From the NCBI GenBank assembly GCA_900319905.1, contig ONQB01000016.1, positions 1 to 63,379 of the forward strand: a stretch of DNA of 63,379 bases. Reading direction: 5' to 3'. The translations under genes were made by a program, and so were the position numbers. Position 1 is the stretch's first letter. Each line of letters begins with the position of its first letter. Origin of the DNA: an uncultured Prevotella sp. GTDB lineage: Bacteria > Bacteroidota > Bacteroidia > Bacteroidales > Bacteroidaceae. The notes under the pieces are model-generated. The model was not told where the DNA came from and did not search any database. It saw nothing but the letters and a program-made list of their open reading frames with translations. Positions 1 to 63,379 of this stretch are shown one piece after another.

Positions 1-93
1 TAGGATATGGCAAAAAGCCAGTTTGAACAAGAGAAATCGCATTCTGGGCGGTTTTGACCGCAATGACCTGAGACTATTAGTAGGGTTGCGGAA

Positions 94-1068
94 TTGAGGG
101 AATATGTCAAAGCCATCGACTATTATAAGCAGACCCTGAAAGTGATTGAAGGCAGTTCTCTGCCTAAGTGGTACGACATAGCTATTCTGCTGCAGATAGG
201 CTCGTGTGCTGCAGAAGACAAGCAGTATGACCTCGCCATAGAATATCTAAGTAAAGCTGAAGCTTCATCGGCTAAATGGGACAATGAGAGTTGCTTGGCA
301 GACATCTATACCGTGTATGCGGAAGTGTTTAAGGAAACCGGCGACAAAGCGAAGTCAGACGAGTATAGTCGGAAATCGCAGCAACTGGACGACAAGATCT
401 ACAACAGCCAGCGCATGGACAAGGCTATTGCCCGACTGATGGACATGGTAACCCATCTGCATGAACGCGAACTACAATCTATCGACCTGCGTCTCAGACA
501 GCAGATCATCGTCACCTACGCCATTTCATTCATCCTACTCTTGCTCATCTTCACGCTCTATATCGTTTGGAAACAAAAAAGACGGCTAATGGAATCGTAT
601 AAGCTGCTGATTGAGAAAGAAGAGAAGATTGCCGACAAGGAACTTGAAAACAGACAGTTGAAAGATATTGTCAATCAGGAATCGTCAACCAATGCCGACG
701 GCAAAGACAGACAGCAGGAGGAACTGGCAAGCAAGGTTGCCAAAGCCATCAACAATCCCAAATACCTCTTCGATGCCGATTTCTCATTGGACATGCTGAG
801 CCGCGAAGTAGGATCAAACGTGAAATACACCTCACAGGCCATCCACGACCTCTATCATCAAAACTTCAGACAGGTAGTCAATGAACTACGCATACGCAAG
901 GCTCTCACAAAAATCGTGGAGGACCGCAACAGCACCATAAAAGACATAGCCTGCTTGCTGGGATATAACAGCACGACCAGTTTCATTATCGCTTTCAAGA
1001 AAATCGTCGGCATGACTCCGGCAGTCTACAAAAAGCTAAAACTAGAAGAAGCTAAAAAAGCGGTATAG
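94..1068 (+). CDS. TPR / transmembrane / AraC-type HTH regulator, N-terminal part missing
   Basis: The protein has TPR-like helices (about residues 1-100), one membrane segment (about 138-159), a charged coiled-coil linker (about 160-215) and an AraC-type HTH at the C-terminus (about 225-318, ending in the GMTPAVYKK-type signature). Relatives in Bacteroidota are usually longer, with a signal peptide and more TPRs, so a periplasmic sensor joined to a cytoplasmic DNA-binding domain is likely. The only start available here is TTG at 94, and an in-frame TGA lies at 64-66. A second frame (2-94) is open from the window edge and ends in TPR-like coding at the point where this frame becomes coding. 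A 5' frameshift or truncation is therefore possible. The target genes are unknown; the secreted-protein operon lies downstream on the other strand. Confidence 0.75.
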   Translation: MREYVKAIDYYKQTLKVIEGSSLPKWYDIAILLQIGSCAAEDKQYDLAIEYLSKAEASSAKWDNESCLADIYTVYAEVFKETGDKAKSDEYSRKSQQLDDKIYNSQRMDKAIARLMDMVTHLHERELQSIDLRLRQQIIVTYAISFILLLLIFTLYIVWKQKRRLMESYKLLIEKEEKIADKELENRQLKDIVNQESSTNADGKDRQQEELASKVAKAINNPKYLFDADFSLDMLSREVGSNVKYTSQAIHDLYHQNFRQVVNELRIRKALTKIVEDRNSTIKDIACLLGYNSTTSFIIAFKKIVGMTPAVYKKLKLEEAKKAV

Positions 1069-1180
1069 GATGTCCGAAAGCCTGCATCAACATCCCGTCC
1101 GACATCCTAGCTATTATTGATGTGAGGATTCAATTTAAACCAGTCAGTTTAGCGCTTTGCCCGACACACTTGCAGTACAA

Positions 1181-1331
1181 GAGGGTGTATCAAAATTGGA
1201 GAAGTCCACGAGATCAGAAGTCCGGGAGTTCTGTCATTACTATAATGATACCTTATTATCAGACACTTATGCATTTGACTGAACTTCTGAACTTCCGGAC
1301 TTCTGAACTTCTCCTATTTTGACACATCCCC
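1181..1331. repeat. MITE-like inverted-repeat element, copy 1
   Basis: A ~150-bp element starts with GAGGGTGTATCAAAATTGG and ends with the degenerate complement (CCTATTTTGACACATCCC). The subterminal arms are stacked GAAGTCC/CAGAAG-type blocks, and the centre holds ACTTATGCATTTGACTGA. It would fold into one long hairpin. The same ends and centre recur at 30689-30838 and, modified, at 14583-14948 and 61755-61991. It encodes no protein and fills most of the gap between two convergent genes. Confidence 0.85.
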
Positions 1332-1346
1332 CTGTTGCTTTAGCAC

Positions 1347-3134
1347 TTACCTCACGACCTTGTAGGAACGGATGCCCTGCTTGACAATCAAAACAGGATA
1401 TTGCGACCGGACTGATTCCGGTAGTCTGTCACCCTCATAGACAAGACGACCCTGCATGTCGTAAGCTCTTACCTTGTCATCAGGACTGGAAGGCTTAAGA
1501 GCTGCAATACCATCGCTGACATTGGGATTGACAAGCTTCATGGAGGACTCCACCCAATGGCCGTTCTCCTTCCTCACTTCCCATACATTATAGTTGGTTC
1601 GCCCGTCTTTGGCAAACGCAATCGGGAAGCGGACATACTGGGGATTCAGATTTCCGTTCATTTCCTGAGTCGACCAGGTGACTAAATATATCTTATACCG
1701 TCCATCGGGCCGCGGCGTCTTGCCGTCGGCATCGTTGAGTGTGGCAGACGGATAAAAAGCCGTCGTAGGATAGAGACCGTTGAGGGTGCCTATTGTTCCT
1801 GCGCCTCCCTGCCAAGGTGAATAGAAGAACGGCTGAACGACAGCATGACCTGTGGTGTCTTCGACGACGACACCAATAAGTCCTGTGAAGTCAAGATGCG
1901 AGAAATTGAACATAGGAACGCTCTTCAACTTCAGCGAGTCGTTGTCCATCCATATGGAATCGGGTTCGAGCATGGCAAAATAGGAGTGGTAGAGCTCATC
2001 GGCATCGGGTGTCTCCTGCGGTTTGAATCCTCTTACCATAATCTGATCATCACAGAAATTGTACTTGATATCAGTTCCCATATAAGGATTGGGATAGGAA
2101 GGTGCAAGGCCATTGAGATCACGCACGTCAAAATAGCCGTTGGCCGTACCCGACCATCCCCAGTTGATATGTACCCTGCCTTCGCTGTCCATACCGTCAA
2201 ACACGAAAGCGTGGCCCATCATATTGGGATCCACAGCATTGTAGAGGATGGGGCGCTGATTCTGCAACTCGGCATAGATGGCCGACATCCAGTCCTCATC
2301 GTTGTAGAACATTCTCCGGTCAACACTAAGAGCCAAAGAGTCGTAGCGCATGTTATGGGACAGTCCTGCACCTGCATCGTAAGCGTTAGCGCCGCTTCCC
2401 TGTGCCGAATAGATCATGTGTGAAACGTAGCCGCAGTCACGCATAAGCTCTTGAACGGCTTTCGCCTGAGCATCGGAATAATTCCAAGTGTAGGCATTTG
2501 CCATATTGGCCCAATCGTATGTGGTGGACAGCGTCACATTGTGCCTTGCCTCACTGCCATCAAAAAGGTAGTAAGACTTGCCCGTACTGGAAGAAGGATA
2601 TTGGAAGTATTTTAAGATCTGAGCCATGGCCGTTGCCACACACCCTGTCATGGCTGAAGATCCCCATGCTCCGCCTGTCTTAGGGCAGAGGCCGTTATAG
2701 GGCGAGTCCTGCGCCCAGTTGGTCTTCAGAAGCGGCTCCACTGGAGTATAATCTACATCGGAGAGCATGACCGACCGTGAAGGAGAGCCACTCTTGATGA
2801 CCCGCCCCATCTGGTCCAGCCACCACTGAAGCCCATCGGGAATGTTCTCTGAGGGGAACGGAGCATCGGAATAAGCCAGCACTGCTGGGAAATTCTTGTC
2901 GCGAGCAGTGATGACGAAGCCTTGACCTGCCGTGCCGAAAACGCCGAGCTGCTCAGTGCGCATCAAAGGCTCGAGCACGGCAGACTGCGAGAGCCTCGCA
3001 GAATGACGGCACATGAAGCGCCACTGCTTTTGAGCGGCATAGAGCATGGCCTCATCCGTGCGTTGCTGCGCCATTGTCGGCATACAAAAGAACAAAGCGA
3101 GAATGGAGAGAACTATCTTATTCATTGTTGTCAT
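1347..3134 (-). CDS. Secreted C10-family cysteine peptidase
   Basis: This is a streptopain/interpain-like protease. A signal peptide (residues 1-22, ending MAQ) is followed by a propeptide-like region (about 23-130) and the catalytic domain. The nucleophile is Cys165 in TGCVATAMAQ; the catalytic His is about residue 308 in GHAFVFDG, followed by the NWGWSG motif. The last ~70 residues resemble a type IX secretion sorting tail (DMQGRLVYEG ... IRSYKVVR), so export to the surface or medium is inferred. It is the last gene of the minus-strand series, 9 bp after its neighbour. At 595 aa it is longer than streptococcal SpeB but usual for Prevotella C10 enzymes. The substrate is unknown. Confidence 0.9.
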   Translation of the reverse strand: MTTMNKIVLSILALFFCMPTMAQQRTDEAMLYAAQKQWRFMCRHSARLSQSAVLEPLMRTEQLGVFGTAGQGFVITARDKNFPAVLAYSDAPFPSENIPDGLQWWLDQMGRVIKSGSPSRSVMLSDVDYTPVEPLLKTNWAQDSPYNGLCPKTGGAWGSSAMTGCVATAMAQILKYFQYPSSSTGKSYYLFDGSEARHNVTLSTTYDWANMANAYTWNYSDAQAKAVQELMRDCGYVSHMIYSAQGSGANAYDAGAGLSHNMRYDSLALSVDRRMFYNDEDWMSAIYAELQNQRPILYNAVDPNMMGHAFVFDGMDSEGRVHINWGWSGTANGYFDVRDLNGLAPSYPNPYMGTDIKYNFCDDQIMVRGFKPQETPDADELYHSYFAMLEPDSIWMDNDSLKLKSVPMFNFSHLDFTGLIGVVVEDTTGHAVVQPFFYSPWQGGAGTIGTLNGLYPTTAFYPSATLNDADGKTPRPDGRYKIYLVTWSTQEMNGNLNPQYVRFPIAFAKDGRTNYNVWEVRKENGHWVESSMKLVNPNVSDGIAALKPSSPDDKVRAYDMQGRLVYEGDRLPESVRSQYPVLIVKQGIRSYKVVR

Positions 3135-3143
3135 TTTTTAGAA

Positions 3144-4772
3144 TCATCGCATTACTTTCTTTACAATCACCTTTCCGTCGGCATACTTCATTTTACAAAC
3201 GTAGACACCATGCGAAGACGGAACGCAGACGACCCTACCGCCCAAGTCGTACCAAGTGGTGGAGACTGGCGATTGGGGAACAGACTGGCGGACAGTCGAT
3301 ATGCCACTTGTTGTGTGGGTTGTGCCGTCTGAAATCAGATAGGTAATGATGTCCGATGCTCTTGTCTCACCATTGACAACATAGAAACTTTGGATGCTGA
3401 TGCTGTCGGTCGGTGCCGTAGCCACCTGCAACTGTCGGTTGTTGCCACTGCCTTGAAGGACAGAAGAGCCGTCACTACCCGTGTAGTAATAAGGAATGTG
3501 GACAACTCCAAACAATTCTTTGGGCTGCCCGTCAAACGACACTTGATAATCCAGGTTCTCCTGGGCAATGAAGTTGTTGTTGACATCCACTGCCGGCACC
3601 GTGAACGTGACGATAGCTCCAGAAAGTCCATAGGCTGCATAGGGAGACAAGTCTAAATAAGAGTTTATTTGAGGGGTGGCCGGCGTTGCTGCAACCATCG
3701 TCCATGGTTCATAAGCAGGTTTGTCATAGGCGATGTAGGCATCACCAAGCCGTTGATGACCTGCATTGACGATCATAAGATCAGAAGAATGGAATGTTTT
3801 TGCGGTTGGATCGCATTCGAATTGAATGAAAGGCTTGTCGACCAACCGATAGGTGCTCACCGTCTGGTTGCCCGTTACCGGATTACTGACTATATAGGTT
3901 GAATCCTTGGCGGCGCACAAATAGAACAAATAGCCGCCCTCAGCACCCAAATATTGTTTTGTAGGCAGCGAAAGACTTTTGCCATTCAGCGTAGCCTTCA
4001 ACCAAGATATTCCAGAGCCAAGCGGATTGGAGATATAGACCTCATTGCCATCGATAGCCACCTGTGCTGTCTGCTTGCTTTGGATGCCCTGTGCCTCGTA
4101 AGACAAGGTGTAGCTTTGCGGGACAAGATCTTTAGGCAACGTCGTCACCTTGTCGGTGATGGTACGAAGCTGAATATTCATATCACCATAACCGTAGAAG
4201 TTGCCTTCCAGGTCGGTGATAGCGAGCAAGCCTCCATCGGTCTGCGTCAGGCCTTCATCACCATAGGAGAAGGTCAAATCCATTTTATCACTTTCCACAC
4301 TGCCGTTGGTGGCATTGATGCGTGTGGCATACAACATAGTTTCCTGTGCCGTACCAGGATTGTTCAACACGTATGCCTGCGGTGTGGGAATCGTCACCAC
4401 GGAACCGTCGCTGCTCAAACTTCCTTTTACCCAGCAGTCGACTGTCCCAGCAAGCATGGAGACTGGATTGTGGAGATATATCTCACTACCATTTCTGACG
4501 ACCTCGGCCACCAAGCCACCCCGATCTTTCCACGCCAACGTTCCACTCTCTGCATAGCAGGCTTTTGACATCCACTCAAGACCGGGCAAGAGATCGCCCT
4601 CCGGCTGGTCGGTGATGGGCGTAGTGGCGACAGGTGTCGTTTGACTGGCTTTTGCCCGTGCTACAACGGACAGTCTGACTTGCGACGGAAGCGAATAAGG
4701 AGAAGACTGCGCACAGGCAAAGACAGAAGAGAAGACTGCTAAGAAGAGGGTCAGTGTTATATTTCGTTTCAT
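3144..4772 (-). CDS. Secreted protein of unknown function with type IX-like C-terminal tail
   Basis: No enzymatic family is recognised. The ATG at 4772 is preferred to the upstream one at 4799 because it places a proper signal peptide (MKRNITLTLFLAVFSS, ending FACAQ) at the N-terminus. The mature part is beta-rich, with repeated clauses of the form Y-L/I-x-N-P, suggesting tandem beta-sandwich modules. The C-terminus (TTWYDLGGRVV ... VIVKKVMR) matches the sorting-tail pattern of its neighbours. It lies between two C10 peptidases, so an accessory or adhesive role alongside them is possible, but only from context. Confidence 0.8.
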   Translation of the reverse strand: MKRNITLTLFLAVFSSVFACAQSSPYSLPSQVRLSVVARAKASQTTPVATTPITDQPEGDLLPGLEWMSKACYAESGTLAWKDRGGLVAEVVRNGSEIYLHNPVSMLAGTVDCWVKGSLSSDGSVVTIPTPQAYVLNNPGTAQETMLYATRINATNGSVESDKMDLTFSYGDEGLTQTDGGLLAITDLEGNFYGYGDMNIQLRTITDKVTTLPKDLVPQSYTLSYEAQGIQSKQTAQVAIDGNEVYISNPLGSGISWLKATLNGKSLSLPTKQYLGAEGGYLFYLCAAKDSTYIVSNPVTGNQTVSTYRLVDKPFIQFECDPTAKTFHSSDLMIVNAGHQRLGDAYIAYDKPAYEPWTMVAATPATPQINSYLDLSPYAAYGLSGAIVTFTVPAVDVNNNFIAQENLDYQVSFDGQPKELFGVVHIPYYYTGSDGSSVLQGSGNNRQLQVATAPTDSISIQSFYVVNGETRASDIITYLISDGTTHTTSGISTVRQSVPQSPVSTTWYDLGGRVVCVPSSHGVYVCKMKYADGKVIVKKVMR

Positions 4773-4860
4773 TGATACTGTTTCTATTATAAGGGCCACC
4801 GGCCACCTCTGTCCGCACCATTTACAATGAGACAGGCTGAGGTGGCGTAAGACCTAAATA

Positions 4861-7062
4861 TTACTTGATAACTTTCTTTCCATTTACGATGATGATGCCA
4901 TGCGAGTGTGCCGGCATGACCGTTGGAGCAACACGGCCGTCGAGCGTGTAGGCGCGGTCGCTGCCCGTCAGGGTAATGCCATGGATTCCGGTGGTGGGCA
5001 ACTGCAAGCCTTTTTCGACAACATGAAGCGTACCATTGGTAAAGACCACATCCTCTTCCTCAACTGTTCCGCGCTCAACGATGATCGGATATTCACCCAC
5101 AGGAGAATTCTTGACGGCATCGCAACGGAGTACGGGGTCACCGTGGACAAAGTCGCCGAACACCCGGTATTGCCATTCAGGATTTTCCTCGCCCTCGTAA
5201 CGATAGACATCAGTGGCTCGGATGTTGGAGCCTTGCTCCAAGACATTGTCCAATCTGAAGAAGTCTCTCCAACCAGCCGCACGCATATAGACATCGCTCG
5301 TTCCGGCAGGAATGGCCAACTGGGTATAGCCAATGTCGAGTCCGTCGAAAGCATTCACGTCCACAGCGGGAGGCGTGGCAGTGCGCACGCAAATTCGTTT
5401 GAGGTTGGTGGCATGGCTGAAGACACAGCTTCCCAAATGATCCACATTCTCCGAGATGACGAGACCCTGGATTCTGAAGCAGCCGTCGAGGGCATACTTG
5501 TGTATCTTCCGAACCGTCGAAGGAACTTTAAACACAGAAGTGTAGTCGGCCATCATACTTTCTGTATTGTAGTAATAAGGAAGTACCTCGATAACCTCCG
5601 TAGTGTCGGCTGTATAAACAACATTGTCGGACACCACGAAATTACGTTCAGGATTGTCGCCAAACACGACCTCAGCAAGATTCCGGCAGTCGCCGAACAC
5701 TCCGTCGCCCACAGAGACCAACGAAGAAGGCAAGACTATTTTGCGCAGTTGACTGCCATAGAAAGCCTTCGTAGGCAGCGAGTCACCCTCTAACTCCGCT
5801 TTAGAAAGATCGAGAATCCGAAGGCCCATGGTGCGGCTCTTCTCGGTATAAAGACGCAGACTATCGGCATTGATTTTGCCGACTGCCTGAAGTGATTCTA
5901 TCTGAGATTCACTCTGGCTGGGCGGCTCACACCCGATGATCATATCTTGCGAATTATGGAAACTGTGGATGCGTGGATTGAGCAAGTCCACCTCATAATA
6001 ACCGTCGTTGCGACCAAACCATCCCCAATTGACATGCACGAGTCCTTCATCGTCGTAACCGTCGAAGACAAAGGCATGTCCTCCCCCACCGACAGTCCAA
6101 AGATCGTCGGAACCGGAGTACATCACGGGGCGGTTGTGACTGAGTTCGTCAAAGATAATCTGCATCCAACTCTCATCGTCGTAGAAGGAAGAGCGGTCGA
6201 GCAACTGGGCATTGGGAAAGCCGAAATGCGACTTGAGACTCACCACGGCACTGTCTGAATAGGTGCCCGAGGAGCCCGTGCCATATATCATGGCGAACGA
6301 CACACCGCAGGCATAGCTCAGTGCAGCTGCCTGATCAGCTTCAGCCTGGACATAGTTGCCCGGTGTGTAGGAATCACGCATCAGGGAATAGTCGAAAGTG
6401 TAGTTGTCCAGACATACTGTTAAGGGAATAGGATGGCCAAAGGCATCCAAAGTCTGCATGTCGGTATAGGTACCGGTGGGATGCACAGGATATTTGTGGT
6501 AGCGCATGATCTGTGCCATTGCCGTAGCCACGCAGCCCACCACTGTGCGGCCCACCAACTTGCCCTCGGCATCATATTCCAACGGACAAAAATTGTTGTA
6601 AGGCTCCAATTGTCCCCAAACACTGCTCATCATCTGAGGCACTTCACTGGGGAAAGTGTTAACGTCGGGCTTCACCCTGAGGTAAGGGCGCCCCTCGGCC
6701 ACGATGGCGTCGGCAGCTTTCTCCACAGCCCCCAACCACCATTTCAATCCTGGATTGTCCGTGTCATTGGCGAAGTCGGTCGACGAGTAGGCCAAGACGG
6801 CCGGCAACAGGTCATCATTGGCAATGATGGCATAACCACACCCGCTCTTCTGCACCACAGTCAGCGCCTTGGTGGAATAGGCAACCGACAGCATCGGCTT
6901 ACCCGGCGCATATCTCGCATTGCCCATCTTGGCCGTCAGGGTCTCCCCCGCCAGCTGCATGATCTGGGTTTGCGTTCTCGGCTTGGCTTCTGCTGCGAGC
7001 GTGCAACAGAGAGCCATGGCCCATATCATATTTTTTTTGAAAGAGAACATACTTGTATTCAT
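4861..7062 (-). CDS. Secreted C10 peptidase fused to BspA-type leucine-rich repeats
   Basis: The N-terminus has a signal peptide (residues 1-26). A propeptide precedes the C10 catalytic domain, with Cys177 in VVGCVATAMAQ and His329 in GGGHAFVFDGYD followed by NWGWFG. About residues 395-600 contain LRR_5/BspA-like repeats (for example LRKIVLPSSLVSVGDGVFGD), a module often used for adhesion. The end (TLDGRVAPTVMP ... VNGKKVIK) looks like a type IX sorting tail. The start lies 5 bp after the stop of the 1156-aa gene upstream, indicating co-transcription. The fusion suggests a protease that docks on a protein or cell surface; that is inference. Confidence 0.9.
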   Translation of the reverse strand: MNTSMFSFKKNMIWAMALCCTLAAEAKPRTQTQIMQLAGETLTAKMGNARYAPGKPMLSVAYSTKALTVVQKSGCGYAIIANDDLLPAVLAYSSTDFANDTDNPGLKWWLGAVEKAADAIVAEGRPYLRVKPDVNTFPSEVPQMMSSVWGQLEPYNNFCPLEYDAEGKLVGRTVVGCVATAMAQIMRYHKYPVHPTGTYTDMQTLDAFGHPIPLTVCLDNYTFDYSLMRDSYTPGNYVQAEADQAAALSYACGVSFAMIYGTGSSGTYSDSAVVSLKSHFGFPNAQLLDRSSFYDDESWMQIIFDELSHNRPVMYSGSDDLWTVGGGGHAFVFDGYDDEGLVHVNWGWFGRNDGYYEVDLLNPRIHSFHNSQDMIIGCEPPSQSESQIESLQAVGKINADSLRLYTEKSRTMGLRILDLSKAELEGDSLPTKAFYGSQLRKIVLPSSLVSVGDGVFGDCRNLAEVVFGDNPERNFVVSDNVVYTADTTEVIEVLPYYYNTESMMADYTSVFKVPSTVRKIHKYALDGCFRIQGLVISENVDHLGSCVFSHATNLKRICVRTATPPAVDVNAFDGLDIGYTQLAIPAGTSDVYMRAAGWRDFFRLDNVLEQGSNIRATDVYRYEGEENPEWQYRVFGDFVHGDPVLRCDAVKNSPVGEYPIIVERGTVEEEDVVFTNGTLHVVEKGLQLPTTGIHGITLTGSDRAYTLDGRVAPTVMPAHSHGIIIVNGKKVIK

Positions 7063-7067
7063 TTAAC

Positions 7068-10000
7068 TTATTTCACTTGAACTTTCCTGCCCCCAACGAG
7101 GTAAATACCTTGAGGCAAACCCTTGAGCGAGGTTGCCTTGGCACGTACCAACTTCCCATCGAGAGCATAAACGTCTACCGGATGGCTGTGCGAAGCGGAT
7201 AGGGCATGCAGTCCCGTCGTTCCATCCACATGTACCACGACAACGTAGGTAGCGATATCATTGCCGTCGTAGACATCGTTTGGACAGAAGAGCTGGGCCT
7301 TGAGCAGAACGCTTTCGCCATCGTAGCCTTCTATCACGGGCGAAACCACTAAGGTGTCGCTCTCGCCAGGTTTCAGCATTCCCATGCCTTTGGCCGTAGC
7401 CACCAGCGTAGCGCCCTGCAGCACATCAACGCGATAGTTAGAAACCGGTTTCAATCCGACGTTTGTCACCCGCAGTCTCACCGTGGCGGGACTGCCAGCC
7501 TGCACAGTATCAGGAGCGTCTATGTCCAAAGCCAAATCGGTGTCGTAGGGATCACAGATAACAATCTTGTCGAGAAGGACTGAATGGCCACTGTTGGCCG
7601 TGACAACGAATTTAGGAATGATATACCGGCCACCGGCAAACGCGTCAAGGGCTACAGTGTCGCTTTTCCATTCGTCGCTGCCGTCTCTGCCATAGATTGT
7701 ATCGACAGCGCATTCCGTTCCATCGGGCAAAGCAACCTTGACCACGACACACTCCTCCTTAAGCAAATGACGAAGCATGAACGACAGACGGGGATGAACA
7801 GCTGTCTGCATATTCATCTTGCCCAGATTGAACGAGGTCGTCTCTCCGTCGCTTTCCGGGGTATAGGCCACACAGCCTGCATCCTGGTCAGAACTCTCTG
7901 AGGTGGTGATGGCGAACACACCGTCGCCCTCCATCCAGTTGATTCCGTGACCGATACCAGTAGCGAAACTTTCCGAATAAGGCAGATTATAAGGTGCGCC
8001 CACCAAGGTGCGGGTATAGGCATAGTCGCTTTCACCGGCATTATTGTTAGCCACAAGACCAAACCTAATGAGGTCCTGGGCGCCCTCATCGGTAGCGATG
8101 GCATAGTCGGCATACAAGTCCTGAGTATCAGAAATATCTTCCTTATAATCATAGCTATCGTCGAGGAGACGCAGACTGTAGCTTACATCTTGCGGTCGAA
8201 CAATCCAGCCGTTCTTGCCTACTGTATCGACAGGATTCCAAGCAAAACTGAAACCATTGCCGGTATCCTTAATCGTCAGTCCTGTTGGAGGCATGGGCAC
8301 GTCGACGCCCACATAGACGGTGTCAGCTTCCGACCTGCGGCCGTTGCCCTGATCGTTGTAGGCAACAGCAAAATAACTGTTGTAGCCGTTGGCCGGGCTG
8401 TTATCGACGTAAGTCACTTCCTGTCCGGGAGCGATCCCCGTCTCCGTGTCAATGACCTCGTCGTTGCGTAGGATTTCCACACGGCTGATCTTACTGAGCT
8501 GATAGCCTGCGTTGGTCGTCGTGGGAGCCTTGAAGCTCACCTTAGCCTGAAGCAGCCCTGTAGGATCAGCCTCAACAGCGAAATGACTCACCGAATCGGG
8601 AGCCTCCGGATTTGTGGCGATGTCAATGTGAATATTGGTGAAATAGAGACTTTCCATGCCGGGATCGGTCAGCACATGGATGCCCATATAGTAAGTACCA
8701 CTTCTTTCGACTGTGAACTCTTTCACGAAAGTGTGGGCTTCCACACTAGAGACCGTGAAGGGTGTCATCACTCGGCGGATCATGGCGTCAGCCGTAGCCT
8801 CGGTACCCATCGCCACTTCCATAATCTGCTTGTCATTGTTCAACGGACTTGACGACCGGGCATCAACGGCAAACTTATAGATTACCCCTGCTTCAAGATA
8901 AATCTTGGGGGAAATAAACCAATCATCGGCCTTCAGCGTTGCGCCAGACGCTGTATATCCCATCTCATGATAGTCCTTTTCGGGAATTAAGCCGCCCCAC
9001 TGCGCTGGGGAATAGTGGCGGAAGATAGTGATGCCGTCATGATTGGCATCAATGGTCGTGAAATAATCACGCTTGGTGTTCTCATCAAACTTATCCTCGA
9101 ACGGTACGGCGTAAGCATTCTTCACCAGCAACACGTCACTGTAACCATAGGCTCCCTCAAGCTCATGGTTATGAGCCCTGACGCCATAAGTCACCTTCAG
9201 GTAGCCTCCGGTCCTCACCGTATCATTGGCCGACAAGGAACTGATGCCTGCGGCAATGACCGTAGAGTCATTGCCAACGACTCGGCACACATCATAGGTC
9301 ATCCCCTCCAGGAAGCCATCGTGAACTCCCTTGTCTGGCGCTGACCATTCGATGCGCGCCACGGTGTCATCTTGTAGTGTGGCCTTGACTTGCCGGGGCT
9401 GTTGAGGTACATCATAGCCCAGCCACCGGCTTGCCGATACGGGCAGTGACGATCCCTTGTCATTGGAGAGCGTGACCTTCACGTTGAGCATTCCGGCTTT
9501 GGGGGCAGCGACATCCACCACTACTGCAGCTCCTGGAGCCACTGTTCCATGATAGGTGCTGTCGTTGGCGGCCAGCGTATAATTGAGCCCGCCACCGAGT
9601 GGCTCACCTGAGGCTGTAGTGTCGGGAGCCGTAAACGACACCTTTCCTGCAAGTGCCGCTCCGTCAAAATCGAAGGTGATGTTGCTTGCAGGTGCCGGAG
9701 CACCATCTGGAGCCTGCATGGTTGGGAAGACCATGCCGACGATCTGGTCGCCATCGGGCAGTGTGCCAACTTTTGTTGCGGCAGCTGTGGCGAGGTCTAT
9801 CTTGTACATTGTCACAGAGTCGCCGTATACTCCTGAATAATAGGGCCAGTAGAATTCATTAGTCAAGGGGTCTATCTCACCACAGGTCGAGCAGCTTTTA
9901 GGATCTGTATTTTCGTCGGCTATCTTTATTCCTGTGTTGCCCACAAGTTTCTCTTCGCCCGAGGACGTACTGATACGGTATAAATCGCCCGCCGTATCCA

Positions 10001-10538
10001 CACCATACAAGAAGCCGTCGCTGCTGATACCTAACGCGAGATAATAGCGTGTGGTCGTCGCAAGTGTGGTACGCGTCATGTTGGCATAGTCCACCGTACC
10101 CAACTCATAGGTATTATCGTCAGCCGTACGGAACTCTCCCCATGTCGTACCGTCTGAGGCGTGGGCAGTCTCGATGGCGACAAAGTTGATTTGGTCGGGT
10201 AGAGTTAGATTAACGGGATCACCTTCAGTCTTCCAAGTCTCTGTATTGATTTTATAAAGGGTTGCCGAGGGCGAAGTGAACCAGCCACCAGGAGTATAAT
10301 ACATGCCATAATAGACTCCATTCAGCCATGCGCAACCAGCGTTGAGCACGAAGTCGCTCGTTGTAAACAATGCTGTCTTGTCAAAAGGACGAGTTGACTG
10401 GTAGGAATAGACTCCGTATGGGGTGCTCCATGATTCCGACTGGCTGAGGAATCCCCAGAATTTTGAGTCTTGGGCATGAGCTTGCCATCCGACAGCCATA
10501 CTCAGCAGAATAAGGGACAGAAATCGTCGCATACGCAA
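7068..10538 (-). CDS. Large secreted multidomain protein (fibronectin III and choice-of-anchor J-like)
   Basis: A signal peptide (about residues 1-23, ending AHAQ) is followed by a beta-propeller-like N-terminal third, fibronectin type III modules (for example the PxxVKATLQDDTVARIEWSAP stretch) and two regions resembling the cleaved-adhesin/choice-of-anchor J fold (from about residues 475 and 840, each beginning Y-x-x-P-F/Y-x-x-x-F). A CARDB-like module and a sorting-tail motif (VYALDGKLVRA ... GGRKVQVK) follow. No catalytic motif was seen. It lies 5 bp before the LRR-C10 peptidase gene, so a surface adhesin or scaffold made together with the proteases is the likely role. Confidence 0.8.
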   Translation of the reverse strand: MRMRRFLSLILLSMAVGWQAHAQDSKFWGFLSQSESWSTPYGVYSYQSTRPFDKTALFTTSDFVLNAGCAWLNGVYYGMYYTPGGWFTSPSATLYKINTETWKTEGDPVNLTLPDQINFVAIETAHASDGTTWGEFRTADDNTYELGTVDYANMTRTTLATTTRYYLALGISSDGFLYGVDTAGDLYRISTSSGEEKLVGNTGIKIADENTDPKSCSTCGEIDPLTNEFYWPYYSGVYGDSVTMYKIDLATAAATKVGTLPDGDQIVGMVFPTMQAPDGAPAPASNITFDFDGAALAGKVSFTAPDTTASGEPLGGGLNYTLAANDSTYHGTVAPGAAVVVDVAAPKAGMLNVKVTLSNDKGSSLPVSASRWLGYDVPQQPRQVKATLQDDTVARIEWSAPDKGVHDGFLEGMTYDVCRVVGNDSTVIAAGISSLSANDTVRTGGYLKVTYGVRAHNHELEGAYGYSDVLLVKNAYAVPFEDKFDENTKRDYFTTIDANHDGITIFRHYSPAQWGGLIPEKDYHEMGYTASGATLKADDWFISPKIYLEAGVIYKFAVDARSSSPLNNDKQIMEVAMGTEATADAMIRRVMTPFTVSSVEAHTFVKEFTVERSGTYYMGIHVLTDPGMESLYFTNIHIDIATNPEAPDSVSHFAVEADPTGLLQAKVSFKAPTTTNAGYQLSKISRVEILRNDEVIDTETGIAPGQEVTYVDNSPANGYNSYFAVAYNDQGNGRRSEADTVYVGVDVPMPPTGLTIKDTGNGFSFAWNPVDTVGKNGWIVRPQDVSYSLRLLDDSYDYKEDISDTQDLYADYAIATDEGAQDLIRFGLVANNNAGESDYAYTRTLVGAPYNLPYSESFATGIGHGINWMEGDGVFAITTSESSDQDAGCVAYTPESDGETTSFNLGKMNMQTAVHPRLSFMLRHLLKEECVVVKVALPDGTECAVDTIYGRDGSDEWKSDTVALDAFAGGRYIIPKFVVTANSGHSVLLDKIVICDPYDTDLALDIDAPDTVQAGSPATVRLRVTNVGLKPVSNYRVDVLQGATLVATAKGMGMLKPGESDTLVVSPVIEGYDGESVLLKAQLFCPNDVYDGNDIATYVVVVHVDGTTGLHALSASHSHPVDVYALDGKLVRAKATSLKGLPQGIYLVGGRKVQVK

Positions 10539-10645
10539 AATATTTATGATTGGACTTCCCCTGCTCCCTCCCGACTACGGGCAAGCACCCGCGTGGGAGG
10601 GAGAAAAAGAAGGTGTGCTGAAAAAAGGTAAAAGCTGAAGCTGAA

Positions 10646-12226
10646 TTATCTCAGCACCACTTTCTTACCATTAATAATATAGATACCCTTCTGGGCAGGA
10701 CGGACCACTCTGCGTCCTTGCAGGTCAAAGATGTCAGTCTGTTTATTATCGACACGCAATGAACGGATGCCATCAGAGACCTTGCCTGTATAATAAGCAG
10801 TGTTGGCTGCCACCGAAGTGGGCAGAGCGAGGAAAGCTGGCTGACCATTGGTCAGCGACAGGGTCTTCATCTGTCCATTATTCTGCTGGGCAAACAATGT
10901 GCCTTCCAATACATTACCCTCTAACGGAGCCACCTCTTCATCCAAGGGTACCAATTGGTTGTTGACCAAATCCATAGACTTTGACCGGACCACTACAGCC
11001 GTGCGTGCAGGTATCTTGCCATCGGCGATCTCATGAAGCGTAGCCGCACCCGTCGTGCCATCTACCGCTGACACGGAGTAGACTTGTACGTCGGGCGACA
11101 GTACCTTGTAGGCGAAGTCTGTGCATAGTGTAGTATAATAGTAGCCGTCGTCTCCCTTCAAGCTGGATTGCGGAGCTACAGCAAAGGGAGAAGCATCATT
11201 CACCTCTTCAGGCTTCCAAATAATACGTTGTGTCTGTTCTGCCGTCAGCGATACGCCATTTGTACCAAAAGCATCGGGCAGCGGCTGGGGATACATGTCG
11301 CCATTCTCATCAGTGCAGAGAGCATAGATGTTGTCGGCCTGTGTATAATTGTAAAAGTAGTCGACCAAATTGTACATTTCCGACCCTACAGGATAGTCTT
11401 TGGCCACTTCGGCCAGGATACGCTCACAGGCCGACTGCCAAATGTCGAGCGTGTCGACATTGGTAACAGAACCATTGTTGGTAAGGATGGCGTTGATATA
11501 TGACTGAGCCTTCTTCATGTTGCCTATCCAAGCCGGTGTCTTGTACTCGATGGAATAGTTGCCCGAGAAATAAGTATCCTGTCCGTCTTCCGATGTCATC
11601 ATGAGCGGATGTAGATAGAGATGGAAGTCGGTGATGTCCCTCCATTGGGTAAGATAGCTCTTGCACCAAGCCCTGAAGTCATCCACCGTTGCCAAGTTGC
11701 TTGGATAGATGACACCAGAGAAAACACTCAACATGAGCAGCGTCTGATAGTTGTTCGTATAGATTTCTGGTACCTCGTCGTTGAGGAAGTGGGTGATGGC
11801 ACTGTCGCAGTAGTCTTTCAGCTTTGAGAAGTAAAGTGCATAGTCGGTACCCTGTATGCGGAAACTCTTCAAAGGATAGAACCCGCCCTTCCAACTATTG
11901 AGCGTCATGAGCTGTTGGAAGAGTTTCGAGTAGGTCGTTGCATCTATCTCTCCCCTGTTCAACTGCTCCTGAAGAGCCGTCATGTCATCGAGAAGGTTAT
12001 ACATCTTCGAAGATCTGATTTCTATCACTTGCGAGGCATCCGTAGGACTTACCATCGTGGCTCCGAGACTTCCCTGACTATAGGCAGTGAAATACAAGTT
12101 CTGATCTGGATTTGACAGACGGTAATAGGCGTTTATACTGTCTGGATAGCTGGTTCCCTGAGCTGCTGCGGCAAGGCTCTCAATCCCTACCATCAGCAAT
12201 AATACAAAGCGGTAAATTTTATTCAT
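10646..12226 (-). CDS. Secreted protein of unknown function with type IX-like C-terminal tail
   Basis: The N-terminus carries a signal peptide (MNKIYRFVLLLMVGIESLAAAAQ). The central part is rich in Tyr, Asp and Asn and looks mainly helical (about residues 70-300), followed by beta-rich sequence and the tail DIFDLQGRRVVRPAQKG ... NGKKVVLR. No known domain is recognised. It is the first gene of the minus-strand secreted cluster and is followed by the 1156-aa protein gene after 107 bp. The tail type is shared with all four downstream products, which suggests a common export route. Confidence 0.8.
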   Translation of the reverse strand: MNKIYRFVLLLMVGIESLAAAAQGTSYPDSINAYYRLSNPDQNLYFTAYSQGSLGATMVSPTDASQVIEIRSSKMYNLLDDMTALQEQLNRGEIDATTYSKLFQQLMTLNSWKGGFYPLKSFRIQGTDYALYFSKLKDYCDSAITHFLNDEVPEIYTNNYQTLLMLSVFSGVIYPSNLATVDDFRAWCKSYLTQWRDITDFHLYLHPLMMTSEDGQDTYFSGNYSIEYKTPAWIGNMKKAQSYINAILTNNGSVTNVDTLDIWQSACERILAEVAKDYPVGSEMYNLVDYFYNYTQADNIYALCTDENGDMYPQPLPDAFGTNGVSLTAEQTQRIIWKPEEVNDASPFAVAPQSSLKGDDGYYYTTLCTDFAYKVLSPDVQVYSVSAVDGTTGAATLHEIADGKIPARTAVVVRSKSMDLVNNQLVPLDEEVAPLEGNVLEGTLFAQQNNGQMKTLSLTNGQPAFLALPTSVAANTAYYTGKVSDGIRSLRVDNKQTDIFDLQGRRVVRPAQKGIYIINGKKVVLR

Positions 12227-12603
12227 AATTCATAATAAAAGATAAAGATTCAGTTGCAAAATTAGAGAAAAAAGCAAGAAAAACATATCGATTTTCGGAA
12301 TTTTGCATCTCGAAAAAAGAAAAATATTATCTGAGAAGCAAAAAGAAGAAGGGCCTGGCCGTTACTTTTGGGAAAGCATTGAAAAGCTAAAGTCTAACAC
12401 CAATGGCGATTGTTTGCTGTATTTTCTTAAAAAATCATCGTCATCCGCCTTCATCGTCCACCGCCCATGCCAATGACAAACTACTATCGAAGACATCCTA
12501 CGAGTCACTTTCGTGGGCGGCCAGCACCATTTTTTCCAATGGAATGACCGTTACGTGTCGTTTTTTTTGTAATTTTGCCTTTATCATTTTCAATAACGAC
12601 AGC
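12227..12603. other. Divergent intergenic region without an accepted gene
   Basis: This separates the minus-strand secreted cluster from rsmG. On the minus strand TAATTTTG at 12264-12257 fits a -7 box for the cluster. On the plus strand TAATTTTG at 12570-12577 fits a -7 box for rsmG. The -33 boxes are poor in both cases. The rsmG reading frame is open upstream to 12403, but that stretch looks non-coding and has no match to the family N-terminus. Nothing else is seen. Confidence 0.5.
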
Positions 12604-13230
12604 ATGCAGCTTATCAAGAAGTATTTCCCCGACCTCAGCGCCGACCAACTGAAGCAGCTGGAGGCACTCGACGGTCTCTACCGCGACTGGAACAGCAAGA
12701 TCAACGTCATCTCTCGCAAAGACATTGACAATCTCTACGAGCACCATGTGCTGCACTCTCTGGCCATCGCCAAGTTTCTGCACTTTAGGCCCGGCACGCA
12801 GGTGCTGGATTTCGGTACGGGTGGTGGCTTTCCGGGCATACCCCTGGCCATCTTGTTCCCGGATACGAAGTGGCGTCTCATCGACGGCACGGGCAAGAAG
12901 ATAAACGTGGCCAAAGCCGTAGCTGAAGGCATCGGCCTGACCAACGTGGAGGCGGTGCACCGACGCGGCGAGGACGAGCACGACAAGTTCGACTTCGTAG
13001 TGTCGCGCGCGGTGATGCCCCTGCCCGACCTGGTGAAGATCGTGCGCAAGAACATCAGCGGCAAGCAGCATGTGGCCAATGCCCTGCCCAACGGCATCAT
13101 CACACTCAAAGGCGGCAATATCGACGAGGAGATCAAGCCTTTCAGCAAGGTTGCGGAGGTGACGCCTGTGTCCAACTACTTCAGCGAGGAGTGGTTTAAG
13201 GAGAAATACATTATTTATCTGCCATTATAA
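12604..13230 (+). CDS. rsmG: 16S rRNA (guanine-N7)-methyltransferase RsmG
   Basis: RsmG methylates N7 of a conserved guanine in the 530 loop of 16S rRNA using S-adenosylmethionine. The protein shows the Rossmann SAM-binding motif FGTGGGFPGIPLAI, the upstream family segment NVISRKDIDNLYEHHVLHSL and the downstream SRAVMPLPDLV. The start chosen (ATG 12604, MQLIKKYFPDL) gives 208 residues, the family length; the frame is open further upstream but without homology. A -7 promoter motif TAATTTTG lies 27 bp before the ATG, which supports this start. The MBL-hydrolase gene follows after 18 bp. Confidence 0.95.
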   Translation: MQLIKKYFPDLSADQLKQLEALDGLYRDWNSKINVISRKDIDNLYEHHVLHSLAIAKFLHFRPGTQVLDFGTGGGFPGIPLAILFPDTKWRLIDGTGKKINVAKAVAEGIGLTNVEAVHRRGEDEHDKFDFVVSRAVMPLPDLVKIVRKNISGKQHVANALPNGIITLKGGNIDEEIKPFSKVAEVTPVSNYFSEEWFKEKYIIYLPL

Positions 13231-13248
13231 TAATTGAGGAATCATAAG

Positions 13249-13893
13249 ATGGAAGTAAAACGTTTTGTGTGCAACATGATCCGCGAGAACACTTATGTCG
13301 TGAGCGACGACACGCGTGAGGCCGTGATCATTGACTGCGGCGCCTTCTACGACATGGAGAAGGCTGCCATCAAACAATATATCGACGACAACCAACTGGT
13401 GCCCAAGCATCTCATCGCCACCCACGGACATGTGGATCACCACTTAGGCGACCGCTTCGTCTTTGACACATGGGGACTGAAGCCTGAAGTGGCCGGAGGT
13501 GACGAGGATCTCATGGAGCGCCTGCCGGAGCAAGCCAAGGAAATCTGCGGCGAGCAACTCACTGCCGACGACTTTGCGCCCGTGGGCCGCTACCTCACCC
13601 CTGCTGACACTATCGACTTCGGCCACAGCCGGCTGACACTTATCGACGCCCCGGGCCACTCTCCCGGCGGCACGGCATTTTACAGCGAGGCCGACAAGGT
13701 GCTGTTTACCGGCGACACGCTGTTCCGTGGCAGCATCGGCCGTACAGACCTCGAGGGCGGTTCGATGTTCCTCATCATCCAGAGCCTGCGCATGCTCTCG
13801 CAATTGCCCGATGACACGGTGGTCTATCCGGGTCACGGAGAGTCGACTACCATCGGTTATGAGGTGGCCTCCAACCCTTATCTCGACCGCTGA
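13249..13893 (+). CDS. MBL-fold metallo-hydrolase (glyoxalase II-like)
   Basis: A short metallo-beta-lactamase-fold hydrolase. The zinc-binding [11 protein letters not shown] motif, the GHSPGG histidine, the [16 protein letters not shown] segment and the final [10 protein letters not shown] histidine are all present, as in YcbL-type hydroxyacylglutathione hydrolase-like enzymes. It lacks the C-terminal substrate domain of true glyoxalase II, so a thioester hydrolase of unknown substrate is the safe call. ATG 13249 ([11 protein letters not shown]) is chosen over a TTG 15 bp upstream. It lies between rsmG and ruvC with short gaps and is probably co-transcribed. Confidence 0.9.
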
Positions 13894-13951
13894 CGACATG
13901 ATGCCATCATCACTACAATCCATCGGGCAACAGACCAACAAGACGACCAAG

Positions 13952-14530
13952 ATGCACAAGGAGCGCATCATTCTCGGCATCGACCCTGGCACCAATGTCA
14001 TGGGCTATGGCATCCTGCGCGTGCTGGACACGAAGGCGAGCATGGTGGCAATGGGTGTCATCGACCTGCGCCCTTTGCACGATCCATACCTCAAGCTGGG
14101 CCGAATCTTCGAACGCGTGACGGGCATCATCGACGAATTTCTGCCCGACGAGATGGCCATCGAGGCGCCATTCTTCGGCAAGAACGTGCAGTCGATGCTC
14201 AAGCTCGGGCGCGCGCAAGGCGTAGCCATCGCGGCCGCCATCCACCACGACATCCCCATCCACGAGTATGCGCCACTGAAAATCAAAATGGCCATCACCG
14301 GACTCGGCCAAGCCTCTAAGGAACAAGTGGCGGGCATGCTGCAGCGACTGCTACATATCGATAAGGAGGAGATGCCGAAATTCATGGATGCCACCGACGC
14401 TCTCGGTGCGGCTTACTGCCACTACCTACAATTGTCTCGTCCTGACACGGGCGAACGCCACTATGGCTCTTGGAAGGAATTCGTGACTAAAAACCAAGCA
14501 AGAGTGTCTACACGAATCACAAAGAAATAG
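13952..14530 (+). CDS. ruvC: Holliday junction endodeoxyribonuclease RuvC
   Basis: RuvC resolves Holliday junctions with RuvAB during recombinational repair. The RNase H-fold acidic residues are visible: Asp11 in [13 protein letters not shown], Glu71 in [10 protein letters not shown], and Asp146/Asp149 in [17 protein letters not shown] 13952 is chosen because it places the first catalytic Asp at the family position; a methionine about 75 bp upstream is also in frame. Length is 192 aa, normal apart from a slightly extended C-terminus. It is the last gene before a 900-bp gene-free region. Confidence 0.95.
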
Positions 14531-14582
14531 CCATGTCATTGATATACATCATAGCGGTCGACAATTAAGGACAGTTATTCCA

Positions 14583-14948
14583 GGGTGTATCAAAATTGGG
14601 GAAGTCCAGAAGTCCAGAAGTCAGGAAAGCTGTTGTGTGACCTACTTGCCACGTATTCCTTACAGACATTTATATTTTATGCACCGTAGGTGCAATTTTA
14701 CGCGAAGCGATTTTCGTCATGAATGGACACCGACCCCATAGGGGTGGGACTAAAGCTTACGGGATAGCCTACGAGCTTGCTCGTATGGTTATCCCGTAAG
14801 CTTTAGACCCAGAGCTCCATTGGGAGCGAAAGTCCGTGCATGACTATTTTCCTTAAATAGGGTGACGCATTGGCGAAGTCAAGACTTATGCATTTGACTA
14901 AACTCCCGGACTCCCGGACTTCTGGACTTCCCCATTTTTACTGAACCA
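14583..14948. repeat. MITE-like element with a nested insert, copy 2
   Basis: The left end (GGGTGTATCAAAATTGG then GAAGTCCAGAAG blocks) and the right part (ACTTATGCATTTGACTAA, then CCCGGACTTCTGGACTTCC) match the 150-bp element at 1181. About 240 bp of extra sequence lies between them. The insert contains small inverted repeats (TGCACCGTAGGTGCA; GACCCCATAGGGGTGGG) and a hairpin with two perfect 17-bp arms at 14750-14766 and 14790-14806 that enclose a smaller ACGAG/CTCGT stem. The right terminal repeat is decayed. No ORF is supported. Confidence 0.75.
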
Positions 14949-15074
14949 TAGTGTGATTTCCATAGCCAAATTTGTCCAATAAACTGACACTTTTTTAACA
15001 TTTGGGAACTGCATCGTTTTGAGTTGGAAATGGCTCAAAACAGAAGCTTTTGACCACGAAATCCGACTTTCCAT

Positions 15075-15190
15075 CGCAATCTCGGCGAGAAGGCATCACC
15101 TTTTCGCCGAAACGCCGATGCCATATCGGCGATATGCCAACGCTATATCGGCGATATGCCGCCACGATTTCGGCGATATAGCGAGGCCTT
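15075..15190. repeat. Dispersed short repeats with the core ATCGGCGATAT
   Basis: At least three spaced copies of ATCGGCGATA- or TTCGGCGATA-type words occur within about 110 bp, with related TCGGCGAGA and TTCGCCGAAACGCCGA. A similar cluster in the opposite orientation (GGAGTATCGCC words) lies at 41490-41590. Both lie downstream of a gene in sequence without ORFs. Spacing is irregular, and there is no cas gene, so this is not a CRISPR array. The rest of the 14.95-15.43 kb gap shows nothing recognisable. Confidence 0.6.
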
Positions 15191-15430
15191 TTTGACCATT
15201 TTCAAGGTCTGTCTCAATAAGCAGCTTTGCAATCATTTCACCACCAACGGATTACAAATCCACTCATTTTGGCGCTATTTTGAGTGAAAGGACGGCTGAC
15301 GATAAATATCGCAGCCACGAGAACGTTGCTGTAAAGATTTACGAATTATGAGAAAGGAGCGCAAGACATAAGTAATCATACAGATATGGCAGGAGTAAGC
15401 TACGATTGCTACATAGAATAAGGGGGGCTA

Positions 15431-16354
15431 CTACTCCCGCAGAAAACGGTCGACAACAATCTTTGCACGATCGTAGAGCTGCCGCTCATCCTCAGCCGTG
15501 ACCGGCGTCACGCCCTGCAGCGTACGTTGCAGGTGAAGTGCATAACCCGACGGACGCTGATGCAGACGCTCACGGAGCTGGAGATAACACTGTAGCTCAT
15601 AGGCGGCACGATGAGGATAGTGGTGGCGCAGACGGTCGGCAAGCTCAAGATGGTAACGCGACGCATACTCCGGCCGGCGCTGACTCACCACACCCATGCA
15701 GCAGAGGGCCACGCTCGTCTTCTCGTCACTCACCAACTTAGACAACTCAGCATAGAGGTAGCTGTCATGATAACGTCTGAGCAACCGCTTATACGTGGCA
15801 ATGGCCTGGTCGGTACGTCCCACAAGCGCATGCATCTGAGCAAGATGGCGCAGATTTTCCTTGTAGTAAGGCGACTTCTGAAAAGCTATACGGAAGAGGT
15901 CGGCCACCCGTTCGATGTATGCCGCATCACGATGCTTCAGGTCCTTAAGCAGATGGTTGACAACCTGTTGGCCAAGCGAGGGCACCTGATGACCCTGCAC
16001 CACATACGGTTGCCAGTCGTTCTCCTTCATGCGCTCAAAGTAAGGCATGAAATACAACAGGTTGAAATTCTCCACCTGCTTGTCCATGGCCAGTGCGGCA
16101 TTGATAATCGCCCTGTTGGCCATCGACAGACGGTCGTCGACATGTGGATAGAGCTTTACCAATTGGTAAAGCAAGCGCCGCGACTCATCCATCCGTTTCT
16201 CCTTCAGTCGCAGCTTCAGCAAATCATGCGTGCACCAGAACATGCACAAGTTGGTGTGCGGTCCCTGATGGACAGCATACAAGCGCACGATGGCCTGATA
16301 CGCCTCCTCGTAACGGCCCTCCTTGCGCATCTCAAATATGTCCCTTACTTCCAT
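15431..16354 (-). CDS. Helical-repeat (TPR-like) protein of unknown function
   Basis: A cytoplasmic protein without signal peptide or membrane segments. Paired helices recur throughout, for example EEAYQAIVRLYAVHQ near the N-terminus and ALVGRTDQAIATYKRLLRRYH near residue 190, as in TPR or HEAT-like scaffolds. No catalytic motif is seen. The start follows a promoter-like pair on the minus strand (TATATTTG at 16391-16384, TTG at 16414-16412). It stands alone between a repeat block and the Rpn nuclease gene, so context gives no function. Confidence 0.75.
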   Translation of the reverse strand: MEVRDIFEMRKEGRYEEAYQAIVRLYAVHQGPHTNLCMFWCTHDLLKLRLKEKRMDESRRLLYQLVKLYPHVDDRLSMANRAIINAALAMDKQVENFNLLYFMPYFERMKENDWQPYVVQGHQVPSLGQQVVNHLLKDLKHRDAAYIERVADLFRIAFQKSPYYKENLRHLAQMHALVGRTDQAIATYKRLLRRYHDSYLYAELSKLVSDEKTSVALCCMGVVSQRRPEYASRYHLELADRLRHHYPHRAAYELQCYLQLRERLHQRPSGYALHLQRTLQGVTPVTAEDERQLYDRAKIVVDRFLRE

Positions 16355-16383
16355 AGCTATTCGCGTTGTGGTGAATGAATGTT

Positions 16384-16414
16384 CAAATATAAGTGAAATA
16401 TCTCAATCCCACAA
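16384..16414 (-). promoter_or_regulatory. Bacteroidetes-type promoter for the TPR-like gene
   Basis: Read on the minus strand, TTG (16414-16412) is followed after 20 nt by TATATTTG (16391-16384). The start codon lies about 30 nt downstream. Confidence 0.55.
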
Positions 16415-16583
16415 CACTTTACCTCACTTTTCTTCGTCCGGCTCTGCTTTGCTCCTCTGTCATACACATATTGGTTGTCGCCAAGACATTAGCATGCGGA
16501 TTGATCCAAGGAAAAGAAAGGGTCCAACAAATAACATATTTGGATGGTAATAGCCATCCCGAGGTAGAGGCCTGGAGGCATGA

Positions 16584-17474
16584 TTAGAGCCTTTGAATTG
16601 CCTCTTCGGAAAGGCCCGTCGTTTCCTTGATAAGATCTATAGGAAGTCCTTTCAACTTCATTTTCTTGGCTATGGCTTCAGCAGTACGTTTTCCGCCTAT
16701 GTCCATACCTTGCTTCAGACCTTGCTTCAGACCTTGCTTAATGCCCTCTTCCTTGGCGGAGTCCATCCCATTTTTGATGTCGCGATAGGCATTGATGCTT
16801 TGTTCGTAGGCTTTGAGCTCCATAGGCTTGAACTTGGCTATCTCTGCGGTTTTGAAGAGCTTCTCAAACACACGGCCCTGCAACTCAGCAGGACGCTCAA
16901 GGAGGCGGGACAGATTCTTCAGGCAGAACAACCACTTGTCCAGAATAGTCTTGCATTGCTCTATCTCCAGATTGAAGTTGGCGAGCTCTACATAGATGTA
17001 AGTGAGCTTATTGTAAAAGACTTCCTTTTTCTTCGTGTCCATGAGCTTTACTTCTCTGAACACGCCGTCTTCACTTTCCTTGTCCTCCGGAAAGGTGAAG
17101 TTAAGGATACCGATGGTGTAGACGTCTTTCAGTTCGTAGTTCCAGTCACCTTTCTTGGCCTGCTCTGAGATGGGGAAAGTGGAATAATAAATCGAGCGGT
17201 CCTTGTAAAAGCTCTGATACACGTTCTGCATCTCTACGATGATGCGGCTACCGTCTTCCGTTGTGCAGTAAACATCAAAGACAGCTTTGCGCATGATCTC
17301 GTTGGTACCGAACTTCTCGACGTTGTTGTATTCCACGTTTTTGACGACGTGCTCGCCAGCCAGCACGGCATTGAGGAAGTTCACCAGCAAGTCACTGTTG
17401 AAAGGCGTACCGAATATACGTTTGAATCCGAAGTCGGTCAACGGGTTGATGTATCTTTCTCCGAAATGCTCCAT
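16584..17474 (-). CDS. Rpn-family recombination-promoting nuclease (PD-(D/E)XK)
   Basis: Members of this family are DNA endonucleases with a PD-(D/E)XK fold and a transposase-like ancestry. The N-terminus YINPLTDFGFKRIFGT is the family signature. The nuclease core shows FDVYCTTEDGSRIIVEMQN, carrying the Asp and the E-x-Q catalytic positions. The C-terminus has the usual helical tail with LKQG repeats and a closing TGLSEEAIQRL. ATG 17474 (MEHFGERY) is chosen because a promoter lies just upstream (17492-17522) and the longer reading frame to 17633 adds non-homologous sequence. Length 296 aa. Such genes are often multicopy and mobile in Bacteroidota. Confidence 0.9.
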   Translation of the reverse strand: MEHFGERYINPLTDFGFKRIFGTPFNSDLLVNFLNAVLAGEHVVKNVEYNNVEKFGTNEIMRKAVFDVYCTTEDGSRIIVEMQNVYQSFYKDRSIYYSTFPISEQAKKGDWNYELKDVYTIGILNFTFPEDKESEDGVFREVKLMDTKKKEVFYNKLTYIYVELANFNLEIEQCKTILDKWLFCLKNLSRLLERPAELQGRVFEKLFKTAEIAKFKPMELKAYEQSINAYRDIKNGMDSAKEEGIKQGLKQGLKQGMDIGGKRTAEAIAKKMKLKGLPIDLIKETTGLSEEAIQRL

Positions 17475-17491
17475 GTCATCATTTGTTTTCG

Positions 17492-17522
17492 CAAAGATAG
17501 GCTTTATGCCTGACATCTGCAA
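17492..17522 (-). promoter_or_regulatory. Promoter for the Rpn nuclease gene
   Basis: On the minus strand TTG (17522-17520), a 20-nt spacer and TATCTTTG (17499-17492) match the Bacteroidetes consensus and lie 18 bp before ATG 17474. This position rules out the longer ORF start at 17633. Confidence 0.65.
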
Positions 17523-17719
17523 GTTTTTCGCCTTGTTTTTCGGGTTGCCGGAAGAGAATTGGCCGCCTACGGGGTACCGCACAGGCCTCATACTATCAAG
17601 CAATAGTCCGTTGAGGGGACAAATGTTGCCCAATTACTTGCATATCTCAGAGAAATTGACGACTTTTGTCGTCGCAAAGACGACACAAGGCTCTGACCTT
17701 GACAATACCCAACGTGCTT

Positions 17720-19216
17720 ATGCAAAAAATCATCAACATCGAACAAGGGGTCGTGCGCATGCCTGCATGGCGCATGGCCGAACCTGTCAACTTCACCACA
17801 CTCGACGGCGAGCAGATAGCTATTGTCGGTCCCAACGGAGGCGGCAAGACGATGCTGGCCGACATCATCACAGGCCGACACCCGCTGCTGCTCCACGACC
17901 CGGAATACGACTTCTCGCCAAGCAAGAAGCCGATGGTGGCCGACAACATCAAGTATATCACGTTCCGCGATGCCTACGGCGGCGACAACGACCGCACCTA
18001 CTATCTGCAGCAACGGTGGAACCAGATGGAGATTGACGAGAACACGCCCACCGTGGGCACGAAGCTGCAACAGGCTTACGACATGGCCCTTACCACGGAA
18101 GGCCTCGACCGCGCACAACTCGACGCACAGCGCGACCGGCTCTACGACTTCTTCAAGATGAGGGTGCTGCTCGACAAGCCCATCATCCTGCTTTCCAGTG
18201 GCGAACTGCGCAAGCTCAAACTCACCGAGACACTGCTCACGCAACCACGAGTGCTCATCATGGACAATCCGTTTATCGGCCTCGATGCCGACACACGCCA
18301 GCAGTTGCGCGTGCTGCTCGGAGAGATAGCACAAAAGGGTCAACTGCAGCTCATCCTCATTCTCTCCAAGACCGACGACATACCACCGTTCATCACTCAT
18401 GTGGTAGAGGTGGACCACCGCATCGTACGGCCTAAGGTGACGCTTGACGAATATCTGGCCCACCGCCAGCCCATGCCCGACCACGTACTGAGCAAAGAGA
18501 CAGCAGAAGCCATTCTCAATCTGCCCTACAATCACAAGGAATATCACGCGCGAGAGGTGGCAAGGCTCAACAAGGTGAGCATACGCTATGGCAAGCGTAC
18601 CATCCTCAAAGACCTCGACTGGGTGGTGGGCAACGGCGAGCACTGGGCACTGAGCGGACAGAACGGTGCCGGAAAGTCGACATTGCTCAGTCTCATCTGT
18701 GCCGACAACCCACAGAGTTACGCCTGCGACATCACCCTCTTCGACATGCCACGAGGTACGGGCGAGAGCATCTGGGACATCAAACGACACATCGGTTACG
18801 TATCGCCGGAGATGCACCGCGCCTACCAGCGAGACATACCGGCACTGCGTATCGTGGCCAGCGGACTCAAGGACAGCGTGGGACTCTATGTCAAGCCCTC
18901 TGACGAAGAGATGGCCGCCTGCCGCTTCTGGATGGAAGTGTTCGGGCTCAAGGGGTTAGAAGACACCACGTTCCTCAAGCTCTCCAGCGGCGAACAACGG
19001 CTCGTGCTCTTGGCACGCGCCTTCGTCAAAGACCCGGAGCTGATTATCCTCGATGAACCGCTTCATGGTCTCGACAACCGCAACCGACAACTGGTGAAGG
19101 AGGTCATCGACACCTTTGTCAAACGGCACAACAAAACACTGATTATGGTCACGCACTACGCCAACGAGCTGCCGTCGTGCATCGACCACCACCTGCAGCT
19201 CGTCCGACACGATTAA
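17720..19216 (+). CDS. ModF/PhrA-like tandem ABC ATPase
   Basis: The protein has two ABC ATPase domains and no membrane segment. The first has Walker A GPNGGGKT (residues 37-44), signature LSSGELRKLKL and Walker B VLIMDNPFIGLD. The second has Walker A GQNGAGKST (about 313-321), signature LSSGEQRLVLL and Walker B LIILDEPLHGLD. This layout matches ModF/PhrA, a soluble protein linked with molybdate or photorepair genes in Enterobacteria, whose role is still unclear. ATG 17720 (MQKIINIEQGV) is preferred to an upstream frame-open ATG. The 5'-nucleotidase gene starts 7 bp after its stop. No permease partner is nearby. Confidence 0.85.
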   Translation: MQKIINIEQGVVRMPAWRMAEPVNFTTLDGEQIAIVGPNGGGKTMLADIITGRHPLLLHDPEYDFSPSKKPMVADNIKYITFRDAYGGDNDRTYYLQQRWNQMEIDENTPTVGTKLQQAYDMALTTEGLDRAQLDAQRDRLYDFFKMRVLLDKPIILLSSGELRKLKLTETLLTQPRVLIMDNPFIGLDADTRQQLRVLLGEIAQKGQLQLILILSKTDDIPPFITHVVEVDHRIVRPKVTLDEYLAHRQPMPDHVLSKETAEAILNLPYNHKEYHAREVARLNKVSIRYGKRTILKDLDWVVGNGEHWALSGQNGAGKSTLLSLICADNPQSYACDITLFDMPRGTGESIWDIKRHIGYVSPEMHRAYQRDIPALRIVASGLKDSVGLYVKPSDEEMAACRFWMEVFGLKGLEDTTFLKLSSGEQRLVLLARAFVKDPELIILDEPLHGLDNRNRQLVKEVIDTFVKRHNKTLIMVTHYANELPSCIDHHLQLVRHD

Positions 19217-19223
19217 TCCCGTC

Positions 19224-21005
19224 ATGAAACTATCTTTATTTTGTCTCACTGCCATCATGCTCTGGCCGTTAGCCTCCCACTCCACCACTTCAAAGCCACA
19301 GCGCCGTGCCACACAAACCATGGAACTGCGCGTCGTGGAAACGAGTGACGTGCACGGCAGCTTCTTTCCCTACGATTTTCTCAACCGACGGCCCAAGGCA
19401 GGCAGCATGGCACGCGTGAGCAGCTATGTCAACAGCCTCAGAAAACAGTACGGCGACCGTCTGCTGCTGCTCGACAACGGTGACATCTTGCAAGGACAGC
19501 CGTTGAGCTACTTCTCCAACTACATCGACACCACCGACATGAACATCGCGGCGCAAGTCATCAACTACATGCGCTACGACGCTGAGACCATCGGCAATCA
19601 CGACGTGGAACCCGGCCACCAGGTCTACGACAAATGGGTGGGTGAGGTCAACTGTCCCGTACTCGGCGCCAACGTCATTGACACACGCAGCGGCCAACCC
19701 TATCTCAAGCCGTACGTCATGCTCAACCGCGGCGGCGTGCGCATCGCCGTGCTTGGCATGCTCACCCCCGCCATTCCCAACTGGCTCTCACAGGACATCT
19801 GGTCGGGACTGCGCTTCGACGAGATGGTGGCCACCGCACGCCACTGGATGAAAGTGATACGTGAGGAAGAGAAAGCTGATGTGGTCATCGGCTTGTTCCA
19901 CTCGGGAAAGGCTGGCGGCATCGTCACACCACAATATGAGGAAGATGCCTCCGAACACGTGGCACGCGATGTCCCCGGCTTCGACCTCGTGCTGTTCGGA
20001 CACGACCACACACGACACAATGACATCGTCGTCAACAGCGCTGGCAAGCGCGTGGTATGCCTCGATCCGGCCAATAACGCCATGTCGGTGGCCGACGCCA
20101 CCATACACCTGAGCCAGGAGAAGGGACAGTGGACGGTAGACAGTGTGGCAGGCAGTGTGAACAGCGTGACCAGCCAACCCATCGACGAAGCCTACCAACA
20201 GCATTTCAACGCATACATAAATAAGGTAAACGACTTCACCAACCAACAGATCGGAACCTTCAAGCATACACTGCGCACTGCTGACAGCTATTTCGGCAAC
20301 TCCGCCTTCAGCGACCTCATCCTCAACCTGCAACTGCAGATCACAGGAGCTGACATCGCCTTCAACGCACCGCTCACCTTCAACGACAGCATCAAGGCCG
20401 GACCCGTGTATATGAGCGATATGTTCAAACTCTACAAATACGAGAACAAGCTCTACGTCATGCGACTCACCGGCGAGGAGATACGCAAACACCTCGAGAT
20501 GAGCTACGACCTTTGGTTCAACACCATGAAGTCACCTGACGACCATCTGCTGCTCATCGACCGACAGACCTACGGCGACGCTCAGCGCATGGGATTCAAG
20601 AATTTCTCTTTCAACTTCGATTCTGCGGCAGGCATCGACTACACCGTCGACGTGACGAAGCCCAACGGACAAAAAGTCACCATCCTCCGCATGAGCAACG
20701 GTCAGCCTTTCGACGAGAAGAGATGGTACAAGGTGGCCATCAACAGCTACCGCGGCAACGGCGGCGGTGAACTGCTCACCAAGGGCGCCGGCATTCCAAA
20801 GGACAGTCTTAAAAGCCGCATCGTATGGCAGTCAGACCGGGATCAGCGCTACTATCTCATGCAGGAGATCAAACGGCTGAAAGTGCTCGACCCGAAGCCT
20901 AACCACAACTGGAAGGTCATTCCGGAAATATGGACACAGCCTGCCGCCAAGCGCGACTACGACTTGCTGTTCGGACAACGCAACGTGAGACGCAACGTGA
21001 AATAA
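19224..21005 (+). CDS. Secreted bifunctional 5'-nucleotidase / 2',3'-cyclic phosphodiesterase-like metallophosphatase
   Basis: This UshA/CpdB-like enzyme hydrolyses nucleotides outside the cytoplasm. A signal peptide covers about residues 1-21. The calcineurin-like domain shows the metal ligands in TSDVHGSFFP (Asp42, His44), LLDNGDILQG, GNHDVEPG and FGHDHTRHN. The C-terminal 5'-nucleotidase domain has GNSAFSDLILN near residue 355 and the NSYRGNGGGELLTKG segment for base binding. Length 593 aa is usual. It follows the ModF-like gene by 7 bp and precedes nudC by 7 bp, forming a plausible nucleotide-salvage operon (nucleotidase outside, NAD pyrophosphatase inside). Confidence 0.9.
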   Translation: MKLSLFCLTAIMLWPLASHSTTSKPQRRATQTMELRVVETSDVHGSFFPYDFLNRRPKAGSMARVSSYVNSLRKQYGDRLLLLDNGDILQGQPLSYFSNYIDTTDMNIAAQVINYMRYDAETIGNHDVEPGHQVYDKWVGEVNCPVLGANVIDTRSGQPYLKPYVMLNRGGVRIAVLGMLTPAIPNWLSQDIWSGLRFDEMVATARHWMKVIREEEKADVVIGLFHSGKAGGIVTPQYEEDASEHVARDVPGFDLVLFGHDHTRHNDIVVNSAGKRVVCLDPANNAMSVADATIHLSQEKGQWTVDSVAGSVNSVTSQPIDEAYQQHFNAYINKVNDFTNQQIGTFKHTLRTADSYFGNSAFSDLILNLQLQITGADIAFNAPLTFNDSIKAGPVYMSDMFKLYKYENKLYVMRLTGEEIRKHLEMSYDLWFNTMKSPDDHLLLIDRQTYGDAQRMGFKNFSFNFDSAAGIDYTVDVTKPNGQKVTILRMSNGQPFDEKRWYKVAINSYRGNGGGELLTKGAGIPKDSLKSRIVWQSDRDQRYYLMQEIKRLKVLDPKPNHNWKVIPEIWTQPAAKRDYDLLFGQRNVRRNVK

Positions 21006-21012
21006 TCAACCA

Positions 21013-21840
21013 ATGGACACGCAACATACTTATTACTTCATTTTCAGCAAAACCGACCTGCTGCTGCAGCGCCAGCCCGACGGTAGCCACACCGTGCCCT
21101 GCACGGCCGACATCCCCGTCAAGACTTTTGCCTGGACGCATGTCATGAACATCACACCGATGGACGACGGCACCCCTGTGAAGACCTTCAACATCGAGGA
21201 CCCGCAGCACATCGACATCTCAGACGAGGCCCTCCGTGAAGCAGGCTACGACTTCATCGGCCTGCGCGAGTCGTTCTATCACCTGCCTCTCGAGCTCTAC
21301 CTCAAAGCTGGTAAGTGCCAGGAGCTGCTCTACTGGGACCACAACACACAGTACTGCGGCGTGTGTGGTGCACCCATGCGCATGTCTACCGACATCTCTA
21401 AGAAATGCACGGAGTGTGGCAAGGAGGTGTGGCCCCAACTGGCAACCGCCATCATCGTACTTATACACAAGGGCGACGAAGTGTTGCTCGTGCACGCCCG
21501 CAACTTCAAGACCGACTTCTACGGACTGGTTGCCGGCTTCGTCGAAACAGGCGAAACTCTCGAGCAAGCTGTCAGGCGGGAGGTGATGGAAGAGACACAG
21601 CTCACCATCAAAAACCTCACCTACTTCGGTTCGCAGCCCTGGCCATACCCCTGCGGACTGATGGTGGGATTCATGGCTGAATATGAGTCGGGCGACATCC
21701 ACCTGCAACGGTCGGAACTGTCAAAGGGACAGTGGTTCCGCTACGACAACCTGCCTCGTATCCCGCAGAAACTGAGCATCGCACGCAAGATTATTGACAA
21801 ATGGCTCGCTGGCTACGGCATCGAAAGCAGCCAGAACTGA
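21013..21840 (+). CDS. nudC: NAD(+)/NADH diphosphatase NudC (RNA de-NADding family)
   Basis: NudC cleaves NAD(H) to NMN(H) and AMP and, in characterised members, removes NAD caps from RNA 5' ends. Four zinc-ribbon cysteines are present (Cys115, Cys118, Cys132, Cys135). The Nudix box runs from about residue 175 (GFVETGETLEQAVRREVMEE), and the family-diagnostic SQPWPYP follows at about 207-213. Length 275 aa is standard. It lies 7 bp after the 5'-nucleotidase gene. Confidence 0.95.
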   Translation: MDTQHTYYFIFSKTDLLLQRQPDGSHTVPCTADIPVKTFAWTHVMNITPMDDGTPVKTFNIEDPQHIDISDEALREAGYDFIGLRESFYHLPLELYLKAGKCQELLYWDHNTQYCGVCGAPMRMSTDISKKCTECGKEVWPQLATAIIVLIHKGDEVLLVHARNFKTDFYGLVAGFVETGETLEQAVRREVMEETQLTIKNLTYFGSQPWPYPCGLMVGFMAEYESGDIHLQRSELSKGQWFRYDNLPRIPQKLSIARKIIDKWLAGYGIESSQN

Positions 21841-21902
21841 TGACAGTCTGTTATCGTTTTGGTCAAAATCGAAGATAGAATAACAAAAACCACCATTCCC
21901 TC

Positions 21903-21933
21903 TTTGCCTTTCGATAGAAAAGCAGTACCTTTG
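21903..21933 (+). promoter_or_regulatory. Promoter of the AspT/YidE-type transporter gene
   Basis: TTTG (21903-21906), a 19-nt spacer and TACCTTTG (21926-21933) fit the Bacteroidetes consensus exactly. The ATG at 21954 is about 20 nt downstream. Confidence 0.8.
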
Positions 21934-21953
21934 CACATATATTTATAGTTAGT

Positions 21954-23645
21954 ATGGACTGGTTAATCAATCTTTTTACAACCCAAGACACCGTCGGACA
22001 CATCGTCCTGCTCTATGGCATCGTCATCGCCTGCGGTGTACTGCTGGGCAAAATAAAGTTCGGAGGCATCTCCCTGGGTGTAACCTTCGTGCTTTTCTGC
22101 GGTATTGTGGCCGGGCACTTCCACTTCACCGCCCCAACACCTATTCTTAACTTCATGCAGGACTTCGGTCTGATTCTCTTCGTGTTCTGCATCGGTCTGC
22201 AGGTAGGCCCGGGATTCTTCGAGAGTTTCAAAAAAGGAGGTGTAGCCCTCAATGGTCTGGCAACGACCATGATCTTCCTCAACATCCTCGTGATGTTCGG
22301 TTGCTACTACCTCTTCTTTGACACTTCCAACCCCACCAACCTACCGATGATGATCGGCACACTCTTTGGCGCCGTCACCAATACGCCGGGCCTGGGTGCA
22401 GCCAATGAGGCCCTCACCTCCATCTTCCCCGCCGGCAAGGTGCCGCAGATCGCCAATGGCTACGCATGCGCCTACCCGCTCGGCGTGCTCGGCATCATCG
22501 GAGCAACTATCCTCATACGCTTCATCACCAAGACGAAGCTGGAGGACGAGGAAGCCAAGCTCGACCAGGAAGAAGCCGCCAACCCCCACGCTAAACCGAC
22601 CCTGCTCACCCTGCAAGTAGGCAACGCTTATCTGGCCGGCCGCACGATGATGGAAGTGAGCGAGTTCCTCAACCGAGACATCGTGTGCACCCGACTCATG
22701 CACGACGGTAAGATCACCATCCCGCAACGCGACACAAAACTTGAACTGGGCGATGACGTATACATCGTCTGCGCCGAAGCTGACGCAGAAGCCGTCAAAG
22801 CCTTCATTGGACCGGAGACGAATGTGGAATGGGACACCAGCGACGACCAACCGATGGTATCAAAACGAATCATCGTCACTAACCCGAAGATGAACGGTAA
22901 GACTCTCGGCAAGATGCACTTCTCCAGCGTCTATGGCGTCAACGTGACTCGTATCTCCCGTCAGGGCATGGACCTCTTCGCCAGCCGCAACCACCACTTC
23001 CACGTAGGTGATAAGATCATGGTGGTAGGCCGTGAGGACAATGTCAACCGCGTGGCCGAACTCATGGGTAACTCCGCACGTAGCCTGAACGTGCCAAACA
23101 TTGCAACCATCTTCATCGGCATCGTCATCGGTATTCTCTTCGGTAGCATTCCCTTTGCTATCCCAGGCATGCCCGTTCCTTTGAAACTCGGCTTGGCAGG
23201 CGGACCGCTGATCATCGCCATCCTCATCGGCCGATTCGGCTACCGCATCAAACTGGTGACATACACTACAACATCCGCAAATATGATGTTACGTGAAATG
23301 GGCCTGGTACTCTTCCTCTCCAGCGTGGGCATCAAGGCTGGGGCAGGATTCGTAGAGACCGTGGTACAGGGCGACGGCCTGCTCTATGTGGGCACCGGCT
23401 TCCTCATCACCATCATTCCAATCCTCATCGTAGGCACAATCGCACGAATGAAGTTCAAGTTCAATTACTTCACCATCATGGGTATGATTGCCGGTACCTA
23501 CACCGATCCACCCGCACTGGCCTACGCCAATGCCAGTTGCTCAAAGGAAGCCCCGGCCATCGGCTATTCAACGGTCTACCCTTTGAGCATGTTCCTGCGC
23601 ATCTTCACCGCTCAGATCTGCGTGCTGTTCTTCTGCGCACCATAA
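21954..23645 (+). CDS. AspT/YidE-type membrane transporter with two RCK_C domains
   Basis: An inner-membrane protein of the aspartate:alanine exchanger (AAEx) superfamily. The duplicated layout is clear: about five membrane helices (residues 10-180, with FCIGLQVGPGFF), two cytosolic TrkA_C/RCK_C domains (about 215-290 and 300-375), then a second membrane half (385-560) with LFLSSVGIKAGAGF in the matching position and GTYTDPPALAYAN at the end. The substrate cannot be told; relatives move amino acids or dicarboxylates. It has its own promoter and ends before a tandem repeat and a perfect hairpin. Confidence 0.85.
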   Translation: MDWLINLFTTQDTVGHIVLLYGIVIACGVLLGKIKFGGISLGVTFVLFCGIVAGHFHFTAPTPILNFMQDFGLILFVFCIGLQVGPGFFESFKKGGVALNGLATTMIFLNILVMFGCYYLFFDTSNPTNLPMMIGTLFGAVTNTPGLGAANEALTSIFPAGKVPQIANGYACAYPLGVLGIIGATILIRFITKTKLEDEEAKLDQEEAANPHAKPTLLTLQVGNAYLAGRTMMEVSEFLNRDIVCTRLMHDGKITIPQRDTKLELGDDVYIVCAEADAEAVKAFIGPETNVEWDTSDDQPMVSKRIIVTNPKMNGKTLGKMHFSSVYGVNVTRISRQGMDLFASRNHHFHVGDKIMVVGREDNVNRVAELMGNSARSLNVPNIATIFIGIVIGILFGSIPFAIPGMPVPLKLGLAGGPLIIAILIGRFGYRIKLVTYTTTSANMMLREMGLVLFLSSVGIKAGAGFVETVVQGDGLLYVGTGFLITIIPILIVGTIARMKFKFNYFTIMGMIAGTYTDPPALAYANASCSKEAPAIGYSTVYPLSMFLRIFTAQICVLFFCAP

Positions 23646-23646
23646 G

Positions 23647-23730
23647 CATAAACTAAGAATAAGCTAAGAATAAGCTAAGAATAAGCTAAGAATAAGTTAA
23701 GAATAAGCTAAGCATAAACTAAGCATAACC
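23647..23730. repeat. Tandem 11-bp repeat (AAGAATAAGCT)
   Basis: About seven units of AAGAATAAGCT, with a few AAGCATAAACT variants at both ends, start directly after the transporter stop codon. They lie between the gene and its terminator hairpin and encode nothing. Confidence 0.85.
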
Positions 23731-23734
23731 ATTA

Positions 23735-23777
23735 GCAAGGGCCCCTCAAAAGCGTATCGCTTTTGAGGGGCCCTTGC
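23735..23777. terminator. Perfect 20-bp hairpin, likely bidirectional terminator
   Basis: Arms 23735-23754 and 23758-23777 are perfect complements (GCAAGGGCCCCTCAAAAGCG) around a TAT loop. It sits between convergent genes. There is no long T-tract, so termination strength is uncertain. A GCCTACC-type tandem array begins within 3 bp of its end. Confidence 0.75.
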
Positions 23778-23779
23778 TT

Positions 23780-23922
23780 CTCCTACCATTTCCTACTAAG
23801 CCTACCCTGCCTACCATCGCCTATCTCGCCTATCATCGCCTATCCTGCCTACCTTGCCTACCATCGCCTATCTCGCCTATCATCGCCTACCCTGCCTACC
23901 TTGCCTATCACTGCCTACTTGT
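23780..23922. repeat. GCCTACC-type tandem array 1
   Basis: A degenerate 9-10-bp repeat: CCTACCCTG, CCTACCATCG, CCTATCTCG, CCTATCATCG and so on, about 14 units. It fills the gap between the hairpin at 23735 and the stop codon of the minus-strand lipoprotein gene. Short reading frames through it are repeat artefacts. Confidence 0.85.
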
Positions 23923-24718
23923 TTACCTTCATCGACATGTGCCCATTAAAAGTCACTGACACATCTACAAGATAGCTGCTCAAACCATCATCCGGCGTCA
24001 CAAGCGAGGCTGTATAGTGGATACCACTATTGTCGCACTTGCTAAAGGTAAGGTCACTAAGAATGCTCTGCTTCAAGAAATCAGACGGCACGAGATGCGA
24101 AAACTGCTCCTTTCGGAAATCACCAGCAAAAAGCCGCTGCGCACCATGGTAGACATTAAAGTTGACGATATTATCGTAGTAGACATTGTCCACCTCCACA
24201 CCATCGTCATTATAAGAAGGCGTAATGACTTTATAGGTAGTGGGATTCACCTGCACATAACAATGATAACGCTCACCGTTATAGACAATGACCGTATCAC
24301 GTTTGATAAGCTTACCCTGGTTGAGCGCAGTAGGACGCTTGGTGGTAAAGAACGTGGCATCATCAGGATCCTCACTCTTGACACACTTCACCTCATCACC
24401 GTTCTGATTACGGAAGATGAAGAGACTGCGCGTCTGCTTGATGATGGGATACCGCACATCATTGGCGCCATGCAACACAAGCGTGTCTCCAAAGATTTGG
24501 AAATAAACAGGCTGTGACGTAGAATCAGGATAAAAGATCGTATCGCCTTGAGCTTTGAAGGCGACATCCTGTTCATCCTCATCCACCCAAATGCCCTGAA
24601 GCATCTGTTTGGCCACACTGTCTTCCTTTACAGTCTGCTGACTCTGCATCTTTTTCCGACAACCGGACATACTGATAATCAGCGACAACAGTAGCAGAAG
24701 ATATATAGACTTTCTCAT
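23915..24718 (-). CDS. Lipoprotein of unknown function (DUF4738-like)
   Basis: A lipoprotein signal ends at Cys20 (LSLIISMSGC), so the protein is probably anchored in the cell envelope. The mature part has a beta-rich region around KGIWVDEDE-like sequence (about residues 40-110) and a second domain to the end. It resembles the DUF4738 lipoproteins of Bacteroidota, but the assignment is from memory of family appearance and is tentative. A clear promoter lies upstream on the minus strand. The stop codon abuts a GCCTACC tandem array. Confidence 0.75.
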   Translation of the reverse strand: MRKSIYLLLLLSLIISMSGCRKKMQSQQTVKEDSVAKQMLQGIWVDEDEQDVAFKAQGDTIFYPDSTSQPVYFQIFGDTLVLHGANDVRYPIIKQTRSLFIFRNQNGDEVKCVKSEDPDDATFFTTKRPTALNQGKLIKRDTVIVYNGERYHCYVQVNPTTYKVITPSYNDDGVEVDNVYYDNIVNFNVYHGAQRLFAGDFRKEQFSHLVPSDFLKQSILSDLTFSKCDNSGIHYTASLVTPDDGLSSYLVDVSVTFNGHMSMKVNK

Positions 24719-24786
24719 ATAAATAGTTCTACCATTGCTGCTTCCACGCTCTCAAACTTTAGGTCACCAGGCGCTTTGCAACGGTA

Positions 24787-24817
24787 CAAAGATAACAAAC
24801 TATTTTATTATATGCAA
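24787..24817 (-). promoter_or_regulatory. Promoter for the lipoprotein gene
   Basis: On the minus strand TTG (24817-24815), 20 nt, TATCTTTG (24794-24787). The gene starts about 68 nt downstream at 24718. Confidence 0.65.
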
Positions 24818-24864
24818 CTGCTTGACCCTTTATTTTTAAATTTGAGAAAAATAGTAGGTTTTTG

Positions 24865-24895
24865 TTTGATGTTTCAGTTTGTTTTCTTAATTTTG
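24865..24895 (+). promoter_or_regulatory. Promoter for the HU/SPOR gene, giving a near-leaderless mRNA
   Basis: TTTG (24865-24868), a 19-nt spacer and TAATTTTG (24888-24895) match the consensus. The only plausible start codons, GTG 24901 or TTG 24910, lie just 5-14 nt beyond the -7 box, so the transcript would have almost no 5' leader. Confidence 0.7.
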
Positions 24896-24900
24896 CAAGA

Positions 24901-25941
24901 GTGATAGCATTGGATCGACATATAGAGATATTGCTGCTAAGCAATGACTGCGTCATTGTGCCAGGATTTGGTGGGTTCGTAGCCCACCATATTGATGCGC
25001 GCAAGGATGAGAGCGACGGGAGCTTCCTGCCGCCCATACGAAGTATTGGCTTCAACCAAAAGCTGACCATCAACGACTCGTTGTTGGCTCAGTCGTACGT
25101 GGAAGCCTATGACATCAGCTACCCCGAAGCCACGACCCGCATTGAAGGCGAGGTGTCGGAGTTGCAACAGCGCATTGAGAATGAAGGCAGCTACACCTTC
25201 AACGGCATTGGCACCATAACGGTCAACGATGAAGGTTACTACGAGTTCGCACCCTGTGAGGCCGGCATCCTGTCGCCCACTTTGTATGGACTTGACAGTT
25301 TTAAAATGCCCACACTGCAGGAGTTGCGTACCGCTCTCTTGGCCCAGACTCCCGAGCAGATCGTTACCGGCACTACGCAGAAAGAGGAAGCCAACGAGAC
25401 TTCCGTGGCAATGACAGCAGACAACGACCACACGTCAAACCATCGACTCGTTGCACTCTGGCGCAACCTCGCAGCTGCCTCTGTAGCGGTCATCGCCTTC
25501 CTGCTGTTTCCCTCTCCACTGGTCAACAACCAACAGATGAGCGAGAGCCGCATTGATACACACTTGCTTGACCGCATCATGCCTAAGGACATCACCACAG
25601 GGCAGGCCGAGGCATTGGCTGCTGTAAGGGAGAAGAGTGCCCGTCAGGAGACAGCCACAGTACAAAAGGCCAAAGCAGACAAGCAAGACGACACGCACAC
25701 TGCTGACCGCAAGAGCGGCTACGCTATCGTTTTGGCAAGCCGCGTGACGAAAGCTAATGCTAACACCTATGCAGTCCAATTGCGCCAGCGCGGCTATGAT
25801 AAAGTATACGTTTATACCAACGGCCGAAGCAATAAAGTGCTTTACGGCTGTTACGACAATGAGAGCGATGCACGATCCGCACTCAACCGCCTCAACGACA
25901 AGATTGAGTTTGAAGGTGCGTGGATTACGTTCGTGAAATAA
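24901..25941 (+). CDS. HU-CCDC81 / SPOR domain protein
   Basis: The N-terminal ~130 residues (RHIEILLLSNDCVIVPGFGGFVA ...) are the Bacteroidota HU-CCDC81 domain pair, a DNA-binding-like fold. A membrane segment follows at about residue 190 (AAASVAVIAFLLFP). A SPOR domain ends the protein (YAIVLASRVTKANANTYAVQL ... FEGAWITFVK), which in other proteins binds denuded peptidoglycan at division sites. The first 13 residues of the longest reading frame overlap the promoter, so GTG 24901 is taken as start; TTG 24910 is the alternative. An FHA-protein gene follows after 30 bp, probably co-transcribed. Confidence 0.8.
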   Translation: MIALDRHIEILLLSNDCVIVPGFGGFVAHHIDARKDESDGSFLPPIRSIGFNQKLTINDSLLAQSYVEAYDISYPEATTRIEGEVSELQQRIENEGSYTFNGIGTITVNDEGYYEFAPCEAGILSPTLYGLDSFKMPTLQELRTALLAQTPEQIVTGTTQKEEANETSVAMTADNDHTSNHRLVALWRNLAAASVAVIAFLLFPSPLVNNQQMSESRIDTHLLDRIMPKDITTGQAEALAAVREKSARQETATVQKAKADKQDDTHTADRKSGYAIVLASRVTKANANTYAVQLRQRGYDKVYVYTNGRSNKVLYGCYDNESDARSALNRLNDKIEFEGAWITFVK

Positions 25942-25971
25942 ACCACTGCTTGGAATAAACCTCTGTAGACA

Positions 25972-26496
25972 ATGAAACGCGTACGCTGTCCCAAATGCGA
26001 TACGTTCATCACATTTGATGAACAGAACTATCAAGAAGGTTCGTCACTTATCTTCCAATGTCCCAACTGCGGCAAGCAGTTTGGCATACGCATCGGTTCG
26101 TCAAAGATACGCCCGAAGCAGGACGACGAACGCCCCGAAGAGGAGGCAGCCGACAAAAGCGAGGGCTGTGGTGCCATCATGGTCATAGAGAACGACTATT
26201 GTTACAAGCAGGTTTTCCCCTTGCACATGGGTGACAACACCATCGGCCGCTACATGAAAGGCAACAACGTCACCATTCCCATCGAGACCGGAGACCTCAC
26301 GATGGACCTGCACCATTGCGTCATCAACGTCAGCCGCAACAAACGTGGAGAACTAAAGTTCGTGCTGCGTGATGGCCCCTCCAACCACGGGACCTTCCTA
26401 AACGGCGAGCGTATTGCCCCGCGCGAGCGCCGTAACCTCGACGACGGTGCGGTGTTCAACATCGGTGTCACCAGCATTATTCTTAAGAAGGGCTAG
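25972..26496 (+). CDS. Zinc-ribbon FHA domain protein
   Basis: The N-terminus is a small zinc ribbon of the MJ0042 type with Cys6, Cys9, Cys30 and Cys33. After an acidic linker an FHA domain occupies about residues 70-172, with NTIGRYMKGNNVTIPI in the first strands and GPSNHGTFLNGERI in the phosphothreonine-binding loop. FHA domains bind phosphothreonine peptides, so a role in Ser/Thr-kinase or envelope signalling is likely. No kinase gene is in the window. It lies 30 bp after the HU/SPOR gene. Confidence 0.85.
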   Translation: MKRVRCPKCDTFITFDEQNYQEGSSLIFQCPNCGKQFGIRIGSSKIRPKQDDERPEEEAADKSEGCGAIMVIENDYCYKQVFPLHMGDNTIGRYMKGNNVTIPIETGDLTMDLHHCVINVSRNKRGELKFVLRDGPSNHGTFLNGERIAPRERRNLDDGAVFNIGVTSIILKKG

Positions 26497-26545
26497 AAGT
26501 TATATAGAAGTTCAGAAGTTCCACCTTCCTTCAGTACTTCTGGGC
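26495..26545. repeat. Short fragment related to the GAAGTCC/ACTTC repeat family
   Basis: GAAGTTCAGAAGTTCC followed by TCAGTACTTCTGGGCATCAGAACTT forms a small imperfect hairpin. The words match the arms of the 150-bp elements, but the terminal GGGTGTATCA ends are missing. It lies between convergent genes. Confidence 0.5.
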
Positions 26546-27241
26546 ATCAGAACTTAGCTTATTACTGTTTCGCTCTCGGTACTGATTGGGGCTGACTTTA
26601 GTGTGTTTTTTGAATAGTGTAGAAAAATTTGAAGGCTCCCTATAGCCTAATTCTAAGGCTATTTCCTTTATTGAAAGATTTGTATAATTCAAAAGTTTCT
26701 TTGCTTCAAAGACGGTTTTCTCCATTATCATGTCAAGAGGGCTTTTATTTGCATGTTCTCTTGCACACTCTGTCAATAATTTATGGCTGACGTTCAACGC
26801 CGTCCGATACTCAGTAACAGAGTGCATCGTCTTGTAACGATCATCTATCATAGCAGAGAATCTTATAAAAAGTTCAAGCGTCTTGGATGTAACACCATTG
26901 CCATTGTTGACGTTCGGTTGATACTCATATATCTTTGTTATAGTGTAATACAGCATAGAGTACAATCTCGGATTATACATAAATGAATGAATGTTTGTCT
27001 TGCTTTCCACCAGCAGCATAGAAAAGCATTCCTCAATGTATTCATGAAAGTCTCTACTCTCTATTCTTATTATGTTGAAATTCCTGAACAAGGTGTATTT
27101 GACGACATTGGCAATGTTCCGTGTCATGTTGTCAAAGACATGGGGTGAGAAGGCTATGCGTATCCCCTCAATATCGGTCTCTTCAACTATTGAACAGTAT
27201 TGCCCTGAATGCAACAGCAAAATGGATCCCTTCTCCACCAT
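26531..27241 (-). CDS. AraC-family transcriptional regulator, start uncertain
   Basis: The C-terminal ~100 residues form a double HTH with LSIKEIALELGYREPSNFSTLFKKHTKVSPNQYR, the AraC signature. Upstream is a cupin-like ligand domain. The first in-frame ATG is at 27241 (MVEKGSILLLHSGQY), but the frame is open and clearly coding-like up to about 27421 (HKNDFYIISLITNGRG and similar, as in AraC N-terminal domains) without ATG, GTG or TTG. Either a rare start codon is used or the 5' end carries an indel: a different frame has an ATG at 27446-27444 that runs only 20 codons. The divergent small secreted protein gene may be its target; this is inferred from position. Confidence 0.8.
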   Translation of the reverse strand: MVEKGSILLLHSGQYCSIVEETDIEGIRIAFSPHVFDNMTRNIANVVKYTLFRNFNIIRIESRDFHEYIEECFSMLLVESKTNIHSFMYNPRLYSMLYYTITKIYEYQPNVNNGNGVTSKTLELFIRFSAMIDDRYKTMHSVTEYRTALNVSHKLLTECAREHANKSPLDMIMEKTVFEAKKLLNYTNLSIKEIALELGYREPSNFSTLFKKHTKVSPNQYRERNSNKLSSDAQKY

Positions 27242-27571
27242 GATTCTTTCATCATCTATGTTATATACACCCCGTCCGTTCGTGATAAGTGAAATGATAT
27301 AGAAATCATTTTTGTGTGTTTCCCTCAGTTCCTGCTGAAAAGTCTCTCTTATATCAGAGATGAAATGAACACTTATAAAATTATTATAACTGGGTAAGGA
27401 GAACAGTACTAAGAATGAAATTTATATGGAATAGAACAAAATTCATAATGCGACTCCCATTATTATTTGTTACATTTGCAACGAAACAAGAAATAAAAAA
27501 CAAAAAATACATTTATCAGGCGAATTACAATTGCCTTCTAACTAAAGTGCTATACAAAAAATTCAACCATT

Positions 27572-28156
27572 ATGAAAAAACTTAGTATTATCTTCTTTCT
27601 GTTACTGGGATTGGTGACAGCAGTGCAAGCCCAAGACATCGTGGGCAAATGGAAATGCTCCAAGGAAATTCTTGATAGGCTAAACCTTGGCTATGAAGTA
27701 ATAAACGGATATTACACCTTTTCCAAGAACGGCAAATTCAAGTTAAAGATTAAGGGCAGCAAACGTATAACAAGGTTCAATACAGGTATTGACCAATTCT
27801 CTAAAATATATAAGACGCCCTCAAAACATCGCAACTTCTACATTAAAGCTTCCGGCAAATATATGATAAAGGATGGGAAGATAACAACTGTAGTAAAGCC
27901 TGAAGATGTGAAGCCGTATGTGAGTATAAGCGAGAAACAGCCAAGGATACCCGATACGATTACCAGTGACTATGAATATAGAATGATAGAAATGAAGACG
28001 CGAGCTTATAAGGAAGCCTCCTTAGTTGCCGACGTACAGTCAAACATGATAAGAGCGGAGAAATACTTTATGTGGTCATGGCGCGACCTTTCTGTGAGGC
28101 AGACTGCAGACTCCTTAGTTATCGGCAAAATTATAAAATGTAGCAGGGTAAAATAA
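27572..28156 (+). CDS. Small secreted protein, lipocalin-like, unknown function
   Basis: A signal peptide (residues 1-21, ending AVQAQ) precedes DIVGKWKCSKEIL, the opening seen in lipocalin-like periplasmic proteins of Bacteroidota. The rest is Lys-rich and beta-like (YYTFSKNGKFKLKIKGS). Base composition is lower in GC than in most neighbours. TACATTTG at 27471-27478 could be its -7 box, giving a ~90-nt leader. A hairpin at 28215-28242 follows. The divergent AraC regulator is the obvious candidate for control. Confidence 0.7.
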   Translation: MKKLSIIFFLLLGLVTAVQAQDIVGKWKCSKEILDRLNLGYEVINGYYTFSKNGKFKLKIKGSKRITRFNTGIDQFSKIYKTPSKHRNFYIKASGKYMIKDGKITTVVKPEDVKPYVSISEKQPRIPDTITSDYEYRMIEMKTRAYKEASLVADVQSNMIRAEKYFMWSWRDLSVRQTADSLVIGKIIKCSRVK

Positions 28157-28214
28157 AGATGCAGTAGAGTAAGATAAAAAAGATTTATCACGGCCATCGC
28201 TTGCAAGTAAAAGT

Positions 28215-28242
28215 CCCATCAGTCCAACAAGCGACTGATGGG
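28215..28242 (+). terminator. Hairpin downstream of the lipocalin-like gene
   Basis: Arms CCCATCAGTC (28215-28224) and GACTGATGGG (28233-28242) are perfect complements around an 8-nt loop. No T-tract follows. Confidence 0.5.
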
Positions 28243-28284
28243 CACCTTAAACGCGCCATCGTACCGACTGTAAGCTTCAGCCTG

Positions 28285-28352
28285 CTTTCTGTAATGACTG
28301 GACTTCAGAACTTCTGAGACTTCAGGACTTCTTGCTTCCTTCCGGACTTCCA
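28285..28352. repeat. Fragment of the GGACTTC/CAGAAC repeat family
   Basis: GTAATGACTGGACTTCAGAACTTC... then GACTTCAGGACTTC and CCGGACTTCC resemble the right half of the elements at 30689 and 61755. No left half is seen. Confidence 0.5.
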
Positions 28353-28359
28353 AACAAGC

Positions 28360-28932
28360 TCAAATCTCATCAATCTTCTTTCGCTTCTGCCCATGCAGCT
28401 GTTTGAACTGTGAGGGCGTCATGCCTGTTACCGTCTTGAACTGACTGGAAAGATAAGCCACGCTGGAGTAGTTCATGTCCATGGCAATCTGCGAGAGCGT
28501 CAACTCGTCGTAGGTGAGCAGTTCCTTCACCCGTTCAATGCGCTGTTCCATGTAGTAACGCTCGATAGTCTTGGAGGCATATTCCGAAAACAGCTTCGAC
28601 AATGAAGAGTAGTCCTGATGCAGTTCACTGCGCAGATATTCCGACAACGTGAGCGATTCGGAATGATGCTCATAGCGCACCAGCTTGATGACCGCCGTTT
28701 TGATCTGTTCGATCGTACGTTGCCGCCGGTCATCAAGTAGTTCAAATCCAATCTTCCGCAATTGCTCTCGCAATGCCTCACGCTGGGCATCAGACAGCTC
28801 ACCTTCCACCACTGCTTTACCCAGCTCCACACTCAGCGGCGACTGACCCATCTGCCGCAACGTATGGTCGACCGCCATCACACAACGGTCGCACACCATA
28901 TTCTTAATATAAAGCGTCGTCTCTTTCGTCAT
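28360..28932 (-). CDS. HMA domain fused to an AraC-type HTH
   Basis: The first ~70 residues form a heavy-metal-associated fold with Cys14 and Cys17 in YIKNMVCDRCVMAVDHTL and the following beta-alpha-beta pattern. The C-terminal ~110 residues are an AraC-type double HTH (LTLSQIAMDMNYSSVAYLSSQFKTVTGMTPSQFK is the family signature, spread over two helices). A metal-sensing transcription factor is the natural reading. CopZ-like and CopA-like genes lie 2 kb away on the other strand with only the DUF4301 gene between. TAATTTTG at 28960-28953 on the minus strand may be its -7 box. Confidence 0.85.
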   Translation of the reverse strand: MTKETTLYIKNMVCDRCVMAVDHTLRQMGQSPLSVELGKAVVEGELSDAQREALREQLRKIGFELLDDRRQRTIEQIKTAVIKLVRYEHHSESLTLSEYLRSELHQDYSSLSKLFSEYASKTIERYYMEQRIERVKELLTYDELTLSQIAMDMNYSSVAYLSSQFKTVTGMTPSQFKQLHGQKRKKIDEI

Positions 28933-29125
28933 TTCTCATTGCTTTGTTTCGGCAAAATTAAGCAAAAAGATCGACATCCGAATGTTACAAATCCATTATT
29001 GTGCGCAAACACGCCCGCTTATGAGGTGCGCACTTATAAAAAGCTATAAAAAAGCGCGGCATGCAATCGTTATCTTAAAGAAATACATTAAATTTGCAAT
29101 AGACCAATAAAAATCCATATCGCTT

Positions 29126-30643
29126 ATGCTAACACAAGCAGACAAACAACAAATTGAGGGTCGCGGCATGACCGTTGCCCAGGTAGAACATCAGTTAGAG
29201 CAGATCAGAGAAGGTTTCCCATTCCTAAAGCTGGAAGCTGCCGCCGCTGTCGGCAAAGGCATTCTCGTGGCAGATGCGGTCGCTCAGCAGAAAGCCGTCG
29301 ACCAGTGGGAGGCTTACAAGCAGACAGGCCACAAGGTGGTGAAGTTCGTGCCAGCCTCCGGCGCCGCCAGCCGCATGTTCAAGAATATGTTTGCATTCCT
29401 CAATGCCGATTATGACACACCGCAGACCGATTTCGAGAAGACCTTTTTCTCTGATATCAAGTCGTTTGCGTTCTACGACGCGCTCAACAATAAGTGCGTG
29501 GCCAACAACCATAAGGACATCAGTACGCTTGTGAGTGAGGGGCAGTACAAGGCTGTCGTAGCCAACCTGCTCAATGCCGAGGGTCTCAACTACGGACAGT
29601 TGCCTAAGGGGTTGCTGCTCTTCCACCGCTACGATGACGGCATCCGCACACCGCTCGAGGAGCATCTCGTGGAAGGGGCACTGTATGCCAGTTCCAATGG
29701 GGAGTCGCACATCCACTTCACAGTCTCGCACGACCATCTCGACCTTTTCAAGCAACGCGTAGCCGAGAAGAAGGACTTCTACGAAAAGAAGTTCGGCATC
29801 CACTACGACATTTCTTTCTCGGAGCAGAAGCCCAGCACCGACACCATAGCCGCCAACCCCGACAACACGCCGTTCCGCAACGACGACGGCACGTTGCTCT
29901 TCCGTCCGGGAGGACATGGCGCACTCATTGAGAACCTCAACGACATCGACGCGGACGTTATCTTCATCAAGAACATTGACAACGTGGTGCCCGACCGCCT
30001 CAAAGGCGACACCGTGCAGTGGAAGAAGGTCATCGGCGGCGTGCTCGTACAGGCACAGCGCAAGATATTCGACTACCTTAAGGTGCTTGACTCAGGCCTG
30101 TACAACCATGAGAAACTCGAGGAGATTATCCGCTTCGTGCAGCATGAGCTGTGCTGCCGCAAGGCTGACATCAAACAACTTGAGGATGCCGAACTCGTCA
30201 TCTACCTGCGCAAGAAACTCAACCGTCCTCTGCGCGTGTGCGGCGTGGTGAAGAACGTCGGCGAGCCCGGCGGCGGTCCGTTCCTGGCTTACAACCAAGA
30301 CGGCACAGTGAGTCCGCAGATCCTCGAGAGCAGTCAGATAGACAAGAGCAACGAGGCGTATGTGAAGATGTTCACGAGCGGCACCCACTTCAACCCCGTC
30401 GACTTGGTTTGCGCCACGAAGGACTATCAGGGTCACCCGTTCCATCTGCCCGATTACGTCGACCACAACACAGGCTTCATCAGCAGCAAGAGCAAGAATG
30501 GCCGTCAGCTCAAAGCCTTGGAGTTGCCCGGTCTGTGGAATGGAGCCATGAGCGACTGGAACACCATCTTCGTGGAAGTGCCCCTGTCGACTTTCAATCC
30601 GGTCAAGACCGTCAACGACCTGCTGCGTGAGGCTCATCAGTAA
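29126..30643 (+). CDS. DUF4301 family protein
   Basis: A conserved Bacteroidota cytoplasmic protein of 505 aa. The VKFVPASGAASRMFKNMFAF motif near residue 73 and the GGHGALIENLNDIDADVIFIKNIDN stretch (about 263-290) are reminiscent of nucleotidyltransferase/UDP-sugar pyrophosphorylase-like folds, but no catalytic function is established. The start ATG 29126 is preceded by TAAATTTG (29089-29096), a -7 box, giving a short leader. It is flanked by the HMA-AraC gene (divergent) and the CopZ gene, with an inverted-repeat element in between. Confidence 0.85.
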   Translation: MLTQADKQQIEGRGMTVAQVEHQLEQIREGFPFLKLEAAAAVGKGILVADAVAQQKAVDQWEAYKQTGHKVVKFVPASGAASRMFKNMFAFLNADYDTPQTDFEKTFFSDIKSFAFYDALNNKCVANNHKDISTLVSEGQYKAVVANLLNAEGLNYGQLPKGLLLFHRYDDGIRTPLEEHLVEGALYASSNGESHIHFTVSHDHLDLFKQRVAEKKDFYEKKFGIHYDISFSEQKPSTDTIAANPDNTPFRNDDGTLLFRPGGHGALIENLNDIDADVIFIKNIDNVVPDRLKGDTVQWKKVIGGVLVQAQRKIFDYLKVLDSGLYNHEKLEEIIRFVQHELCCRKADIKQLEDAELVIYLRKKLNRPLRVCGVVKNVGEPGGGPFLAYNQDGTVSPQILESSQIDKSNEAYVKMFTSGTHFNPVDLVCATKDYQGHPFHLPDYVDHNTGFISSKSKNGRQLKALELPGLWNGAMSDWNTIFVEVPLSTFNPVKTVNDLLREAHQ

Positions 30644-30688
30644 GGTCTCAAGCACTATAACCATTCTCTATTCACATCTCTATAAACT

Positions 30689-30838
30689 GAGGGTGTATCA
30701 GAATTAGAGAAGTACAGAAGTCCGGAAGTACAGAAGTCCTGTCATTACATTAATAATACCTTATTATAAGGTACTTATGCATATGACTGAGCTTCTGGAT
30801 TCCGGACTTCTGTACTTCTCCCATTTTGATACACCCTC
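30689..30838. repeat. MITE-like inverted-repeat element, copy 3 (most intact)
   Basis: A 150-bp element whose ends GAGGGTGTATCA and TGATACACCCTC are perfect complements. The subterminal ~50 bp also pair with few mismatches (GAAGTACAGAAGTCCGGAA on the left, TTCCGGACTTCTGTACTTC on the right). The centre has ACCTTATTATAAGGTACTTATGCATATGACTGA. It lies between the DUF4301 gene and the copZ promoter. Whole-copy similarity to 1181-1331 is evident throughout. Confidence 0.9.
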
Positions 30839-30980
30839 ATGTTTTTACTAAGACACACAAAGGTTTCCTTCCCGGCACAAACGAACACCATCATAACTTT
30901 TTTCCATAATTCCGTAACAGATATTGTACACAGTTGTTGTATCTTTGCAAGCGAAAGAAAACATTTAAACAGTTACGATT

Positions 30981-31190
30981 ATGAAAAAGACAATTACAGT
31001 AAACGGAATGAAATGTGAGCATTGCAAGGCTAAGGTGGAAGGTGCATTAAAGGCCATTGACGGCGTTCATGCAGCCGAGGTGAGCCTGGCCGACCACAAC
31101 GTGGCAGTCGACTACGACGAGACGAAGGCACAGCCTGAGGCCATGAAAGAGGCCGTCGACAATGCCGGTCACTTCGAAATGGTATTATAA
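30981..31190 (+). CDS. CopZ-like copper chaperone (HMA domain)
   Basis: A 69-residue heavy-metal-associated protein with the copper-binding GMKCEHC motif (Cys12, Cys15) and the full ferredoxin-like beta-alpha-beta-beta-alpha-beta pattern. CopZ-type proteins carry Cu(I) in the cytoplasm to the CopA ATPase. The ATPase gene starts 93 bp downstream. A -7 motif TATCTTTG lies at 30940-30947. Confidence 0.9.
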   Translation: MKKTITVNGMKCEHCKAKVEGALKAIDGVHAAEVSLADHNVAVDYDETKAQPEAMKEAVDNAGHFEMVL

Positions 31191-31283
31191 GCCCGCAGGT
31201 TATCAGAAGCTGTTATAAGCCCGCAGGCTTCAAGAAGGTATTGTAAGCTTTAAGGCAAGAGATTGTAGAAAGGATAACAAACT

Positions 31284-33182
31284 ATGAAACAGACCATTCC
31301 CGTGGTCGGCATGGCATGTGCGTCGTGCTCGGCTAATGTTGAGAGGAAACTGAACTCGCTCACCGGCATCCATTCGGCATCGGTCAGTCTGGCCGGCCGC
31401 TCGGCGCTGGTCGACTACGACCCGTCGAAGATCAGTCTGGAGACGATGAAGAAGGAGATCAACGGCATCGGATACGATTTGGTTATCGAGAAAGACCGGT
31501 CGGTGGAGCAGATTCAGAAGCGTGAGTACACCCTTCTGTTGCGTCGCACCCTGCTGTCATGGGTGTTGTCGGTTGTCGGCATGTGCATCAACATGCACTG
31601 GCTGCCCATCGGCGGACCGTCGACCGTCAACCAGGTGGCATTGCTCATAGCTTTGGCCAACATGTATTTGTGCGGGCGTCAGTTCTATGTATCATCGGTC
31701 AAGCAGTTGCGCCATGGTGCGGCCAATATGGACACACTGGTAGCGCTCTCCACGTCCATTGCATTCCTCTTCAGTGCCTATAACACGTTCTGGGGCGACG
31801 CCTCACTCACCTATTTCGACTCGTGCGGCATGATCATCACGTTTGTGCTCACCGGCCGCCTGCTGGAGGAGAAAGCCAAAGACGGTACGGCCACAAGCAT
31901 CAAGCAGCTCATGGGTCTTGCTCCGAAAACCGCGCACATCGTGGAAGACGGTGAGGTACGCGAGGTGCCCATCTCCACCATCGACGTGGGCGACCTGCTT
32001 GAGGTGCGTCCAGGCGAGAAGGTACCAGTGGACGGTGAGGTCGTGTCGGCCGAGAGTTTCATGACACCCGATGCTGCCTACGTAGACGAGAGCATGATTA
32101 CGGGTGAGCCTACGCCCGCTGAGAAGAAGAAAGGCTCAAAGGTACTGGCGGGCACCATTCCCAGCCAGGGCAAGTTCCGCATGCGTGCCCGACAAGTGGG
32201 CGAGAACACGGCACTGGCCCATATCATTAAGGTGGTGCAGGAGGCCGAGGGCAGCAAGGCGCCCGTGCAGCGCATCGTTGACAAAGCAGCATTGGTGTTT
32301 GTGCCAGTGGTAGGTGCCATCGCCTTGGTGACATTCTTTGTCTGGCTTGCCGTTGGCGGCATGGCCGTACTGCCCAAGGCTATCATCTCCGCTGTCACCG
32401 TGCTTGTCATCGCCTGTCCCTGCGCCATGGGTCTGGCTACGCCGACAGCTCTGATGGTGGGCGTGGGCAAGGCTGCCGACCGCCATGTGCTCATCAAGGA
32501 TGCCACGGCACTGGAGTTGCTGCGCAAGGTGAACGTGCTCGTCACCGACAAGACCGGTACGCTGACCATTCCCAATCAGCAGGTCGACTTCACCAAAGCC
32601 GACAACCTGCCCCTCGAAGAGCGTGAGAAGCTGAAGCCACACGTGCACGAGGCTATGGCCCAACTACAGGACATGGGCATCGATGTATGGATGATGAGCG
32701 GTGACAAGGAAGAAGCCGCTCGCTATTGGGCCGACAAAGCCGGCATCAAGCACTACCAGGCCAAGTGTGTGCCGTCGGACAAAGAGAATCTCGTAAGGAA
32801 ACTTAAAGAGGATGGCAAGACTGTAGCCATGATTGGCGACGGCATCAACGACACACAGGCCCTGGCTCTGGCCGACGTGAGCATTGCCATCAGCACAGGC
32901 ACCGATGTGGCCATGGACGTGGCACAAGTGACGCTCATCTCCGACGACATGATGGCACTGCCCGACAGCGTCAGGCTCAGCCGCAAAACGGTGAAGATGA
33001 TCTGGGAGAACCTCTTCTGGGCGTTCATCTACAACCTCGTGTGCATCCCGCTGGCTGCCGGCGTGCTCTATCTGTTCTACGACAACCCACCCATTCAGCT
33101 CACTCCGATGTGGGGTAGTGCTCTGATGGCATTCTCCAGTCTGAGCGTGGTACTGAATAGCCTGCGCCTGAAGTGGGCTTAG
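31284..33182 (+). CDS. CopA-like Cu(I) P-type ATPase lacking the nucleotide-binding (N) domain
   Basis: A P1B-1 ATPase for copper export. One N-terminal HMA domain carries GMACASC. The A-domain shows MITGEPTP (about residues 271-278). The transport-site residues of P1B-1 pumps are all present: CPC at 378-380, YN in the seventh helix (about 583-584) and MAFSS in the eighth (about 615-619). The phosphorylation site is Asp422 in TDKTGTLT, and GDGIND lies at 518-523. Between DKTGT and MSGD (about 472) there are only ~49 residues, against roughly 120 in normal CopA. The HP and glycine motifs of the N-domain are absent. Total length is 632 aa, about 100 short. Reading frame and flanking sequence are intact, so this is a clean domain loss rather than decay. 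Confidence 0.9.
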   Translation: MKQTIPVVGMACASCSANVERKLNSLTGIHSASVSLAGRSALVDYDPSKISLETMKKEINGIGYDLVIEKDRSVEQIQKREYTLLLRRTLLSWVLSVVGMCINMHWLPIGGPSTVNQVALLIALANMYLCGRQFYVSSVKQLRHGAANMDTLVALSTSIAFLFSAYNTFWGDASLTYFDSCGMIITFVLTGRLLEEKAKDGTATSIKQLMGLAPKTAHIVEDGEVREVPISTIDVGDLLEVRPGEKVPVDGEVVSAESFMTPDAAYVDESMITGEPTPAEKKKGSKVLAGTIPSQGKFRMRARQVGENTALAHIIKVVQEAEGSKAPVQRIVDKAALVFVPVVGAIALVTFFVWLAVGGMAVLPKAIISAVTVLVIACPCAMGLATPTALMVGVGKAADRHVLIKDATALELLRKVNVLVTDKTGTLTIPNQQVDFTKADNLPLEEREKLKPHVHEAMAQLQDMGIDVWMMSGDKEEAARYWADKAGIKHYQAKCVPSDKENLVRKLKEDGKTVAMIGDGINDTQALALADVSIAISTGTDVAMDVAQVTLISDDMMALPDSVRLSRKTVKMIWENLFWAFIYNLVCIPLAAGVLYLFYDNPPIQLTPMWGSALMAFSSLSVVLNSLRLKWA

Positions 33183-33759
33183 GCCACCAGTTCTTCTCCA
33201 CAGAGATCTGCAGGGAGAAGTTATGATTAGGCGTCCATCGCAAGGCTGCCCCGAGTTTATCGCCAAAGGCGTTATGCCCGGGGTAGCTGTCGTAATAATC
33301 CCATGCGCCATAGCCACCCCAATAACTCGGATAGCCATAGTAGCCGCCATAGCCGTTCAGACCACTGTTCACTACCGACTTCTGACCATAGATATAACCC
33401 GAGAGATGGTCGTTGAACTGATAGCCCAACTCACCATACAGACCGCCGTTGGTGACATTCATGCCATCCCAGTTGAGATGATTGATATAACCTCCCACTG
33501 CCAGCCAGCTCCGCTTGCCAAGGGGTGCCACATACGTAGCCGTCACGTTCTGCGCAAAGCCAGCCCCCTTGGGCGCGCCCTTGCCGAAGCCAGCCATCAC
33601 GCTGAGGCTGACACTCGCGTTGAGACCTTGGTGAAGCGGCGACTGCGACAACTGAGCCGCAGGCAACGACTGCGACAGCTGCGCAGGAGCCACATAGGTC
33701 TGGGCCGACAGCGTCACAACCGTGAAAAACAATGCTATCAAACAAATGGTCTTATGCAT
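33100..33759 (-). CDS. Secreted or outer-membrane protein of unknown function
   Basis: The N-terminus is a signal peptide (MHKTICLIALFFTVVTLSAQ). The mature part contains short repeats (PAQLSQSLPAAQLSQSP), Gly/Tyr-rich stretches (GYGGYYGYPSYWGGYGA) and alternating beta-strand patterns, suggesting a small envelope beta-barrel or surface protein. The 3' end overlaps the end of the CopA-like gene on the opposite strand by 83 bp. On the minus strand TAAATTTG (33852-33845) is a possible -7 box. Confidence 0.7.
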   Translation of the reverse strand: MHKTICLIALFFTVVTLSAQTYVAPAQLSQSLPAAQLSQSPLHQGLNASVSLSVMAGFGKGAPKGAGFAQNVTATYVAPLGKRSWLAVGGYINHLNWDGMNVTNGGLYGELGYQFNDHLSGYIYGQKSVVNSGLNGYGGYYGYPSYWGGYGAWDYYDSYPGHNAFGDKLGAALRWTPNHNFSLQISVEKNWWPKPTSGAGYSVPRSDWRMPSEHYPTSE

Positions 33760-33986
33760 CTTGAATACTCCTTACACTTAATTTGACGAAAGCCGAAAGC
33801 CAACCAATGGGACTCATGCCGGCGGTCAGCCTTGGTCTTCCATGCAAATTTACGCCGTTCTCTCTAATATTGTGCAAAACACGACAAGGTCTTAACATTA
33901 TTTTAAGAGCACATACCCAACTTTAATGATATTAATCATCACCTGCCTACCACGATTGTGGGATGCAATATACCCAACAGGGGCGA

Positions 33987-34017
33987 TTGTGGCTCTCGTT
34001 AACTCTTAGTAACTTTG
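33987..34017 (+). promoter_or_regulatory. Promoter of the PstS-like/SusC/SusD locus
   Basis: TTG (33987-33989), a 20-nt spacer and TAACTTTG (34010-34017). The predicted transcript has a ~160-nt leader before ATG 34183, and this leader contains the Cys-rich small ORF. No other feature is seen in 33760-34070. Confidence 0.75.
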
Positions 34018-34070
34018 CAACCGAAAACAAACAAGTTCATTAACATATTCAACATTATATATCAACAATT

Positions 34071-34259
34071 ATGAAAAGCATGGATAACTTCAAGCGAATG
34101 TGTTGCTGTTGCGTACGAATGTGCACAACGATTGCCCGTCTTATCAAAACATTGTCTTACCCGTCAAACCCATCAATAAGATATGAATATCAAATTGTCT
34201 ACAGCAATACTTTCGCTCGTCCTGAGCGCAGCCGGACTGTTGTCAGCCTCGGCAGATAA
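34071..34259 (+). CDS. Candidate cysteine-rich leader peptide (uORF)
   Basis: A 62-codon ORF begins 50-odd nt after the predicted transcription start. ATG is preceded by an A/T-rich segment, as is usual in Bacteroidota. Four consecutive Cys codons (residues 11-14, RMCCCCVRMC) are followed by a fifth nearby at residue 18. It overlaps the first 77 nt of the PstS-like gene in another frame. Poly-Cys uORFs that control sulfur genes by ribosome stalling are known in mycobacteria. Such a role here is inference; there is no homology support. Part of the overlap may simply be read-through of a shorter functional leader. Confidence 0.45.
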   Translation: MKSMDNFKRMCCCCVRMCTTIARLIKTLSYPSNPSIRYEYQIVYSNTFARPERSRTVVSLGR

Positions 34260-35115
34260 CAACGTCAGCCTTCACGACAACAACAGCACAAACCCACAGG
34301 CCATCTACTACATCGACGCTCCCCGCTTTGTGAGACCGCTGGTGGAAAAGTGGATTACCGAATACCAGAAGGTGCAGCCCGCTGCTCACTTCGCCGTTGC
34401 GAAGTCAGCCGCCAATCGAGATGCCAGCATCCTGCACGTCCAACTTTCCGACAACACCGCCGGCAACGGACAGAAGACCGTTTACTTCGCCCAATACGCC
34501 ATTCTTCCCGTCACCACCAAGGGCAGCGACGCCGACAAGGCGCTCTCCCGCAATGAGCTCAACGTCAAGAAGCTCAAACAGCTCTTTTTCTCCGGCGACG
34601 ACAGCAATGGCGACAACACAGATGCCGGCAGCAAGAAAGCCACACCCTTCAACAGCCTCGTCGTCTACACAGGCTCAGGCACACAGAGCGTGTCACGCCT
34701 GTTCGCAGCCTACTATGGTCAGGATGCCTCCACATTTCGCGGCAAGCGCATCATAGGCGACGACCAGTTTCTCAACACAGCCATCGCCAAAGACCCCAAA
34801 GGCGTGACCATCAACGCCGTATCCAATCTCTACGACCTCAGCACGCGCCAGCTCAAGAGCGGACTCACACTGCTGTCACTCGACGTGGACAAGTCGTTGC
34901 AGACGATACTCAGCGGCAACGCCTCGCTCGATGAGCTTCTCTCATCGCTTGAGACGACCACCACGAAAAACATTCCCATAGAGCGCATCGGTCTGACCTC
35001 CACCGACGACAACGACGCTGTAGACAGCTTCGTCGACTGGGTAGCCGCCAACAGCCAGACCTACAACCACCAATACGGGCTGCTCAATCTCAACAAGAGC
35101 ATAGCCAAGCGCTGA
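34183..35115 (+). CDS. PstS-like periplasmic substrate-binding protein
   Basis: A signal peptide (residues 1-24, LLSASA) precedes a type II periplasmic binding fold. The alignment-like landmarks are YIDAPRFVRPLVEKWITEYQ near the N-terminus, the YAILPV segment, VYTGSGTQSVSRLFAAYYG (about 165-184) and a closing WVAANSQTYNHQYGLLNL. The family includes phosphate and other anion-binding proteins, but no ABC permease is adjacent; SusC/SusD genes follow after 95 bp. It may therefore serve as a periplasmic relay behind the TonB-dependent pore. The ligand is unknown. Confidence 0.75.
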   Translation: MNIKLSTAILSLVLSAAGLLSASADNNVSLHDNNSTNPQAIYYIDAPRFVRPLVEKWITEYQKVQPAAHFAVAKSAANRDASILHVQLSDNTAGNGQKTVYFAQYAILPVTTKGSDADKALSRNELNVKKLKQLFFSGDDSNGDNTDAGSKKATPFNSLVVYTGSGTQSVSRLFAAYYGQDASTFRGKRIIGDDQFLNTAIAKDPKGVTINAVSNLYDLSTRQLKSGLTLLSLDVDKSLQTILSGNASLDELLSSLETTTTKNIPIERIGLTSTDDNDAVDSFVDWVAANSQTYNHQYGLLNLNKSIAKR

Positions 35116-35210
35116 TTTCATTTCACAACCTATCCATATTTTCATAGACACCCATACTTCTCCTTCCTTCTGGGAGGGAGGAGAGGGGATGTCATGACCC
35201 CAATATCACT

Positions 35211-38200
35211 ATGAAGACAGTACACAACATCATTTTAGCCACAGCCGCATCGGTGTTTCCCCTCTGGGCCATGGCACAGAACACCCTCACCGGCCGCATC
35301 ACCGACAACGTAACGGGCGAGCCCCTCGTCGGTGCCTCCGTCATCGTCAGGGGAGCCAAGAGTGAAGGTGTCGTGACCGATGCCGACGGCCGCTTCACCT
35401 ACACCACAACCAAGGACGCACCGCTGACGCTCAGCATTGCCTACATCGGCTACCAGCCTCTGGAGGTGGAGGTGTACGACCCCGAGGAGCCCGTCGACAT
35501 CAAGCTCCGCGAGAAGCGCGACCTGCTCAACGAGGTGGTGGTCATCGGCTACGGAACACAGCAGCGCAACCGCCTCACGGGCAGCGTGACGACCGTGAAG
35601 GCCGACGCCCTGAAAAACACACAGCAGCCCACCGTCGAAAGTGCCCTGAGCGGCATGGTGGCAGGACTCAACGTCACGGCGGCCAGTGGACAGCCCGGCG
35701 ACGCCAGCAGCATACGCATCAGAGGCGGCAACTCTGTCAACGCCAGCAACGAACCGTTGTATGTCGTCGACGGATTCATCTACTTCAAGGACGACAAGAA
35801 CAGCGACACCGGACTGGGAGCCATCAGCAGCTCGCTCGACCCGCTGTCGACCATCAATCCACAGGACATTGAGAGTGTGGAGGTACTCAAAGACGTGTCG
35901 GCCACAGCCGTCTACGGCAGCCGCGGCGCCAACGGCGTGATCATCATCACTACCAAGAAAGGACGACGCGGACAGAAGAAGGCCAACATCACCTACGGCT
36001 ACAGTCTCGGCGTGAGCTCCATCACGAAGAAGCTCGACCTCATGAACGCCTCGGAGTGGGCGCAGTACCAGAAGACTTACTGGAACAACAAGGGCGGCTA
36101 CACCGACAAGCAGATCGCCGTCTTGGGCGAGGGTACCGACTGGCAGGACGCCGTGTTGCGCCATGGCATCCAGCAACAACACGAGCTGAGCATCACCGGT
36201 GCCACCGACAAGAGCCGCTATGCCTTCTCGGCCAACTACACCGACCAGGACGGCATCGTGCTCAACACCAACTTCCAGCGTTACAACTTCCACACCAACC
36301 TGGAGTGGGAACTGCTGCCGGGACTGCAGTTCGGCGTCAGCGCCACCTACGGACGCAGCAAGCAGAACGGACTCACCACCACCGTGGCCACCAACTACAA
36401 CTCGTCGCCCTACTCCGCCGGCATCACCAACAGCTTCGTCTACGCGCTGCTCATGCCTCCCGTCATCAGCATCTACAACGCCGACGGCACCTACAACTTC
36501 ACCAACCCCTACGAATACTCCTACTTCGCCATCGGCGACCATGCCGCCAATCCGGTGTACGACCTCAAGGAGAGTGTGGCCGAGAACATCAACAACTATC
36601 TGCTGAGCAACGTCTGGGCCACGTATAAGTTGTCCGACTTCCTGCTTAAGGTCTCTGTAGGCCTCAACAGCGAGAAGCTCACACAGAACTACTTCTCAGG
36701 TGCCTACACCGCACTGGGACTGGCCACGGCAGGCATCGGCGGCATCGCCAACAAGCAGAGCGACATCTGGCAGCAGGAGTACACACTGACCTACACCCAC
36801 GACTTTGGACGCGCCCATCACGTGGAGGCTATGGCAGGATTCACCAGACAGTCGTCGAAGACCACCTACAACGAGTCACGTACGAGCAACTTCACCAACG
36901 AGACGCTCAAGCAGAACAACCTCGGCGACGGATCGGAAGTGTACACGCCCATCTCCAGTCTTACGAAGTCAACGCTGAGCTCCATCATCGCCCGTGTCAA
37001 CTACACACTTCTCGAACGCTACAACCTCACTGCCACCTACCGTGCCGACAACTCCAGCCGCTTCGCCGCAAACCACCGCTGGGGCTATTTCCCCTCGCTG
37101 GGTCTGTCGTGGAACATCGACCGTGAGCCATGGCTTAAGCGTGCCCGCCATCTCGACTACCTCAAGTTGCGCCTCTCGGGCGGACTGGTGGGCAACCAGG
37201 AGATACCCGACTACGCTTACGCCACATCCTACAGCACAGGGTCGTACGGAGGTTCGTCAAGCTATACAAGAAGCACCACTGTCAACAGCAACCTCAAATG
37301 GGAGACCACGGCCAGCTACAACGTCGGCGTAGACGCCGGCTTCTGGAACGGACGGCTGTCGGTCGTGGCCGACGCCTACTACAAGAAGACGCGCGACCTG
37401 CTGCTCCTCGTTCCTACAGGCTTCTCCAGCGGCGTGAGCACGCAGTTGCAGAACGTGGGCAACGTGGTCAACAAAGGTGTGGAACTCACCGTCAACACAC
37501 AGCTCATCAACACCAGGAAGCTGCAGTGGAGCGTCAGCGGCAACATTGCGCACAACCACAACGAGATCACAAGCATGGGATCGTCCGACAACATCATCCA
37601 GGGATCTGACAAGCAACAGATTCTGCGGGTGGGCGAGGCTCTGGGCAGCTTCTACGGACTGAAGTTCGACGGCATCGTACAGAGCGGTGAGGACGTGTCA
37701 TCCCTGCCTACTGTCAACGGCATCACTCCCAAGGCCGGCGACGTGAAGTACGTCGATACCAACAACGACCACCGCATCGACGGCAACGACCGTCAGGTGT
37801 TGGGCAGCATTCAGCCCGACTTCACCTATGGCCTGTCCTCGCAACTACAATGGGGTGCCTTCGACGCACAGGTGGTGTTTGCAGGCAGCCACGGCGCCAA
37901 GCTCTACAACGCGCTGGGACGCCGGTTGGAGCAGACAGGCGACTCCTACAACGTGCTCACCACCGTGCTCGACTCATGGACGGCTGACAACGGCGGCGAC
38001 CGGCTGCCACTGGCCAGCACAACACGCGCCTTCTCCTACATCGACAGCCGTTACGTGCAGAGCGCCTCTTATCTGAAGCTGCGCAACCTCACCATCGGCT
38101 ACCGGCTGCCACTGCCCAAGGCCTTCCCTGTCGGCATCAGGCTCTACGCCACGGCTTCCAACCTCTTCACCATCACACCATACAAAGACTACGATCCGGA

Positions 38201-38276
38201 AGTGAGCAGCGGCACCGACAACGGCGCCTACCCGGCATCACGCACCTTCACTTTCGGCGTCAACATCACCTTATAA
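35211..38276 (+). CDS. SusC/RagA-family TonB-dependent outer-membrane transporter
   Basis: A signal peptide (residues 1-23) is followed by a CarboxypepD_reg-like domain (TGRITDNVTGEPLVGASVIV), the plug with the family motif LNEVVVIGYGTQQRNRLTGSV, the YGSRGANGVIIITTKKG signature (about 240-256) and a long C-terminal beta-barrel ending in FTFGVNITL. Length 1021 aa is usual. The partner susD gene follows after 27 bp. The substrate is not carbohydrate-specific by context: no glycoside hydrolase or sugar regulator is near, and the upstream PstS-like gene suggests a small anionic or amino-acid nutrient (inference). Confidence 0.95.
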   Translation: MKTVHNIILATAASVFPLWAMAQNTLTGRITDNVTGEPLVGASVIVRGAKSEGVVTDADGRFTYTTTKDAPLTLSIAYIGYQPLEVEVYDPEEPVDIKLREKRDLLNEVVVIGYGTQQRNRLTGSVTTVKADALKNTQQPTVESALSGMVAGLNVTAASGQPGDASSIRIRGGNSVNASNEPLYVVDGFIYFKDDKNSDTGLGAISSSLDPLSTINPQDIESVEVLKDVSATAVYGSRGANGVIIITTKKGRRGQKKANITYGYSLGVSSITKKLDLMNASEWAQYQKTYWNNKGGYTDKQIAVLGEGTDWQDAVLRHGIQQQHELSITGATDKSRYAFSANYTDQDGIVLNTNFQRYNFHTNLEWELLPGLQFGVSATYGRSKQNGLTTTVATNYNSSPYSAGITNSFVYALLMPPVISIYNADGTYNFTNPYEYSYFAIGDHAANPVYDLKESVAENINNYLLSNVWATYKLSDFLLKVSVGLNSEKLTQNYFSGAYTALGLATAGIGGIANKQSDIWQQEYTLTYTHDFGRAHHVEAMAGFTRQSSKTTYNESRTSNFTNETLKQNNLGDGSEVYTPISSLTKSTLSSIIARVNYTLLERYNLTATYRADNSSRFAANHRWGYFPSLGLSWNIDREPWLKRARHLDYLKLRLSGGLVGNQEIPDYAYATSYSTGSYGGSSSYTRSTTVNSNLKWETTASYNVGVDAGFWNGRLSVVADAYYKKTRDLLLLVPTGFSSGVSTQLQNVGNVVNKGVELTVNTQLINTRKLQWSVSGNIAHNHNEITSMGSSDNIIQGSDKQQILRVGEALGSFYGLKFDGIVQSGEDVSSLPTVNGITPKAGDVKYVDTNNDHRIDGNDRQVLGSIQPDFTYGLSSQLQWGAFDAQVVFAGSHGAKLYNALGRRLEQTGDSYNVLTTVLDSWTADNGGDRLPLASTTRAFSYIDSRYVQSASYLKLRNLTIGYRLPLPKAFPVGIRLYATASNLFTITPYKDYDPEVSSGTDNGAYPASRTFTFGVNITL

Positions 38277-38303
38277 TTCAACCCCTTTAACACATCACAC
38301 ATT

Positions 38304-39950
38304 ATGAGAAAGTCCATTATCCTTTCCGCCTTAGCTGCGGCTTTACTGACGAGCTTCACTTCGTGCAACAGCGACAGTACAGTAACGAGCGACAACAACC
38401 AGCTCAACGACAGCAACGTCGTCGTGAGCGACGCAGCAGCCCTCTCTTTGGTCAACGGTGTCTACGCCCATTGGCAGCCGCTGAGCTCGTCGTTCACGTT
38501 TATCATAGAACTGCAATCGAACAAGATGATCTCCTTTGAGGGAGAGGAGAACGAGGCAGGGCCACTCAACAGCCGCTTCGAGGCCGGACCCGACACGTGG
38601 TACCAGGTGAAGGTTTTCAACCATCTCTTCCTGGGCATTGTGGAGGACAACAATGCCATCAGCAACATCAGCCGCGCCCTGCAGAACGGACGGGTGACGC
38701 AGACAGGCTACAATGCCGCTGTAGGCAAGGCCAAATTCCTGCGCGCGCTGGCCTACCTGAAACTGGTGCAGCTCTGGGGCGAGGTGCCATTGCTCACAGA
38801 GAACGGCGGAAGCACCACCGAGCGTGCCTCTATCAATGAGGTGTTCAATCAGATTGTCGATGACCTCACCGACGCCGAGTCGTTGCTGCTCGACTACGAC
38901 GGCGACCCGCGTGTGCCGTCGAAGCAGGCAGCACAGGCCCTGCTCGCCCGCACCTATCTCGTGTGGGGCGACAACCCGCTGAGCTACGACGAGGTGCAGG
39001 CCATCGCCAACTCACAGACCGACCCCGCCTTCACCACCACGCCCAGCCGACTGGAAAAGGCCGTGGAATATGCCGACAAGGTCATCAACAGTGGTCTGCT
39101 CGCACTCGACCCCGACTACAGCAAACTGTTCGGACGTGACTACGAGAGCAACAAGCGGGGCACCAATGAGCACCTCTTCACCATAGCCCACGACGGCGAC
39201 AACGTCGACGCGCAAGGCAACCACCAGACACACTGCGCCTGGACCTTCCCCTTCCAGAACGGACAGAATGGCAAGGGATTCAGCCAAAACCACACCGAGG
39301 TGGCCGACGACAACCTCTACAACGACTGGAAGGCTGAACATCCCAACGACAAACGACTCCTCAAGACGTATTTCACGCAGCTCACTAATCCCGAGGACGA
39401 CTTCACCTACACTTACTACACTCCGTACTACACGCCTATCAACGGCAAGGGCGTAGACCAGAGCTACAACGACGCTGAGAATCTCGAAATCACACGCAAC
39501 TCCGTTGACCGCATCGAGATACGTTACGCCGAAGTGCTGCTCACCAAGGCTGAGGCCCTCGTGCAGCTCGGACGCAACAGCGAGGCTGCCGGACCGTTCA
39601 ACCAACTGCGCACAAGGGCCGGCATCGCATCGGTCGATGTTCCCACACTCGACGACATCAAGCGCGAATGGGACTATGAGTTCACCTACGAGCAGTTCTC
39701 ACTGCTCAACTCCTACCGATGGAAAGACCTCATCTCCTCGGTGCGCAAGGTGAGCAACTACAAGCACTTCGCCGACGACTGGGCTTCGAAAAATACCTAT
39801 ACCTCCGACGAGGCTGCCTTCTTCACCAAGGTGCACAACCACCTCGTAGCAAAATATAACAATGTGAAGGGTCGCAACTACCGCCAACCCATTCCCACAG
39901 GCCTCTCCGGTGAGGACCTCGGCATTACGCCGCAGAATCCCGGATATTAA
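38304..39950 (+). CDS. SusD/RagB-family outer-membrane lipoprotein
   Basis: A lipoprotein signal ends at Cys21 (LLTSFTSCN). The helical TPR-based SusD fold is evident (about residues 40-300, KAKFLRALAYLKLVQLWGEVPLL is the family hallmark spread over one helix pair), and the C-terminal conserved region includes EIRYAEVLLTKAEALVQLG and the FTYEQFSLLNSYRWKDL segment. It lies on the extracellular face over the SusC pore and captures the ligand. It follows susC by 27 bp. A 30-bp perfect palindrome after the stop probably ends the transcript. Confidence 0.95.
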   Translation: MRKSIILSALAAALLTSFTSCNSDSTVTSDNNQLNDSNVVVSDAAALSLVNGVYAHWQPLSSSFTFIIELQSNKMISFEGEENEAGPLNSRFEAGPDTWYQVKVFNHLFLGIVEDNNAISNISRALQNGRVTQTGYNAAVGKAKFLRALAYLKLVQLWGEVPLLTENGGSTTERASINEVFNQIVDDLTDAESLLLDYDGDPRVPSKQAAQALLARTYLVWGDNPLSYDEVQAIANSQTDPAFTTTPSRLEKAVEYADKVINSGLLALDPDYSKLFGRDYESNKRGTNEHLFTIAHDGDNVDAQGNHQTHCAWTFPFQNGQNGKGFSQNHTEVADDNLYNDWKAEHPNDKRLLKTYFTQLTNPEDDFTYTYYTPYYTPINGKGVDQSYNDAENLEITRNSVDRIEIRYAEVLLTKAEALVQLGRNSEAAGPFNQLRTRAGIASVDVPTLDDIKREWDYEFTYEQFSLLNSYRWKDLISSVRKVSNYKHFADDWASKNTYTSDEAAFFTKVHNHLVAKYNNVKGRNYRQPIPTGLSGEDLGITPQNPGY

Positions 39951-39958
39951 CCGTCAAC

Positions 39959-39988
39959 AGAGGATGTATCAGCGCTGATACATCCTCT
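39959..39988 (+). terminator. Perfect palindrome after susD
   Basis: AGAGGATGTATCAGC (39959-39973) is followed directly by its exact complement (39974-39988). It would form a strong hairpin 9 nt after the susD stop codon. No T-tract follows. Confidence 0.6.
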
Positions 39989-40024
39989 GACTCTTAGGAG
40001 CAAGCACGCTCCCATAATAAAACG

Positions 40025-40042
40025 GACAAACATACGTTTGTC
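40025..40042 (+). promoter_or_regulatory. Inverted repeat with embedded -7 box before the DAACS symporter
   Basis: GACAAAC-ATAC-GTTTGTC is an inverted repeat of 7-bp arms. It contains TACGTTTG (40033-40040), which fits a -7 box 25 nt before ATG 40066. No good -33 box is present, so activation or repression by a protein bound to the repeat is possible. Confidence 0.4.
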
Positions 40043-40065
40043 TATTATAAAACATATTCTTTCTT

Positions 40066-41310
40066 ATGGATAACAATCAGGAAGTAAACAATAGCATTGC
40101 CAACAATCGCCGACAACTCACGCTGTGGATAGGCGCACTCATCGTGGGTGGCGCGCTGGGTCTTCTCGGCTTGGGCTGGCTCAACGCGCTGATGACGTTC
40201 ATCGCCACGGTCTACACCCGTCTTTTTCAGTTTCTCGCCGTGCCCACCATCGTGCTGGCCGTCATCACCACACTGGCCTCCATCGGCGACCAGAAAGACA
40301 CGGGCCGCATCTTTCGGCATGCGCTTACGTACACGTTGCTCACAACTGTGGCGGCTGCAGCGGTGGGACTCGTTTTGTTTCTTCTTATTCATCCAGGCAA
40401 CCTTCCGGCTGCCATGGTGGCCGGCGGACAGACCAGCATTCCCAAGAACCTCGGCGGCGAGACCTATTACGACCACATACTCTCCGTCGTGCCCAACAAT
40501 CTCGTGCAACCATTCTTAGAAGCCAACGTGTTGTCGTTGCTGCTCATAGCCGCAGCCGTAGGCATCGCCCTGGCAAAGATGAGGCAGGGCGAGCGCCGCA
40601 CCACAGTGCTCAACCTGCTGCTGGGTCTGCAGGACCTGCTGTTCATGCTCATCAAAGGCCTCATCTGGACCCTGCCTCTTGGCATCCTGGCCTTTGCCGC
40701 CCAGCTCAGCGCACAGGTGTCGGCCGGTGTGGCCGCCGAGTCACTGGGCCGCTACGTGGCTGTCATCCTCGGGGGCAACGTGCTGCAGTTCTTCATCGTG
40801 CTGCCACTCTTTCTGCTGGCCCGCGGCATCAACCCCTTGCGTCACCTTGGCAAGATGATGCCAGCCGTGCTGATGGCCTTCTTCACCAAGAGTTCCGCCG
40901 CTACCCTGCCAGTCACCATGGAGACAGCCGAGAAACGGGCCGAGGTGGCACCGAAAGTGGCACGCTTCGTGCTGCCCATCTGCACCACCATCAACATGAA
41001 CGGTTGCGCCGCGTTCATCCTCGTCACCTCGCTCTTCGTCATGCAGAACGGTGGCACGCAACTCACCCTGCCCACCATGCTGCTGTGGCTCGTCATCGCC
41101 GTGATAGCAGCCATCGGCAATGCAGGTGTGCCCATGGGCTGTTACTTCCTCACCCTCTCGCTGATGACCGGTCAAGGGGCACCCGTCGGCATCATGGGCA
41201 TCATCCTGCCCATCTACACTATCATCGATATGGTGGAGACGGCTGAGAACGTGTGGAGCGACTCCTGCGTCGCAGCTATGACCGACCATGACCTCAAAGA
41301 CAAGGCATGA
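40066..41310 (+). CDS. Dicarboxylate/amino acid:cation symporter (DAACS family)
   Basis: A GltP/SstT/TcyP-type inner-membrane symporter with about eight membrane helices and two re-entrant loops. Landmarks: AFFTKSSAATLPVTMETAEK (first loop, Ser-rich), CTTINMNGCAAFIL (family NMxG motif with Gly-Cys where many have Gly-Thr), GNAGVPMGCYFL (second loop) and MVETAENVWSDSC. The substrate could be glutamate, serine/threonine or cystine. It follows susD by 115 bp beyond a palindrome and may have its own promoter, so it is a neighbour rather than a proven operon member. Confidence 0.9.
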   Translation: MDNNQEVNNSIANNRRQLTLWIGALIVGGALGLLGLGWLNALMTFIATVYTRLFQFLAVPTIVLAVITTLASIGDQKDTGRIFRHALTYTLLTTVAAAAVGLVLFLLIHPGNLPAAMVAGGQTSIPKNLGGETYYDHILSVVPNNLVQPFLEANVLSLLLIAAAVGIALAKMRQGERRTTVLNLLLGLQDLLFMLIKGLIWTLPLGILAFAAQLSAQVSAGVAAESLGRYVAVILGGNVLQFFIVLPLFLLARGINPLRHLGKMMPAVLMAFFTKSSAATLPVTMETAEKRAEVAPKVARFVLPICTTINMNGCAAFILVTSLFVMQNGGTQLTLPTMLLWLVIAVIAAIGNAGVPMGCYFLTLSLMTGQGAPVGIMGIILPIYTIIDMVETAENVWSDSCVAAMTDHDLKDKA

Positions 41311-41420
41311 CACACGCTCCATTCAAACGGCTGTCAATTTATTTCATGATTTAACCCCTCTGAGAATCGAATATTTGCCACCACATGCCCACATGGGGCC
41401 AAATACGCTATTCTTAGGAC

Positions 41421-41465
41421 ATATTGCGCAAACCGTTATCAATCAGCGGCTTGCGCAATATTTTT
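41421..41465 (+). terminator. Rho-independent terminator-like hairpin downstream of the symporter gene
   Basis: ATATTGCGCAA (41421-41431) pairs with TTGCGCAATAT (41451-41461), followed by a TTTTT run at 41461-41465. It lies 110 bp after the stop codon. Confidence 0.65.
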
Positions 41466-41489
41466 ATATCTCAACACCAACAAGTCATC

Positions 41490-41590
41490 AGAGTATCGCC
41501 CATATCGAGCCGGAGTATCGCCGAAATGCCACCGGAGTATCGCCCATATTCCGTCGGAGTATCGCCGAAAAAGCAACGGCGTTTCGGCGA
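41490..41590. repeat. Dispersed short repeats with the core GGAGTATCGCC
   Basis: Three GGAGTATCGCC words (41512, 41537 and 41556 regions) and a first AGAGTATCGCC are spaced about 19-25 bp apart, interleaved with CATAT or GAAA. The family matches the ATCGGCGATAT cluster at 15075-15190 in the opposite orientation. The remaining gap to 41860 shows nothing recognisable. Confidence 0.6.
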
Positions 41591-41867
41591 AAGACCGAAA
41601 ACAGACCGCCCAAATCGCATCCCTGTCTGCCCAAAATAGCCATTTTATCCCGACTTTGCCCCATCCTTCACACGAAAACGAAGGGAAAATGAAAACCCGA
41701 TTTTATAAGAATTTTTCAAACCACATTCCTCCTTCCGCTCACGTGAAATCAGCTACCGGTCCCCCGGCCAACTAGTCACAACAACGCATGAAAGAAGGTG
41801 AAAAACATGACAAATGATAATAAGGATATAGGAAAATAAAGATTTTATTCAAATTTATCGCAAATTA

Positions 41868-41899
41868 TTTGTTGGTTTGAAAGAAATAGCGTAATTTTG
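41868..41899 (+). promoter_or_regulatory. Promoter of the Phe/Tyr biosynthesis operon
   Basis: TTTG (41868-41871), a 20-nt spacer and TAATTTTG (41892-41899). The predicted transcript starts near 41904, about 20 nt before the leader peptide ATG. Confidence 0.8.
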
Positions 41900-41925
41900 C
41901 AAACGATTTAAAACATCAATCACAT

Positions 41926-42000
41926 ATGAAGTATTACGCAACATATTCCTACTTTTATTTTTACTTTGCAAGCAATTGTGAAGCGGGAAGTTGCGTGTAA
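41926..42000 (+). CDS. Tyr/Phe-rich leader peptide of the pheA operon attenuator
   Basis: A 24-codon ORF. Six Tyr (residues 3, 4, 7, 9, 11, 13) and three Phe (10, 12, 14) make nine of the first 14 residues aromatic; the core reads YYATYSYFYFYF. The last ten residues (ASNCEAGSCV) contain no aromatics, and their codons form the 5' antiterminator arm. Ribosomes short of charged tRNA-Tyr or tRNA-Phe would stall in the first half. The gene is too short for normal gene calling. Its position, 100 bp before pheA, and the terminator that follows give it a clear role. Confidence 0.9.
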   Translation: MKYYATYSYFYFYFASNCEAGSCV

Positions 42001-42082
42001 ATTTCAACTTACGACAAACGATAGCAAATCCAAAATGGTTTACATCATAGTCCCGCTTCAAGTATCTTGAGGCGGGATTTTT
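41979..42082 (+). promoter_or_regulatory. Attenuator: alternative antiterminator and terminator structures
   Basis: The segment TGAAGCGGGA (41979-41988, inside the leader ORF) is exactly complementary to TCCCGCTTCA (42051-42060). The latter is also the 5' arm of a terminator: TCCCGCTTCAAG (42051-42062), TAT loop, CTTGAGGCGGGA (42066-42077), then TTTTT. If ribosomes stall at Tyr/Phe codons, the first pairing can form and transcription continues. If they reach the stop codon (41998-42000), they cover 41979-41988 and the terminator forms. Confidence 0.85.
42051..42082 (+). terminator. Intrinsic terminator of the Phe/Tyr leader
   Basis: A 12-bp stem with one G-U pair and a 3-nt loop, followed by five T residues. 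It lies 20 bp before pheA, so unregulated termination would silence the operon. Confidence 0.85.
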
Positions 42083-42101
42083 GATTTAACAGCACACAAC
42101 A

Positions 42102-42932
42102 ATGAAAAGAATAGCGATACAAGGCATCTTAGGTTCGTTCCACGACATTGCTGCCCACCAGTACTTCAACGGCGAGCAAGTGCAACTCATCTGCTGCGCC
42201 ACATTCGAAGAGGTGTTTGAGAACATCCACCGCGACCCTACTGTGATTGGCATGACAGCCATTGAGAACACCATTGCCGGATCGCTGCTCCACAACTACG
42301 AGCTGCTGCGTGCCAGCGGCGCGACCATTGTGGGAGAGCACAAGCTCCACATCACCCACAGCATCTGCTGTCTGCCCGACGACGACTGGTCGACACTGAG
42401 AGAGGTGCACTCCCACCCCGTGGCCCTCATGCAATGCCGCGACTACCTCGCCAACCACCCCGACCTCAAAGCTGTTGAAGCTGAGGACACCGCAGGCAGC
42501 GCCGAATACATCAGCAGCCATCAATGCCACGGATGGGCTGCCATCTGCCACGCCGACGCCGCAAAGATGTACGGACTGAAAGTGCTCGAAGACCACATTG
42601 AGGACAACAAGCACAACTTCACGCGCTTCCTCGTCGTCTCCGACCCTCGCAAGGCCGACTTCCTGCGGCCGCTCAACGAGGCCAACAAGGCCAGCATCGT
42701 CTTCTCACTGCCACATGAGGAAGGATCACTGTCGAAGGTGCTCACCATTCTCAGCTTCTACGACATCAACCTCACCAAGATACAATCGCTGCCCGTCATC
42801 GGACACGAATGGGAATATCTGTTCTACGTCGACGTCACCTACGAGGACCTCATACGCTACCGGCAGGCCATCGACGCCATCACACCACTCGTGAAACGCA
42901 TCAAGATACTGGGCGAATACAAGGCTTCCTGA
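42102..42932 (+). CDS. pheA: Prephenate dehydratase
   Basis: Converts prephenate to phenylpyruvate in Phe synthesis. The dehydratase domain opens with AIQGILGSFHDIAAHQYF and contains ENTIAGSLLHNYELL and the catalytic Thr in HNFTRFLVVSD. An ACT domain follows from about residue 192 (KASIVFSLPHEEGSLSKVL). In the Phe-binding ESRP position it has QSLP, and the GALV position reads EGSL, so classical Phe feedback may be altered. There is no chorismate mutase part; that activity is fused to the DAHP synthase three genes on. It is the first structural gene after the attenuator. Confidence 0.95.
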   Translation: MKRIAIQGILGSFHDIAAHQYFNGEQVQLICCATFEEVFENIHRDPTVIGMTAIENTIAGSLLHNYELLRASGATIVGEHKLHITHSICCLPDDDWSTLREVHSHPVALMQCRDYLANHPDLKAVEAEDTAGSAEYISSHQCHGWAAICHADAAKMYGLKVLEDHIEDNKHNFTRFLVVSDPRKADFLRPLNEANKASIVFSLPHEEGSLSKVLTILSFYDINLTKIQSLPVIGHEWEYLFYVDVTYEDLIRYRQAIDAITPLVKRIKILGEYKAS

Positions 42933-42997
42933 CAGCGTCAGGAGGCGCTCATATCAAGACATACCAACAAGACATATTACATAAAATCACATAGCTT

Positions 42998-44167
42998 ATG
43001 AAACCAGCAGACAGAGTAAACAGCATACAGGAGTATTACTTCAGTCGCAAGCTCAAGGAAGTGGCGCGGCTCAACGCTGAGGGTCAGGACATCATCTCAC
43101 TGGCCATCGGCTCGCCCGACATGCCGCCGTCGAAGCAGACGATTGACAAGTTGTGCGAGGTGGCCCGTGACCCCAACGCCCATGGCTACCAGCCCACCAG
43201 TGGCCTGCCGGAGCTGCACGAGGCAATGGCCGGTTTCTACAAGCGTGTCTACGGCGTCGACCTCGACCCCATGCGCGAGATTCAGCCCATCATCGGCTCC
43301 AAGGAAGGCATCATGTATGTCACGCTCGCCTTCTGCAACGCAGGCGACGAAGTGCTTGTCCCCGACCCGGGGTACCCCACTTACACAGCTGTCAACAAAC
43401 TGTTCGGCACGAAGATCGTCAACTATGACCTGAGGGAGGACAACGGATGGCAACCCGACTTCGACCAGCTCGAGAAGATGGACCTGAGCCGCGTCAAGGT
43501 GATGTGGGCCAACTACCCCAACATGCCCACCGGTGGTAATGCACGACGGGAGACGTTGGAAAGACTCGTAGACTTCGCCCGGCGGCACGACATACTCGTG
43601 GTCAATGACAACCCCTATTCGCTCATCCTCAACGACCACCCCATGAGCCTCATGCAGGTGCCTGGTGCCAAGGACTGTTGCGTGGAGTTCAACTCAATGT
43701 CGAAAAGCCATAACATGCCGGGATGGCGAGTCGCCATGATGGTAAGCAACCCAGAGTACATCTCATGGATGTTCAAGATACAGAGCAACATCGAGAACGG
43801 CACGTTCCGAGGCATACAACTGGCCGCTGCCGAGGCGTTCAACACCAACACGCCCGACTGGCACCGCGAAAACAACATCGAGAACTACCATCGCCGCCGC
43901 GTCATTGCCGAGGACATCATGCGAGCATTAGGCTGCACCTTCGACCCCACGCAGGTCGGCATGTTCCTCTGGGGCAAGATTCCCGACCGCTACGACAATG
44001 TGGAAGATCTCACGGAGGCTGTGCTCCACAAGGCCCGTGTCTTCATCACCCCCGGCTTCATTTTCGGCAACAACGGCAAGCGCTACATCCGCATCAGCCT
44101 CTGTGCCAAGGATGACAAGATGCAAGAGGCGCTGCGAAGAATCAGGCAGATGGTAGAATTAGGTTAA
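42998..44167 (+). CDS. Class I/II aminotransferase, probably aromatic or aspartate-type
   Basis: A PLP-dependent aminotransferase of 389 aa, fold type I. Visible landmarks are IGSPDMPPSKQTIDKL near the N-terminus, NYPNMPTGGNARRETLERL (the NPTG-like motif as NMPTG), the VVNDNPYSLI segment with the PLP Asp and the Schiff-base lysine in FNSMSKSHNMPGWRVAMM. It sits between pheA and the DAHP synthase gene, so transamination of phenylpyruvate and hydroxyphenylpyruvate is the likely role. The sequence also resembles LL-diaminopimelate aminotransferases, so substrate is not certain. Confidence 0.85.
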   Translation: MKPADRVNSIQEYYFSRKLKEVARLNAEGQDIISLAIGSPDMPPSKQTIDKLCEVARDPNAHGYQPTSGLPELHEAMAGFYKRVYGVDLDPMREIQPIIGSKEGIMYVTLAFCNAGDEVLVPDPGYPTYTAVNKLFGTKIVNYDLREDNGWQPDFDQLEKMDLSRVKVMWANYPNMPTGGNARRETLERLVDFARRHDILVVNDNPYSLILNDHPMSLMQVPGAKDCCVEFNSMSKSHNMPGWRVAMMVSNPEYISWMFKIQSNIENGTFRGIQLAAAEAFNTNTPDWHRENNIENYHRRRVIAEDIMRALGCTFDPTQVGMFLWGKIPDRYDNVEDLTEAVLHKARVFITPGFIFGNNGKRYIRISLCAKDDKMQEALRRIRQMVELG

Positions 44168-44205
44168 GCTGGCAAGGCAGGCCACCTATAGTTGCCAGCC
44201 TTGCC
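44168..44205 (+). terminator. Two alternative hairpins after the aminotransferase gene
   Basis: GCTGGCAA (44168-44175) pairs with TTGCCAGC (44192-44199); overlapping it, GGCAAGGC (44171-44178) pairs with GCCTTGCC (44198-44205). The two are mutually exclusive. No T-tract follows, so termination is doubtful inside this operon. Confidence 0.4.
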
Positions 44206-44548
44206 TCCCGCCTACTAGTGCCTGCTAGTGCCTACCAGTGCCTGCTAGTGCCTACCCCGCCTACTAGTGCCTACCCCGCCTACCAGTGCCTACCAGTGCC
44301 TACCAGTGCCTACCAGTGCCTACCAGTGCCTACCAGTGCCTACCAGTGCCTACTAGTGCCTACCAGTGCCTACTAGTGCCTACCAGTGCCTACCAGGCCT
44401 ACTAGTGCCTACCCCGCCTACTAGTGCCTACCAGTGCCTACCAGTGCCTACCCCGCCTACTAGTGCCTACTAGTGCCTACCCCGCCTACTAGTGCCTACC
44501 AGTGCCTACCCCGCCTACTAGTGCCTACTAGTGCCTACCCCGCCTACA
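44206..44548. repeat. GCCTACC-type tandem array 2, inside the Phe/Tyr operon
   Basis: About 35 units of 9-10 bp. The main forms are TGCCTACCAG, TGCCTACTAG and CGCCTACC-type units, including six or more identical TGCCTACCAG in a row near 44284-44350. It separates the aminotransferase gene from the DAHP synthase gene by ~400 bp. A reading frame runs through it into the synthase gene but codes only for Pro/Ala/Tyr/Cys repeats, so it is not taken as coding. Confidence 0.9.
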
Positions 44549-44574
44549 AAATCAACAACAAAAAGATATCAACT

Positions 44575-45642
44575 ATGGAATTAGATCTCGAACCCCTCAA
44601 CTTGCCGTCAGACAACGGCGAACGTCCCATCGTAATCGCAGGCCCCTGTTCTGCTGAGACCGAGGAACAAGTGATGACCACCGCACGGCAGCTGGCCAAT
44701 AAAGGCTGCCACATATTCCGTGCAGGCATCTGGAAGCCACGCACCAAACCCGGAGGCTTTGAGGGCAACGGCGAAGCCGCCCTGCCCTGGATGCAGGAAG
44801 TGAAGAAAGAAACAGGCATGCTCACAGCCACCGAGGTGGCCACACCCGAGCATGTCGAACTGGCACAGAAATACGGCATCGACATCCTGTGGATCGGTGC
44901 ACGCACCTCGGCCAACCCCTTCGCCATGCAGGACCTCGCCGACAGCCTCAAAGGATACGACGGTCCCGTACTGGTCAAGAACCCGGTCAACCCCGACCTC
45001 GAACTCTGGATCGGTGCCATGCAACGCCTCAACCAGGCCGGAATCAAGCGACTGGGAGCCATCCACCGCGGATTCTCCAGCTACGACAAGAAGATATACC
45101 GCAACCTGCCAATGTGGCAGATACCCATCGAGCTGCACCGACGCATACCCAACCTGCCCATCATCTGCGACCCAAGCCATATTGGTGGCCGGCGCGACCT
45201 CATCGCACCCCTATGCCAGCAAGCCATGGACCTCGGCTTCGACGGCCTCATCGTCGAAAGTCACTGCGACCCTGACTGCGCTTGGAGCGATGCTAAACAG
45301 CAGATCACGCCCAACATCCTCGACTACATCTTGAGTCTGCTCGTCGTCAGAAGCGAGCATACCACAACAGAAGGACTGCGGCAGCTGCGCTCGCAGATCG
45401 ATGAGATTGACAACCAGCTCATGGACCTCATGGCCAAGCGCCTGCGCGTATGCCGAGAGATTGGTACATTTAAGAAAGAACACAACATGACTGTGCTGCA
45501 GGCCGGGCGCTACAACGAAATCCTTGAGAAGAGAGGCGCACAGGCATCACTCTGCGGCATGTCGCCCGAGTTTGCCGCGCACGTCTTCGAACTCATCCAC
45601 GAAGAGAGCGTACGGCAGCAACTACAAATCGTAAACGAATAG
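44575..45642 (+). CDS. Bifunctional DAHP synthase / chorismate mutase
   Basis: The N-terminal ~265 residues are a KDSA-type 3-deoxy-7-phosphoheptulonate synthase with VIAGPCSAETEEQ, the FRAGIWKPRTKPGGFEG stretch, VKNPVNPDLELWIGA and CDPSHIGGRRDLI. The C-terminal ~90 residues are an AroQ-type chorismate mutase (LRSQIDEIDNQLMDLMAKRL). The fusion joins the first step of the shikimate pathway to the branch point leading to prephenate. ATG 44575 (MELDLEPLNLP) is chosen because upstream in-frame sequence is tandem repeat. tyrA follows after 4 bp. Confidence 0.95.
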   Translation: MELDLEPLNLPSDNGERPIVIAGPCSAETEEQVMTTARQLANKGCHIFRAGIWKPRTKPGGFEGNGEAALPWMQEVKKETGMLTATEVATPEHVELAQKYGIDILWIGARTSANPFAMQDLADSLKGYDGPVLVKNPVNPDLELWIGAMQRLNQAGIKRLGAIHRGFSSYDKKIYRNLPMWQIPIELHRRIPNLPIICDPSHIGGRRDLIAPLCQQAMDLGFDGLIVESHCDPDCAWSDAKQQITPNILDYILSLLVVRSEHTTTEGLRQLRSQIDEIDNQLMDLMAKRLRVCREIGTFKKEHNMTVLQAGRYNEILEKRGAQASLCGMSPEFAAHVFELIHEESVRQQLQIVNE

Positions 45643-45646
45643 ATAT

Positions 45647-46429
45647 ATGAAGATTCTCGTGATGGGAGCCGGAAAGATGGGCTCCTTCTTCATCGACCTG
45701 CTCAGTTTCGACCACGATGTGGCCGTCATTGAGCAGGATCCGAAGCGCATGCGCTTCACCTACAACTGTCAGCGCTTCACATCCATGGACGAGGTGAAGG
45801 CCTTCGCACCCGAACTGGTCATTAATGCCGTGACAGTGAAGTACACCATACCTGCCTTCGAGCAGATCATGCCCTACCTGCCTAAGGACTGCATCATCTC
45901 TGACATCTCGTCAGTAAAGACCAGCCTCAAGGCCTTCTACGAACAGACCGGACATCCATACGTCTCCACCCACCCGATGTTCGGACCCACCTTTGCCAAT
46001 CTCAACCAGTTGTCCGAAGAAAACGCCATCATCATCAGCGAAGGCGACTACATGGGACGCATCTTCTTCAAAGATCTATATCAGCGGCTCGGACTGCACA
46101 TCTACGAATACACGTTTGAGGAGCACGACAAAACCGTGGCCTACTCGCTGAGCATTCCCTTTGTCTCCACTTTCGTCTTTGCAGCCGTGATGAAGCATCA
46201 GGACGCACCGGGCACGACGTTCAAGCGCCACATGCAGATCGCACGTGGTGTGCTCTCAGAAGACGACTATCTCCTCCAGGAGATTCTCTTCAACCCCTAC
46301 ACACACGATCAAGTGGCACAGATACGCAGCGAGCTCAAGGAACTACTGCAAATCATCGACAACAAAGACGCCGATGGAATGAAAGCCTATCTTACAAAGA
46401 TAAGACACAACGTAGCCGAACAGGAATAA
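45647..46429 (+). CDS. tyrA: Prephenate dehydrogenase
   Basis: Oxidises prephenate to hydroxyphenylpyruvate for Tyr synthesis. A Rossmann NAD-binding motif lies at the N-terminus (LVMGAGKMGSFF), followed by the prephenate-binding STHPMFGPTFANL and an all-helical dimerisation half. At 260 aa it is short, with no ACT domain, which agrees with control by attenuation rather than by Tyr binding to this enzyme (inference). It is the last operon gene, 4 bp after the DAHP synthase gene, and is followed by a long hairpin. Confidence 0.9.
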   Translation: MKILVMGAGKMGSFFIDLLSFDHDVAVIEQDPKRMRFTYNCQRFTSMDEVKAFAPELVINAVTVKYTIPAFEQIMPYLPKDCIISDISSVKTSLKAFYEQTGHPYVSTHPMFGPTFANLNQLSEENAIIISEGDYMGRIFFKDLYQRLGLHIYEYTFEEHDKTVAYSLSIPFVSTFVFAAVMKHQDAPGTTFKRHMQIARGVLSEDDYLLQEILFNPYTHDQVAQIRSELKELLQIIDNKDADGMKAYLTKIRHNVAEQE

Positions 46430-46459
46430 TACCATTTGCTGATTATCCCACAAGCGTTC

Positions 46460-46499
46460 CATCATGGGGCATAGGCATTTTCGCCTGTGCCCCATGATG
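46460..46499 (+). terminator. Strong hairpin ending the Phe/Tyr operon
   Basis: CATCATGGGGCA (46460-46471) pairs with TGCCCCATGATG (46488-46499), and the inner AGGC/GCCT bases extend the stem around an ATTTTC loop. No T-tract is present. A GCCTACC tandem array starts directly at its end. Confidence 0.7.
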
Positions 46500-46770
46500 C
46501 CTACCTTGCCTACCCTTGCCTACCCCGCCTACCCTTGCCTACCCTGCCTACTCTCGCCTACCCCGCCTACCCCCGCCTACCCTTGCCTACCCTGCCTACT
46601 CTCGCCTACCCCGCCTACCCCGCCTACCCTTGCCTACCCCGCCTACCAGTGCCTACCCCCGCCTACCCTTGCCTACCCCCTACCCTTGCCTACTCTCGCC
46701 TACCCTGCCTACTCTTGCCTACCCCCCCGCCTACTCTGCCTACCCCGCCTACTCTTGCCTACCCTTGCCA
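46499..46770. repeat. GCCTACC-type tandem array 3
   Basis: About 30 units of 9-10 bp, mainly TGCCTACCCT, CGCCTACCC and CGCCTACTC forms. It lies between the tyrA hairpin and the ffh promoter. All three frames are open on the plus strand and give Pro/Tyr/Leu/Ala repeats; none is credible coding. Confidence 0.9.
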
Positions 46771-46850
46771 GCTAAGCGAAATAAAGTGGCTGACAATGAC
46801 GCTATTTCGGAATATATTCGTTAACTTTGCACAAAAATTAAGTTCATATT

Positions 46851-48182
46851 ATGTTTGAGAATTTAACCGACCGCCTTGAACGCTCATTCAAGATGCTTAA
46901 AGGCGAAGGCAAGATCACTGAGATAAACGTCGCCGAGACGCTCAAGGATGTCCGCCGTGCACTGCTCGATGCGGATGTCAACTATAAAGTAGCAAAGTCT
47001 TTCACAGATACCGTCAAGCAGAAGGCACTGGGCATGAACGTGCTGACAGCCGTCAAGCCAGGACAGCTGATGGTGAAGATCGTCCACGACGAACTGGCCA
47101 AGCTTATGGGAGGCGAGGCCACGGAACTCAAGCTCGACGGCAAGCCCTCTATCGTGTTGATGTCGGGTCTGCAAGGATCGGGTAAGACAACGTTCAGCGG
47201 CAAGCTGGCCAACATGCTCAAGCAGAAGCAACACAAGCATCCGTTGCTCGTGGCCTGCGACGTCTACCGCCCGGCCGCCATCGACCAGTTGAAAGTCGTA
47301 GGACAGGGCATCGACGTACCCGTGTACAGCGAGCCCGACAACAAAAACGTCAATGAGATTGCCGACCATGCCGTGCAAGAAGCTAAAGCCAAAGGCTACG
47401 ACGTAGTCATCATCGATACCGCTGGTCGACTGGCCGTAGACGAGCAAATGATGAACGAAATCAGCAGTCTCAAGGAGCATATCCATCCCGATGAGGTGCT
47501 GTTCGTGGTTGACGCCATGACCGGTCAGGATGCCGTCAACACCGCCAAGGAGTTCAACGACCGTCTTGACTTCGACGGTGTGGTGCTCACCAAGCTCGAC
47601 GGTGACACACGCGGCGGTGCCGCACTCTCCATTCGCACCGTCGTCACCAAGCCAATCAAATTCATCGGTACCGGTGAGAAGATGGAAGCCATCGACGTGT
47701 TCCACCCCGACCGTATGGCCGACCGTATCCTGGGCATGGGCGACGTGGTATCTCTCGTGGAGCGCGCACAGGAGCAGTTCGACGAGGAAGAGGCCAAACG
47801 ACTGCAGAAGAAGATTCAGAAGAACAAGTTCGACTTCAACGACTTCCTCAATCAGATCGAGCAGATCAAAAAGATGGGCAACCTCAAAGAGCTCGCTTCG
47901 ATGATTCCAGGCGTGGGCAAGGCCATCAAGGATATCGACATCGACGACAATGCCTTCAACGGCATCGAGGCCATCATCCGCAGCATGACACCCAAGGAGC
48001 GCACCAACCCAGAAGTGCTCAATCAAAGCCGCAAGATGCGCATCGCAAAAGGTTCCGGCACCAGCATTCAGGAGGTCAACCGACTCGTCAAGCAGTTTGA
48101 CCAGACCCGTAAGATGATGAAAATGGTGACAGGCAACGGTATGCGCAACATGATGAGGAACATGCCGAAGATGCAGAAATAA
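46851..48182 (+). CDS. ffh: Signal recognition particle protein Ffh (SRP54)
   Basis: Ffh binds 4.5S RNA and signal sequences and targets ribosomes to the membrane with FtsY. The N and G domains show GLQGSGKTTFSGKLA (about residues 106-120), CDVYRPAAIDQL, DTAGRLAVDEQMM and TKLDGDTRGGAALS. The Met-rich M domain ends with MVTGNGMRNMMRNMPKMQK. Length 443 aa is usual. TAACTTTG at 46822-46829 is a probable -7 box. folD follows after 15 bp. Confidence 0.97.
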   Translation: MFENLTDRLERSFKMLKGEGKITEINVAETLKDVRRALLDADVNYKVAKSFTDTVKQKALGMNVLTAVKPGQLMVKIVHDELAKLMGGEATELKLDGKPSIVLMSGLQGSGKTTFSGKLANMLKQKQHKHPLLVACDVYRPAAIDQLKVVGQGIDVPVYSEPDNKNVNEIADHAVQEAKAKGYDVVIIDTAGRLAVDEQMMNEISSLKEHIHPDEVLFVVDAMTGQDAVNTAKEFNDRLDFDGVVLTKLDGDTRGGAALSIRTVVTKPIKFIGTGEKMEAIDVFHPDRMADRILGMGDVVSLVERAQEQFDEEEAKRLQKKIQKNKFDFNDFLNQIEQIKKMGNLKELASMIPGVGKAIKDIDIDDNAFNGIEAIIRSMTPKERTNPEVLNQSRKMRIAKGSGTSIQEVNRLVKQFDQTRKMMKMVTGNGMRNMMRNMPKMQK

Positions 48183-48197
48183 ATAACAAACATAGCT

Positions 48198-49076
48198 ATG
48201 ACATTGATTGATGGAAAGGCCACTGCCGCAGCCATAAAGCAGCAGATTGCAGAAGAGGTTAAGCAGATGATTGCCAACGGACAGAAGCAACCGCATCTGG
48301 CCGCTGTGCTCGTGGGCCACGACGGCGGCTCGGAGACCTACGTCAAGAACAAGGTCATCGCATGCGAACAGTGCGGATTCAAGTCGACACTCATCCGCTA
48401 TGAGGACGACGTCACGGAAGAAGAGTTGCTGGCTTGTGTCGACCGGCTCAACAAAGACACTGACGTCGATGGCTTCATCGTGCAGCTGCCTCTGCCAAAG
48501 CACATCGACGAACAGAAAATCATCATGGCCATCGACTACCGCAAGGATGTCGACGGCTTCCATCCCATCAATGTCGGACGCATGGCCATCGGCCTGCCCT
48601 GCTTCGTCTCCGCCACGCCGCTTGGCATCCTGACATTGCTGCAGCACTACCACATCGAAACTTCGGGCAAGAAATGCGTTGTGCTCGGCCGAAGCAACAT
48701 CGTGGGCAAACCCGTCGCGCAGCTCATGATGCAGAAGCAATACGGCGATGCCACTGTGACAGTCTGTCACTCCCATTCCAAGACCCTTAAACAGGAATGC
48801 CGTGAGGCTGACATCATCATCGCGGCCATCGGCCGACCCGACTTCGTCACGGCAGACATGGTGAAAGAGGGCGCCGTCATCATCGATGTAGGCACCACAC
48901 GCGTGCCCGACGCCACGAAAAAGAAAGGATTCCGACTCAACGGAGATGTTAAGTTTGACGAAGTAGCACCCAAGTGCTCATTCATCACACCTGTGCCCGG
49001 CGGTGTAGGACCCATGACCATCTGCTCGCTTATGAAGAACACACTCGCCGCTGCCAAGAAAACTTATTATAAGTAA
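48198..49076 (+). CDS. folD: Bifunctional methylenetetrahydrofolate dehydrogenase / cyclohydrolase FolD
   Basis: Interconverts methylene-, methenyl- and formyl-tetrahydrofolate. Landmarks: [19 protein letters not shown] near residue 37 with the catalytic Lys of YVxx[28 protein letters not shown], the NADP-binding [14 protein letters not shown] and the closing [19 protein letters not shown]. Length 292 aa is normal. It lies 15 bp after ffh, so the two are likely co-transcribed, an arrangement seen in related Bacteroidota. Confidence 0.97.
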
Positions 49077-49210
49077 CTGGCGAAAACACCATCTTCTGTC
49101 AGCTAAGCGGACTTAAGACAACACAAAGTCCGACCTTTACCACCTATTATATAATAAGGTAAAAGGCGCCACAACGACAACACATTGACACTGATAGGAT
49201 GACTATCCAA

Positions 49211-49314
49211 TGTCATCATGATGACACACATACATGATTGCATTGACCGACTGATGACAATACGATGGCAGACTAATGACAATGCTGTGAAAAAACAATG
49301 ACAGTATAATGACA
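49211..49314. promoter_or_regulatory. Pho-box-like array of 11-bp-phased ATGACA motifs
   Basis: Exact ATGACA occurs at 49221, 49254, 49276, 49298 and 49309. All spacings are multiples of 11 (33, 22, 22, 11). Weaker matches stand in three intermediate registers: TTGACC at 49243, ATGGCA at 49265 and GTGAAA at 49287. The last pair, read on the other strand, is TTGTCAT-TATA-CTGTCAT, close to the E. coli Pho box of two CTGTCAT repeats 11 bp apart. The left end is a perfect 16-bp palindrome TGTCATCATGATGACA (49211-49226). The array ends ~100 bp upstream of the OmpA promoter. Confidence 0.65.
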
Positions 49315-49416
49315 ATTTTTCAACGGAAAACGACCGCCACAGTGGCACAACAGACTTGACAGAGCGCAATAAATACATCTTTTTCCAAACGGCAAAGCAA
49401 GATTTCGTTGAAAAAA

Positions 49417-49448
49417 TTTGCGGGAACGGAGATTTGGCATTACATTTG
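49417..49448 (+). promoter_or_regulatory. Promoter of the OmpA-family gene
   Basis: TTTG (49417-49420), a 20-nt spacer and TACATTTG (49441-49448). The mRNA leader would be about 50 nt and A/T-rich just before ATG 49505, as is typical of highly expressed Bacteroidota genes. Confidence 0.8.
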
Positions 49449-49504
49449 CACCGTCAAAGTAAAAAGATAATATTTAGGTAATTATTAATTCAACTATTTG
49501 TATT

Positions 49505-50581
49505 ATGAAAAAGTTATTTACGTTGGTGGCTGCTGCCGTGTTGGCAGTAAGCGCTTCTGCTCAGACTGTAACTGAGAGCAAGACTTTTGACAACATCTAC
49601 GTAGGCATTAACGGTGGCGTTGCTACAAAGGCAACAGGTCACGCTTGGCTGAAGGGTCTCGATCCTAACTTCGGCGTTCGCGTTGGCCGTTACTTCACTC
49701 CTGTCTTCGGTTTGGCTGTTGAGAGCAATGCCTATTTCTCCAATAAGCCTTGGGCCAGCGACGGTACAGCTTTCCGTGCTGTGAACACCAGCCTGCTGGG
49801 TACTGTAAACCTGAGCAACTGGCTCGGCGGCTACAAGGGCGAGCCCCGTATGTTCGAGGTGAGCGCTCTCTACGGTCTCGGATGGGCTCATACCTTCGGC
49901 ACAAAGAGCAACGACATCAACGCTGTTCCTCAGAAGTCTATTGGCAAGGCCAACTCTCTGACTTCAAAGGCAGGTCTTGACTTCGCTTTCAACCTCGGCG
50001 AGAAGAAGGCTTGGCAGGTATACATTGAGCCCGCAATGATCTGGGGTCTCAACGGCTTCGGCTACGAGGGCGCTCAGTACAACATCAACCGCGCATTCGC
50101 TCAGTTGAACGCTGGTGTCATCTACAAGTTCAAGAACTCTAACGGCACTCACAACTTCACAATCGCACAGGTCCGCGACCAGAGCGAGATCGATGGTCTG
50201 AACAGCCAGATCAACGACCTGCGCAATGAGCTCGCCAAGAAGCCTAAGGAGGTTGTCAAGGAGGTTGTCAAGGAAGCTCCTGCTACCACTAAGGAAGTAA
50301 AGGTTGAGAACCTCGTGTTCGTTACCTTCGCACAGGGCAAGACTGCTCTCACCAACGAGGCTAAGAAGGCTCTGAACAGCATCAAGAGCGGCAAGCACGT
50401 TGAAATCGTTGGTACCGCTTCTCCTGAGGGCAGCGCTGAGGTTAACCAGAAGATCTCTCAGGGTCGTGCCGACAGCGTTGCTGCATACCTGAAGAGCAAG
50501 GGCGTCATCGTTGACGAGGCTAACGGTAAGGGCGTTCAGGGTACTACTTCTAACCGCCTGGCTGTGGTTTACGTGAAGTAA
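49505..50581 (+). CDS. OmpA-family outer-membrane protein
   Basis: A signal peptide (residues 1-19, VSASAQ) is followed by an eight-strand-type beta-barrel (about 30-215), a coiled linker with NDLRNELAKKPKEVVKEVVKE, and an OmpA peptidoglycan-binding domain (about 260-358, with the IVGTASPEGSAEVNQKISQGRADSVAAYL motif). Codon use is strongly biased to GCT, GTT, AAG and CGT-type codons, unlike the neighbours, which indicates high expression. It has its own promoter and a good terminator, and a Pho-box-like array lies upstream. Confidence 0.93.
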   Translation: MKKLFTLVAAAVLAVSASAQTVTESKTFDNIYVGINGGVATKATGHAWLKGLDPNFGVRVGRYFTPVFGLAVESNAYFSNKPWASDGTAFRAVNTSLLGTVNLSNWLGGYKGEPRMFEVSALYGLGWAHTFGTKSNDINAVPQKSIGKANSLTSKAGLDFAFNLGEKKAWQVYIEPAMIWGLNGFGYEGAQYNINRAFAQLNAGVIYKFKNSNGTHNFTIAQVRDQSEIDGLNSQINDLRNELAKKPKEVVKEVVKEAPATTKEVKVENLVFVTFAQGKTALTNEAKKALNSIKSGKHVEIVGTASPEGSAEVNQKISQGRADSVAAYLKSKGVIVDEANGKGVQGTTSNRLAVVYVK

Positions 50582-50604
50582 TAACCAATAAAACGAAATA
50601 GATA

Positions 50605-50647
50605 AAATCCCGTCTTTCCTGCGCAAGCATGGAGAGGCGGGATTTTT
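50605..50647 (+). terminator. Intrinsic terminator after the OmpA-family gene
   Basis: AAATCCCG (50605-50612) pairs with CGGGATTT (50638-50645), with partial pairing inside, and TTTTT follows. It lies 24 nt after the stop codon. Confidence 0.8.
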
Positions 50648-50667
50648 GTGTGAAGTCAGCCTCCTCT

Positions 50668-50872
50668 AACAAGACCCACAAAAGTTCTTAAAGCCAATCC
50701 CCATTACAGTTCTTAAAGCCAATCCCCATTAAAGTTCTTAAAGCCAATCCCTATCACAGTTCTTAAAGCCAATCCCCATTACAGTTCTTAAAGCCAATCC
50801 CCATATAAATATCAGAGTCATATCCCCATAAAAGTTCTAAAGTCAAATCCCATAAAAGTTCTTAAAGCCGGC
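50668..50872. repeat. Tandem ~24-bp repeat (AGTTCTTAAAGCCAATCCCC)
   Basis: Eight units. The first five are nearly identical, in the form AGTTCTTAAAGCCAATCCCC followed by ATTA, ATTAA or TATCAC; the last three are degraded (AAGTCAAATCCC). The array fills the space between the OmpA terminator and the SLC13 promoter. There are no unique spacers, so it is not CRISPR. Confidence 0.9.
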
Positions 50873-50880
50873 AGTCTTTG

Positions 50881-50912
50881 TTTGGCTATTTGCGTGATTT
50901 TTATTATCTTTG
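50881..50912 (+). promoter_or_regulatory. Promoter of the SLC13 gene, giving a leaderless mRNA
   Basis: TTTG (50881-50884), a 20-nt spacer and TATCTTTG (50905-50912). The start codon ATG 50920 is only 8 nt beyond the -7 box, where transcription itself is expected to begin. Confidence 0.7.
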
Positions 50913-50919
50913 AGCAACT

Positions 50920-52737
50920 ATGGCAATAACGATAATCACTTTGACGCTCACCGTAGCGATGTTCATATGGGGTAAGTGGCGCAGCGATGTCACCGCTGTT
51001 GCTGCTTTGTGTGTATTGATGTTAACCGGCGTGCTTTCGCCTTCGGAAGCCCTGGCCGGATTTGCTTCACCGGTTGTTATAATGATGGTGGGGCTATTTG
51101 TCGTTGGCGGTGCATTGTTGCAGACAGGCCTGGCACGTGAAGGCGGCAACCGGATGATGTCGCTTGCCAAAGGAAGTGAGCGCAGGGCGTTCTTGCTTGT
51201 TATGCTTAGCACGTCTTTTATTGGAGCCTTTGTCAGCAACACCGGCACAGTGGCATTGATGATGCCCATTGTCGTGAGTATGTCAGCACAGGCAGGCTTC
51301 AGTAGCAGCAGATTACTGATGCCACTGGCATTTGCTTCCAGTTTGGGTGGCATGCTAACGCTCATCGGAACCCCGCCCAACCTTGTGGTGAGTGAGGCTT
51401 TGGAAAAAGCAGGCTATCAGCCTTTGGGCTTCTTCGCTTTCCTTCCCGTCGGTTTGATAGTGATTGCCTTGGGCATCATTATGCTGCTGCCCATGAGCAA
51501 ACAACTTGTCAAGGAGAAGTCAAAGAAACGACGTAAGCAAGGTAAGTCTCTTGACGATTTGGTGGACGAATACCAACTCGAAGGAAATCTACATAAGTAC
51601 AGCGTGCCGGCCCACAGCAAGCTGGTTGGTTGCAAGGTTGCCGACTTAGACTTGAGCACCTCGTCAATTACAATAGTCGAGATACGCAACGAACGCAAGA
51701 ACCGTCTCGGTCTGCGCGATGTCAGTCAGAGCATTGTGTCGGGCGATACAGTGATTGAAGGTGGAGATATTCTCTATCTCATAGGCAATGAGGAAGGCAT
51801 GGGGAGGTTAGCTAAGGCCTTTGGATTGGTTCATATCAAAGGCGCGCAGCTTGACTTCTACGATATTGGACTTGCTGAGCTTGTTGTTCTTCCAGCGTCA
51901 AAGCTGGTCAATACAGCTATACATGATTCCCGTTTGAGAGAGAAGTATCGGGTCAATGTGCTGGGCATCAGACGTGGTCATGAATATATATTTGACAATT
52001 TAGGCGATACACGTCTGCACGATGGTGACGTGCTTCTGGTTCAAGCACAATGGGACGATCTGTTGCAACTCAACAGCGATGCTGACGACTGGGTGGTCTT
52101 AGGACGTCCCGACAAGACCATAGGAAAGGTGACACTTGACTACAAGGCTCCTGTTGCTGCGGCGATTATGATGTTGATGGTATTGCTGATGGTGGTTGAC
52201 TGGATACCAGTGGCTCCGGTGACAGCCGTGCTCTTGGCTGCGGTGCTAACCATCGTTTCCGGATGTTTCCGGTCGGTGGATGCAGCTTATAAGACAATCA
52301 ACTGGCAGAGTGTCATTCTGATAGCGGCTATGATGCCCATGTCCACAGCGCTGGAGAAGACCGGAGCCTCGTCTGTGGTCTCCGAAGGTCTCGTGCAGTT
52401 GCTTGGCAGCGTAGGACCGACAGCACTCTTGGCAGGCATCTATTTCACGACGTCTCTCCTTACGATGTTTATCAGCAACACGGCCACGGCTGTGCTTATG
52501 GCTCCGATAGCTCTGTCGACGGCTCAGCAGACCGGCGTCTCGCCCTATGCTTTCCTCATGGCAGTAACACTTGGTGCAAGCATGTGCTTTGCCTCACCGT
52601 TCTCTACCCCGCCCAATGCATTGGTGATGAAGGCCGGGCAATACAGCTTTATCGATTACGTGAAAGTGGGGCTGCCCTTGCAAGTGGCCATTGGTGTTGT
52701 CATGACGTTTGTGCTTCCGCTTCTCTTCCCCTATTAA
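50920..52737 (+). CDS. SLC13-family permease with two RCK_C domains
   Basis: An inner-membrane divalent-anion:Na+ symporter-type protein. N-terminal helices (about residues 1-190) include FVSNTGTVALMMPIV and LIGTPPNLVVSEALE. Two cytosolic TrkA_C/RCK_C domains occupy about 215-300 and 305-385. The second membrane half (about 405-603) repeats the motifs as MFISNTATAVLMAPIAL and FSTPPNALVMKAG. These Asn-Thr and Thr-Pro-Pro-Asn motifs hold substrate and Na+ in SLC13/DASS proteins. Substrate may be sulfate, a dicarboxylate or another anion. It is a single-gene unit with its own promoter. Confidence 0.9.
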   Translation: MAITIITLTLTVAMFIWGKWRSDVTAVAALCVLMLTGVLSPSEALAGFASPVVIMMVGLFVVGGALLQTGLAREGGNRMMSLAKGSERRAFLLVMLSTSFIGAFVSNTGTVALMMPIVVSMSAQAGFSSSRLLMPLAFASSLGGMLTLIGTPPNLVVSEALEKAGYQPLGFFAFLPVGLIVIALGIIMLLPMSKQLVKEKSKKRRKQGKSLDDLVDEYQLEGNLHKYSVPAHSKLVGCKVADLDLSTSSITIVEIRNERKNRLGLRDVSQSIVSGDTVIEGGDILYLIGNEEGMGRLAKAFGLVHIKGAQLDFYDIGLAELVVLPASKLVNTAIHDSRLREKYRVNVLGIRRGHEYIFDNLGDTRLHDGDVLLVQAQWDDLLQLNSDADDWVVLGRPDKTIGKVTLDYKAPVAAAIMMLMVLLMVVDWIPVAPVTAVLLAAVLTIVSGCFRSVDAAYKTINWQSVILIAAMMPMSTALEKTGASSVVSEGLVQLLGSVGPTALLAGIYFTTSLLTMFISNTATAVLMAPIALSTAQQTGVSPYAFLMAVTLGASMCFASPFSTPPNALVMKAGQYSFIDYVKVGLPLQVAIGVVMTFVLPLLFPY

Positions 52738-52944
52738 CAGAAAACAGGATGCCGTGGCGGAGGGAATGCTGCCTAGGGTATGTCGCAATAAATATAAGGA
52801 ATCACTCCGTCAGGCTTTCGATTTCGAATGATTTAGACGAGTATTCCTTATTATTTAGTTGCATTTTGGCTTATTTTCCACTAATATTATCGTTATTTAT
52901 CTAAAAAGTAATTACCTTTGCACACAATAACAAATTGATAGGTT

Positions 52945-54744
52945 ATGAAGCATCAATTAAGAAGCGCGGTCTGTACAGAAGGCCGTAGAATGGCTGGAGC
53001 CCGTGCGTTATGGGTGGCTGCAGGCATGAAACACGAGCAGTTTGGTAAGCCCATTATCGCTATTGTCAATAGTTTTACGCAATTTGTCCCTGGCCATACA
53101 CACTTACACGAGATTGGTCAGATTGTAAAAAAAGAGATAGAGTCAATGGGCTGCTATGCCGCAGAGTTCAACACGATAGCCGTTGACGACGGCATCGCCA
53201 TGGGTCATGACGGCATGCTCTATTCATTGCCTTCGCGTGACATTATTGCTGACTCTGTTGAGTATATGGTAAATGCACATAAGGCTGATGCCATGATCTG
53301 CATATCCAATTGCGACAAGGTGACGCCGGGCATGCTGATGGCCGCCATGCGTCTCAATATCCCAACCATCTTCTGTTCCGGTGGTCCTATGGAGGCAGGA
53401 CGCTGGAAAGGCGAGAACGCCGACCTCATCACGGCCATGATAGCCGGCGCCGACACCTCAGTGAGCGACAACGACCTGACGAAAATCGAGCAGACAGCCT
53501 GTCCTGGCTGCGGTTGTTGTTCTGGCATGTTCACTGCCAACTCGATGAACTCTCTCACCGAAGCCATCGGTCTGGCTCTGCCCGGTAACGGAACCATCCT
53601 GGCCACCCACAAGAATCGCATCGAGCTGTTCAAAGCTGCAGCCCGCCAGATCGTGAAGAACGCTTACGCCTACTACGAGGACGGCGACGAGTCGGTACTG
53701 CCACGCAGCATCGCCACACGTCAGGCTTTCCTCAACGCCATGACGCTCGACATCGCCATGGGCGGCAGCACCAACACCGTGCTTCACCTGCTGGCCGTAG
53801 CCCAGGAAGGCGGCGTCGACTTCAAGATGAGCGACATCGACCAGCTGAGCCGCAAGGTGCCCTGCATCTGCAAGCTCGCACCCAACACTCAGAAATACAG
53901 CGTGCAAGAGTGCAACCGCGCAGGTGGCATCCTCGGCATCCTCAACGAGCTCAACAAGGGCGGACTGATTGACGGCAGCGTCAGGCGCGTCGACGGCACG
54001 ACACTCGACGAAGCCATGAAGAAATACGACATCACAGGCGACAGCATCGACCCGGAGGCTTCACGCATCTACCACAGTGCGCCCGGCCGCCATTTCTCCA
54101 CGAAGATGGGCTCACAGGACGAGCAATGGGAATCGCTCGACACCGATCGTGCCAATGGTTGCATCCGCGACCTGCAACATGCCTATACTAAGGACGGAGG
54201 TCTGGCCGTGCTCTTTGGCAACATCGCACAGAACGGCTGCGTGGTGAAGACGGCTGGCGTGGCACCCGAGTTGTGGCACTTCGAAGGTCCGGCCGTGGTG
54301 TTCGACTCACAGGAAGACGCCTGCGAGGGCATCCTCGGCGGCAAGGTCAACAGCGGCGACTGCGTGGTAATCACCCACGAGGGTCCCAAGGGCGGTCCGG
54401 GCATGCAGGAGATGCTCTACCCGACCTCCTACATCAAGAGCCGTCATCTCGGCAAAGAGTGTGCGCTCATTACCGACGGCCGCTTCTCCGGAGGCACCAG
54501 CGGACTAAGCATCGGCCATATCTCACCGGAGGCTGCTGCAGGCGGTAACATCGGAAAGATCAAGGACGGCGACATCATCGTCATCGACATCCCCAGCCGC
54601 AGCATCAACGTCAAGCTCAGCGACGAAGAGCTTGCAGCCCGTGAGCAGCAACCACTGAAGCGTCACCGCGTGGTGAGCAAGGCCTTGAGAGCCTACGCAC
54701 AGAGCGTCAGTTCTGCCGACAAGGGCGGTGTCAGAATCATCTAA
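52945..54744 (+). CDS. ilvD: Dihydroxy-acid dehydratase
   Basis: Third enzyme of Ile/Val synthesis, an iron-sulfur dehydratase. Motifs: [33 protein letters not shown] with a cluster Cys, [19 protein letters not shown] with further cluster cysteines, and the C-terminal [21 protein letters not shown]. Length 599 aa is usual. TACCTTTG at 52913-52920 is a -7 box just upstream. Codon use shifts from A/T-rich near the 5' end to GC-rich later. It is the first gene of an ilvD-ilvB-ilvN-thioesterase series. Confidence 0.97.
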
Positions 54745-54749
54745 CCGGG

Positions 54750-54905
54750 CACGGCCAAGTCACAACTCGGAGAAAACAAGTCAAAACTCTAAGGGGCCAA
54801 GTCACGACTCGGAGAAAACAGGTCGTTAACTCGGAGAAAACAAGTCACAACTCTAAGGGGCCACAAGTCATAAGCTCGGAGGAAGGCCAAGTCATTAACT
54901 CAGTG
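54750..54905. repeat. Imperfect tandem repeat between ilvD and ilvB
   Basis: Units alternate GCCAAGTCAC(A)ACTCGGAGAAAACA with AAGTCA-AACTCTAAGGGG. Four to five GGAGAAAACA or GGAGGAAGG words recur at ~20-35-bp intervals. It fills the 171-bp gap inside the ilv operon and ends within 10 bp of the ilvB start. No ORF. Confidence 0.8.
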
Positions 54906-54915
54906 AGAAAGTACA

Positions 54916-56706
54916 ATGGATAACAATATCAACAGCAAGCAAAAAGCTCCGCAACAGTTTACGGAGCCGGAGGCACCATGGGCCGGCGTGAAGATCGGCG
55001 AGGAGTGTTCTGGCTCTGAGATTCTCATGCGGGCGCTCTATCAAGAGAACGTACATACCATCTTTGGCTATCCAGGCGGTGCCATCATGCCCGTCTACGA
55101 TGCCCTTTACACCTACACCCACAAGCGTTCGCCGTGGTTCAAGCACATACTCGTGCGCCACGAGCAGGCAGCCGCCCACGCCGCTGAGGGTTACGCCCGC
55201 GTCAGCGGTGAGGTAGGCGTATGCATCGTGACCTCAGGTCCCGGTGCCACGAATACACTCACCGGCGTGGCCGATGCGATGATGGACTCCGTGCCCGTCG
55301 TCGTCATCGCCGGCCAGGTGGGCATCAAGTCACTGGGTAGCGACGCCTTCCAGGAAGTGGACCTCGTTGACATGGCACAGCCTATCACCAAGTGGGCATA
55401 CCAAATTCGCCGTCCCGAGGATGTGGCATGGGCTGTCAACCGCGCGTTCTACATCGCCCGCAGCGGCCGTCCCGGTCCTGTGGTGCTCGACTTCCCACGC
55501 AACGCTCAGATAGGCAAAGCCGTATGGATGCCGGGCAAGGCCGACAAGGTACGCTCCTACAATCCCTATCCGAAGATCGACCCCGAGGCCGTGAAGCAAG
55601 CTGCCGAACTCATCAACAATGCCAAGAAGCCCTTCGCCCTCGTCGGACACGGCGTAGAACTGGGCAATGCACAAGAAGAGCTACGGACGTTTCTGGAGCT
55701 GGCTGATATCCCTGCCGGCCGCACCATGCTGGGATTGTCGGCTCTGCCGTCGGACCATCCGCTCAACATGGGCATGCTGGGCATGCACGGCAACTATGCG
55801 CCGAACATCAAGGAGCAGGAGTGCGACGTGCTCATCGCCATCGGCATGCGCTTCTCCGACCGTGTCACCGGCCGTCTCGACCGCTATGCCAAGCAGGCTA
55901 AGATCATTCATCTCGACATCGACCCGTCGGAGATCGACAAGAACGTGAAGACCGACGTAGCAGTAATCGGCGACTGCAAGGAAAGCCTTGCCTCCATCAC
56001 CAAACTGCTGCGCAAAGCCGACCACACCCAATGGATCAAGTCGTTCCAACCACTGAAGGACGAGGAGCGGCGTGAGGTCATCGACCCCGCCATCCATCCC
56101 ACCAGCGGTCCGCTGCTCATGGGCGAGGTGGTCAACGCCGTGGCCGAAGCCACCAAGGGCGAGGCCGTTATGTGCAACGATGTCGGTCTCAACCAGATGT
56201 TCTCCGCCCGATACTTTCAGTTCAAGCGCAATCGCAGCATCGTCAGCAGCGGCGGCTTCGGCACGATGGGCTTCGGTCTTCCTGCCGCCATCGGCGCCAC
56301 GTTCGGCGCTCCCGACCGTCAGGTAGTGCTGTTCACCGGCGACGGCGGCTTCCAGATGTGCATTGAGGAGTTGGGCACCATCATGGAGCAGCAGGCTCCC
56401 GTCAAAGTGATTCTACTCAACAACAACTACTTAGGCAACGTGCGCCAGTGGCAGGACCTGATGTTCAACCACCGCCGTTCGTTCACCCACATGCTCAACC
56501 CGTTCTATGAGAAGATTGCAGAGGGCTACGGCATCGCCTACGATGTCGTCATCGACCGCAAAGAGCTTAAGGACAAAGTTGAGAAGATGGTGGCTGCCGA
56601 CGGGCCATACATCCTGGAGTGCGCCGTGAAAGAAGAGGAAAATGTCACGCCGATGATTACACCGGGTAGCGCCATTGACGAGATGAAGTTGCACTTGGAT
56701 ATTTAA
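54916..56706 (+). CDS. ilvB: Acetolactate synthase, large (catalytic) subunit
   Basis: Condenses pyruvate with pyruvate or 2-ketobutyrate using thiamine diphosphate. The N-terminal PYR domain has IFGYPGGAIMPVYDAL and the Glu of VRHEQAAAHAAEGYARV. The central FAD-binding domain follows (GMLGMHGNYAPN). The C-terminal PP domain shows GDGGFQMCIEELGTI with the NNNYLGNVRQWQ metal-binding motif. Length 596 aa. ilvN follows after 6 bp. Confidence 0.97.
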   Translation: MDNNINSKQKAPQQFTEPEAPWAGVKIGEECSGSEILMRALYQENVHTIFGYPGGAIMPVYDALYTYTHKRSPWFKHILVRHEQAAAHAAEGYARVSGEVGVCIVTSGPGATNTLTGVADAMMDSVPVVVIAGQVGIKSLGSDAFQEVDLVDMAQPITKWAYQIRRPEDVAWAVNRAFYIARSGRPGPVVLDFPRNAQIGKAVWMPGKADKVRSYNPYPKIDPEAVKQAAELINNAKKPFALVGHGVELGNAQEELRTFLELADIPAGRTMLGLSALPSDHPLNMGMLGMHGNYAPNIKEQECDVLIAIGMRFSDRVTGRLDRYAKQAKIIHLDIDPSEIDKNVKTDVAVIGDCKESLASITKLLRKADHTQWIKSFQPLKDEERREVIDPAIHPTSGPLLMGEVVNAVAEATKGEAVMCNDVGLNQMFSARYFQFKRNRSIVSSGGFGTMGFGLPAAIGATFGAPDRQVVLFTGDGGFQMCIEELGTIMEQQAPVKVILLNNNYLGNVRQWQDLMFNHRRSFTHMLNPFYEKIAEGYGIAYDVVIDRKELKDKVEKMVAADGPYILECAVKEEENVTPMITPGSAIDEMKLHLDI

Positions 56707-56712
56707 ACAGTC

Positions 56713-57243
56713 ATGGAAGAGAAGTTTTACACCTTATTAGTATATAGCGAGAACGTTGCCGGCATTCTGAATGAGGTGACGAACGTGTTCACCCGCATTC
56801 AGGTCAACATCGAGAGCCTCAACGTGTCGGCCTCAAGCATCGAAGGCGTACACAAGTACACCATCACCTGCTGGAGCGATCCCGAACAGATAGTGAAGAT
56901 AAAGAAGCAACTGGAGAAGAAGCTCAACGTCATCAAAGCCAACTACTACACCGACGACCAGCTCTTCATCCACGAGGTGGCGCTCTACAAGATCTCCACC
57001 CCCGTGCTGCTCGACAACCCCGAGGTGTCGCATACCATCCGCAAGCACAACGCCCGCATGATGGAGGTGAACCCCACCTACTCGACCGTGTTGCTCACCG
57101 GACTGACCGACGACATCACCGACCTCTACTCCCGTCTGAACAGCTTCGGCTGTCTGCTGCAGTACACACGCTCGGGCCGCATCGCCGTGACGCGCAGCTT
57201 CGAGGAATCGGTGAGCGAATACCTTGAGGAACGCGAGAAATAA
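56713..57243 (+). CDS. ilvN: Acetolactate synthase, small (regulatory) subunit
   Basis: An ACT domain in the first ~75 residues (LVYSENVAGILNEVTNVF, then INIESLNVSAS-like sequence) binds valine in family members and controls the large subunit. The C-terminal half (about 80-176) is the activating domain. Length 176 aa is normal. It lies 6 bp after ilvB and 35 bp before the thioesterase gene. Confidence 0.93.
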   Translation: MEEKFYTLLVYSENVAGILNEVTNVFTRIQVNIESLNVSASSIEGVHKYTITCWSDPEQIVKIKKQLEKKLNVIKANYYTDDQLFIHEVALYKISTPVLLDNPEVSHTIRKHNARMMEVNPTYSTVLLTGLTDDITDLYSRLNSFGCLLQYTRSGRIAVTRSFEESVSEYLEEREK

Positions 57244-57278
57244 CGGCACGTAATCAACAAGCATAAGTAAACGAAGAA

Positions 57279-58046
57279 ATGAACACACAACTCTCAAAGG
57301 TTGGCGCCTACGACTTCATGGTCGAGCCGTTCCACTGCGATTACAGCAACCACCTGTTTTGGGGCCACTTAGGCAACGCCATGCTCAACGCTGCCGACTA
57401 TCACAGTACAGAACGCGGCTACGGCGTCAACGAACTCAACAAGATACACAAGACCTGGGTGCTGTCGCGCCTGGCCATCGAGCTCAACGAAGTGCCGGTG
57501 GCCTATGATGACCTGACCATCGAGACGTGGGTGGAGGCAGCCATGAAGTTCTTCACCAGCCGCAACTTCGCAGTGACCAACGCCAAAGACGGCCGTACCT
57601 ACGGCTACGGACGAAGCGTATGGGCGATGATAGACACCGACACACGACAGCCCACCGACCTGCTTTCCGTCCACGACGGACTCATCAAACAGTACGTGGA
57701 AACCGACAAAGCTTGTCCCATCGACAAGCCCAGCCGCGTGATCGTACCACAAGACGCACCCCTGACCAACAGCTTCAAGGCCCTATACAGCGATGTCGAC
57801 ATCAACGGGCATGTCAACTCCGTAAAGTATATCGAGCACGTGCTCGACCTGTTCGACATAGCCTACTACCGCACCCACCGGCTGCAGCGACTGGAGATAG
57901 CCTATGTGGCAGAGGCACATGAGGGCGACAATCTGTGTTTACATTGTCAACAGACCAGCGACAACGACTATGCTGTGAAAATGGTCAAGCAAGGGAAAGA
58001 AAACGAAACAGTTGTAAGATGTTGTGTTAAATTTGTAAAAGTATAG
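57279..58046 (+). CDS. Acyl-ACP thioesterase (FatA/FatB-like, double hot-dog)
   Basis: Two hot-dog domains are visible. The first starts at FHCDYSNHLFWGHLGNAMLNAA, the second at the YSDVDINGHVNSVKYIEHVLDLF motif, in which the Asp-Asn-His of the catalytic region lies. The family releases fatty acids from acyl carrier protein. Placement between ilvN and ilvC is repeated in Bacteroidota genomes and suggests a link to branched-chain acyl groups, but that is inference. Length 255 aa. Confidence 0.88.
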   Translation: MNTQLSKVGAYDFMVEPFHCDYSNHLFWGHLGNAMLNAADYHSTERGYGVNELNKIHKTWVLSRLAIELNEVPVAYDDLTIETWVEAAMKFFTSRNFAVTNAKDGRTYGYGRSVWAMIDTDTRQPTDLLSVHDGLIKQYVETDKACPIDKPSRVIVPQDAPLTNSFKALYSDVDINGHVNSVKYIEHVLDLFDIAYYRTHRLQRLEIAYVAEAHEGDNLCLHCQQTSDNDYAVKMVKQGKENETVVRCCVKFVKV

Positions 58047-58054
58047 AAGATTTC

Positions 58055-58085
58055 TTTGCTGTTTCCTTTTAAATCATTACCTTTG
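58055..58085 (+). promoter_or_regulatory. Promoter of ilvC
   Basis: TTTG (58055-58058), a 19-nt spacer and TACCTTTG (58078-58085). It shows that ilvC can be expressed separately from the upstream ilv genes, with a ~55-nt leader. Confidence 0.8.
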
Positions 58086-58145
58086 CACCATCAATCAGAT
58101 TGAGAAAGGAATAAGAGTAATAAATTCTAATTAAAGCATTTAATT

Positions 58146-59189
58146 ATGGCAAAAATGAATTTTGGTGGCGTTGAAGAAAACATCGTCACAAAGGATGAGT
58201 TTACTTTAGAGAAAGCACGTGAGGTACTGAAGAATGAAACGATTGCTGTAATTGGCTATGGTATTCAGGGACCTGGCCAGGCAGGCAATCTGCGCGATAA
58301 TGGTTTCAACGTAATTGTAGGTCAGCGTAAGGGTAAGTCTTACGACAAGGCTGTAGCAGACGGCTGGGTGCCCGGCAAGACACTGTTCTCCATCGAGGAG
58401 GCTGTTGAGAAGGGTACGATCATCGCTATGCTGCTCTCTGATGCAGGCCAGATTTCTGTTTGGCCTAAGATCAAACAATATCTGACTCCCGGCAAGACGC
58501 TGTACTACAGCCACGGCTTTGCCATCAACTGGCAGGACCGCACAGGTGTGGTGCCTCCCAAGGACATCGATGTGATCATGGTGGCTCCTAAGGGCTCCGG
58601 CACATCTCTGCGCACACTGTTCCTCGAGGGCCGCGGCATCAACTCTTCTTACGCAGTCTACCAGGACGCTTCCGGCAAGGCAAAGGAGAAGACACTGGCC
58701 ATGGGCGTAGGTATCGGCTCGGGCTATCTGTTTGAGACCACTTTCAACAAGGAAGCCACCTCTGACCTGACCGGCGAGCGTGGTGCCCTGATGGGTGCTA
58801 TCGAGGGTCTGTTCGAGGCTCAGTATCAGGTACTGCGCGAGCACGGACACTCTCCTTCGGAGGCATTCAACGAGACCGTGGAGGAGTTCACCCAGAGTCT
58901 CTGCCCGCTGTTCGGCGAGAAGGGTATGGACTGGATGTACGCCAACTGCTCTACTACCGCTCAGCGTGGTGCCCTCGACTGGCGTCCTCGCTTCAAGGCA
59001 GCCAACCTGCCTGTGATGGAGTGGCTGTACAGCTCTGTGGAGAGCGGCAACGAGGCTCAGATCTCTATCGACAAGAACTCGCAGCCCGACTACCGCGAGA
59101 AGCTCAACAAGGAGCTCCAGGACATGCACGACATGGAAATGTGGCGCGCTGGCGAAACTGTGCGTAAGCTCCGTCCTGAGAACAATTAA
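58146..59189 (+). CDS. ilvC: Ketol-acid reductoisomerase (class I)
   Basis: Isomerises and reduces acetolactate in Val/Ile synthesis, using NADPH and Mg2+. The Rossmann motif is VIGYGIQGPGQAGNLRDNG, the NADPH-phosphate loop VGQRKGKS, and the all-helical C-terminal domain includes the metal ligands in DLTGERGALMGAIEG and the LFEAQYQVLREHG stretch. Length 347 aa. Codon use is more biased than in ilvD-ilvN, fitting a strong separate promoter. An intrinsic terminator follows. Confidence 0.97.
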   Translation: MAKMNFGGVEENIVTKDEFTLEKAREVLKNETIAVIGYGIQGPGQAGNLRDNGFNVIVGQRKGKSYDKAVADGWVPGKTLFSIEEAVEKGTIIAMLLSDAGQISVWPKIKQYLTPGKTLYYSHGFAINWQDRTGVVPPKDIDVIMVAPKGSGTSLRTLFLEGRGINSSYAVYQDASGKAKEKTLAMGVGIGSGYLFETTFNKEATSDLTGERGALMGAIEGLFEAQYQVLREHGHSPSEAFNETVEEFTQSLCPLFGEKGMDWMYANCSTTAQRGALDWRPRFKAANLPVMEWLYSSVESGNEAQISIDKNSQPDYREKLNKELQDMHDMEMWRAGETVRKLRPENN

Positions 59190-59213
59190 TCTTCGTTTAC
59201 TTTAATATAATTT

Positions 59214-59255
59214 ACCTCGGCCGTTTGCAACGTAGCATTCGACCGAGGTTTTTTT
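59214..59255 (+). terminator. Intrinsic terminator after ilvC
   Basis: ACCTCGG (59214-59220) pairs with CCGAGGT (59243-59249), then seven T residues. A GGTAGGC tandem array (complement of GCCTACC) begins directly after. Confidence 0.85.
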
Positions 59256-59450
59256 GTTGTAGGCAGGGTAGGCGGAGTAGGCAGGATAGGCGAGGTAGGC
59301 AGGGTAGGCAAGGTAGGCAAGGTAGGCAGGATAGGAATGATAGGAATGGTAGGAATGATAGGAGGAGTAGGAAAGATAGGAAGGATAGGAGAAGTAGGAG
59401 AAGTAGGAGAAGTAAAAGAAGTAGAAAAGATAGGGAAGGCAGGATATCAG
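59256..59450. repeat. GCCTACC-type tandem array 4, inverted orientation
   Basis: About 20 units that drift in sequence from left to right: GTAGGCAGG, then ATAGGAATG, then GTAGGAGAA. The drift suggests stepwise expansion with mutation. It lies between convergent genes and reaches the stop codon of the minus-strand HTH gene. Confidence 0.85.
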
Positions 59451-60157
59451 GCGGGTAATGTTGAACCATCCTCGTTGCTGTTGGTAATCCATTCATATTT
59501 CTTGGCCCATCGCCAAACCGTCGTGCGGGGGAGGTTGGTGATGTTCTGAATCTGCGGATTGTTCAGGCCGATGCGCAGCAGATAGCACACCCGCAGCTCC
59601 TGCCTGTCCACGCGTCCCATTCTGCGGATGAGCGTGTCGTTGAAGTCGGGGTATCTCTGGTCAACGGCTGCCATGAGCCTTTTCCAGTCGTCCTCCTCCA
59701 TCACCCGCTTGCCTTCCGAGGACTGTCTGACAGCATCGATGATGTCATCGGCACTACCCTCAAGCTCTGTCTGATGAAGCAAACGCATGAAGCTCTTGTT
59801 CTGATTGACAAGCCCCTCCAGCATCTTCTCCTTCTCCTTGAGCACACTTTTGTAGTTCTCGATCTCCATCGTCACGCGGTCCAAGTCCTGCTGCTTGCGT
59901 AGGAGGTTCTGTTCCTGCCGGTGCAACTCGTCTTCCTTCAGTCGGTTGTCGGCACGCAACTGCTCCAGTTCACGCTCATAAGAACGGGCGATACGGCGAT
60001 GATACACCCGCTCACGGTTAAACTTCGTGCGCAGCAGGATATACATGACGATGAGGAAACACACGATGGAAAGACTCACCGTCATCACCCAGAAGGCATT
60101 CTGATGGTAAAATCCCGTCGGAGCAGAAGTAAGCAACAATACCTGCATAAGTCTCAT
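59447..60157 (-). CDS. Membrane-anchored coiled-coil protein with C-terminal HTH
   Basis: One membrane helix lies near the N-terminus (about residues 22-43, VMTVSLSIVCFLIVMYILL). A long coiled coil (about 48-130) follows, then a ~45-residue link and a sigma-like or LuxR-like HTH at the end (about 185-226, VCYLLRIGLNNPQIQNITNL then PRTTVWRWAKKY). It resembles the C-terminal half of Bacteroidota TPR-membrane-HTH regulators without the TPRs. A DNA-binding protein tethered to the membrane is inferred. The divergent nfeD-SPFH operon and a palindrome in the shared promoter region are plausible targets. Confidence 0.75.
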   Translation of the reverse strand: MRLMQVLLLTSAPTGFYHQNAFWVMTVSLSIVCFLIVMYILLRTKFNRERVYHRRIARSYERELEQLRADNRLKEDELHRQEQNLLRKQQDLDRVTMEIENYKSVLKEKEKMLEGLVNQNKSFMRLLHQTELEGSADDIIDAVRQSSEGKRVMEEDDWKRLMAAVDQRYPDFNDTLIRRMGRVDRQELRVCYLLRIGLNNPQIQNITNLPRTTVWRWAKKYEWITNSNEDGSTLPA

Positions 60158-60235
60158 AATTTATCTTTAGCATTGCAAAGATAAGCCATTTTCACCAATT
60201 ATAACCTTAGAAAAGGCAAATGTTTGTTCCAACTT

Positions 60236-60249
60236 GTTCCAATTGGAAC
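60236..60249. promoter_or_regulatory. Palindromic operator candidate GTTCCAATTGGAAC
   Basis: A perfect 14-bp palindrome lies in the divergent promoter region between the HTH gene and nfeD, about 45 bp upstream of the nfeD -7 box (TAACTTTG, 60292-60299). An extra half-site TGTTCC stands at 60225-60230, 11 bp before the palindrome's own GTTCC. Confidence 0.5.
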
Positions 60250-60323
60250 GTCATGGGACAAAAAAAGCGAACAACGGAAGCTGATAATCTCTAACTTTGC
60301 ATCAAACCAAAAGACGTACCATT

Positions 60324-60785
60324 ATGATTGACTATCTTACCTCCAACTTATGGCTCATCTGGACGCTCATCTGTGTCCTGGCCTTAATTTTGGAAGTGTC
60401 GTCTGGCACTTTCTATCTCATGTGTTTTGCATTAGGTGCCGCCTGCTCCATTGTCGTGACATTGTTAGCCACTCCTTTCTGGCTGCAGGTGCTGGTGTTT
60501 GTCATCGCTTCGGTGATCAGTGTGTTCTGCGTGCGTCCATTCGTGTTGCGCTACCTCCATCCCAACCACAGCGACCGGCCGAGCAACGCCGACGCACTGA
60601 TTGGCCGCGAAGGCATTGTCATTGAGGCCATCCGCCCCGACCGCGACGGATATGTCAAGGTGGACGGTGACGAATGGCGGGCAGTGGCCAAAGACAACGG
60701 CAGCATCGCCAAAGGTGAGCGCGTGCGCATCGTGGCACGCGAGAGCATCATCGTCACAGTAGAACTAATTTCACAAAACCAATAA
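60324..60785 (+). CDS. NfeD-family membrane protein
   Basis: Two or three N-terminal helices (about residues 5-75) are followed by an OB-fold domain (about 90-150, with DALIGREGIVIEAI and VKVDGDEWRAVAKD). NfeD proteins accompany SPFH proteins and are thought to organise membrane microdomains. ATG 60324 (MIDYLTSNLW) is preferred to an upstream in-frame ATG that overlaps the -7 box. The SPFH gene starts 19 bp after its stop. Length 153 aa, the short NfeD type without protease domain. Confidence 0.88.
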   Translation: MIDYLTSNLWLIWTLICVLALILEVSSGTFYLMCFALGAACSIVVTLLATPFWLQVLVFVIASVISVFCVRPFVLRYLHPNHSDRPSNADALIGREGIVIEAIRPDRDGYVKVDGDEWRAVAKDNGSIAKGERVRIVARESIIVTVELISQNQ

Positions 60786-60804
60786 CTTATTAAAATCAAC
60801 TATC

Positions 60805-61749
60805 ATGGTTACAATGTATGTTCTTATCGGCCTTGTGATCCTGGCAATCGTCTTTGCCAAAATGGCCATCGTGATCATCCCACAAAGTGAGACGCGCATC
60901 ATCGAGCGACTCGGTAAGTATTACGCCACCCTTAAACCTGGTATCAACATCATCATCCCCTTCATCGATCGGGCAAAGGTGATCGTGACATTGCAACGTG
61001 GACGCTATATCTACAGCAACCACATTGACCTGCGCGAACAGGTATACGACTTCGACAAGCAGAACGTGATTACCAAGGATAACATCCAGATGCAGATCAA
61101 CGCCCTGCTCTACTTCCAGATCGTCGATCCCTTCAAGGCTGTCTACGAGATCAACAATCTGCCCAACGCCATTGAGAAGCTCACACAGACCACCTTGCGT
61201 AACATCATCGGTGAGATGGAACTGGACCAGACCCTCACCTCACGCGACATCATCAACACCAAGCTGCGCGGCGTGCTCGACGACGCCACCAACAAATGGG
61301 GCATCAAGGTGAACCGTGTGGAGCTGCAGGACATCACTCCTCCGCAGAGCGTGCTCATGGCCATGGAGAAGCAGATGCAGGCCGAGCGTGACAAGCGTGC
61401 CACCATCCTCACCTCCGAGGGTCAGAAACAGGCACAGATTCTGAAGTCGGAAGGTGACAAGACGGCCACCATCAACCGCGCCGAAGCCGACAAGCAACAG
61501 GCCATCCTGCGTGCTGAGGGTGAGGCCACAGCCCGCATACGCAAGGCAGAGGCCGAGGCTGCTGCCATCGAGAAGATCACGCAGGCCGTGGGACAATCGA
61601 CCAACCCGGCCAACTACCTGCTCGCAAAGAACTATATCACTATGCTGCAACAAGTGGCAAGCGGTGACAAGTCGAAGACCGTGTTCCTGCCCTACGAGGC
61701 ATCCAACCTCATGGGAAGTCTCGGAGGCATCAAGGAACTCTTCAAGTAA
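60805..61749 (+). CDS. SPFH/band 7 protein (paraslipin/QmcA-like)
   Basis: A single N-terminal helix (about residues 4-24) anchors the SPFH domain (about 25-200, with PQSETRIIERLGKYYATLKPG and NVITKDNIQMQINALLYFQI). A helical Glu/Ala-rich region (about 200-265, AERDKRATILTSEGQKQAQI) promotes oligomer rings. The C-terminal conserved LLAKNYITMLQQVA matches QmcA/paraslipin proteins. Partner of the NfeD gene upstream. Length 314 aa is usual. Confidence 0.92.
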   Translation: MVTMYVLIGLVILAIVFAKMAIVIIPQSETRIIERLGKYYATLKPGINIIIPFIDRAKVIVTLQRGRYIYSNHIDLREQVYDFDKQNVITKDNIQMQINALLYFQIVDPFKAVYEINNLPNAIEKLTQTTLRNIIGEMELDQTLTSRDIINTKLRGVLDDATNKWGIKVNRVELQDITPPQSVLMAMEKQMQAERDKRATILTSEGQKQAQILKSEGDKTATINRAEADKQQAILRAEGEATARIRKAEAEAAAIEKITQAVGQSTNPANYLLAKNYITMLQQVASGDKSKTVFLPYEASNLMGSLGGIKELFK

Positions 61750-61754
61750 TATCG

Positions 61755-61991
61755 GAAGGACGGAAGCTTTGAAGTCCTGAAGTCCAGAAGTACGGAAGTA
61801 CTGAAGCTTTGAAGTTCAGAAGTCCAGAAGTACGGAAGTCCAGTCAAATGCATAAGCATAGGGAAGAATAAGCAAAGCATAAGCGTCAAGCAATCAGGTG
61901 TTATTAACGTAATGACTGAACTTCTGAACTTCAGGACTTCTGAACTTCAGGACTTCTGAACTTCTCAAAATTCAGGACTTCTCAAATTTAG
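61755..61991. repeat. Expanded derivative of the GAAGTCC/GGACTTC repeat family
   Basis: The left half has about eight GAAGTCCAGAAGTACG-type units, then CAGTCAAATGCATAAGC (complement of the centre of the 150-bp elements). The right half has ACTTCTGAACTTCAGG units complementary to the left. The GGGTGTATCA ends are absent. It separates the SPFH gene from wecB and would fold into a large hairpin. Confidence 0.8.
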
Positions 61992-62028
61992 GCCATCCGG
62001 ACCCCCCATTTATATAACAGACAAAAGT

Positions 62029-63135
62029 ATGAACATTTGTATTGTATGTGGTGCACGCCCCAACTTCATGAAGGTGGCACCTGTCATCCGTGCCATCAAG
62101 GCTGACCAAGCCCATGGCTCAGACATCTCCTACCGGTTGCTCTACACCGGCGCTCCCGACGACCCCACCATTGAGCCGTCTCTCTTCAACGACCTTCAGA
62201 TAGCTCCACCCAACGACTACCTCGGCGTAACAAGCGAGAATCTCAACGAGATCACCGGACTGGTAATGCAACGCTTTGAGCAATGGCTCCACGACCATCC
62301 CACCGACACCGTGGTGGTGGTCGACGACCTCGCTTCCACCATGGCCGTGGCCATCGTTGCCAAGAAGCAGGGACTGCGACTGGCACACATTGCGGCAGGC
62401 ACGCGGTCGTTCGACATCAAAATGCCCAAGGAGGTCAACCGACTGGTCATCGACGGACTGTCGGACATTCTCTTCACAGCAGGCGTGAGCAACAACTCCA
62501 TCGCCAACCGCGAGGGTGCCGAACTGTCAAAGGTCTACATGGTGGGCAACGTGCTCATGGACAACCTGCGCTTCAATGCCGACCGCCTCGTGCGTCCAGC
62601 CCTGTTTGACGGTGATCCAAAGAGCGGCATGCCGGCTCTCAAGGACGGCGCCTACCTCGTGTTCACACTCAACCGTAAGGCGCTCATCGGTGACCAGGAA
62701 CATCTGCAGACGCTTGTCCAGGCCATCGCTGACCAACAAGGCGACACGCCAGTAGTGGCTCCGCTGAGAGGCACGGCAGCAAAGGTAGTGGAACATTGTC
62801 TGAAGGCTATCGGCGCACAACGATTCTTCGTCGTTGATCCGTTGCCTTACCTCGAGTTTGCCTATCTCACGGCTCATGCCAAGGGCATCATCACCGACTC
62901 AGGCAACGTGGCCGAAGAGGCTACCTTCAACCGAGTGCCATGCATCACGCTCAACAGCTACACCGAACATTATGAGACGGTGAAGAAAGGTTCGAACGTG
63001 CTGGTCGGCGAAAATCCGCAACTGCTTGCCGACCGCGTAGCCGACATGGTAAGCGACAAGTGGAAAACCTGCGAACTGCCAGAGCAATGGGACGGCAGAA
63101 CCGGCGAGCGCATCGTCAGAATCCTCGAAGAATAA
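62029..63135 (+). CDS. UDP-N-acetylglucosamine 2-epimerase (non-hydrolysing), WecB-like
   Basis: Interconverts UDP-GlcNAc and UDP-ManNAc for capsule, O-antigen or teichoic-type glycans. The GT-B fold opens with ICIVCGARPNFMKVAPVIRA, followed by HIAAGTRSFDIKMPKEVNRLVID (conserved His and Glu/Arg) and YLEFAYLTAHAKGIITDSGNVAEEATF. The usual RxxTERPE motif reads as NSYTEHYET here, a departure from the standard family. Length 368 aa. It is the last gene in the window; no other glycan gene is visible, so the pathway is unknown. Confidence 0.9.
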   Translation: MNICIVCGARPNFMKVAPVIRAIKADQAHGSDISYRLLYTGAPDDPTIEPSLFNDLQIAPPNDYLGVTSENLNEITGLVMQRFEQWLHDHPTDTVVVVDDLASTMAVAIVAKKQGLRLAHIAAGTRSFDIKMPKEVNRLVIDGLSDILFTAGVSNNSIANREGAELSKVYMVGNVLMDNLRFNADRLVRPALFDGDPKSGMPALKDGAYLVFTLNRKALIGDQEHLQTLVQAIADQQGDTPVVAPLRGTAAKVVEHCLKAIGAQRFFVVDPLPYLEFAYLTAHAKGIITDSGNVAEEATFNRVPCITLNSYTEHYETVKKGSNVLVGENPQLLADRVADMVSDKWKTCELPEQWDGRTGERIVRILEE

Positions 63136-63222
63136 GCAAGGCAAACTGCACTGTATTATTAATTATTCAAGTTTCGCATGCTAACAATTACGTATAGCAA
63201 AGTCTGTCGCAAGCAGGGGCCG

Positions 63223-63299
63223 GTCTTGTGCCGGCCCTCAAAAAATGTTCGACATGTTTTAAAAGAAGTTGGGACATAATTTTAGGGCCGGCACAAGAC
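63223..63299. repeat. Inverted repeat pair at the window end
   Basis: GTCTTGTGCCGGCCCT (63223-63238) is repeated exactly as its complement at 63284-63299, with 45 bp between. The left arm is itself part of a smaller GGGCCGG/CCGGCCC hairpin. The region 63136-63379 has no gene. It could be a terminator for wecB or the end of another repeat element. Confidence 0.6.
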
Positions 63300-63379
63300 G
63301 AGGCTGCTGAAAAAGTCTTGGAGGGGTTATATTTATACATTGGGTGTTAATCTTTTCGTCCCGGAAATTTGGCTATGTC

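Follow-up and report, generated by a model that had tools for sequence, protein, structure and literature searches.

RESULTS

The pheA leader region and its operon

The window, which is the whole 63,379-nucleotide stretch of DNA that was analyzed, includes an aromatic operon. It is headed by pheA, behind which lie, on the same strand, an aminotransferase gene, a gene for a fused DAHP synthase–chorismate mutase, and tyrA. The genes, the leader ahead of pheA and its RNA elements are given below with the evidence used for each.

41868–41899, plus strand: promoter-like TTTG, 20 nt, TAATTTTG (sequence; motif enrichment upstream of leaders)
41926–42000, plus strand: leader peptide open reading frame (ORF), MKYYATYSYFYFYFASNCEAGSCV and stop (sequence; aromatic leader kept across Bacteroidia)
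41932–41967, plus strand: aromatic codon run, Y3 to F14, the proposed sensor
41936–41942, plus strand: possible segment 1 (ACGCAAC), weak, partner 41990–41996 (predicted MFE fold)
41979–41988, plus strand: antiterminator 5′ arm (segment 2), within the leader ORF (complementarity, covariation, geometry)
41988–42010, plus strand: small hairpin AAGTTG:CAACTT at the leader stop codon (pairing frequency, double-sided changes)
42049–42082, plus strand: intrinsic terminator (segments 3:4) (sequence, terminator scan, covariation)
42102–42932, plus strand: pheA, prephenate dehydratase (NCBIfam PRK11898 and Pfam PDT PF00800)
42998–44167, plus strand: class I/II aminotransferase, presumed aromatic (profile match)
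44575–45642, plus strand: DAHP synthase–chorismate mutase fusion (ORF list, profile match)
45647–46429, plus strand: tyrA, prephenate dehydrogenase (profile matches, all under curated cutoffs)

For pheA, the best NCBIfam match (PRK11898) reached 193 bits and was under the cutoff of 219, while PF00800 (PDT) was above its cutoff. The ORF of the DAHP synthase fusion was listed from a GTG at 44473. It extends upstream to this GTG within the first of two tandem-repeat arrays, and the ATG at 44575 is the more likely start. The two arrays (44207–44539 and 46498–46769) are alike and consist of 10-bp units (GCCTACCAGT / TGCCTACCCT). The first is located in the gap 5′ of the DAHP synthase gene, the second 3′ of tyrA, and the ORFs listed over them look spurious.

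The leader ORF starts with the ATG at 41926–41928, has 24 codons and ends with the TAA at 41998–42000. Its product MKYYATYSYFYFYFASNCEAGSCV contains the aromatic residues Y3, Y4, Y7, Y9, F10, Y11, F12, Y13 and F14. Thus the 24-residue peptide with nine aromatic residues among the first 14, described in a first-pass annotation of this DNA, is indeed present at 41926–42000. When the genome of the window (86% complete) was searched with the aromatic-run pattern, the only exact match was the leader itself. With one mismatch allowed, three matches were found, compared with seven for the reversed pattern used as a control.

Upstream of the leader, TTTG (41868–41871) is followed after 20 nt by TAATTTTG (41892–41899), a promoter-like pair of the Bacteroidota (Bacteroides) −33/−7 consensus type. 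For 208 of 241 leaders (counting near-copies), the motif TAnnTTTG was present in the 90 nt 5′ of the leader, compared with 386 of 4820 shuffled sequences. Its median position was 36 nt before the leader start in the loci of the window's genus and of other Bacteroidia. Scanning for sigma-70 promoters with E. coli-type hexamers yielded no site at the leader and, overall, fewer sites than shuffled sequences did. Another tandem repeat, with a 22-bp unit (GAGTATCGCC...), was observed at 41491–41566, about 300 bp 5′ of the leader promoter.

Terminator and antiterminator at the locus

TGAAGCGGGA at 41979–41988 and TCCCGCTTCA at 42051–42060 are fully complementary in antiparallel orientation, which reproduces the perfect 10-bp pairing reported earlier. 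The 3′ arm of this antiterminator is part of the 5′ arm of the terminator, and the two pairings are mutually exclusive. The terminator stem covers 42049–42079 with 14 pairs by scan (a count that includes two T's at the start of the tail), and the T run lies at 42078–42082. This agrees with the intrinsic terminator and T-tract proposed before. Scanning 7.1 kb revealed 6 terminator-like sites compared with 5.3 in shuffles, and therefore the scan alone proves nothing. The leader terminator had by far the longest stem among these 6 sites. The fold of the leader RNA had a z-score of −4.6, and none of 200 shuffles was equally stable.

Two further pairings were considered. A small hairpin at the leader stop codon is formed by AAGTTG (41988–41993) and CAACTT (42005–42010), and its first A is the last base of the antiterminator arm. 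A possible 1:2 hairpin (41936–41942 with 41990–41996) appears in the MFE fold and is weaker.

Conservation in the Prevotella group

Loci of the genus were collected in two sets. For the first, 149 genomes including the window's own were searched; 98 of them matched, and 90 places were taken (L001–L090). The second consisted of the best 80 of 501 contigs (L091–L170) and overlaps with the first. A short ORF with at least six Phe/Tyr in 12 residues was found in 154 of the 156 distinct pheA upstream regions from these 170 loci and the window. The remaining two, L063 and L131, had no aromatic short ORF upstream of pheA. We also applied a stricter rule, an ATG ORF with at least six Phe/Tyr in 10 residues within the last 450 nt upstream of pheA. 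By this rule, 135 of the 138 distinct loci of the Prevotella group have a leader, compared with 10 of 2760 dinucleotide-shuffled upstream regions. Three genus loci fail the stricter rule; two of them are L063 and L131, the loci lacking a leader.

In five loci (L006, L113, L053, L057 and L061) the reading frame is altered past the aromatic run and GTGAAGCGG is retained. L124 and L148 carry GAAGTGG in the arm and CCACTTC in the terminator, which are compensated changes. Judged from these alignments, conservation past the aromatic run acts on the RNA and not on the peptide. The first-pass annotation had suggested aligning the pheA upstream regions of relatives. Such alignments revealed conservation of the leader ORF and of its aromatic codons, together with compensatory changes in both pairings.

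Covariation and pairing tests

Covariation in the genus was analyzed with 124 distinct sequences in a MAFFT alignment made in two pieces. In these rows, 90% of the antiterminator cells were paired, compared with 39–49% in slid registers. Two-sided changes were found in 6 of the 10 antiterminator pairs, amounting to 18 cells against a shuffle mean of 4, and none of 300 shuffles reached 18, although shuffles are no strict test here, with rows that are related. Further pair types were not above shuffles, 166 of 300 of which reached the observed count. For the terminator, 131 cells had two-sided changes compared with a shuffle mean of 62, a number that was again reached by none of 300 shuffles. 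The predicted antiterminator is mutually exclusive with the terminator and is conserved by covariation.

The hairpin at the stop codon was paired in 78% of cells, with 20–45% in slides. Two-sided changes were seen in 33 cells (shuffle mean 12, reached by 0 of 300), whereas the −1 slide gave 31 cells at 45% paired; the number of pairs with double changes was not above shuffles. The 1:2 hairpin was paired in 66% of cells compared with 64% for the +2 slide, and was not taken as a firm protector element.

Pairing was also tested in 75 loci outside the genus that have both leader and terminator. In a swap test, leaders paired better with their own terminator arm than with those of other loci (median z −1.8, Wilcoxon p 6e-14). 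The own partner ranked top in 14 of the 75 rows and was within the best 5% in 32. Since the swap test leaves composition effects, dinucleotide-shuffled versions of each locus's own leader were used in a second test. The native pairing was better than the shuffled ones at p ≤ 0.05 in 61 of 75 loci and at p ≤ 0.01 in 51. The other 14 of the 75 distant loci, including the Phe-only locus L264, were not better than shuffled at 0.05. By sequence, leader, terminator and antiterminator together are a real, complete and conserved predicted attenuator.

Ribosome position and folding

In E. coli, the ribosome covers about 15 nt upstream and about 14 nt downstream of the first base in the P site. In the 75 distant loci, the median distance from the last aromatic codon to the antiterminator arm was 11 nt (10–90% range 7–14). 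Assuming the E. coli footprint, 5 nt or more of the arm would lie under a ribosome positioned at the stop codon in 71 of the 75 loci; for a ribosome held at the last aromatic codon, this was the case in 1 of 75. The arm begins about 11 nt past the last aromatic codon; therefore a stalled ribosome would leave it accessible and a terminating one would cover it. This spacing is in line with the earlier proposal that the stop codon is placed such that a finishing ribosome masks the arm and a stalled one does not. With F14 in its A site, a ribosome on the window's leader would have its leading edge near 41976, right before the arm, and a ribosome at the leader stop would cover 41980–42009.

Folding was calculated for the stage at which the 3′ arm of the terminator is still missing from the transcript. 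The antiterminator probability was then 0.93–0.98 with a stalled ribosome and 0 when the ribosome occupied the stop codon. With no ribosome on it, the whole transcript at this stage gave 0.61, so that a clear off-state of untranslated RNA is not evident. At equilibrium, the terminator had −19.7 kcal/mol compared with −14.4 kcal/mol for the antiterminator, or about −17.9 together with the small hairpin. Once the terminator is fully made, it wins in all ribosome states. Since the terminator is stronger at equilibrium, the switch must act kinetically, during transcription.

We estimate the probability at about 0.9 that the leader region acts as a transcription attenuator of the ribosome-mediated type, responding to both Phe and Tyr, for the genes from pheA through the aminotransferase and the DAHP synthase/chorismate mutase to tyrA. 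In cells well supplied with Phe and Tyr, the ribosome would complete the leader and mask the arm 41979–41988 at the stop codon. The terminator could then form, and transcription would stop near 42082. If charged tRNA-Phe or tRNA-Tyr ran short, the ribosome would stall in codons 3–14 with its leading edge just short of 41979. The free arm would pair with the nascent 42051–42060, and the polymerase would continue into pheA.

Alternatively, the leader peptide or its ribosome might act on translation or re-initiation of pheA, with the hairpin and T run being incidental. Leader ORFs have been proposed to work by ribosome re-initiation (PMC4833913). However, the distance from the leader stop to the pheA start is 101 nt, compared with the peak at 11–14 nt described for Bacteroidetes in the same article. 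Against an incidental hairpin, the terminator is conserved and its stem covaries, and the partner of the antiterminator is the terminator arm and not the pheA start. We regard an effect on pheA translation as improbable.

Leaders across the class Bacteroidia

A prephenate dehydratase was found in 89 of 296 genomes of the class Bacteroidia. Loci L171–L270 were taken from Bacteroidia genomes with this enzyme and from order-level relatives. By the stricter rule, an aromatic leader was present in 73 of 99 other Bacteroidia loci, compared with 15 of 1980 dinucleotide-shuffled upstream regions; over the genus and the other Bacteroidia, 25 of 4740 shuffled regions had one. Conservation of the predicted leader extends past the Prevotellaceae to the class Bacteroidia.

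No aromatic leader was found by the stricter rule in 26 of the 99 other Bacteroidia loci. Ten leaderless loci have only an aminotransferase after pheA in the fetched stretch (L176, L181, L182, L191, L197, L200, L209, L212, L223 and L247), five have a distant PheA with at most 30% identity (L171, L178, L218, L226 and L246), and L217 and L242 have a stand-alone pheA. A weaker leader with four aromatics in 10 residues was seen in L184, L208 and L210, and the leader of L195, which has a GTG start, was recognized by eye. The operons L173, L234, L238, L240 and L241 had no leader by the stricter rule, and a further operon, L419, had none either. Outside the class, a leader was found in none of 29 pheA loci, an uneven sample made up of the 30 best-scoring loci minus L329, which lies inside the class (215 of 247 genomes had a pheA match).

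Phe and Tyr content follows the operon genes

We compared leaders ahead of pheA with at least one other aromatic gene to leaders ahead of pheA without such a gene in the stretch covered. The first group comprised 107 leaders, 71 from L171–L270 (of which L194 and L214 belong to the window's genus) and 36 chosen, so that 105 were outside the genus. Genome repeats and near-copies (L377, L382, L404–L411) were left out, and their leaders also have Tyr. Tyr was present in the densest ten residues of all 107 operon leaders. In contrast, the densest run was Phe-only in all five leaders ahead of a stand-alone pheA (L252, L255, L264, L366 and L415) and in 0 of 107 others (Fisher p 7e-9, ignoring kinship). 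L415 has one Tyr 5′ of its Phe run. In the genus, all 149 leaders (near-copies included) contain both Phe and Tyr. A PheA tree included three of the five Phe-only loci, L252, L255 and L264, which stand apart, and well-supported branches forced three changes; L366 and L415 belong to the genera of L255 and L264.

Two of the Phe-only genomes have a separate DAHP synthase operon with its own leader, in which Tyr exceeds Phe. In G117, the leader MIKNISVFAYFYYYFYFSKK precedes aminotransferase–DAHP synthase–tyrA, and in G107 the leader MNNTFGYYAFYYYFFYNN precedes a tyrA-like gene (a weak tyrA match, E 5.7e-5) and DAHP synthase. In a further genome, G029, no pheA was found, and a leader with more Tyr than Phe precedes an aminotransferase–DAHP synthase–tyrA operon. 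The leader would thus read the amino acids its operon makes, and this match between content and operon is the strongest evidence. It also fits the suggestion of the first-pass annotation that dual sensing suits an operon with pheA and tyrA, as Phe plus Tyr content is tied to operons making both.

Eleven stand-alone pheA loci had no leader (L171, L178, L217, L218, L226, L242, L413, L414, L423, L424 and L425). Therefore, the Phe-only rule is limited to the five stand-alone loci with a leader. L413 and L414 (genomes G646 and G808) are from the same genus as G117 and have a leaderless stand-alone pheA. Thus, the leader was lost or gained inside one genus.

Eight Prevotella-group genomes without a pheA/tyrA match have a close DAHP synthase, with no such leader in about 1.5 kb upstream (L272–L278, L280). 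The ninth genome without a pheA/tyrA match, G005, had a distant DAHP synthase only (L283). Seven Prevotella-group genomes (G003, G010, G026, G061, G075, G076 and G084) of 99% completeness had no pheA/tyrA match to the window's proteins and kept a leaderless DAHP synthase; they are perhaps Phe/Tyr auxotrophs.

Loss of the leader thus occurs, at these close DAHP synthase loci as in L063 and L131, and the window could in principle hold a partial terminator that works constitutively, with a leader that is a relic and no longer responsive in this genome. As leader, perfect 10-bp antiterminator and terminator are all intact in the window, we consider a relic very unlikely.

Search for known RNA families

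At gathering score, no Rfam family matched the window or 12 further loci, including Phe_leader, Bacteroid-trp and T-box. A permissive scan of the window (E up to 10) gave seven weak matches, and none of them was Phe_leader, Bacteroid-trp or T-box. The best of these, rli38 (E 0.036, 28.8 bits compared with a cutoff of 49), aligned mainly over a terminator hairpin and was taken as chance. A ligand- or tRNA-binding leader (riboswitch or T-box) with a fortuitous short ORF would agree with a structured and stable leader RNA, yet it is hardly credible given these scans, the aromatic codons that are kept when the later peptide is not (L006, L113, L124, L148, L053, L057 and L061 leave the frame and keep the RNA arm) and the Phe-only or Phe plus Tyr content that tracks the downstream genes.

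Short ORFs ahead of hisG and trpE-type genes

Eleven loci upstream of hisG were examined. Short ORFs with at least four His in 10 residues (e.g. MKKHLHIHHHAVPQG) were found in five of them (L338, L341, L344, L345 and L347), and none was found in the five Prevotella-group loci. These ORFs are likely candidates for His attenuators. Among 12 loci with anthranilate synthase-type (trpE-type) genes, the upstream short ORFs contained WWW in L349, L352 and L358 and WW in L357 and, in the Prevotella group, L353. The WWW ORFs are likely candidates for Trp attenuators.

DISCUSSION

The enterobacterial pheL-pheA attenuator (Rfam Phe_leader) uses aromatic leader codons and alternative antiterminator and terminator structures before pheA, and pheL reads Phe only. 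The window has the same layout of an aromatic-codon leader and an antiterminator opposed to a terminator ahead of pheA. Unlike pheL, its leader alternates Phe and Tyr, and the operon also has tyrA; the antiterminator arm lies inside the leader ORF, 5′ of the stop codon, and the region gave no Rfam match. Two mild peculiarities are therefore the dual amino acid reading and the position of the arm within the ORF.

In Bacteroidetes, Bacteroid-trp is an attenuator before trp genes, and a 2004 survey by Vitreschak and others reportedly lists Bacteroidetes/Chlorobi candidates. Bacteroid-trp belongs to a different operon by name and did not match the window. It is a cis-regulatory RNA of Bacteroidetes and an Rfam family, RF01692 (PMC2864571). 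A 2021 transcriptome study of Flavobacterium psychrophilum gives strong indications that amino acid operons are attenuated by leader peptides, and describes a conserved 5′ element without Rfam match upstream of pheA and hisG, also in other Flavobacteriaceae (PMC9723704). The F. psychrophilum pheA element is alike in phylum, gene and a structured 5′ region without Rfam match. The section of that article on 5′ cis-regulatory RNAs names no peptide, Phe/Tyr codons or antiterminator for pheA. The window is from the Prevotella lineage, unlike F. psychrophilum, and is described here with covariation, geometry and specificity tests. Given the F. psychrophilum findings (PMC9723704) and the Rfam family Bacteroid-trp (PMC2864571), this kind of regulation is already known in the phylum, and the first-pass description of an exceptional case for Bacteroidota was too strong.

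Further short upstream ORFs ahead of aromatic pathway genes are described. The uORFC-13-1 motif upstream of aroF in Acholeplasma was presented as a possible attenuation mechanism (PMC8632094), and uORFs with F and Y codons were found before shikimate genes (PMC6429828). The former is from other bacteria. In B. thetaiotaomicron, 5′ UTRs hold ORFs reminiscent of leader peptides (PMC7366714). Our literature search, which covered open-licence papers without supplements, found no dual Phe/Tyr attenuator in Bacteroidota. As far as this search shows, the class-wide extent, the dual Phe/Tyr reading and the change with operon content are new.

Taken further, we lean towards a dual Phe/Tyr attenuator that would be ancestral to the Bacteroidia. 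Its codons would have been rewritten per operon, Phe-only once pheA leaves and Phe plus Tyr with tyrA or DAHP synthase following. Together with His and Trp leaders, such attenuators would be a main control of amino acid synthesis in the class, and ribosome and polymerase would follow each other closely at least in leaders.

If the mechanism works as inferred, the aromatic operon of Prevotella is preceded by a natural sensor of Phe/Tyr supply. Attenuation of aromatic synthesis by leader peptides would then be widespread in the class, with no Rfam family marking it yet. The natural Phe-only and Phe/Tyr variants would allow a test of close ribosome–RNA polymerase following in Bacteroidota.
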